Made by a program: the position numbers and the translations under genes. Positions 1 to 28,934 of a DNA stretch of 28,934 nucleotides are shown piece after piece. The notes under the pieces are model-generated. The model had not been told where the DNA came from. It worked only from the letters and a program-made list of their open reading frames with translations, and did not search any database. The stretch is from a virus. Position 1 is the first letter of the stretch; every line of letters starts with the position of its first letter. The stretch is from positions 1 through 28,934 of the IMG/VR virus record IMGVR_UViG_3300046003_002157, one strand, 5' to 3'.

Positions 1-488
1 TTGAACCCACTCTCCTGACAGGCTTGGTTGGATGCCTTCCGGTCGATCCGGTACTTCGTAAAGGGCTTGGACCCAGCTATAAGCCGAAGGCCCTTGTCTA
101 GGGTGGCGAAGTCCGGGGTGTAGTACCCCCGCTTGTTACCATCAGCGTCCTTTGCCCAGAGGACAGGACCCACAGCGCTGGTATAATTAGGCCGGACCTC
201 ATTACGGAAGATACCACTGACAGCATCGTTAGTAAGGCGGGAGGCGTAGGGGTCCAGCTCGATGGTGCCGTCCTTGTGGTAGGTGACGATGTCAGTGTGG
301 TAGAGACGGATGACCACGGACTTGTCAGCTTGGTTGACCCGGATAGTGAAGTTGTCGTTACGACGCTGAGCGATAGGTCGGACCTCGACGTTACGCCCCC
401 TAATAGGGACGATGCTGTCGTGTCTCTGTAGAGCCTGTTCATAGGACAGGATACCACCACGGGGCAGAGTGAGATTGGAACCAAACAT
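1..488 (-). CDS. Unknown phage protein, cut by left window edge
   Basis: Read leftward from an ATG at 488-486, this frame stays open for 162 codons to the window edge, so only the N-terminal part is seen. The protein starts MFGSNLTLPRGG and includes NFTIRVNQADKSVVIRLYH, VTYHKDGTIELDPY and KGLRLIAGSKPFTKYRIDR. The alternating hydrophobic/charged pattern suggests a mixed alpha/beta soluble protein. No signal peptide or membrane segment is visible. The ATG lies 1 bp beyond the TGA of the helix-turn-helix gene, so the two are translationally coupled in one leftward operon. I do not recognise a family. The frame is convincing because codon use is balanced and it continues through the whole stretch, while the competing frame in 98-484 is Ser/Thr-rich nonsense. 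Confidence 0.8.
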   Translation of the reverse strand, partial: MFGSNLTLPRGGILSYEQALQRHDSIVPIRGRNVEVRPIAQRRNDNFTIRVNQADKSVVIRLYHTDIVTYHKDGTIELDPYASRLTNDAVSGIFRNEVRPNYTSAVGPVLWAKDADGNKRGYYTPDFATLDKGLRLIAGSKPFTKYRIDRKASNQACQESGF

Positions 489-489
489 G

Positions 490-717
490 TCAGAGGTCCT
501 TATTAAGGGTGAGGGTGCTGTCGAGGAGCCACTTGTAGACCGTTGACGGGCTAAGCTTACTGAGGGCAGCAACTTCCTTAACAGGGAGGCCATCCACCTT
601 AACAAGGCACAGCACTCTGGCTCTCGTGTTGTCGGCCAGTCCATAGGCCGGGTGATAGTCGGGGACTATCATGGCATAACGAGTGGCTCGGTCCTCTGAC
701 GTAAAGGCAAACCTCAC
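490..717 (-). CDS. Small helix-turn-helix protein, putative regulator
   Basis: This is a 75-aa protein with a GTG start, MRFAFTSEDRATRYA. Residues about 45-65 (VKEVAALSKLSPSTVYKWL) read as a helix-turn-helix: a helix, a turn around KLS, then a recognition helix ending in YKWL. Such folds bind DNA, so a phage transcription regulator acting near the adjacent repeat-rich control region is a reasonable inference. The GTG overlaps the TGA of the upstream gene (GTGA overlap), and the next gene starts 1 bp after its stop, so it sits in the middle of a tight leftward operon. The family is not identified. An alternative is a DNA-binding subdomain with another role, such as replication. Confidence 0.75.
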   Translation of the reverse strand: MRFAFTSEDRATRYAMIVPDYHPAYGLADNTRARVLCLVKVDGLPVKEVAALSKLSPSTVYKWLLDSTLTLNKDL

Positions 718-989
718 AGTGCCACCTCGATGGTAGCCATGCCGGGATTGAACCGGATGTTAAGATGGGTCAGGTCGTAGGTCCGCTTAAGCTCATGCCG
801 ATCACAGACAGTGATCAGGCAGTTGTTAAGGGGGGACGACTGGTCAACCACGATGAAGTCATGGCCTACGGTGTAGTCGTAAAGGGCGTCCTGTTGGCTG
901 ATGTAAGAGCGGTGTAAAGGACGGACCGAGAGGGTCTTGGTGTTAAGGGCAGTGGAGAGGTTGGCGAGTTTGGTCCAGCGATTAGCCAT
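714..989 (-). CDS. Unknown 91-aa early-region protein
   Basis: The protein begins MANRWTKLANLSTALNTKT and ends RFNPGMATIEVAL. It contains DALYDYTVGHDFIVVDQSS and NNCLITVCDRHELKRTYDL, which look like a compact alpha/beta fold. There is no signal peptide, membrane segment or motif I recognise. It is the first gene of the leftward operon. Upstream on the minus strand lie an AGGA ribosome site about 10 nt from the ATG, a CTTAACAC element (1014-1021) and a TTGACA promoter (1069-1097), giving a leader of roughly 70 nt. Its stop overlaps the GTG of the helix-turn-helix gene. Position next to the control region suggests an early regulatory or host-takeover protein, but this is inference. Confidence 0.75.
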   Translation of the reverse strand: MANRWTKLANLSTALNTKTLSVRPLHRSYISQQDALYDYTVGHDFIVVDQSSPLNNCLITVCDRHELKRTYDLTHLNIRFNPGMATIEVAL

Positions 990-1068
990 GATAGGGGTCC
1001 TGTCGATGTGTATGTGTTAAGTTCTCTGCTGGACCGGAGCAATTCTGTGAAACTCGGCCAGCTCCACC

Positions 1069-1097
1069 AACATGGCGAATGGCGTCGGCGATGTCAA
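1069..1097 (-). promoter_or_regulatory. Leftward sigma70-type promoter for the 989-1 operon
   Basis: On the minus strand a perfect TTGACA (1097-1092) is followed by 17 nt and CATGTT (1074-1069), which matches the -10 consensus at three of six positions. The predicted start is near 1062, about 70 nt upstream of the first gene of the leftward operon. The -35 box and spacing are strong, the -10 is weak. The spacing and the CAT start of the -10 resemble the promoter at 2501-2529. Confidence 0.5.
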
Positions 1098-1292
1098 GTT
1101 TTGGGGGGAAGGGGGGAAACTATCTAAACTTAACGTCAAAAGTAGACTAATTATCTTTACACGTTTTCGGAAAATAGATAGTGTAAGTGATTGATATTGC
1201 TGAGGAACTTGCTTTACTATCTAAACTATCACGGAAAAACCAGAGGATACCCCCCACAAATTGTGAAGGGGTCGGAGCTTTACGTGTAAAGG

Positions 1293-1313
1293 TGTTAAGT
1301 TGCTAACTTAACA
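1293..1313. promoter_or_regulatory. 9-bp perfect inverted repeat, operator-like
   Basis: TGTTAAGTT, a 3-nt spacer GCT, then AACTTAACA: perfect 9-bp arms. The half-site recurs alone at about 1015, 1448 and 1488. Just upstream is a second inverted repeat, CTTTAC-GT-GTAAAG (1278-1291), and the pair is enclosed by AGCTTT (1276-1281) and AAAGCT (1313-1318). The symmetry suggests a dimeric DNA-binding protein, possibly the helix-turn-helix product encoded at 490-717 (inference). Confidence 0.5.
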
Positions 1314-1710
1314 AAGCTGAAATTTTCACGAAAATAGGTGAGCATCATCTAAAAAAACGTATATTTTATATATATTATAGATAGTTTCCAGTTTTCTACC
1401 CTCTGGTTAACACCAGTAAGCCCTTGGTTTCATTGGAGAATTTCCTTAACTTAACACAGTTACATCAGCACAGTCTTACTCAACGCGTGTTAAGTTGGGG
1501 TAGACCAAAAATAGATAGTTGTTTGTTATCAATGACTTAGCTTATGTAAAGCTGCGGCCCCCCGTCTAAGTGATGTAAGGCTAGGCTCTACGTTAGGACC
1601 TACAAGCCCCCGACGTATGGCGAGAGTATCGAGCAAACCTTACACGCGATCGCGCGCAGCGCGTCGCTTCTTTACACACCTGTGGTTGCTGTGCGGCAGA
1701 CATGCGTAAA

Positions 1711-1734
1711 CCCCGCCCAATTTCTTGGGCGGGG
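1711..1734 (-). terminator. Leftward intrinsic terminator
   Basis: A perfect 10-bp stem (CCCCGCCCAA / TTGGGCGGGG) closes a 4-nt loop, which reads GAAA on the minus strand, and is followed leftward by GTTTACG. It begins 6 bp beyond the TAA of the gene at 1741-1959, as expected for a terminator ending that short leftward transcript. The U-tract is short, so termination may be incomplete. Confidence 0.65.
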
Positions 1735-1740
1735 TCAGTG

Positions 1741-1959
1741 TTAAGCGAAGAGGAAGTAAAGGAAGAGTAGGATCACTGTGGCTCCCATCAGCGCTTGCCC
1801 TAACATGTTAAATGTAAAGATGGGCTTCGGATGGGCGTCAAGGTATCGCTGAGCGTTGCGCTGTCCCAGTCTGGACATGTCCATGTCCCGAGCGTTCTGG
1901 CTCGCGCGCAGTGTAAGCTTCTTATCCTGCGCAGCATTGCGTTGTTCTTTGGTCATCAT
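1741..1959 (-). CDS. Small membrane protein, C-terminal anchor
   Basis: A 72-aa protein. Residues 1-45 are polar and charged (MMTKEQRNAAQDKKLTLRAS and following, with many Arg/Gln/Asp), probably helical. Residues about 53-72 (LGQALMGATVILLFLYFLFA) form a single hydrophobic segment running to the C-terminus, so it is tail-anchored with a cytoplasmic N-terminus. There is a good AAAGGA ribosome site; either of two adjacent ATGs (1959 or 1956) could be the start. It is preceded by a hairpin (1977-2002) and followed by a terminator (1711-1734). The function is not recognised. Superinfection exclusion or membrane take-over would fit an early phage membrane protein, but nothing in the sequence proves it. 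Confidence 0.7.
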   Translation of the reverse strand: MMTKEQRNAAQDKKLTLRASQNARDMDMSRLGQRNAQRYLDAHPKPIFTFNMLGQALMGATVILLFLYFLFA

Positions 1960-1976
1960 GTTTCCTTTGTGTTAAG

Positions 1977-2002
1977 AGGCAGGGCGCGCAAGCGCCCTGC
2001 CT
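1977..2002 (-). terminator. Hairpin between two leftward genes, possible partial terminator
   Basis: A perfect 11-bp stem AGGCAGGGCGC / GCGCCCTGCCT with a 4-nt loop lies 5 bp past the stop of the gene at 2008-2370. It is followed on the minus strand by CTTAACAC rather than a clear U-run. It may be a leaky terminator, an RNA-processing site or an mRNA 3'-end stabiliser lowering expression of the downstream membrane protein. Confidence 0.45.
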
Positions 2003-2007
2003 GTCTG

Positions 2008-2370
2008 TCACTTCTGCGCTGCCATCAGCGATTGCAGCATCGCCATCATCGCGGCCAGATCAGGTGCGGCCGGAGCCTCGGGAGCCGGAGCGGCGGGAGC
2101 CGCCTTGGCCTTGCCCTTGACCTGAGCCTTGGCCGGAGCCGGAGCGACCGGGGTCGCAGGCTTCTTTTCTTCCCGTGACCGAGCCAAGCGGCGGTCGATC
2201 ACCAGAAGGTCGCCGAACCGTGTGATCACGGCGTCGAAGTTTTCGGCGTCTTTGCCAGCCGCTGCGACGAGCGCAGCATCCTTGGCGCGGCACTTGCCGC
2301 CCGGCGTCACGCCATCCAGAGTGATGGTGAACGTGAGGGTGACAGGCGACATTGCGACGTATTGAGCCAT
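2008..2370 (-). CDS. Ala/Pro-rich unknown protein
   Basis: A 120-aa protein. The start is set at the ATG at 2370 because GGAG lies 7 nt upstream (GGAGAAATGTCATG); a longer open frame to 2472 has no ribosome site. Residues 1-70 (MAQYVAMSPVTLTFTITLDG and following) look like a small folded domain with beta-strands and a helix around ENFDAVITRFGDLLVIDRRL. Residues about 75-103 are an Ala/Pro/Lys linker of low complexity. The C-terminus (AAMMAMLQSLMAAQK) is an amphipathic helix that could oligomerise or dock a partner. It is the first gene after the leftward promoter at 2501-2529, with a leader of about 120 nt. The family is not recognised. Confidence 0.7.
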   Translation of the reverse strand: MAQYVAMSPVTLTFTITLDGVTPGGKCRAKDAALVAAAGKDAENFDAVITRFGDLLVIDRRLARSREEKKPATPVAPAPAKAQVKGKAKAAPAAPAPEAPAAPDLAAMMAMLQSLMAAQK

Positions 2371-2467
2371 GACATTTCTCCATATGTATGTCATAGGTGC
2401 CGACAGGGCACCACTGTTGCAGGTGCTAGTCTCTAACGATGTCAAAGAGCATGGGCGTCGCCGCCCG

Positions 2468-2494
2468 GTCACTCACTACTCAGTCACTCACTAC
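2468..2494. repeat. 12-bp direct repeat near leftward transcription start
   Basis: GTCACTCACTAC occurs twice (2468-2479 and 2483-2494), separated by 3 bp, a 15-bp period. The predicted start of the leftward promoter at 2501-2529 falls at about its right edge, so a bound protein would sit on the initially transcribed region. Confidence 0.6.
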
Positions 2495-2500
2495 CCCTTC

Positions 2501-2529
2501 TTTATGGCAGGGCCTGCCGCTTTTGTCAA
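2501..2529 (-). promoter_or_regulatory. Leftward sigma70-type promoter
   Basis: On the minus strand TTGACA (2529-2524), 17 nt, then CATAAA (2506-2501): a consensus -35, ideal spacing and four of six -10 positions. The start is near 2494, giving a leader of about 125 nt before the ATG at 2370. The spacer contains a perfect palindrome, GGCAGG-G-CCTGCC (2506-2518), a possible operator. Confidence 0.6.
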
Positions 2530-2749
2530 AACTCTGCGCACATAGGGGCAGGCGGCCGCCTTATAGCACGTCGCGCCACGCAGGGGCAGGCATAGGGGGG
2601 AGGGGGGGTTGGACAGCGAATTTTCTGGCCCCCCCTAGTGTAGTAAAGCCCATACAACAAAACCCGAAATTTACAATACCTTTACATCTTAACGTCACTT
2701 ACCAACCCCTTATAAAATTTTCCAGCCAAAAAACCAAAACCTTTACATA

Positions 2750-2778
2750 TTGACTGCGCCCGCCACCTTGAGTTACCT
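2750..2778 (+). promoter_or_regulatory. Candidate late promoter before terS
   Basis: TTGACT (2750-2755), 17 nt, TTACCT (2773-2778). The -35 is good and the -10 poor. If used, the start would be near 2785, about 2 nt from the terS ATG, implying an almost leaderless mRNA. A CTTTACAT element lies directly upstream at 2741-2748 and could bind an activator that compensates for the weak -10 (inference). Confidence 0.3.
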
Positions 2779-2786
2779 TCACGCAC

Positions 2787-3272
2787 ATGTACATGAGCCC
2801 CGTCCAGACCAAGTGGAGCGACCGCTTCGCCTTTGATCTCGCCCTCCTCCTTGAGGGGAGTGGTGAAAAGCTGGATGAGCTTCTGGACAGACACGAACTG
2901 GATGCCAACGACCTTCTGAAATACAAGAAGGACACCAACTTCCTGAAGAAGGTCGAGGCGTACAGGGAAGAAGTACACACTAAGGGGCTCACGTTTAAGG
3001 TTAAGGCGCGTGCACAGGCGGAGGAGCTCCTCCGCACCAGCTGGTTGCTGATCCATGACCCGATCGTGAGCCCCGCAGTGAAGGCAGACCTGATTAAATC
3101 CACTGTAAAGTGGGCTGGACTGGATACAACGCCTGCCAACGAGGCCCAGAACGCAGCCGGTGGCGTCACGATCACCATAAATCTTGGTGGACAGACGCTG
3201 GATGTGACGGCAAGGCCTGCAATCGAGGCTGAAGTGGAGCCCGAGTACACGGATTACGTGGATGAGGAGTGA
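2787..3272 (+). CDS. terS: Small terminase subunit (TerS)
   Basis: A 161-aa protein, first gene of the rightward operon. The N-terminal third is helical and acidic (GSGEKLDELLDRHELDANDL), as in TerS DNA-recognition domains. A central helical region with FKVKARAQAEELLRTSWLL and SPAVKADLIKSTVKWAGLDT is typical of small terminases of marine and freshwater podophages. The C-terminus is Thr/Val/Glu-rich and acidic (EVEPEYTDYVDEE), where TerS proteins usually contact TerL or portal. TerS recognises the packaging site and regulates the large subunit. Position just ahead of terL supports the call. ATGs at 2787 and 2793 are both possible; neither has a clear ribosome site. Confidence comes mainly from synteny and the central motif. 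Confidence 0.75.
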   Translation: MYMSPVQTKWSDRFAFDLALLLEGSGEKLDELLDRHELDANDLLKYKKDTNFLKKVEAYREEVHTKGLTFKVKARAQAEELLRTSWLLIHDPIVSPAVKADLIKSTVKWAGLDTTPANEAQNAAGGVTITINLGGQTLDVTARPAIEAEVEPEYTDYVDEE

Positions 3273-3411
3273 AATCCACGACTTCCACACGCTTTCGGAC
3301 CTCCAAACCTTCCTGATCAGCCTCGAACAAGCCAAAAAATCCTTCAGAACGGCCCGAAACGGCCGGCCCAAGCCCGGCAAGTGGCTATACAGGGTGGTTG
3401 TATATGGCTGA
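3262..3411 (+). CDS. Small 49-aa ORF overlapping terS
   Basis: An ATG at 3262 opens a 49-codon frame, MRSEIHDFHTLSDLQTFLIS and onward, ending GKWLYRVVVYG. It overlaps the end of terS by 11 bp and the next gene by 8 bp, so translational coupling on both sides is plausible. The sequence is mixed, with a helical first half and a basic centre (ARNGRPKPGK). It fills what would otherwise be a 130-bp gap in a very compact operon, the main reason to accept it. The function is unknown. The chance of a spurious frame is real at this length. Confidence 0.5.
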   Translation: MRSEIHDFHTLSDLQTFLISLEQAKKSFRTARNGRPKPGKWLYRVVVYG

Positions 3412-3613
3412 TGTTGACCTTATCGCGCTGGATGGCGGCTACGTGCTGATGACAGACGGGAAAGTGCTGCCGATCACCCGACTTACCGACGCCGACGGGG
3501 ATGAAACCGATGATCCCTATGAGGCCGTCGTCTGTGTGGCCGGTGAGGATGGGTATGGCTGGCTGACGATCGCCATCCACCCGGAAGACTCTTCTCCGAT
3601 GGAAGTGCACTGA
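3404..3613 (+). CDS. Conserved small phage protein upstream of terL
   Basis: A 69-aa acidic protein, MADVDLIALDGGYVLMTDGK and onward, with DADGDETDDPYEAVVCVAGE in the middle. The ATG at 3404 is preferred over a TTG two codons earlier because GGGTGG lies 8 nt upstream. From memory, similar short acidic proteins with a D-rich segment followed by VCVAG precede terL in many podophages, but no function is established to my knowledge. Its TGA overlaps the terL ATG (ATGA-type junction), so expression is tied to the packaging motor. Possible roles, such as a packaging accessory, are only inference. Confidence 0.7.
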   Translation: MADVDLIALDGGYVLMTDGKVLPITRLTDADGDETDDPYEAVVCVAGEDGYGWLTIAIHPEDSSPMEVH

Positions 3614-5010
3614 TGCCGCTTGATATTTCCTACACACCGACCCCCACAGTCAGCAGATTCATGGGCTCAGACGCCCGGATGCGCGTTATCATGGGCCCTG
3701 TAGGCTCCGGCAAGTCCGTGGCGTGCTGCTTTGAGATCATCCGCAGGGCTGGACAGCAGCGGCCCAACGCTCAGGGCATACGGAAGTCGCGCTGCATCGT
3801 GGTTCGTGAGACAGTGCGCCAGCTGACAGATACCACCATCAAGACCTTCACGGACTGGTTCCCTCCGGGGGTCTGCGGGACGTATCTGCGCACAACCAAG
3901 ACCTACTACTTCAAGGTGGGCGATGTTGAGTGCGAGATCATGTTCCGGGCACTGGATGACTCGGATGACGTGGCTAACCTGAACTCGCTGGAGGCGACCT
4001 TCGCGTGGGTCAACGAGAGCAGGGACATCCACCCGGATATCCTCGATGCACTGTCCAAGCGGGTGGGCCGTTTCCCTTCGGCCAAGGACGGTGGGGCGTC
4101 GTGGTTCGGCATCTTCATGGATACCAACCCGCCGATCATGGACTCGTGGCATTACTACCAGATGGAGCAGATCGACCCGAAGGATGGGGTGAGCCCCAAC
4201 GACAACGGGTGGGCTGTGTTCAAGCAGCCGTCGGGACGGAGCCCCTATGCAGAGAACATCGAGAACCTACCGGAGGGATACTATGACACCCAAGGCCGTT
4301 CGGAGGAGTACATCCGGGTCTTCATCGATGGGGACTACGGGCTCTCACTGGCGGGCACACCGGTGTTCAAGTACTTCCGGCCTGATTATCACATGGCCAA
4401 GCAGACCCTTCGAGCCATCATCAATGGCACTCGCCCTGTTGTGGTGGGTATGGACCTTGGGCTCACACCTGCCGCGGTGATCGGACAGCAGGACCCACGA
4501 GGGCGAGCTCTCATCATGGCTGAGGCGGTCAGCTACGACATGGGCGTGCAGAGGTTCACGCGGACGGTGCTCAAGCCCCTGCTCTACGAGAGGTTCCCCG
4601 GGGCCCCGGTGATCGTGGTGGTTGACCCGGCCGGCGTGCAGCGGGCGCAGACAGACGAGCGCTCCGCGGTGGACATCATCAAGGCCGAAGGGCTGCGGGT
4701 TATCCCAGCGCGGACCAACAGCATCACAGCCCGCATCGCGGCCGTGGACGACTACCTCATGCGGCAGGTGGACGGTGACCCGGGGCTGCTGATCGACCCC
4801 AGCTGCAACAGGCTCAAGGCAGCCATGATGGGTGGGTACAGGTTCAAGAAGAACGGTGACGGACTGGAGAAAGGTGGCGATGCGGGTAAGCACAGCCACG
4901 TGGGCGATGCGGTCAGCTACTTCTGCCTTCACATCGGCAGTATCGACGGTGGTGCTACACTCAACCAGCGCCGCGAGATTAAGCGGGTTGACGCTAGGGG
5001 TTGGGCCTGA
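3613..5010 (+). CDS. terL: Large terminase subunit (TerL), packaging ATPase/nuclease
   Basis: A 465-aa protein with the two domains of phage packaging motors. The ATPase has a Walker A at residues 28-35 (GPVGSGKS) and a Walker B ending in N134-E135 (FAWVNE), E135 being the likely catalytic glutamate. The C-terminal RNase H-like nuclease has Asp 281 (VVGMDLGLTPAA), Asp 338 (VVVDPAG) and Asp 432 (SHVGDAVSYF), the expected metal-binding acidic set. It translocates DNA into the prohead at the portal and cuts the concatemer. Length is normal. It starts at an ATG overlapping the previous stop and is followed by a terminator at 5064-5096. All key residues are intact. Confidence 0.95.
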   Translation: MPLDISYTPTPTVSRFMGSDARMRVIMGPVGSGKSVACCFEIIRRAGQQRPNAQGIRKSRCIVVRETVRQLTDTTIKTFTDWFPPGVCGTYLRTTKTYYFKVGDVECEIMFRALDDSDDVANLNSLEATFAWVNESRDIHPDILDALSKRVGRFPSAKDGGASWFGIFMDTNPPIMDSWHYYQMEQIDPKDGVSPNDNGWAVFKQPSGRSPYAENIENLPEGYYDTQGRSEEYIRVFIDGDYGLSLAGTPVFKYFRPDYHMAKQTLRAIINGTRPVVVGMDLGLTPAAVIGQQDPRGRALIMAEAVSYDMGVQRFTRTVLKPLLYERFPGAPVIVVVDPAGVQRAQTDERSAVDIIKAEGLRVIPARTNSITARIAAVDDYLMRQVDGDPGLLIDPSCNRLKAAMMGGYRFKKNGDGLEKGGDAGKHSHVGDAVSYFCLHIGSIDGGATLNQRREIKRVDARGWA

Positions 5011-5063
5011 TACAAAGATCGCACCTACAGGTGACTCCTCCCAGTTACCGCCTGCTCGACTTA

Positions 5064-5096
5064 CCCCGCCGGTCCACCCCCGGCGGGGTTTCTCTT
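5064..5096 (+). terminator. Rightward intrinsic terminator after terL
   Basis: A perfect 9-bp stem CCCCGCCGG / CCGGCGGGG with a 7-nt loop, followed by TTTCTCTT. It lies about 54 bp past the terL stop and abuts the promoter at 5095-5123. It would end packaging-gene transcription so that the next unit is driven by its own promoter. Confidence 0.8.
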
Positions 5097-5123
5097 GCCA
5101 TATGTAGCGATGCGGGTTATATT
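5095..5123 (+). promoter_or_regulatory. Sigma70-type promoter, copy A
   Basis: TTGCCA (5095-5100), 17 nt, TATATT (5118-5123), then AGGAG (5138-5142) 7 nt before the ATG at 5150. The arrangement from -35 to ATG is repeated without gaps at 7181-7238 (about 40 of 58 positions identical by eye), which strongly supports both as real. Confidence 0.75.
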
Positions 5124-5149
5124 CTGACCGCAAATGCAGGAGATAGCAC

Positions 5150-5506
5150 ATGCCGGTAATCGTACCTACGCTCAACGCGGCAGTCGCCGGCGTCCCACGA
5201 GTGATCTGGGAGGGTGCTGTCACGGGCGACACGTTCACCCCTCTTGCTCTTAAGCAGCAGTTCGGACTGGCTGCATCGGTGCAGGTCGTGGGTACATTCG
5301 GTGGTGCCACTGTGACGCTGCAGGTGAGCAACGACGGGACCAACTGGGTGACAGCAACCAACATCGCCGGTGGGCTCGTCTCGATGACAGCGACTGGCTA
5401 CCACGAGTTGTCACTCTCCGCGGCCTACATGCGGCCGACGCTGACCGGTGGGTCGGGTAACGACGTCGATATCATCCTTGTGCTCAGGGGCTCCAATGGG
5501 GTTTGA
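5150..5506 (+). CDS. Small beta-rich virion protein, possible decoration protein
   Basis: A 118-aa protein, MPVIVPTLNAAVAGVPRVIW and onward. The core VQVVGTFGGATVTLQVSNDG followed by TNWVTATNI is a beta-sandwich-like pattern often seen in small phage structural proteins that bind the capsid surface or fibres. There is no signal peptide or membrane segment. It has a strong ribosome site and its own promoter, and it overlaps the start of the 557-aa adhesin-like gene by 11 bp, so the two are expressed together. A partner role, such as capsid attachment or a chaperone for the larger protein, is a reasonable inference. A precise function is not established. Confidence 0.7.
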   Translation: MPVIVPTLNAAVAGVPRVIWEGAVTGDTFTPLALKQQFGLAASVQVVGTFGGATVTLQVSNDGTNWVTATNIAGGLVSMTATGYHELSLSAAYMRPTLTGGSGNDVDIILVLRGSNGV

Positions 5507-7169
5507 TCTGCCAGTTATGAACCGGCTCCGCAGGAGTGGGCGGGCGCTCTCGCCTGCCAGTCTGTTCTCGACTGGGGCGCAGGGTGTGATCTACGATCCA
5601 CGAGACCTGTCCACCATGTTCCAAGAGAGTACGGGTACAACGCCTGTCACGGCTCCGGGGCAGGTCGTGGGGCTGCGACTCGACAAGTCCAAGGGTGGGC
5701 CCGGGCCGGAGTTGGTATCCAACGGGGATTTCTCCAATGGCCAGACAGGGTGGACTGACGGTCCGACTACGCCATCTGGCTGGACGTTCGCGGGTGGTGT
5801 TTGCAGCGGCGCTGGGGCTGCCGGTGGGTATCAGAACGTCGGACAGGTAGTTTCTGGCAAGACCTACGTCGCAGAGTTTACTATCTCCAATTATGTTAAC
5901 GGCTCCTTGTCCCTTATAAATTCTGTAGTCGGTGCGTTCGGCACTGTGTTCAGTGGGAACGGGGTGATGCGCCAAGTATTCACGGCAGGTGCTACGGGGA
6001 CCATCGGGTTTATCCGGCGCACAACTAATTTCACAGGCACTATCGACAACTTTTCTGTGCGTGAGCTCCCCGGTAACCATGCAGTCCAAGCCACCTCAGG
6101 CGCACGCCTGACCTACGGCATCGAGCCCAAGACCGGCACGCGGAATTTGCTCACCTACTCGGAAGATTTCTCGAACGGAATTTGGGGTAAGACTAGCGCG
6201 ACGGTTACGACCAACACTGCTGTCGCACCGGATGGCACGACTACCGCTGACCTAATCCAGTTTACCGGAGCTCCGGGGGCAAGCCAAACCGTTTATGGAT
6301 ATGACACTAGAACGGGCGCGCACACTGTGTCCTTCTATGTAAAGGCCAATACTGCCGGCGGTGTGGGCCAGACAGTAAGGATCGACAGCACTGGTGCAGG
6401 AGCGAACGCGGTAGTCGCTACCCTTACTGCAGAGTGGCAGCGCTACAGTATCGCCATCAATCCGACAGGGTATTTTCAGTACAGGGTTATCAGCGCTGCA
6501 GGCAACACAGCTACTGAACTTCTTCTCTGGGGCGCACAACTCGAAACCGGCGCGGTCGCCACCGCTTACCAGAAAGTGGTCACTGCTTTCGAGGTCACCG
6601 AGGCCGGTGTCCCGACTTGCCACTACTGCGCCTACGCCGGCGCTAACGGCATGGCCACGCCATCGATCGACTTCACCGCGACGGACAAGATGAGCGTGTT
6701 TGCGGGGATGAGAAAGACAAGCGATGCTGCGGAGGCTATCGCTCTCGAACTGAACACCACTTATGATACGGGGAACGGAGCCTTTGCCCTGTTCGCGCCG
6801 GGTGGTATTTCAGCAGCCAGAGATAGCGCATTTGTCTGGGCGTCCAAGGGGACGCTCAAGTCGTTCACCGGACCACTTGCCGCCGCTTTCCCTGCGCCGA
6901 CCACTAATGTACTGACTGCACTAGGTGATATCGCTGGTGATGTAGCGGCTATCCGGGTCAACGGAACCCAAGTTGCGTCATCCAGCGCAGACCAAGGCAC
7001 CGGTAATTTTGGGAACTATACCCTTAATATTGGCAGACGTTCCGGTGGTACGTTGCCCTTCACCGGCCGAGACTACGGCATCGTCATCGTTGGCAAGGCC
7101 GCGTCTGCTGCCGAGATTAACATCACAGAAGCATGGCTGGCTGCGAACACCCCGACGGTCGTGCTGTAA
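5496..7169 (+). CDS. Carbohydrate-binding/LamG-like virion protein (557 aa)
   Basis: The start is the ATG at 5496 (AGGGG 5 nt upstream), giving 557 aa; a longer frame from 5448 lies inside the previous gene. Residues 30-65 carry a motif common in phage proteins, GVIYDPRDLSTMFQ to GLRLDKS. Residues about 69-190 are a CBM-like beta-sandwich (ELVSNGDFSNGQTGW). G193-NHAVQAT resumes the first motif. Residues 216-360 are a second sandwich (RNLLTYSEDFSNGIW to LLLWGAQLETG). Residues about 370-557 look like a concanavalin/LamG fold. Such proteins bind surface glycans, on the capsid or as fibres. Its place between terL and portal, with promoter and terminator signals, suggests an added cassette. Confidence 0.8.
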   Translation: MGFDLPVMNRLRRSGRALSPASLFSTGAQGVIYDPRDLSTMFQESTGTTPVTAPGQVVGLRLDKSKGGPGPELVSNGDFSNGQTGWTDGPTTPSGWTFAGGVCSGAGAAGGYQNVGQVVSGKTYVAEFTISNYVNGSLSLINSVVGAFGTVFSGNGVMRQVFTAGATGTIGFIRRTTNFTGTIDNFSVRELPGNHAVQATSGARLTYGIEPKTGTRNLLTYSEDFSNGIWGKTSATVTTNTAVAPDGTTTADLIQFTGAPGASQTVYGYDTRTGAHTVSFYVKANTAGGVGQTVRIDSTGAGANAVVATLTAEWQRYSIAINPTGYFQYRVISAAGNTATELLLWGAQLETGAVATAYQKVVTAFEVTEAGVPTCHYCAYAGANGMATPSIDFTATDKMSVFAGMRKTSDAAEAIALELNTTYDTGNGAFALFAPGGISAARDSAFVWASKGTLKSFTGPLAAAFPAPTTNVLTALGDIAGDVAAIRVNGTQVASSSADQGTGNFGNYTLNIGRRSGGTLPFTGRDYGIVIVGKAASAAEINITEAWLAANTPTVVL

Positions 7170-7180
7170 GGGGGTTTCCC

Positions 7181-7209
7181 TTGCCACGCGTAGCTGTACA
7201 GGTTATATT
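7181..7209 (+). promoter_or_regulatory. Sigma70-type promoter, copy B
   Basis: TTGCCA (7181-7186), 17 nt, TATATT (7204-7209), AGGAG (7224-7228) 7 nt before the ATG at 7236. It is preceded by GGGGTTTCCCTTGCCA, which matches the terminator tail upstream of copy A at 15 of 16 positions. Here, however, the 5' arm of the terminator stem is absent. It probably drives the head operon. Confidence 0.75.
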
Positions 7210-7235
7210 GCGTCAGACTGAGCAGGAGATACGAC

Positions 7236-7466
7236 ATGCGCTATGGTAACAAACCCGGTATGGACGAAAGCGCCGGCGCAGTCGCGCGCGGTAACAAGAA
7301 CAGCCAGCCGCCGGGCAAGACTGGTGAGCCGGGGATGTCGTCGTCTCCGCGGCCCAAGGCCAAGCCCAGCATGATGGCTCCCAAGTCCAGCAAGCGCCCC
7401 ATGGCAGACCCCAAGAAGAAGCAGGCGACCTACCCGGGCCGCAAGCAACCCAACGTCAAGCTCTGA
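7236..7466 (+). CDS. Small basic Pro/Lys/Ser-rich protein
   Basis: A 76-aa protein, MRYGNKPGMDESAGAVARGN and onward, ending GRKQPNVKL. It is low complexity: many Pro, Lys, Ser and Met residues (PKAKPSMMAPKSSKRPM), no predicted fold and strong positive charge. It has an excellent AGGAG ribosome site and stands 12 bp before the portal, as first gene of the unit driven by promoter copy B. Similar short disordered basic proteins are found next to portal genes in related podophages. They may bind DNA or virion components. The function is not established. Confidence 0.7.
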   Translation: MRYGNKPGMDESAGAVARGNKNSQPPGKTGEPGMSSSPRPKAKPSMMAPKSSKRPMADPKKKQATYPGRKQPNVKL

Positions 7467-7478
7467 GGTAGGGACATA

Positions 7479-9509
7479 ATGGCTGGTCTGACGATCCTGC
7501 GCGTAGTCGGTAACGAAGACCTTGTTCGCATCGAGCGCGAGCAGGCCGAGAAAGACCTATCTGCACGTCAGAACGCACCGGTCATGTTGGGCCTCGTGGC
7601 CTACCTGAAGCAGTGCTGGGATGCTGCGCGCATCTCGCGCGACCCGATCACGGACATCATGCTTACTGCCATGCGTCAGCGCAACGGCGAGTACGAGGCC
7701 GACAAGATGCAGGCCATCCGCTCGCAGGGCGGCTCTGAGGTCTTCATGATGATCACGGAGGTCAAGTGTCGGGCTGCCGAGAGTTGGCTGCGTGACATCC
7801 TGCTGGACAGTGGCTCCCCACCGTGGAGCCTAGCCCCTACGCCCATCCCTGATCTCTCCCCTAAGGACTCGGAAGAACTGCAGCTGGCCTTCGCTGAACG
7901 CATCATGGAGGTCCTGCAAGCTTCGGGACAAGCGCCCAGTCGGACACAGCTGGCAGAGCTCAAGGAAGCCGTGGCTCAGGAGTTCAGGTTCAAGATTCTG
8001 CAGGCGGCGCAGAACCGCGTCGAGCGGATGCAGACCCGGATCGAAGACCAGTTCAGCCAAGGCGGCTGGGCTGACGCCTTCAACGAGTTCATCACCGACC
8101 TTGTCACCTTCCCGGCTGCCTTCGTCAAGGGGCCCATCGTCCGCCGGCAGCGCTACCTCAAGTGGGACGGCACAACGCTGCAGCCCGGCGAGCGCATCGC
8201 GCCTGAGTACGAGCGGGTCAGCCCATTTAATATCTACCCCGAGCCGGGGATCACCCGGATCAACGATGGCTACCTGTTCGAGTACCATGAGATGACACGG
8301 ACCCAGCTGGCCGACCTGATCGGCGTGCCGGGGTATGACGACCAAGCCGTCCGCAAGGTCCTAGAGATCGGCAACACCCAGTCATGGGTGCAGGAGTGGC
8401 AGAAGGATTCCCGCGAGGAAGAGGAGCGCAAGTTCCACACAGAGCTTCGTCCCACGCAAGTTTACGACACGTTGGAGTTCTGGGGTAAGGTCAGCGGCAA
8501 GATGCTCCGCGAGTGGGGCATGACCGAAGAAGAAGTCCCTGACGAGGCCCGCGAGTACGACGCCAACGTCTGGGTGGTGGGTAACTACGTCATCAAGGCT
8601 GTCCTGAACTACGACCCGCTGGGGGAGAAGCCCTACGCCAAGACGTCGTTCATCAAGCAGCCCGGAGCCTTCTGGGGCAAGGGCATCCCTGAGATCATCG
8701 AGGACCTGCAGAACATCTGCAACGCAGCTGCACGGGCTCTGGTCAACAACATGGCGATCGCTTCGGGACCTCAGGTCGAGGTTAACCTTGAGCGGCTGCC
8801 GCCCAACGAGGACATCACACAGCTGCAGCCGTGGAAAATCTGGCAGGTCCTCAACGACCCGCTGGGTTCGTCTGCGCCAGCCGTGCGGTTCAACCAGCCC
8901 AACGACAATGCCAATACCCTGATGGGCGTCTACGACCGGTTCTCCAAGCTGGCAGACGACCACAGCGGCATCCCGTCCTACATCTACGGCGACACCAACG
9001 TGCAGGGGGCCGGGCGCACAGCGTCGGGGCTGTCCATGCTGATGGGCTCCGCGGGTAAAGGGATTCGTCAGGTCGTCATGCACATCGACAACGACGTGCT
9101 CAAGACCATCGTGCAGCGCCAGTTCGTCTACAACATGCGGTACGATCCGGATGAGTCGATCAAGGGCGATGCACAAGTCGTGGCTAAAGGGGCAGTGAAC
9201 CTCGCGGTTAAAGAGACGGTTAACGTCCGCCGCGTGGAGTTCCTCAACGCCACTGCCAACGAGTTCGACATGGGGATCATCGGTCCTGAGGGCCGGGCCG
9301 CGCTGCTGCGTGAGGTCGCCAAGGGGCTCCAGATGCCGAGCGATGACATCGTCCCGTCGCGCGACAAGCTCGCCATGATGAACCGGATGTCGGCCGCAGC
9401 CCCTGAGCAGATGCCTGCTCCCGGGGGCGGACAGCCGCAGGCTGAGACCATCGACCAAGCCGGCGCACCCGCCGGTGGTATGAACCTCGTTAGTGGGGGC
9501 CCGCAGTGA
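7479..9509 (+). CDS. Portal protein (head-tail connector)
   Basis: A 676-aa protein, of the size of podophage portals. The N-terminus is helical and charged (VGNEDLVRIEREQAEKDLSA). The centre contains YERVSPFNIYPEPGITRIND, a segment I associate with the portal stem/wing in P22-like and marine podophages, and KTSFIKQPGAFWGKGIPEI. Residues about 495-530 include IPSYIYGDTNVQGAGRTASG, the conserved loop region before the crown. The C-terminus is Pro/Gly/Ala-rich. Portals form the dodecameric ring through which TerL pumps DNA and to which the adaptors encoded at 17145 and 17789 should bind. It is followed by a GTGA-overlapping small gene, then scaffold and capsid, which is standard order. Confidence 0.9.
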   Translation: MAGLTILRVVGNEDLVRIEREQAEKDLSARQNAPVMLGLVAYLKQCWDAARISRDPITDIMLTAMRQRNGEYEADKMQAIRSQGGSEVFMMITEVKCRAAESWLRDILLDSGSPPWSLAPTPIPDLSPKDSEELQLAFAERIMEVLQASGQAPSRTQLAELKEAVAQEFRFKILQAAQNRVERMQTRIEDQFSQGGWADAFNEFITDLVTFPAAFVKGPIVRRQRYLKWDGTTLQPGERIAPEYERVSPFNIYPEPGITRINDGYLFEYHEMTRTQLADLIGVPGYDDQAVRKVLEIGNTQSWVQEWQKDSREEEERKFHTELRPTQVYDTLEFWGKVSGKMLREWGMTEEEVPDEAREYDANVWVVGNYVIKAVLNYDPLGEKPYAKTSFIKQPGAFWGKGIPEIIEDLQNICNAAARALVNNMAIASGPQVEVNLERLPPNEDITQLQPWKIWQVLNDPLGSSAPAVRFNQPNDNANTLMGVYDRFSKLADDHSGIPSYIYGDTNVQGAGRTASGLSMLMGSAGKGIRQVVMHIDNDVLKTIVQRQFVYNMRYDPDESIKGDAQVVAKGAVNLAVKETVNVRRVEFLNATANEFDMGIIGPEGRAALLREVAKGLQMPSDDIVPSRDKLAMMNRMSAAAPEQMPAPGGGQPQAETIDQAGAPAGGMNLVSGGPQ

Positions 9510-9736
9510 AGCAGGCCACCCCAGAAGTAATCCACGCGCTGGCAAGCAGCGTCCGTCAACACCCAGTCATCCTTGAGTGGCTGGGAGAGTGGCGGATGTC
9601 TGAGCTTGAGAGGCTACCCAGCGTCGGAGCACAGAGTGTGACACTTGCACAGGGGCGGTGTCAGATTCTGTCAGAGCTTTACAAGCTCGTAAATGAGTCC
9701 CCTGACTTAGCAGCACAGTCTCGTAGAGGCAGCTGA
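9506..9736 (+). CDS. Small head-module protein
   Basis: A 76-aa protein starting at a GTG that overlaps the portal stop (GTGA). The sequence MKQATPEVIHALASSVRQHP and onward is helical, with WLGEWRMSELERLPSVG and QGRCQILSELYKLVNESPDL. It resembles small proteins frequently found between portal and scaffold in podophages whose role is unproven. No motif or membrane segment is visible. Tight coupling to the portal implies a fixed stoichiometric or assembly role. Confidence 0.7.
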   Translation: MKQATPEVIHALASSVRQHPVILEWLGEWRMSELERLPSVGAQSVTLAQGRCQILSELYKLVNESPDLAAQSRRGS

Positions 9737-9769
9737 TCCAATCACGCACACCCGAGAGGAGCGTTCACA

Positions 9770-10774
9770 ATGGCTATTCCTGAGCAAGTACGTCGGCAGT
9801 CAGAGGCTGTTGCAAAGCTGTACGAAGACCTTAACCCCGAGTCTGAGGCCGCCCAAGAAGCGGCTGAGACGGGTAATGAGGGCTTTGAGGCTGAGCCTGC
9901 CAACCGTGTCGTACCTCTTGCAGCTGGGTCGGCGTCCGCCGAGCAAGGACGATCCGACAACACTGACGAAGAACTGACCTACGAACAGCGCTGGCGGTCC
10001 CTTCAGGGGATGTACAATGCTGACACCACCCGGCTTCGGGCGGAGAACACTCAGATGAACCAGCGGGTAACTCAGCTTGAACAGCTGATCGCCTCGCTCT
10101 CCGCACCCCAGCAGGGTCAACCTGCACAGGGCACTGCGGCTAGACTCATCACTGACAAGGACACTGAGGACTACGGCGATTCCATCGACGTCATGCGCAG
10201 AGCGGCTCGTGAAGAGTTCAGCGAAGCGCAGCGCGAGATCGCCGAGCTCAAGCGCATGGTCATGCAAGTGCAGACCAGCGTCGTCCCCAAGGTGGAGAGC
10301 GTGGTTCAGAGGCAAGCCCTCACTGCTGAGAACACGTTCTGGTCAGAGTTGTCCGCTATTGTACCCGACTGGCGTGAAATCAACGCCAACCAAGGGTTCC
10401 ATAGCTGGTTGCTAGAAGTCGATCCCCTGTCCGGTATGAACCGGCAGGTGTACCTCGACGCTGCACAAGGTCAACTCGACGCTCATCGCGTCGGCGAGTT
10501 CTTCCGTACGTGGCAGTCATCGAATGGCAATTCTGCTGCTCAGCAAACTCGGAACGTAACTGCTACTCAGCTCGAAAAACAGATCGCGCCGGGACGCGGT
10601 AGGACCACAGCTTCTGCCAGCACTGCTGGTAATGACGCCAAGGCTTACTCGCGTGTCGATATCGCCAAGTTCTTTGACGATGTTCGCAAAGGTGTGTATA
10701 AGGGCAAAGAGCAGGAGCGTGACCGGATCGAGCGCGATATCTTCGCCGCACAGCGCGAAGGTCGCATTACGTGA
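9770..10774 (+). CDS. Capsid scaffolding protein
   Basis: A 334-aa hydrophilic protein immediately before the major capsid gene. Residues about 70-110 (YEQRWRSLQGMYNADTTRLR then QMNQRVTQLEQLIASL) and 150-185 form coiled coil. The middle contains FWSELSAIVPDWREINANQG. The C-terminal 40 residues (YSRVDIAKFFDDVRKGVYKG then ERDRIERDIFAAQREGRIT) are a basic helix-turn-helix-like tail matching the coat-binding end of podophage scaffolds. It guides coat assembly into proheads and leaves before or during packaging. It has a good GAGAGGAG ribosome site. A virion-retained internal role cannot be excluded. Confidence 0.85.
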   Translation: MAIPEQVRRQSEAVAKLYEDLNPESEAAQEAAETGNEGFEAEPANRVVPLAAGSASAEQGRSDNTDEELTYEQRWRSLQGMYNADTTRLRAENTQMNQRVTQLEQLIASLSAPQQGQPAQGTAARLITDKDTEDYGDSIDVMRRAAREEFSEAQREIAELKRMVMQVQTSVVPKVESVVQRQALTAENTFWSELSAIVPDWREINANQGFHSWLLEVDPLSGMNRQVYLDAAQGQLDAHRVGEFFRTWQSSNGNSAAQQTRNVTATQLEKQIAPGRGRTTASASTAGNDAKAYSRVDIAKFFDDVRKGVYKGKEQERDRIERDIFAAQREGRIT

Positions 10775-10799
10775 AACTGGCTAAGTGAAAGGACAACAC

Positions 10800-11726
10800 A
10801 TGGCCTATCCAGTCGCTCCCGGCCGGCCGAACTATTCGGGTAACTTTATCCCCGAGGTTTGGTCCGGTAAACTGATCGAGAACTTCTACGACGCCACTGT
10901 GCTCGCAGCGATCTCGAACACCGACTACGAAGGTGAAATTCGCACCATGGGTGACACGGTTAATATCCGTACCCAGCCGAACATCACCATTCGTGAGTAC
11001 GTCAAGGGCCAGAACCTTGTCGTCGAGAACCCTGACTCGCCGAAGCTGCAGCTGGTCATCGACAAAGGTGAGTATTTCTCCTGCGTCGAAGACGACATCG
11101 ACCGTGTCCAGTCGGACATCAAGTTGATGGACATGTGGTCCAAGGACGCCTCGGAGCAGATGAAAATCAAGATCGACCAGCGCGTGCTGACCGATATGCT
11201 CCCGGGTATCGGCGCGTTCAACAAGGGCCTCACTGCTGGTCAGCAGTCGGCATCCTTCAACCTCGGCACGACGGCGTCCCCGCTGACCGTGACCAAGGAT
11301 GGCGCTGGCGGCACCACCTCCGTGATCGACCTGATCGTCGATATGGGCACCGTGCTCGACGAAGCCAACGTCCCCGAGTCGGACCGCTTCCTTGTGATCC
11401 CCGCCAAGATGGCTGGTATCGTCAAGAAGTCCGAACTGAAGGACGCGTCGCTGACCGGTGACGGTGTCTCCCCGATGCGCAACGGCCGTCTCGGCATGAT
11501 CGACCGCTTCACACTCTATGTGTCGCACAACCTGAACGTCTCTTCGGGTAAGACCTCGATCGTCGCTGGCCACAAGATGGGCTTCACCTTTGCGTCGCAG
11601 ATGACCGAGATGGAAACGCTTCGTGCGCAGTCCACCTTCGGGAACATCATCCGCGGGCTGCAGGTCTACGGCTACCAAGTCGTGAAACCTGAAGCTCTGT
11701 CGCAAGCCGTCGTCACGTTCGCATAA
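10800..11726 (+). CDS. Major capsid protein, HK97-type fold
   Basis: A 308-aa protein starting at the ATG at 10800 (AAAGGA 7 nt upstream). It begins MAYPVAPGRPNYSGNFIPEV, typical of podophage coats in which an N-terminal arm is followed by WSGKLIENFYDATVLAAISN. Then comes a beta-rich segment (GDTVNIRTQPNITIREY), the expected start of the HK97 spine helix/E-loop region. RFLVIPAKMAGIVKKSELKD and GLQVYGYQVVKPEALSQAVV near the C-terminus are also characteristic. It forms the icosahedral shell. Codon use is strongly biased to C/G-ending codons, consistent with high expression. Confidence 0.9.
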   Translation: MAYPVAPGRPNYSGNFIPEVWSGKLIENFYDATVLAAISNTDYEGEIRTMGDTVNIRTQPNITIREYVKGQNLVVENPDSPKLQLVIDKGEYFSCVEDDIDRVQSDIKLMDMWSKDASEQMKIKIDQRVLTDMLPGIGAFNKGLTAGQQSASFNLGTTASPLTVTKDGAGGTTSVIDLIVDMGTVLDEANVPESDRFLVIPAKMAGIVKKSELKDASLTGDGVSPMRNGRLGMIDRFTLYVSHNLNVSSGKTSIVAGHKMGFTFASQMTEMETLRAQSTFGNIIRGLQVYGYQVVKPEALSQAVVTFA

Positions 11727-11738
11727 GGAGACCTGATC

Positions 11739-12215
11739 ATGGTTGCTTATACCGACTCGCTCGGGTTCTATAAGAACTCGGCTGGCTTCACCGCCAACTA
11801 CACTGACCGCGTCAGCGTCATCGAGATCGAACTCGATTTCGCCAAGATCGCCGCTGCTCGGACCGCTGCTAGCGCAGCTGCGCTGACTTCGACCGATACG
11901 CTGGTTATCGGTGTGCTCCCCAAGGGCTCGTTCGTCCTGTCTGGCGTCGCTACGCTGGAGAAGGCCGAAGGCGCTGCGGGTAACATCGACGTCGGCATCG
12001 GCGGCGGAACCGTTGACTTCTGGGTTGACGGCTTCGACCTGAACGCTGCTGTGGGCACGACCGGCGGCTATGCCGACGCGACTGCCTACTACTGCGCGGT
12101 GAACACCAACATCCTGATGACGATCAACTCCGCCAGCATTGACGTCGCTCGCGTCAAGGTCTCGCTGGCTGTTGTGAACATGGGTGCTGATCTGGGCACG
12201 ATCCCGTCGGCTTAA
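11739..12215 (+). CDS. Beta-rich head-associated structural protein
   Basis: A 158-aa protein 13 bp behind the major capsid gene, with GGAG 8 nt before the ATG. After RVSVIEIELDFAKIAAARTA it is almost entirely beta and Gly/Ala/Thr-rich: TDTLVIGVLPKGSFVLSGVA, GNIDVGIGGGTVDFWVDGFD, and VARVKVSLAVVNMG at the end. The pattern resembles capsid decoration or fibre proteins found right after the coat gene. It ends just before a strong hairpin (12218-12237). Function is inferred from position and composition only. Confidence 0.75.
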   Translation: MVAYTDSLGFYKNSAGFTANYTDRVSVIEIELDFAKIAAARTAASAAALTSTDTLVIGVLPKGSFVLSGVATLEKAEGAAGNIDVGIGGGTVDFWVDGFDLNAAVGTTGGYADATAYYCAVNTNILMTINSASIDVARVKVSLAVVNMGADLGTIPSA

Positions 12216-12217
12216 CG

Positions 12218-12237
12218 GTGGGGGCTTCGGCCCCCAC
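12218..12237 (+). terminator. UUCG hairpin after head gene, probable partial terminator
   Basis: An 8-bp perfect GTGGGGGC / GCCCCCAC stem with a TTCG loop lies 3 bp past the stop. The sequence after it is TCCCTCATAC, without a T-run, so full termination is unlikely. It could attenuate read-through or protect the 3' end of the coat mRNA. Confidence 0.5.
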
Positions 12238-12260
12238 TCCCTCATACAGGAGATGGGAAA

Positions 12261-12728
12261 ATGTCTGTCTATACTGGGGTTACGCACTCTAGGCTCAAGG
12301 CGATCAGCCTTGAAGCGGACGAGGCGACCATTACGCGCCTGAACGTCACTGACTCTGTCCTGAGCAAGCGTGTGCGATTCACGATTGCTGAGGTAAACGC
12401 TGGGGCGACTCTCGTAGCCGCCATCACCGGCAAGAGTATCCGCATGGTCAGCTGCAAGGCCATCGCCGTTGGCGGTGCTGCTGGCGCAGTCACGACCGTG
12501 GATGTGCTGGGTACTGTGTCTACCGCACGCAAGCTCGTTGCCTTTGCTCAGGCCAACCTGACGCAGAGCACGGTGCTGACCGATGGTGGCACAGGCGCAG
12601 CTGTCCTCGCGGATGGTGCGTCCTACACTGCCAACGACGTGAGCACTGGCATCACCGTCGGCAAGACGGGCAGCAACGTGACGACTGCTACTCACATCGA
12701 CGTGATCTTCGACTACGTCGTTGTCTAA
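12261..12728 (+). CDS. Second beta-rich structural protein
   Basis: A 155-aa protein, MSVYTGVTHSRLKAISLEAD and onward, with AGGAG upstream. Repeated strands such as RVRFTIAEVNAGATLVAAIT and GKSIRMVSCKAIAVGGAAGA, plus TATHIDVIFDYVVV at the end, indicate a beta-sandwich. It shares size and style, though no clear sequence identity by eye, with the preceding 158-aa protein, and it is also followed by a hairpin (12733-12756). It is likely a capsid surface or head-tail-vertex component; function not proven. Confidence 0.7.
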   Translation: MSVYTGVTHSRLKAISLEADEATITRLNVTDSVLSKRVRFTIAEVNAGATLVAAITGKSIRMVSCKAIAVGGAAGAVTTVDVLGTVSTARKLVAFAQANLTQSTVLTDGGTGAAVLADGASYTANDVSTGITVGKTGSNVTTATHIDVIFDYVVV

Positions 12729-12732
12729 CACA

Positions 12733-12756
12733 AGTCAGGCCCTCCGGGGCCTGACT
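12733..12756 (+). terminator. Hairpin between head and fibre genes
   Basis: A perfect 10-bp stem AGTCAGGCCC / GGGCCTGACT with loop TCCG lies 4 bp after the stop codon and is followed by CCTTCATGAT. The T-tract is weak, so it is a partial terminator or mRNA stabiliser, stepping down expression between abundant head proteins and the fibre gene. Confidence 0.5.
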
Positions 12757-12776
12757 CCTTCATGATAGGATAGACC

Positions 12777-14885
12777 ATGCCCGGCAAGCGGATCAAAGAC
12801 CTCACGGCTCTCTCTGGTGCAGGTAGCGCCAACGACGATGACGTCGTGATCTTCGACACGACTGCCGATACTACCAAGCGCATTTCACGCTCTCAGCTGG
12901 CTGAGGGGATGCAGTCTGACGTGCAGGTCCTAACCAACAAGACCTTGGCTCTTGGGTCCAACACAGTGACCGGCACGACTGCCCAGTTCAACACCGCGCT
13001 GACCGATGGCGACTTCGCCACACTGGCAGGCTCGGGGGTTCTGACCAACAAGACGATCGACAGTGCAAGCAACACGCTGACGGTCAACTACAAAGAGGCG
13101 CAGGTCGAAACTTCGAACGGCTCGCGGACCCATCTGTTCACCACGGTCGCTGCCCTGCTGGCAGACACCGGCACCTACACGACCTATGCTACCGGCCAGA
13201 TCGTCGAGGCGGGCGGGTTTCGCTACACAGTCGCTGCAACCGGCGCTACCGATCACCATGTGATCACGGCAGGTAGTGTGAAGCTGTACGTGCTCCCCGA
13301 TCAAAATGGATTTTTAAGCGTCGAGGCACTTGGCGCAGTTGGCGACGGCTTAACTAGCGGTGCCACAGCGTTTGCAAAGGCTGAAAGCATCACAGCAGAA
13401 GCCTTCCATGTATCGGACGGTATCTTTGTGTCTGGCTTGTCGGTTGCAACGAAGAATTACGCAGGTGCTGGCGCAATTCGGTTGACCAGCGGACGCAATA
13501 CTCCCGGCCAGCCGTCTGGCGCACTGACGCCCCGGTATATCGATCCGATGCACAAGATGAATGCCTCGCAGTTCGTGTCCAGCCCGCGAAATCTGGTGTT
13601 TGTTGGTGACAGCATCACCTACGGCTTTGGTGTAACTGAGGTACAGGCGTACCCCAATCTGCTTGCTACAATGCTTAATCAAAGAGGGCCGAGTCCAAGT
13701 GTTGACAAGGCCATTGGCGCAACGATGCTAACGCGGGCCATACAGGCAGGAACGATCGCCGCCGGCAATAAAGGCCCGCTGGGGCAGTCTCTAATTTTGG
13801 ACGTAGGGGCCAGCCTGACATTTACTGTGTCTTTATCTGATTACGTGGGCTTCTGGTTCCGACGTGCGGTCGGGGCTGGAACCATCACTACCACCGTGAA
13901 CGGTATAACTGTTGATACGTTCTCTTGTGCGGGCGCTGCGGCGGATGATGTGTTTCGTACAAGCGGATTTTACCGCGCCGTAGCGGGCGCAGCGACAATC
14001 GTGATGACTGCGTCGGTCGCATCGGTGGAACTGACGGGGGCGTATTTCTCGCGCAACCTACCTAGTGGTGCAGTCAGCGTTGTTAACCAAGCTGCATCTG
14101 GCTATTCGACCGCTGACTTCACCTCTGCCACTATCCTTACATCTATCGGTGCGCAGACGACCTACAGCGGAAGTCCATATCCGTTATATGTCATAGCACT
14201 CGGCACCAACGATATTTACAATCCAAGCAAGGCGGTATCGCGGGCGACATTCAAATCGAATCTGGACGCGATTTGTGTTGGGCTTCGCACCTATGGCATA
14301 CCAGTTTTGACCGTTCCACTGCGGGCGGTGCAGACAACATACTCGCCTGTTCTGGAATCCTTCGAGGAATATCGTAACGCAGTCTATGAGGTGGCGCGCA
14401 AATACGGCTACGCAGTAGTAGACCTCTCTGAATATGACCTCAATTCCACGGGCGGGTATCAAGCGGATGGCCTACACCCTAGCAACATCGGACATAGTCT
14501 ACTGGCGGCGATCTATTGGGAAAAGCTGAACCTTGCCGCCGCCAACCACCAGCTTCCGTCTGGCACGTTGACAATGGCGGGGTCGTATTCCGCCTTTGGG
14601 AGCAACTATGGCCTGCCGTCTTACCAAGCTATGCCGAGTGGCATGGTAATGTTGAGCGGCTTTATCAGCACTGGTGGGTCAGCAAAAAACACTACAGTTA
14701 CAACCATACCTGAAGCTGTTCGACCCTCCAGAGCTCATCTTTTTACGGTTGGTGGTTTGAATGGTGCGGCCGGGGCGTCTGTGACTGTGCAGGTCAACCC
14801 CAGCGGCATTATCACAATGTATGATTATTCGTCGGCTTCGCTAACCCAGTTTAGCCTAGATGGCATTACCTTCCCAACAGCGTGA
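12777..14885 (+). CDS. Tail fibre with SGNH/GDSL esterase domain
   Basis: A 702-aa protein. Residues 1-45 (MPGKRIKDLTALSGAGSAND then VVIFDTTADTTKRISRSQLA) are a phage fibre N-terminus. Two LTNKT repeats follow (about 52 and 89). Residues about 270-590 are an SGNH hydrolase: block I G277-D278-S279 (VFVGDSITYGFG), block III G476-T-N478-D479 (ALGTNDIY) and block V D564/H567 (DGLHPSNIGH); the catalytic Ser is S279. A beta-rich insert sits between blocks I and III (about residues 325-425). The C-terminus is a beta domain (GYSAFGS region onward). Such domains deacetylate host surface polysaccharide, so a receptor-processing role is likely. The fibre may also be a virion enzyme without fibrous shape. 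Confidence 0.85.
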   Translation: MPGKRIKDLTALSGAGSANDDDVVIFDTTADTTKRISRSQLAEGMQSDVQVLTNKTLALGSNTVTGTTAQFNTALTDGDFATLAGSGVLTNKTIDSASNTLTVNYKEAQVETSNGSRTHLFTTVAALLADTGTYTTYATGQIVEAGGFRYTVAATGATDHHVITAGSVKLYVLPDQNGFLSVEALGAVGDGLTSGATAFAKAESITAEAFHVSDGIFVSGLSVATKNYAGAGAIRLTSGRNTPGQPSGALTPRYIDPMHKMNASQFVSSPRNLVFVGDSITYGFGVTEVQAYPNLLATMLNQRGPSPSVDKAIGATMLTRAIQAGTIAAGNKGPLGQSLILDVGASLTFTVSLSDYVGFWFRRAVGAGTITTTVNGITVDTFSCAGAAADDVFRTSGFYRAVAGAATIVMTASVASVELTGAYFSRNLPSGAVSVVNQAASGYSTADFTSATILTSIGAQTTYSGSPYPLYVIALGTNDIYNPSKAVSRATFKSNLDAICVGLRTYGIPVLTVPLRAVQTTYSPVLESFEEYRNAVYEVARKYGYAVVDLSEYDLNSTGGYQADGLHPSNIGHSLLAAIYWEKLNLAAANHQLPSGTLTMAGSYSAFGSNYGLPSYQAMPSGMVMLSGFISTGGSAKNTTVTTIPEAVRPSRAHLFTVGGLNGAAGASVTVQVNPSGIITMYDYSSASLTQFSLDGITFPTA

Positions 14886-14953
14886 TGGGCAACATGACTG
14901 TAGACAAGTCCATACACTTTCTAGCCGCCGTGCTGCCCGCGATCCTACTGTAA
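14885..14953 (+). other. Tiny 22-codon ORF, possible 3' remnant
   Basis: An ATG overlapping the fibre stop (TGATG) opens MGNMTVDKSIHFLAAVLPAI followed by LL and a TAA. It could be a translated mini-protein with a hydrophobic C-terminus. It could equally be the relic of an older fibre C-terminus left after domain exchange. No further support is visible. Confidence 0.25.
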
Positions 14954-14965
14954 GGACCAACCACC

Positions 14966-16072
14966 ATGTCAACGAACCTGACGTCTCAGAAGATCAAGGA
15001 CACCTACAACCAGCTGCTCCATGTGGACGGTGGTCCTGAAGCTGGTGAGAAGACTGTCTACAGCGGGACGGGGGTAGCCACGGCACTGAAGGTCGGGACG
15101 GGGTCTGCTTCGGTTGAGAACGTCCAGCTGAACGGCAACACGATCAGCACGCTCGACACGAACGGGAACCTCGTCCTCGCGCCCAACGGCACGGGCTCAG
15201 TGAGTATGACCAAGGTGGCTGTCACCGGTGGCACCATCACAGGGATCACGGACCTCGCCGTCGCTGACGGCGGCACAGGGGCGTCTGACGCCTCAGGTGC
15301 ACGGACCAACCTCGGACTCGGCACCATCGCCACCCAGAACGCCAACAACGTGAACCTCACGGGCGGGTCGATCTCGGGCGTCACGTTCAGCGGCAGCTTC
15401 TCTGGGCTCACGCTGGTTGAATCGACGACGCTGGCCACCAGCGCCGCGGCCGCGGGGGTTAACCTCAACGGGAGCACACTGGCTGCCGACGGCACCGACA
15501 CCAACATCGACATCAACATCACGCCTAAGGGCACCGGCGAGGTGAACATCACCAACGTCGATATCCTCAGCGGCAAGGTGCCATACAGCACGATCACCGG
15601 CCGGGCCTTCGCATCCTTCTCTGACGTCACGGACCAGACCGGTAGCACCACAGTGCCAGCGGCGATCAAGTTCGGTACAACGGATGTAGCAGGCGCTGGT
15701 ATCACGATGGTCACGGATGGTACGAACCTGACACGTCTGACGTTTGCGGCAGCGGGCACCTATATGGTGGCACCGAACATGCAGTTTGCGAACTCGGACG
15801 CAGCTGACCACGACGTCACAGTCTGGCTGGCGTTGAACGGCACCAATGTGCCCCGCTCCGCTACGCGGATCACTGTGCCCAAAGTCGGCGACGGTGGTCT
15901 AGGCTTCTTCCAGATCATATTCTACGTTACGGTCACAGCTGGACAGTACATACAGGTCTACTGGCTTCCCGAGAACACGGCAGTCACGTTGGATCATACT
16001 GCGGCGGTCACTGGTCCACCTGCAATCCCGGCGATCCCGTCCGCCGTCATGGTATCTGAAAGGATCGCATAA
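14966..16072 (+). CDS. Fibre-like repetitive structural protein
   Basis: A 368-aa protein, beginning MSTNLTSQKIKDTYNQLLHV. It contains two GTG-type fibre motifs (NGNLVLAPNGTGSVSMTKV near residue 75 and DINITPKGTGEVNITNVD near 190). It also has the phage-fibre signature DGGTGASDASGARTNLGLGT at about 97-116, followed by Gly/Ser/Thr-rich beta repeats. The C-terminal ~120 residues (LTFAAAGTYMVAPNMQFANS onward) resemble a C1q/TNF-like jelly-roll head. This fits a trimeric short fibre or whisker that contacts the host or decorates the head. The stop overlaps the next ATG (TAATG). Confidence 0.8.
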   Translation: MSTNLTSQKIKDTYNQLLHVDGGPEAGEKTVYSGTGVATALKVGTGSASVENVQLNGNTISTLDTNGNLVLAPNGTGSVSMTKVAVTGGTITGITDLAVADGGTGASDASGARTNLGLGTIATQNANNVNLTGGSISGVTFSGSFSGLTLVESTTLATSAAAAGVNLNGSTLAADGTDTNIDINITPKGTGEVNITNVDILSGKVPYSTITGRAFASFSDVTDQTGSTTVPAAIKFGTTDVAGAGITMVTDGTNLTRLTFAAAGTYMVAPNMQFANSDAADHDVTVWLALNGTNVPRSATRITVPKVGDGGLGFFQIIFYVTVTAGQYIQVYWLPENTAVTLDHTAAVTGPPAIPAIPSAVMVSERIA

Positions 16073-16326
16073 TGGCTAAGACTCCAGCTTGGACCCGCAA
16101 GGAAGGCAAGAGCGAGGCCGGTGGCCTCAACGCCAAGGGGCGCGCATCCTACAACAAAGCCAACCCGGGCAAGCCCGGACTCAAGGCACCGCAGCCTGAG
16201 GGTGGTCCACGTCGTGATAGCTTCTGCGCCCGGATGGAGGGCATGAAGAAGAAGCTGACGTCGAAGAAGACAGCCAGCGATCCGAACAGCCGAATCAACA
16301 AATCCCTTCGGGCGTGGAACTGTTGA
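16072..16326 (+). CDS. Small basic conserved phage protein (84 aa)
   Basis: MAKTPAWTRKEGKSEAGGLN and onward, with PRRDSFCARMEGMKKKLTSK and a terminal RAWNC. This is a widespread phage and metagenome family with the signature WTRKEGK, GGLNAKGRASYNK, SFCARM, of unknown function; I recall it as a DUF (possibly DUF6321, not verified). It is highly positive, Lys/Gly-rich, with two Cys. The start overlaps the previous stop (TAATG). It is the first of four tandem mini-genes of the same style, probably virion- or DNA-associated. Confidence 0.75.
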   Translation: MAKTPAWTRKEGKSEAGGLNAKGRASYNKANPGKPGLKAPQPEGGPRRDSFCARMEGMKKKLTSKKTASDPNSRINKSLRAWNC

Positions 16327-16327
16327 C

Positions 16328-16495
16328 ATGGCCAGCCCCAAACCCACCAACCCAGCGCTCTGGTCCAAGGTCAAGGCCGCGGCTAAGGCCAAGTTCGACG
16401 TGTACCCCAGCGCCTACGCCAACGCGTGGGCATCGAAGGAGTACAAGAAGCGGGGCGGCAGCTGGAGCGGCCCGGACAACCGGGTGAAGAAATGA
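16328..16495 (+). CDS. Small basic conserved phage protein (55 aa)
   Basis: Too short for a usual length cut-off but convincing: the ATG at 16328 follows the previous TGA by 1 bp. The product MASPKPTNPALWSKVKAAAK continues to KFDVYPSAYANAWASKEYKK, ending GGSWSGPDNRVKK. I recognise the NPALW, FDVYPSAYANAW, KKRGG signature as a common phage family of unknown function. It is strongly basic. Its TGA overlaps the next ATG (ATGA), so the mini-gene series is translationally coupled. Confidence 0.8.
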   Translation: MASPKPTNPALWSKVKAAAKAKFDVYPSAYANAWASKEYKKRGGSWSGPDNRVKK

Positions 16496-16722
16496 GCAAG
16501 GGCGGACTCGGCAAGTGGTTCGGCGAGAAGTGGGTCGATACCAAGACCGGCAAGGAGTGCGGGCGCTCTGGGTCTGAGAAGTCCTCGCGGGCCTATCCGG
16601 CTTGTCGCCCGGCCGCTGCTGCCGCTAAGATGACCGCCTCCGAGAAGCGCACCATGGCTGCCAAGAAGACCGGTCCTGCACGCAAATCGTGGCCAGTGAC
16701 GCCATCAGGGAAGAGGAAGTAA
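16492..16722 (+). CDS. Small basic conserved phage protein (76 aa)
   Basis: The start is the ATG at 16492, which overlaps the previous TGA; an upstream extension to 16426 is an out-of-frame reading of the previous gene. The product MSKGGLGKWFGEKWVDTKTG continues to KECGRSGSEKSSRAYPACRP, with a Lys/Arg-rich tail. GLGKWFxEKWVD and CGRxxxEKSSRxYPxCRP are the recognised signature of a phage family with unknown function. Two Cys could pair or bind metal. It is basic, like its neighbours. Confidence 0.8.
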   Translation: MSKGGLGKWFGEKWVDTKTGKECGRSGSEKSSRAYPACRPAAAAAKMTASEKRTMAAKKTGPARKSWPVTPSGKRK

Positions 16723-16723
16723 T

Positions 16724-16903
16724 ATGCCAACGAAAGCACAGACAGCCAAGGTCGCCAAGGTGATGGGTGAGTACAAGCGCGGTACTCTGCATGGTGGCAT
16801 CGACCCTAAGGGACCGAAGAAAGCTCCGGGCGTGAAGAACCGGAAGCAGGCCATTGCTATCGCACTGAGCTCGGCAGGAATTTCTAAGAAGGGAAAGAAG
16901 TAA
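16724..16903 (+). CDS. Small basic protein, DUF6496-like (59 aa)
   Basis: The ATG at 16724 lies 1 bp after the previous stop. The product MPTKAQTAKVAKVMGEYKRG continues TLHGG and then KNRKQAIAIALSSAGISKKG. The signature VAKVMxEYKxGTLHxG followed by VKxRKQAIAIALSxAG matches the DUF6496 family as I remember it. That family is common in phages and bacteria with no proven role; the KQAIAIAL helix is its conserved core. It is very basic. Its TAA overlaps the ATG of the next gene (TAATG). Confidence 0.85.
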   Translation: MPTKAQTAKVAKVMGEYKRGTLHGGIDPKGPKKAPGVKNRKQAIAIALSSAGISKKGKK

Positions 16904-17148
16904 TGCGGTATCTGCGCAATAAGAACGACGGCTTCATCTACGAGTGGAACGAGATTCTCGCGAGGAACGTGCTGTGTGAGGAAGTCACAGAAGAAGAGGC
17001 ATACCCCGAGCGGTTCATGACCCCGGCGGTAGAGAAGGCAAAGCGCCGTACCAAGCGCCTTGAACTTTCAACTGATGACATCCCCGAGGAACCCGTATAT
17101 ACTTCGCCGGAACTGTCAGCGGACGCTTCGAGGGACTTGCCTGAATGA
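16903..17148 (+). CDS. Small acidic-tailed protein (81 aa)
   Basis: MRYLRNKNDGFIYEWNEILA and onward. The first 40 residues (RYLRNKNDGFIYEWNEILAR then EVTEEEAYPERFM) look like a short beta/alpha unit I associate with small proteins near phage connectors. The rest is charged (KAKRRTKRLELSTDDIPEEP) and probably disordered. It is coupled to neighbours at both ends (TAATG at its start, 4-bp overlap at its end). The function is unknown. Confidence 0.7.
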   Translation: MRYLRNKNDGFIYEWNEILARNVLCEEVTEEEAYPERFMTPAVEKAKRRTKRLELSTDDIPEEPVYTSPELSADASRDLPE

Positions 17149-17789
17149 CGCCAGCGGAGGTCATAACTGAGGTCCGCCGCTTGGTGCAGGACCAGCTGGT
17201 ACCGTATCGCTATAGCGACACGGTACTTTTAGGTTATGTCAACCAGACGCTCCAGCGCATGGCGATCCTCAGACCTGACCTGTTCACGGACATCGTCGAT
17301 ATCACGACCACTGCTGACGCAGCTGTGCAGTCCTTGCCCGCCGAGGCGATCCGGCTGGTGGACATCTTCCAAGTGAAGAACGGCAACGCCATCACTGAGG
17401 TCGATCGCGAGACGATGAACCGGAACTACCCCGGCTGGATGAACGAGGCGTCTGGCACGCCGGTGAACTTCATGCGGCACGTCAAGAACCCGGATCGCTA
17501 CTTCCTCTATCCCCGCCCCGCCGCGGGGATCGTTCTTGTTGGGGAGTACGCCAAGAGCCCGATCGACTACACGGTCAACGCCTCGATCGACGTCATCGCA
17601 GATGTCTACTTCCCCGCCCTTGTGGATGGGACGGTCTACCTCGCGGAGTCGATCGACGACGAGCATGTGCAGTCCGGCCGGGCCAAGCTGTTCTATGACA
17701 GCTTCGTGGAGCAACTGGGTGCAGGACTCCAGAGCCGCAAACTGACCGACACCAAGTCGGCCGGTATGGAAAGTGGTGAGGTCATCTGA
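17145..17789 (+). CDS. Head-tail adaptor protein, DUF6682-like
   Basis: A 214-aa protein. The N-terminal helix pair MTPAEVITEVRRLVQDQLVP then YRYSDTVLLGYVNQTLQRMA, and VQSLPAEAIRLVDIFQVKNG with NPDRYFLYPRPA, match a family of podophage adaptors (DUF6682 from memory) that play the role of P22 gp4 or T7 gp11 at the portal. The C-terminal helices include HVQSGRAKLFYDSFVEQLGA. It should form a ring under the portal and receive the nozzle. It overlaps the next gene by 1 bp (TGATG). Assignment rests on this pattern plus the adjacent connector gene. Confidence 0.8.
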   Translation: MTPAEVITEVRRLVQDQLVPYRYSDTVLLGYVNQTLQRMAILRPDLFTDIVDITTTADAAVQSLPAEAIRLVDIFQVKNGNAITEVDRETMNRNYPGWMNEASGTPVNFMRHVKNPDRYFLYPRPAAGIVLVGEYAKSPIDYTVNASIDVIADVYFPALVDGTVYLAESIDDEHVQSGRAKLFYDSFVEQLGAGLQSRKLTDTKSAGMESGEVI

Positions 17790-18559
17790 TGGCAACCCGT
17801 CTGTTCACGGACCTTCTCCCCAAGGTCCTGCCGTCTGTGCCCGGCTGTCCGCAGCCGTTGGCTATTCAGCACGTCCGCGATGCAGCGATCAGGGTATGCG
17901 AGCGCACGCTCGCATGGCGGTACACGCAGCCCAAGTTCAACCTGCTGCCGGGGGTGCACGAGTACCTCTACAACAAGCCGGCTGACAGCGAAGTCCACGT
18001 CCTGTTCGGCACGATCATGAACGACTCGCCGCTTGAGGTCCTGACCCTTGAGCAGGCCATCGCCAAGTACCCGGAATGGGCAGACCTCTACAGCGGTGAA
18101 GACCCCAGCGTGGTCTGGAGCCTGACGCCGTCCGGCTCGTACAACAGCTACGACTACAACGAGGGTCTGTTCAACGAGAACCCCAGCTTCGTCCTGCCGG
18201 ACTCCGTGGTCGCCGACGCCTCGCAGCCGCACTCGGTCACACAGCTTAGCCCGGACAAGTACATCGTGCTGCCGCTGCCGGATGCTGAGGTCGTCTATTC
18301 GATCCGCATGTTCTACGCACTGAAGCCCACCCGCACCGCGGCCGGCATGGATCAGGTTGTCTTCAACGACCTTGAGGAAGTAATCTCGCACTCGGCGCTT
18401 CAGACCCTGCTTGTGATGCCGGGCGTGGCGTGGTCCGATCGTGAGCTTGCGTCCTATCATGCCAAGCAGGCGCTGTACTCGACGACCGAGCGCAGAGCCC
18501 GGGCTAATCTAGGCAACGCACGTGGCACGATGGTTGCCTCGGCTCCGAAATTCGCGTGA
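17789..18559 (+). CDS. Connector/tail structural protein (256 aa)
   Basis: MATRLFTDLLPKVLPSVPGC and onward; IQHVRDAAIRVCERTLAWRY near residue 27 is a helix frequently seen in phage connector proteins, followed by the beta-rich FNLLPGVHEYLYNKPADSEV. Near the C-terminus come FNDLEEVISHSALQTLLVMP and a basic helix (ASYHAKQALYSTTERRARAN). Such proteins lie with the adaptor in short-tailed phages and are thought to complete the head-tail joint or bind the spikes. GAGGT lies just upstream of the ATG. The exact role is not established. Confidence 0.7.
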   Translation: MATRLFTDLLPKVLPSVPGCPQPLAIQHVRDAAIRVCERTLAWRYTQPKFNLLPGVHEYLYNKPADSEVHVLFGTIMNDSPLEVLTLEQAIAKYPEWADLYSGEDPSVVWSLTPSGSYNSYDYNEGLFNENPSFVLPDSVVADASQPHSVTQLSPDKYIVLPLPDAEVVYSIRMFYALKPTRTAAGMDQVVFNDLEEVISHSALQTLLVMPGVAWSDRELASYHAKQALYSTTERRARANLGNARGTMVASAPKFA

Positions 18560-18566
18560 GGTAGAC

Positions 18567-18893
18567 ATGGTCCTGAAGATCACCAACAACGCCACCACGA
18601 TCGTGCCTCTGGCCATCCAGAGCACGGACACTTCTTTGACGGTGGCCGCGGGCACCGGCTACCTGTTCCCTGTCCTTGGGGGTGCGGACTTCTTCTTCGC
18701 CACGTTGAGCAGCACCGCTGGCGGCATGGAGATCATCAAGGTAACATCGCGAGCCGATGACATGATGACCTTTGTACGGGCACAAGAGGGAACCCTTGCT
18801 GTCCCCTTCCCTGCGAATAGCAGGTTGGAGATCAGGGTAACTGCTGCTAACTTGCAGAACTACGTGGACAGCCTAGACTTCCTGTTGCTGTGA
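18567..18893 (+). CDS. Stand-alone tailspike adaptor domain (108 aa)
   Basis: The start is set at the ATG at 18567 (GAGGT 5 nt upstream). The protein aligns along nearly its full length with residues 1-100 of the two tailspikes that follow: DTSLTVAAGTGYLFP then GADFFFATLSS, EIIKVTSRADDM and VRAQEGTL versus DTAVIVTAGDG, GDYFYATLAS, EIVKVTS and TRAQEGT. It ends NYVDSLDFLLL with no enzymatic domain. The domain in the spikes probably attaches them to the virion, so this protein may occupy a socket, cap the tail or bridge spikes. It may also be a spike gene that lost its receptor-binding part. There is no obvious frameshift, and its own ribosome site favours a functional gene. Confidence 0.8.
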   Translation: MVLKITNNATTIVPLAIQSTDTSLTVAAGTGYLFPVLGGADFFFATLSSTAGGMEIIKVTSRADDMMTFVRAQEGTLAVPFPANSRLEIRVTAANLQNYVDSLDFLLL

Positions 18894-18899
18894 GGGACT

Positions 18900-21488
18900 A
18901 TGCCCATCATCCTGAAGAATAACGTCGATAGTACACTGGCTCAGGCGATCAACGCGTCTGATACAGCAGTTATTGTCACGGCTGGTGATGGTGCCAAGTT
19001 CCCTGCGCTCGGGGCCGGGGACTACTTCTACGCCACGCTGGCGAGTGCACAGGGTACGCGCGAGATCGTCAAGGTGACGAGCAAGAGCGTTGACACACTG
19101 GGTATCACCCGGGCCCAAGAGGGCACGACGGCCAACGGCTTTGCCGTGGGGAGCCGCGTCGAGATGCGCGTCACAGCAACGTCGATCACCGACCTCGTGG
19201 ATGAGCACGACCAAGCCTCCGAGATAACCATCGCTGATGCCGGCAACTACTACACCGCTGGGACCGTCGAGGGCGCGCTGCAGGAAGCTATGACTAGGGC
19301 TAACCTTGCCGCATCTACTGGTGCTTCACTGGTGGGGTACACCCGTGGTGGTGTTGGTTCGGTCACTCGCACCGTCACATCGAGACTGCAGGACCATGTC
19401 TCGGCTAAAGACTTCGGCGCTATAGGTAACGGTGTTGCAGACGATACCGCGGCACTTCAGAACGCTATCGACTATGCTACCTATGTTGCGAAGACGCGGT
19501 TATACATCCCGAGCGGTATTTACAAAATTACCAAAACGCTTCAGTTCGGGTACGGGGCAGTTCCGTTGGTAGGTGGAAACCCCTACTCCAGTCCGGAAGT
19601 ATACGGCGACGGTATGATGTATCGCGGTGAAAGCTGGGCCGCTGGCACAACTATCCTGTCCACTATGAACAACGCTCCGGCACTGAACTTCCAAGGGATT
19701 CGGCTTGGCAGCCTTTCAGATATATCAATCGTCGGACCAAACTATACCTATGCTCTTACAAACGGGCTTGGGAATTGGGGTCTTACCGTTGCAGAGCGCC
19801 CGACAGTAAACGACTTGAATGTCGCCAATTGGATCGACCCGGCGCTTCCTGCGTCAGCTAGTAGTCGTTATGCACCGCTCGCCGGTATAACTACTGATGC
19901 CTATAGCGGTACACGTCCTGCTACGTCGTACCCGGATGTCTCTTACCCGTCAAATTTGTTTGCTGCGCAGACGCAATGGGGTAAAACCGGTACATCATCT
20001 AGCATAGCTTTTAACCGTATATATGTATCAGGCTTCTACGCGGGGTTGGTAACGTATCCAAGTGGTGGCGACGGCCAAGGTGAGTTCTACCAGTTCAATG
20101 ATAGTATGTTTGAGTACAACGCGTACGGCATTGTGATTACTCACACGCAGGCCAGAAACTTTGTACTTACTGGTACTAGAGTCGATAACAACTGGGCAGC
20201 ACTGGCTACCGGAGTATTCGGTATCCAAAACGGTTCAGCCGTATTCCAATGCTATGGATCAACCTTCGACCGCAACATCAACGTGTTCGTGCTCTCTGCC
20301 TCGAACTCGGGACCGACAGTACTAAATGGGTGTTACGGTGAGTCGTTGTACAGGCTTGGTAGCTTCCTGAATACAGGGTCTACACAGACATCCAGTATGG
20401 AGATAGAGGGGTGCGAGTTTAGTTTTGCCGGACAGAACTCGCGCGGAGCGCCAACTACACTTATGGGTGGTCAGAACGGTAGGGTATCCATTACCAATAC
20501 CCGGTTCAAGTCTGTGGTATGCTCTCCGGTGTTCGCGCTGGATGTATACGAGTGTCGTGGAAACTCTTTCAGCCTCGTGGACGTTTACGGCGGCTGGTGC
20601 TTACCACGCACCGGTACGTACAACCAAATACCGGCAGAGTACGCATACTATCCACTGAAGCACATGGGTTTCCCCCTGCGCACTAGTACTAATTCCCCGC
20701 AGCTTGGTGGGTGGATCATTGAGAACTTTGATCCAGTAACAGGCGTCAACTCTAGCGGGAACATGACGTCCACGGCGGACGGCGGCTTCTTCTCGCGGTC
20801 GCAGAATCGCGTTTACGCTACGACTACTAACTCAAATGCGTATCTCGGCAGCGATCCCGGCATCGAACATGGACAGGGCAGAACAACCGATTATATTATA
20901 GGTAGGACAGCGTACACCATTAGCATGTCAGGTGTAACAGCCACTATCACACTATCAGCGCTACCCAGCGCGGACCACTACAACGTGGCTGGCATGAACC
21001 CCGGGGACCTAATTTTTGCTTGGGATGGTAATACCAACAACGACGCGCGTGTATACTACATCCGTGCCCGTACAGGAAATGTTATCACAGCAGAACTGCA
21101 GAACGGGTTTGTCGGCACAGTCAACGGCAGCGGTTTTCTTGTTTCTCTCACCGCTTCAGGTACGATAGATAACTCGTTCGACCTGTACTTCTACAACTGC
21201 AGATACTTTATGCCGAGACTGTACCAGACGGTAGACCTAACAGCGACATCAAATACGATGACGAACCTTGCTGCGCCAGACGGAGTTACAACCTTTGTCA
21301 GTGACTTCGCAGTTGATGATGCCTTCGTAGCTAACGACTGGACAGACAGATGGGCCAGTCCGATTGCCTCAACACGAATAACCAACGTGAACAGTGGGGC
21401 CAAAACCATTACACTTTCAGGTAATGCGCTGGTAACAGAGAAGCGTCGTGTACCGCTGATGATCAAGAAGGCTCCGCCGAACACATGA
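18900..21488 (+). CDS. Tailspike 1, pectate-lyase-like beta-helix
   Basis: An 862-aa protein. Residues 1-100 form the adaptor domain shared with its neighbours. About 100-168 is a conserved linker (EITIADAGNYYTAGTVEGAL then QEAMTRANLAAS). Residue 170 onward has VSAKDFGAIGNGVADDTAAL, the entry motif of pectate-lyase-3 type beta-helices, followed by IDYATYVAKTRLYIPSGIYK and many Gly/Asn/Ser-rich rungs. The C-terminal 200 residues are a beta domain (YTISMSGVTATITLSALPSA). The fold is typical of trimeric phage depolymerases. Catalytic residues cannot be named from this sequence. Codon choice is more A/T-rich in the helix part than in the N-terminus. Confidence 0.85.
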   Translation: MPIILKNNVDSTLAQAINASDTAVIVTAGDGAKFPALGAGDYFYATLASAQGTREIVKVTSKSVDTLGITRAQEGTTANGFAVGSRVEMRVTATSITDLVDEHDQASEITIADAGNYYTAGTVEGALQEAMTRANLAASTGASLVGYTRGGVGSVTRTVTSRLQDHVSAKDFGAIGNGVADDTAALQNAIDYATYVAKTRLYIPSGIYKITKTLQFGYGAVPLVGGNPYSSPEVYGDGMMYRGESWAAGTTILSTMNNAPALNFQGIRLGSLSDISIVGPNYTYALTNGLGNWGLTVAERPTVNDLNVANWIDPALPASASSRYAPLAGITTDAYSGTRPATSYPDVSYPSNLFAAQTQWGKTGTSSSIAFNRIYVSGFYAGLVTYPSGGDGQGEFYQFNDSMFEYNAYGIVITHTQARNFVLTGTRVDNNWAALATGVFGIQNGSAVFQCYGSTFDRNINVFVLSASNSGPTVLNGCYGESLYRLGSFLNTGSTQTSSMEIEGCEFSFAGQNSRGAPTTLMGGQNGRVSITNTRFKSVVCSPVFALDVYECRGNSFSLVDVYGGWCLPRTGTYNQIPAEYAYYPLKHMGFPLRTSTNSPQLGGWIIENFDPVTGVNSSGNMTSTADGGFFSRSQNRVYATTTNSNAYLGSDPGIEHGQGRTTDYIIGRTAYTISMSGVTATITLSALPSADHYNVAGMNPGDLIFAWDGNTNNDARVYYIRARTGNVITAELQNGFVGTVNGSGFLVSLTASGTIDNSFDLYFYNCRYFMPRLYQTVDLTATSNTMTNLAAPDGVTTFVSDFAVDDAFVANDWTDRWASPIASTRITNVNSGAKTITLSGNALVTEKRRVPLMIKKAPPNT

Positions 21489-21527
21489 GGCTAGTACAGT
21501 TGCGTATCTCGGTACCGAAGAAAACGA

Positions 21528-21550
21528 CCCCTACCACCTGAGGACTAACC
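21528..21550 (+). repeat. Leader repeat copy 1 upstream of tailspike 2
   Basis: CCCCTACCACCTGAGGACTA followed by ACC, just before the ATG at 21552. A near-identical 23-bp copy is at 23524-23546 before the next gene (two differences). It includes the TGAGGA ribosome site. Confidence 0.8.
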
Positions 21551-21551
21551 G

Positions 21552-23510
21552 ATGACCGTGCTCCTGAAGAACAACGTGTCCAGCACACTTGCTACTGCGA
21601 TCACGCCGTCTGACACCGGCCTCGTGGTAGCGGACGGCAGTCGGTTCCCCACCATCACGGCGGGGGACTACTTCTACGCCACGCTGGTATCGCAGGCTGG
21701 GCAGACCGAGATCGTCAAGGTCACGGCTCGGGTCGGTAACTCCATGACCGTTGCGCGGGCACAGGACGGCTCCTCAGCAGCCAGCTTCCAAGTGGGCACG
21801 CTCGTAGACATGCGGGTCAACGTCGCCTCTATCGCTGAGCTTCGAGACGAAGCAGGTGAGATCACCATCGCTGATGCCGGTGGCTACTACACCTCTGGGA
21901 CCGTCGAGGGCGCGCTGCAGGAGGCTATGACTCGGGCTAACCTCGCTGCGTCCGCCGGGTCTTCGCTGGTGGGGTACAACCAAGGTGGTACCGGTGCGGC
22001 CACCCGCACTGTACAGTCACGTTTACGGGAAGTTACCTTTGTAGAGGATTTCGCCCCCACCGCTAATGGTACGACGGACGATCGTGCAGTCATACAGGCT
22101 GCGTACGATGCCACACCGGAAGGCGGGTGGCTTATGTTCGGGTTGAAGCAGCAATACCGCATTAACTCGAAACTGGTGTTCAGCAGAAACGTCAACGTCG
22201 ATTTCAATAATTCGACTGTGATTCTGAACGCTCCCGGCTTCCCAGATAACCGACACTTCGACATGCTGCCCAACGAACCGTGGGCAAACGGTAGGGTGCC
22301 TACCACGCAAACTTGGACGCAGACTATAGGGTTAGGTGTACGTACCTTTACAGTCGCTAACTCTTTCTCTGTTGGCGACACAGTAGCTATACATCTAGGG
22401 ACCGATCCGTATGATTCTGCGGAAGGACATTTTATTCGTGTATGCAAAATTACTGCGGCTACAGCATTACAGTTTACTGTAGATACTGTAACTCCGTATG
22501 CAGTAAACGGCACAACGCATCGTGTTATCAAGATAAACAATCCTATCGAGAACATTACAATACGTAATTTGAATATAGACTATGTTCTAGCTACAACTCC
22601 GGATACTCATGTATTCATAGGCTTCGTATCAAACTGTACATTTGAGAACTTCCGTGCGATAAACTCCCGTATATTGTTTAACCCATATAATAGCTATAAT
22701 CTTACGTTTCGCAACATCGATGCTAAAGTAATACGAGCCGGTATTAGTAGCCATGGTCGTATCTTCGCCGGTTGGCAGTTGGAGAACGTGCTGATCGAAA
22801 ATGTAAACGGTACAAGCGCAGATCGAGGCTCGTGGTTTTTCTGGGAGAGCTGGTGTCGTAGCATCAAGCACGTGAACTGCCAGTTGATAGACAGCGATAG
22901 CGCGGCGACGCTACCCACACTTTGGGTATCTGGTGGATCATATGATGTAGAGTGGGACGGTGTTACCATCTACCCAGAGGCAACTGTAGACCTACTTAAC
23001 TCGGGCGGAACAGTATCAGACTACGGGTTCAGACGCTTGCGTATGCTCAAGCGTCCTCAGTTCGTGGATATGCGTAAGGTAGAGAGCTTCGCGGATGTTG
23101 TGTCTGGCGTAAGTTTCATGTCGCCGGCATCTACAGTAACCAACCGTGCGGAGGGTACACTCGTGACGGGTGTACCCGGGCATAGGTACGTCAAGATCGC
23201 CAATGGTGTTCTGCGCCGACTTTGGGTCTACGTCGAGAGCACGACAGACCTAACAGCCTACATTGCGAACAACGGGGGCGGGGTCATTGCAATCCATAGC
23301 GAACTCGTGGCCGGGCAGTGGAAAGAGATCAGCAACGGTAGAAACTACGGAACGCTCTTCGGTACCAACAACCCCGCGTTTCCCGAAAAGACTGTGCAGT
23401 TTTTTCCGGGCGCAGCGTTTCCTGCTTCGGCTAAGTTCGCAGTAGTAGCCGAGTACTGGCCTATAGATAGCGACGATGCTACATTCCGTATTAACATGGT
23501 CGAGCCATGA
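21552..23510 (+). CDS. Tailspike 2, beta-helix receptor-binding protein
   Basis: A 652-aa protein. The first 165 residues match tailspike 1 closely (MTVLLKNNVSSTLATAITPS, then GDYFYATLVS, EIVKVTAR, RAQDGSS, ADAGGYYTSGTVEGALQEAM). From residue 165 (EDFAPTANGTTDDRAVIQAA) a pectate-lyase-type helix starts with VNVDFNNSTVILNAPGFPDN, then diverges completely from tailspike 1. The C-terminus is a short beta domain (AEYWPIDSDDATFRINMVEP). Bases of about 22330-22760 are conspicuously A/T-rich. It is probably an alternative or additional receptor-binding depolymerase on the same adaptor; the target sugar cannot be predicted. It is bracketed by near-identical 23-bp leaders. Confidence 0.85.
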   Translation: MTVLLKNNVSSTLATAITPSDTGLVVADGSRFPTITAGDYFYATLVSQAGQTEIVKVTARVGNSMTVARAQDGSSAASFQVGTLVDMRVNVASIAELRDEAGEITIADAGGYYTSGTVEGALQEAMTRANLAASAGSSLVGYNQGGTGAATRTVQSRLREVTFVEDFAPTANGTTDDRAVIQAAYDATPEGGWLMFGLKQQYRINSKLVFSRNVNVDFNNSTVILNAPGFPDNRHFDMLPNEPWANGRVPTTQTWTQTIGLGVRTFTVANSFSVGDTVAIHLGTDPYDSAEGHFIRVCKITAATALQFTVDTVTPYAVNGTTHRVIKINNPIENITIRNLNIDYVLATTPDTHVFIGFVSNCTFENFRAINSRILFNPYNSYNLTFRNIDAKVIRAGISSHGRIFAGWQLENVLIENVNGTSADRGSWFFWESWCRSIKHVNCQLIDSDSAATLPTLWVSGGSYDVEWDGVTIYPEATVDLLNSGGTVSDYGFRRLRMLKRPQFVDMRKVESFADVVSGVSFMSPASTVTNRAEGTLVTGVPGHRYVKIANGVLRRLWVYVESTTDLTAYIANNGGGVIAIHSELVAGQWKEISNGRNYGTLFGTNNPAFPEKTVQFFPGAAFPASAKFAVVAEYWPIDSDDATFRINMVEP

Positions 23511-23523
23511 CAACCTCCGATAA

Positions 23524-23546
23524 GCCCTACCACCTGAGGACTACCC
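23524..23546 (+). repeat. Leader repeat copy 2 downstream of tailspike 2
   Basis: GCCCTACCACCTGAGGACTA then CCC, 21 of 23 positions identical to 21528-21550. It provides the ribosome site of the gene at 23547. Together the two copies flank the tailspike 2 gene. Confidence 0.8.
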
Positions 23547-23840
23547 ATGGCTGAAGACCCCCGCCTCGACCGCATCGAAAAGAGCATCGACAAGTTCGGC
23601 GACAAGCTGGACGAGTTGACCAAGGTCGTGACCGACTTAGCGCGGATCGAGGAGCGCATGATCACGCTGTTCAAGCGCATGGACCAGTACGACCGGAAGC
23701 ACGACTCGTTAGACGCCCGTCTAACAACGGTCGAAGAGGACACCACCCAGCGCGGTGTGATGGACCGGATTCTGGACAAGGCCCTGTGGCTAATCCTCGG
23801 TGCTGGTCTGGCCTTCGCGGTCAAGGTATTCGGAGAGTGA
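23547..23840 (+). CDS. Coiled-coil protein with C-terminal membrane anchor
   Basis: A 97-aa protein: residues 1-70 are charged coiled coil (DPRLDRIEKSIDKFGDKLDE, RIEERMITLFKRMDQYDRKH), followed by a hydrophobic segment at about 76-94 (LDKALWLILGAGLAFAVKVF). This XhlA-like or holin-accessory organisation is common directly ahead of phage endolysins. It probably sits in the inner membrane with the coil in the cytoplasm and assists or times lysis. It could instead be an unrelated membrane tether. The start follows the leader repeat with TGAGGA. Confidence 0.75.
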   Translation: MAEDPRLDRIEKSIDKFGDKLDELTKVVTDLARIEERMITLFKRMDQYDRKHDSLDARLTTVEEDTTQRGVMDRILDKALWLILGAGLAFAVKVFGE

Positions 23841-23841
23841 C

Positions 23842-24354
23842 ATGCGCCCGCTGAACGAGATCATCGTCCACTGCACAGCGACCCGCCCTGAGTGGTGGGC
23901 TACACGCACCACGGCCCAGAAGACCGCGGAAGTTAAGCGCTGGCATGTCGAGGACCGCGGATGGCGGGACATTGGGTATCACTACCTCATCGACCGCAAT
24001 GGCTACGTTATCGCCGGTCGGCCGCTGGATCAGGTGGGAGCTCACACGCAGGGTAAGAACACCGGCACTGTCGCCATTGCCCTGTTCGGTGGTCATGGCT
24101 CGGCCTCTACGGACGCGTTCCAAGAGAACTACACCCCCGAGCAAGACAAGGCGCTGCGCGCCCTGATCGCACAGCTGCAGAGCAAGTACCCTACGATCAC
24201 CAAGGTTACAGGACACAACCAGTACGCAAAGAAAGCCTGCCCGGGGTTCTATGTACCTAACTGGCTGGCGCAGGGGCAACCCAAGAGGCAGGGTACACTC
24301 AAGACCAGCACGTCAATCCCGGCGTGGTTCGTTTCTTTCCTGAAAGGAAGATGA
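23842..24354 (+). CDS. Endolysin, N-acetylmuramoyl-L-alanine amidase (T7-lysozyme type)
   Basis: A 170-aa protein starting at the ATG at 23842, 1 bp after the previous stop; the frame extending to 23800 is a shadow. The fold is Amidase_2: H10 (IIVHCTAT), Y46, H125 and C133 with K131 (GHNQYAKKACPGF). The H-x5-K-x-C spacing equals that in T7 lysozyme (H122, K128, C130), and its catalytic Tyr also falls at position 46. It cleaves the amide between N-acetylmuramic acid and L-alanine in peptidoglycan. There is no signal peptide, so release depends on the downstream holin. All the named residues are present. Confidence 0.93.
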   Translation: MRPLNEIIVHCTATRPEWWATRTTAQKTAEVKRWHVEDRGWRDIGYHYLIDRNGYVIAGRPLDQVGAHTQGKNTGTVAIALFGGHGSASTDAFQENYTPEQDKALRALIAQLQSKYPTITKVTGHNQYAKKACPGFYVPNWLAQGQPKRQGTLKTSTSIPAWFVSFLKGR

Positions 24355-24355
24355 C

Positions 24356-24526
24356 ATGATTACTACTGAACAGGTTGGCGGTATTGTCCGCGCCCTCGTC
24401 GCTGCTGCAGGTGGCTACTTCGTTGGCCAAGGTCTGGTTGACGCTGAGACCATGATGACTGTTGGCGGTGCTATCACCACACTCGTGGTCGCCGTCTGGT
24501 CGATCTACTCCAAGAAAAAAGTGTGA
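24356..24526 (+). CDS. Small holin, Pam3-gp28-like
   Basis: The ATG at 24356 has AAAGGAAG upstream. The 56-aa protein begins MITTEQVGGIVRALVAAAGG, with two hydrophobic stretches (about 8-24 and 34-51: TVGGAITTLVVAVWSIYS) and a basic end KKKV. GGYFVGQGLVDAETMMTVGG is a signature I recall from the Pam3-gp28 family of phage holins. It would form pores or lesions in the inner membrane at a set time, allowing the amidase to reach the wall. Its stop shares bases with the next start (TGATG). The family name is from memory. Confidence 0.85.
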   Translation: MITTEQVGGIVRALVAAAGGYFVGQGLVDAETMMTVGGAITTLVVAVWSIYSKKKV

Positions 24527-24738
24527 TGCTGGAGCTACTGGCCCTTACCGCACTTCTGATCATCGCGGTTGTTTGGCTGGCTATGCGAAACGGTAGGCAG
24601 CGTGCAGAAGTGGATACCACCAAAGACACGCTTGCCACTGTGCTCAAGGCCAAGGAGATCGAGAATGAAGTCGAAGCTCTTAGCCCTGACGCTCTCAAGT
24701 CTCGCTCTAAGCTCTGGGTGCGCAACAATACCAGATGA
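24526..24738 (+). CDS. Inner-membrane spanin (i-spanin, Rz-type)
   Basis: A 70-aa protein beginning MLELLALTALLIIAVVWLAM, an N-terminal membrane segment, followed by charged coiled-coil sequence (EVDTTKDTLATVLKAKEIEN). That is the architecture of Rz-type spanins: anchored in the inner membrane with a periplasmic coil. The start is the ATG at 24526, overlapping the holin stop, in preference to the GTG one codon earlier. The o-spanin gene begins inside it in another frame. It is shorter than lambda Rz, so the call rests on topology and on the nested lipoprotein partner. Confidence 0.75.
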   Translation: MLELLALTALLIIAVVWLAMRNGRQRAEVDTTKDTLATVLKAKEIENEVEALSPDALKSRSKLWVRNNTR

Positions 24739-24865
24739 GTGCATCTGGACAGAAACGCTATACTACGGCAGCGACAACGTGGTAGACTTCTTGGCAGCGA
24801 ACGACCCTGTACTGCTGACGAAGGTGACGTCGCATAACGAGAAGCGATCGGAGTTCTGCAGATGA
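24665..24865 (+). CDS. Outer-membrane spanin lipoprotein (o-spanin, Rz1-type), overlapping i-spanin gene
   Basis: A 66-aa protein from the ATG at 24665 within the i-spanin gene. It begins MKSKLLALTLSSLALSSGC: basic start, hydrophobic core and a Cys at 19 after Ser-Ser-Gly, a reasonable lipobox (Leu is at -4 rather than -3). The mature part is about 48 residues (ATIPDECIWTETLYYGSDNV and onward). It overlaps the i-spanin frame by 74 bp and extends past it, as classical Rz/Rz1 pairs often do. It would join the i-spanin across the periplasm and destroy the outer membrane. This supports a Gram-negative host. Lipid modification is predicted, not shown. Confidence 0.8.
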   Translation: MKSKLLALTLSSLALSSGCATIPDECIWTETLYYGSDNVVDFLAANDPVLLTKVTSHNEKRSEFCR

Positions 24866-24963
24866 AAAAGCCAATGCCGAAGTTCAAGCCGTGCCCCGGC
24901 TGTCCGAACCCGAAGAAGTGCAGCGCCATGGGTAGCTGCATGAAGAAGGCGTCGAAGAAGTGA
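24862..24963 (+). CDS. Cys-rich mini-protein (33 aa)
   Basis: The ATG at 24862 overlaps the o-spanin stop (ATGA). The product MKKPMPKFKPCPGCPNPKKC continues SAMGSCMKKASKK: basic, with Cys at 11, 14, 20 and 26 (C-x2-C-x5-C-x5-C). Such spacing could bind one Zn ion or make two disulfides. I have a vague memory of similar small proteins in phage lysis/tail gene borders but cannot name a family. Its stop region overlaps the GTG of the next gene, so it is inside a coupled array. Being so short, it is convincing mainly because of its overlaps and Cys pattern. Confidence 0.65.
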   Translation: MKKPMPKFKPCPGCPNPKKCSAMGSCMKKASKK

Positions 24964-27398
24964 CAACGACTAAGATCGCCGAGTTCAAAGCCACACTCCC
25001 ACGTGTGTCCCCGGAGTTGCTCCCGGGTACTTCTGCACAAACTGCACGTGGTATGAAGCTGTACTCTGGCGATCTTATTCCTACGCCTGCCCCCGTGGTA
25101 GCTGCCAACGCCAGCCGGACTGGTACGATCCGGACCCTCTACGCTCTGCGCGACCCGGTCACTGACGAACTCAAGTGGCTGACTTGGGCCGGCGAAGTGG
25201 ACATCGCCACCCCTGCGGCTGACGAGCTCAACGAGCAGCGGTTCTACTACAGCGGTGACGGCAAGCCTAAGGTCAGCACATACGGACTGGCCACCACAGG
25301 TGCCGTCCCTTACCCCGTCGCCGGTGGCTACTACGACCTTGGTCTACCACTCCCGACAACCATCCCTACGTCCACACCTACGTCCTTCACTGCAGTGACC
25401 ACGGCGAGCTTCGCCCGCGACAGCGGTGGCAACGTCACACTGGTGACCGGCGTCGCACACAACCTCAAGGACGGGGCTCTGGCCACGATCTCTGGCTTCG
25501 CCTATCGCAACGGGACCTACGCTCGGGTCGGAACGGTTATCACGGTGACGATCACTAACCACGGGCTTGTGTCGGGCACTAGGGCCTACATCGAGTTCAT
25601 CTCGGGTGGGGCCACCACCAACTCCTATGCCATCACCGTAACTGGTGTAAACACGTTCACGGTACTCGATACCGTCTCCGGTGCTGTGTCTGGCGACTGC
25701 CGCTGGGACATCCGCGATCTCAACATCACGACTGAGGTTACGGTCATCAACCCGACCACGATTACGTACTACTCCCCCGGATCGCAGGTGGGGACCACGA
25801 CCAGCACTGATGGACAGATTGACCTTGGTGGCCTGATCCAGTCGCGCAACTACCTCTACACGTGGTACACGCCGTGGGACGAGGAGTCGATCGGATCGGA
25901 GCCGACCCCCGCTCTCTTCATCAAGGAGGGGCAGATCGTAACCATCACGGGTCTGCCGACGGCACCGCCGGCCGGGGACAACTTTGTCCGCGGAATCAGG
26001 CTCTACCGCACGCTGGCCAGTAGTGCAGGTGCGGCGGACGCGGACTACTTCCGTCTCTCTACCTTGTGGTTCCCACAGCCGATCGCTTCGGTTAAGCGCG
26101 TAGGCACGGTGGCCACCCTTACATTCACTGAGCAGCACAACCTCATCAAGGATGACCGCTTCAAGCTGGCTGGTTGTAGTGTCGCTGGGTTTGACATCAC
26201 CGGTGGCGTCGTCACTGATGTGCCCGACCAGTACAGCATCACCTACACCCAAGCCGGCACAGCCACAGCGACCACAGTCGCCACGGGTACGATCTACTAC
26301 GACATCGCTGAGAACCCCCCGACAGATGCCGCCCGCTACTGGGGCGATGCGTCCTACACCTTCGTGGATGACTTCAACTACCGCAGCCTGCTGAACATCC
26401 TGAGCTCGAACGAGTACGACCCGCCGCCGGAGGCCCTGCAAGGGATCACGGTCATCCAGAACAACATCATGGTTGGGTTCGTCGGCAACGACATCTACTT
26501 CACTGAGCCGAACAAGTTCCACGCATGGCCGGAGAAGTACAAAATCTCGCTGGAGTACAACATCGTCGGCATGACTGCCCTCGGCAGCGACCTCTTGGTT
26601 ATGACAGACGGCTACCCCTACGCCATCTCTGGCTCCGACCCCGCAGTCATGTCAACCAGCCGGTACTCCACGATATACCCATGCCTGAGCAAACGCAGCA
26701 TCGTGCAGACGGACGGCGGCGTGCTGTACTCGACCCATGAGGGTCTGGCGATAGCTTCCTTCACCGGTGGTGTGCAGATCGCGACTGTGGCAGCCCACAG
26801 CCCTGACACTTGGAACCTTACGCTTGATCCGGCCACGATCACTGCGGCGTTCCACGACAGCATGTACTTCGGATCGCATAGCGCTGGGTCGTTCTTCTAC
26901 CGCAAGGGTCAGGACCCGCAGGCCATCGGCGACTTCGTGGATCACACCCCGATCTTCACAGCCACTTGGTCTGATCCGCGGAGCGGGTACCTCTACTACG
27001 TCACTGGGCTCAACGGCGACATCGTGCGCTGGGACGACCCCGGTCAGCCCTACATAGACTACACTTGGAAATCCAAGGTGTTCATCTCGCAAGAGCCGTT
27101 CAACATGGGCGCTGCCCGTGTGGTGGCTGACTACACAGGAACGACCGTCTCCCCTACTTGGGATGACTACGACGTTGCGTGGGACCTAGCCGACATCACA
27201 TGGGACGTTATCGAGCCGATCACGTTCAAGCTCTTCGTGAACAAGACGCTGCAGTTCACCACGACCCGTGGCAGTAGCGACGTCTTCCGTCTGCCGCAGG
27301 GGTACAAGACTGACACCTATGAAGTGGAAGTGACCGGCAACGTCCGGGTGCGCTCCATCCATCTCGGCGAGACGCCGCTATCGCTCAAGGGGTCCTGA
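24960..27398 (+). CDS. Nozzle/hub-like tail protein (812 aa)
   Basis: Starts at a GTG overlapping the previous stop. It is beta-rich throughout. Early residues MTTTKIAEFKATLPRVSPEL then GMKLYSGDLIPTP are typical of podophage stabiliser/nozzle proteins. The second half has blade-like strands (LLNILSSNEYDPPPEALQGI, VMTDGYPYAISGSDPAVMST, VLYSTHEGLAIASFTGGVQI), as in beta-propeller nozzles such as P22 gp10. Three inserted modules with the pattern H-N-L-x3-D-x3-I-S-G occur near residues 150-182, 190-240 and 380-440. It probably seals the tail channel and carries the spikes. Family membership is inferred from motif style. Confidence 0.75.
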   Translation: MTTTKIAEFKATLPRVSPELLPGTSAQTARGMKLYSGDLIPTPAPVVAANASRTGTIRTLYALRDPVTDELKWLTWAGEVDIATPAADELNEQRFYYSGDGKPKVSTYGLATTGAVPYPVAGGYYDLGLPLPTTIPTSTPTSFTAVTTASFARDSGGNVTLVTGVAHNLKDGALATISGFAYRNGTYARVGTVITVTITNHGLVSGTRAYIEFISGGATTNSYAITVTGVNTFTVLDTVSGAVSGDCRWDIRDLNITTEVTVINPTTITYYSPGSQVGTTTSTDGQIDLGGLIQSRNYLYTWYTPWDEESIGSEPTPALFIKEGQIVTITGLPTAPPAGDNFVRGIRLYRTLASSAGAADADYFRLSTLWFPQPIASVKRVGTVATLTFTEQHNLIKDDRFKLAGCSVAGFDITGGVVTDVPDQYSITYTQAGTATATTVATGTIYYDIAENPPTDAARYWGDASYTFVDDFNYRSLLNILSSNEYDPPPEALQGITVIQNNIMVGFVGNDIYFTEPNKFHAWPEKYKISLEYNIVGMTALGSDLLVMTDGYPYAISGSDPAVMSTSRYSTIYPCLSKRSIVQTDGGVLYSTHEGLAIASFTGGVQIATVAAHSPDTWNLTLDPATITAAFHDSMYFGSHSAGSFFYRKGQDPQAIGDFVDHTPIFTATWSDPRSGYLYYVTGLNGDIVRWDDPGQPYIDYTWKSKVFISQEPFNMGAARVVADYTGTTVSPTWDDYDVAWDLADITWDVIEPITFKLFVNKTLQFTTTRGSSDVFRLPQGYKTDTYEVEVTGNVRVRSIHLGETPLSLKGS

Positions 27399-27745
27399 TG
27401 GCTAGGTTCACCGGCATACCAAGTCTACCACAGCAGGGCGTCGAGGAGTGGCAGTACCGCATCCTGAACGCCATGAAGCAAAACATCGAGCTCCTTGTGG
27501 GTACACGTGGTGAAGCTGACGCTTCTAGCCGCGCCCTGACTAAATCCACTATTACAATCACCAAGGCTCCAGAACCTTCCATTCGTGCTGTTTCTGCTGT
27601 AGGGTCCGGATTTAATGTCGGTGGCGCACAGGTGCCATCTCTCGCTGACTATCAGAATCTGGTACGTGATGTGCAGCTTCTAGTGAACGATGTGGCCCAG
27701 CTACGGTCAACAGTAGATACCTTGATTTCGCAGCTGAGGAGCTGA
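27398..27745 (+). CDS. Small tail-associated coiled-coil protein (115 aa)
   Basis: MARFTGIPSLPQQGVEEWQY and onward; its start overlaps the stop of the nozzle gene (TGATG). The N-terminus contains a helix (VEEWQYRILNAMKQNIELLV). The C-terminal third is coiled coil (DYQNLVRDVQLLVNDVAQLR then STVDTLISQLRS). Small proteins of this kind follow nozzle genes in related podophages and are thought to be structural. No specific function is visible. Confidence 0.7.
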   Translation: MARFTGIPSLPQQGVEEWQYRILNAMKQNIELLVGTRGEADASSRALTKSTITITKAPEPSIRAVSAVGSGFNVGGAQVPSLADYQNLVRDVQLLVNDVAQLRSTVDTLISQLRS

Positions 27746-27747
27746 TC

Positions 27748-28934
27748 ATGCCGCCAGCCACCAAAACCGGCCTCGACAAAGCCCGCGCTGAGTACGCCAG
27801 CAGCAATGCCGGTGGTACCAACAACAATAACAAAAGCGTCACCGTCAACGGCCGTGTCGTAACTGATCCGCAGCAAGTAGATCGTATCGAACGTAACCGC
27901 GAAGCGTCTGCGATGTATGCAGCGCAAGCCTATAAGAGCCAAGGGACTCCGATCCCGGGGCACCTGAAGGACATTGTAAACCGACAGGAAGCCGAGAGGC
28001 AGGCTGCTTCCAGCGCAAAGGCTGCTGCCACACCAGCCGCTACGCCTAGACCTATTGCTGGCTTTGCCGGTATCCGCGACATGTTCGATGGTGGCGGTAG
28101 GAACAACGCTGGTCCTACATTCGAGGGCGGTGTATCCGCAATCTCCAATCGGCTCGGTATCAGACCCATGGGTTCTGGCGGAGGTGGTAACGCACAGGCA
28201 AGGATGGCCCCGACTCCGGGTCCGAACTACTACGGTCCTCTGGGTGCCCCGGGTCAAGCACGCGAGAGCAACAACCCCGCCCAGAGCATGTCTATGATGG
28301 CTGCACCGTTGATGGCTCCGGCTCCTGTAGTTGAGGCTGCTCCTGCGGCACCGCAGGCCGTAGACACTGGTAACGCACCGACTGAGGATGGCGAGGCAGT
28401 GAGCCGCGCAAACGCCGAGCGCTCGCGTGTGCCTACCTATGAGGCTGGTGGTATGGTTGGACCCAATGGTGTGCCGATGCGCCCATCGACGACGTCGCTC
28501 GATCTCCCGCCCGCACTGGCTCGTATGCTTGCACTGCCCATGCAGTCCTATGCTGAGGGCGGAATGGTCGGTCCCGGCGGTATGCCTCAGCGCCCCATGG
28601 AAGCGTCACCCATGGCTATGAACCTCGCTCAGCAGGGCGGTGCTCCTGTTGTGGGTCTGGCCCCCCAAGGCGGACAGGGACGTCCGCTTAACTTCGCTGC
28701 CATCGACCAGCAAGCGCAGCAGTTCATGCAGCAGAATCCGCAGCAGGTCGAAGAGATCAGGTCTGAGGTCCAAGAGTCGATCGCGTCTGGTGAGGTTGAC
28801 CCGGCCAGCCTGAACACCTTTGTTCAGATCGCTACGGTGTCGCTGCAGAATCCAGAGATGTGGCCGCAACTGCGCCAAGTGCTGATCCAGCAGGGGATGC
28901 TGGACGCTGAGGATGTCAGCGAGGAATACGATCT
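27748..28934 (+). CDS. Large internal virion-type protein, cut by right edge
   Basis: The ATG at 27748 opens a frame of 395 codons that is still open at the window end. The product (MPPATKTGLDKARAEYASSN onward) is Ala/Gly/Pro/Met-rich and mostly disordered. A near-repeat stands at residues 231-247 (YEAGGMVGPNGVPMRPS) and 268-284 (YAEGGMVGPGGMPQRPM). After about residue 310 it becomes helical and Gln-rich (AIDQQAQQFMQQNPQQVEEI). This style is common in internal core or ejection proteins of short-tailed phages and in GGMV-repeat tail proteins. The rest lies beyond the window, so an enzymatic domain such as a transglycosylase cannot be excluded. Confidence 0.8.
   Translation, partial: MPPATKTGLDKARAEYASSNAGGTNNNNKSVTVNGRVVTDPQQVDRIERNREASAMYAAQAYKSQGTPIPGHLKDIVNRQEAERQAASSAKAAATPAATPRPIAGFAGIRDMFDGGGRNNAGPTFEGGVSAISNRLGIRPMGSGGGGNAQARMAPTPGPNYYGPLGAPGQARESNNPAQSMSMMAAPLMAPAPVVEAAPAAPQAVDTGNAPTEDGEAVSRANAERSRVPTYEAGGMVGPNGVPMRPSTTSLDLPPALARMLALPMQSYAEGGMVGPGGMPQRPMEASPMAMNLAQQGGAPVVGLAPQGGQGRPLNFAAIDQQAQQFMQQNPQQVEEIRSEVQESIASGEVDPASLNTFVQIATVSLQNPEMWPQLRQVLIQQGMLDAEDVSEEYD

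Follow-up and report, generated by a model that had tools for sequence, protein, structure and literature searches.

The window analysed here, a stretch of 28,934 bases, is a fragment of a virus of ~57 kb. Its closest relative is IMGVR_UViG_3300046006_000628 (genome G001, locus L010; TerL 93%, portal 98%). This genome and a second relative, G006, self-close by a 127-base overlap, which gives complete circles of 57,038 and 57,194 bases. The genome plan consists of two diverging blocks, a rightward one with terS, terL and structural genes and a leftward one with early and replication genes, the latter encoding DNA polymerase A, a helicase and a 957-aa PrimPol-DUF927 primase-helicase. The early block of G001 also carries conserved genes for a MoxR-like ATPase, a DUF3150 protein and a metallopeptidase/VWA (DUF2201) protein (L090:32-748, L090:2299-3165 and L090:3708-4835), and the end of its late block encodes a 2,525-aa protein that is mostly without family matches (L091:291-7868). 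A search of 84,980 bacterial and archaeal species genomes for TerL relatives returned one contig only, from an uncultured actinobacterium bin. Where the early and late blocks diverge, the window carries the gene of a 75-aa HTH protein (490–717, minus strand; HTH_23) in translational overlap with the gene of a 91-aa protein (714–989, minus strand). These are followed by a 72-aa protein gene (1741–1959, minus strand), the product of which has a hydrophobic C-terminus, and by a small terminase subunit-like gene (terS; 2787–3272, plus strand), which adjoins TerL and has a weak PHROG match only. A terminator-like GC-rich hairpin of 10 bp (CCCCGCCCAA-TTTC-TTGGGCGGGG) was recognised in the sequence downstream of the 72-aa gene (1711–1734).

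An array of the 8-mer RTGTWAAG (M1; CTTWACAY in the reverse reading) extends across this junction. The preliminary description had listed 16 copies between 757 and 2748 and a single further one at 6337; a pattern count recovered all of them, 17 in the window, with one reverse copy placed one base off (1670, not 1671). Within the 91-aa gene lie ATGTTAAG at 757–764, which is still a site in L010, GTGTAAAG at 912–919 (ATGTAAAG in L010) and GTGTTAAG at 940–947 (GTGTAAAG in L010), and GTGTTAAG at 1014–1021 is in the leader of that gene, downstream of its predicted promoter; all four are on the plus strand. The noncoding stretch contains GTGTAAAG at 1155–1162 (minus), GTGTAAAG at 1284–1291 and GTGTTAAG at 1292–1299 in tandem at a spacing of 8 bp (both plus), GTGTTAAG at 1450–1457 (minus), GTGTTAAG at 1487–1494 (plus; ATGTAAAG in L010), ATGTAAAG at 1544–1551 (plus; GTGTAAAG in L010) and GTGTAAAG at 1670–1677 (minus). 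The 72-aa gene has GTGTTAAG at its 3' end (1738–1745), ATGTAAAG inside it (1812–1819; absent in L010) and GTGTTAAG in its leader (1969–1976; GTGTGAAG in L010), all on the plus strand, and ATGTAAAG occurs twice on the minus strand before terS, at 2680–2687 in the leader and at 2741–2748, 1 bp upstream of the predicted terS −35. The isolated match at 6337–6344 (plus strand) is probably due to chance.

The array itself is not. In 100 dinucleotide shuffles of the window M1 was expected 1.9 ± 1.3 times with a maximum of 7, against the 17 observed, and the reversed-pattern control gave no match in the whole window. When region 700–2790 was shuffled on its own composition (2000 shuffles), 0.28 ± 0.53 copies were obtained with a maximum of 3, against 16 observed, and the noncoding part (990–1740) held eight copies where shuffles of its own composition predicted 0.16. 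The local shuffles and the reversed-pattern control thus excluded chance and AT-rich composition as the source of the array and bore out the enrichment for which the preliminary description had proposed a count against shuffled sequence. In unbiased clustering of words from the window, G001, G003 and G006, those of M1 ranked first or nearly first. Both complete relatives concentrate the word in 3–4% of the genome, which holds 19 of 23 copies in one and 12 of 14 in the other. Distances between M1 sites showed excesses only at 8, 11, 46 and 57 bp, mostly from shared ancestry, and helical phasing was rejected on this ground. A literature search for the M1 word returned, among the papers listed, only unrelated sequence matches.

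The array was present in all clade-1 relatives (TerL 82–95%). Relatives had 8–19 copies at the same place, and sixteen 2.4-kb regions contained 208 M1 copies compared with five of the reversed-pattern control. In an alignment of the window with L010, 14 of the 16 M1 copies were still sites and 10 were identical; in the four substituted sites the changes occurred only at the R and W positions, while 23% of background 8-mers were identical between the two sequences. This pattern of retention indicates that the word is under selection, and the conservation in relatives anticipated in the preliminary description was observed throughout the clade. A position matrix built from clade 1, as also proposed there, yielded RTGTWAAG with one extra preference, T at position +9, the fuller form being RTGTWAAGNT. 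The consensus drifts from clade to clade: GTGTWAAG-N-T, RTGT[AC]AAGTT in a second clade (TerL ~77%) and GTGTATAGTTA in a small subclade, 2b. According to the matrices the word is asymmetric and without dyad symmetry. In alignment A4 the row for L212 was disregarded because its coordinates were wrong. No M1 array was detected in Pseudomonas phage Rollin (TerL 44%) or in phages with 27–35% primase. Rollin (OR577172, positions 1–510 and the end of the record) carries a 25-bp palindrome, AAAAGGTAGYAASTTRCTACCTTTT, in about five copies that span the record ends and differ from M1, and a distant primase relative, G014 (L206), has repeats of the TAACAATGTTA type clustered in its first 2.5 kb.

The preliminary description had also stated that, read as CTTWACAY, most copies at gene boundaries point along transcription. 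This held for the close relatives: of the clade-1 sites in the 91-aa gene, leader and coding part together, 37 pointed leftward and one rightward, and the 18 sites before terS all pointed rightward, counts that overstate the evidence since homologous sites are not independent. It did not hold in the long noncoding stretch, where orientation was mixed (81 to 44), or in the second clade, which has the site ahead of terS in the opposite orientation. In 12 of 18 clade-1 loci a TTGACA-N17/18 promoter was predicted ~100–117 bases ahead of the 91-aa gene, at the same place as in the window (TTGACA-N17-CATGTT, 1069–1097, minus strand), and in 16 of 18 a CTTWACAC site was found 23–33 bases before the ATG. 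Since this site stands between the promoter and the ATG, it is probably transcribed. At most clade-1 loci CTTTACAY was located 1–2 bp upstream of a predicted TTGACN-N18-TACCAT-like terS promoter; L010 is an exception, in which an insertion shifts the site away from the −35. For the window, an upstream alignment gave TTGACT-N18-TACCTT at 2750–2779 (plus strand), ending 7 nt before the ATG. The predicted terS promoter ended 6–7 bases before the ATG in both clades (window 2750–2787; L047, L077 and others), which suggests a leaderless terS message.

A second repeat, ACWATCTA (M2), accompanies M1 in the noncoding region. The window has five copies between 1119 and 1519 (ACTATCTA/TAGATAGT), in places adjoining M1: ACTATCTA on the plus strand at 1119–1126 and 1216–1223, and minus-strand copies at 1175–1182, 1378–1385 and 1512–1519. 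In the conserved noncoding core the M1 site at 1155–1162 adjoins a copy of M2, and the most conserved noncoding blocks had M1 and M2 side by side. M2, as ACTATCTA or as ACAATCTA, to which it drifts in part of clade 2, was enriched in the same noncoding region of both clades and was sometimes mirror-arranged around an AT-rich segment. In the window this conserved AT-rich core (ACGTATATTTTATATATATTATAG, 1350–1382) is a candidate unwinding element. A further noncoding block, CTACARGCCCCCGACRTATGGCGAGYGTANCGAGCAAAC, is very conserved between the window (1617–1658) and relatives. One trait of iteron origins, clustered short repeats adjoining an AT-rich segment, is present, and M1, M2 and the AT-rich core together give the region an origin-like look as judged from the sequence.

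An HTH_23 search over whole genomes followed by a homology search identified a ~95-aa HTH protein, the gene of which lies outside the window, directly upstream of the primase-helicase gene. It was found in all eight long genomes examined (G001 and G003–G009) and in three further contigs, and its family matches were to generic HTH only. The contigs of subclade 2b did not extend to this gene. A 60-kb relative, G010, had no match to this protein, no HTH in that slot and no M1 cluster; in distant relatives the slot upstream of primase-helicase is taken by other small HTH genes. Found in all the long genomes examined and, like an M1 cluster, not detected in G010, the ~95-aa protein is our preferred candidate binder. 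Many genes are common to all array-bearing genomes, so co-occurrence cannot single it out, and no M1 site was found near its operon. Two other candidates were rejected. The 91-aa protein is conserved in clade 1 and, at ~40%, in L044/L045/L087, had no Pfam or PHROG family and no confident fold match, and is absent from clade 2a; its model was of low confidence. The gene slot to the left of terS (120–134 aa) holds unrelated proteins across genomes.

The compact asymmetric word, its clustering, selection on it, its clade-wide presence and its drift between clades make a binding site of a phage-encoded regulator, as proposed in the preliminary description, the best-supported reading. We hold with moderate confidence that the array consists of multi-copy asymmetric operators or iterons for a phage-encoded DNA-binding regulator, which is likeliest to be the ~95-aa HTH protein. 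We infer the binder, its mode of binding, its regulatory effect and the balance between transcription and replication along the following lines. The protein would recognise RTGTWAAGNT, repeated 10–20 times over the divergent early/late control region; since the site is asymmetric and only ~10 bp long, a single HTH unit would probably occupy each copy, with units sometimes adjacent to one another in the 8- or 11-bp tandems. Filling of the array would govern the activity of the host-type promoters on either side, by activation or by exclusion of RNA polymerase at the terS −35 and as a roadblock in the leader downstream of the 91-aa gene promoter. The AT-rich core and the second repeat family lie within the array, and its occupation may for this reason also contribute to the assembly or regulation of a replication origin. 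We give precedence to the transcriptional role since the sites are linked to promoters in position and orientation.

The AT-rich core, the second repeat and the place of the candidate in the replication operon make an origin a serious rival, and we regard as a real, if lesser, possibility that M1 copies are origin iterons bound by an initiator, either the primase-helicase or the adjoining HTH protein, with transcriptional effects being secondary. Iteron arrays occur at phage and plasmid origins, as with the alpha protein of satellite phage P4, lambda O and the Rep iterons of plasmids, and in P4 the primase-helicase itself acts as initiator. The phages studied here resemble these systems in having short repeats around an AT-rich noncoding segment, with partly mirror-arranged M2 adjoining M1, in encoding a primase-helicase (PrimPol and DUF927) that is conserved in both clades, and in the universal HTH gene directly upstream of it. 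However, M1 also occurs in coding sequence and at promoters, often isolated and not evenly spaced; sites are found within the 91-aa gene and up to the terS promoter, at 0.4–1.4 kb from the AT core; their orientation in clade 1 is linked to transcription; and GC skew did not clearly mark an origin.

The binder suggested in the preliminary description, the 75-aa HTH protein from the same operon, is unlikely to have the M1 copies as its operators. Its gene lies at the array in most clade-1 genomes, and the HTH_23 match is accompanied by a three-helix fold weakly similar to the −35-binding domains of sigma region 4. However, the protein was absent from its slot in L020, L031/L032 and L033/L035, and none turned up anywhere in clade 2 or in near-complete G004; all these genomes bear the array. 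Retention of the array in genomes without this protein speaks against it as the binder.

Nor was the suggestion of an alternative promoter element supported. That CTTWACAY is a −35-like box of an alternative sigma factor or phage RNA polymerase appears very improbable, although CTTTACAY and CTTGACAY resemble TTGACA and the clade-2 terS −35 is itself CTTGACAC. A scan of 228 M1 sites revealed no −10 or other element at a fixed distance, which argues that M1 is not itself a promoter; the 8-bp tandems, the inverted copies and the clade 2b form AACTATACAC, which is not −35-like, point the same way, and ordinary TTGACA/TAnnnT-type promoters were recognisable before terS and also, in the majority of relatives, before the 91-aa gene. 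A search of seven genomes for phage RNA polymerase (PF00940) gave no match, with the control genomes silent too. A sigma-70 −35 with a hidden −10 was rejected on the lack of positional signal over the 228 sites, a DnaA box because the site begins with an invariant C and the next position has no preference, and boxA of a lambda-type nut site because the bases before the core appear not to fit. Recognition of M1 by the small terminase subunit, as in a pac region, is just as hard to credit: the array adjoins terS, which accompanies it in all clades, but the sites are scattered through 2 kb, some of them beyond a noncoding region of 750 bp.

The M1 core TGTWAAG is reminiscent of TGTCAAG in the stoperator of mycobacteriophage L5, and the stoperators of Cluster A mycobacteriophages are the nearest described behaviour. 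Both systems have many short asymmetric sites with a consensus that drifts between related phages, and a small DNA-binding protein (of the L5 gp71 type in Cluster A, a candidate in the case of M1). In the clade-1 leaders M1 follows transcription in its orientation, and at terS in clade 2 it is reversed. Cluster A stoperators are asymmetric sites of 13–14 bp bound by a repressor monomer, and 20–30 of them per genome are spread genome-wide, oriented with transcription, in temperate phages (PMC6550527, PMC9283540). In contrast, the M1 site is ~10 bp long and the array is packed into ~2 kb. The Cluster A repressor is a two-domain protein of ~180 aa; the M1 candidates have 75 and ~95 aa and generic HTH matches only. 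No match to phage integrase (PF00589) was found in seven genomes, in a search whose control was positive in 14 of 14. Because of the site length, the confinement to one region and the lack of an integrase match, we did not assign the array to the Cluster A stoperators. A more speculative version of our preferred reading, which we offer tentatively and consider rather improbable, is a stoperator-like silencing array that arose independently in phages that are apparently not temperate. In this version a small HTH protein with a single domain, encoded in the replication operon, would read the asymmetric 10-bp word both as iterons and as roadblocks and so make one hub at which the early/late switch is linked to replication.

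For a widespread uncultured phage group with apparently no described regulation, a defined word, a map and one candidate protein are now available for the control region. The drift of the consensus from clade to clade provides material for matching sites to proteins. Should it prove both to control transcription and to mark the origin, the array would be a compact system for work on the link between phage replication and the early/late switch, and could be compared with the mycobacteriophage stoperators.
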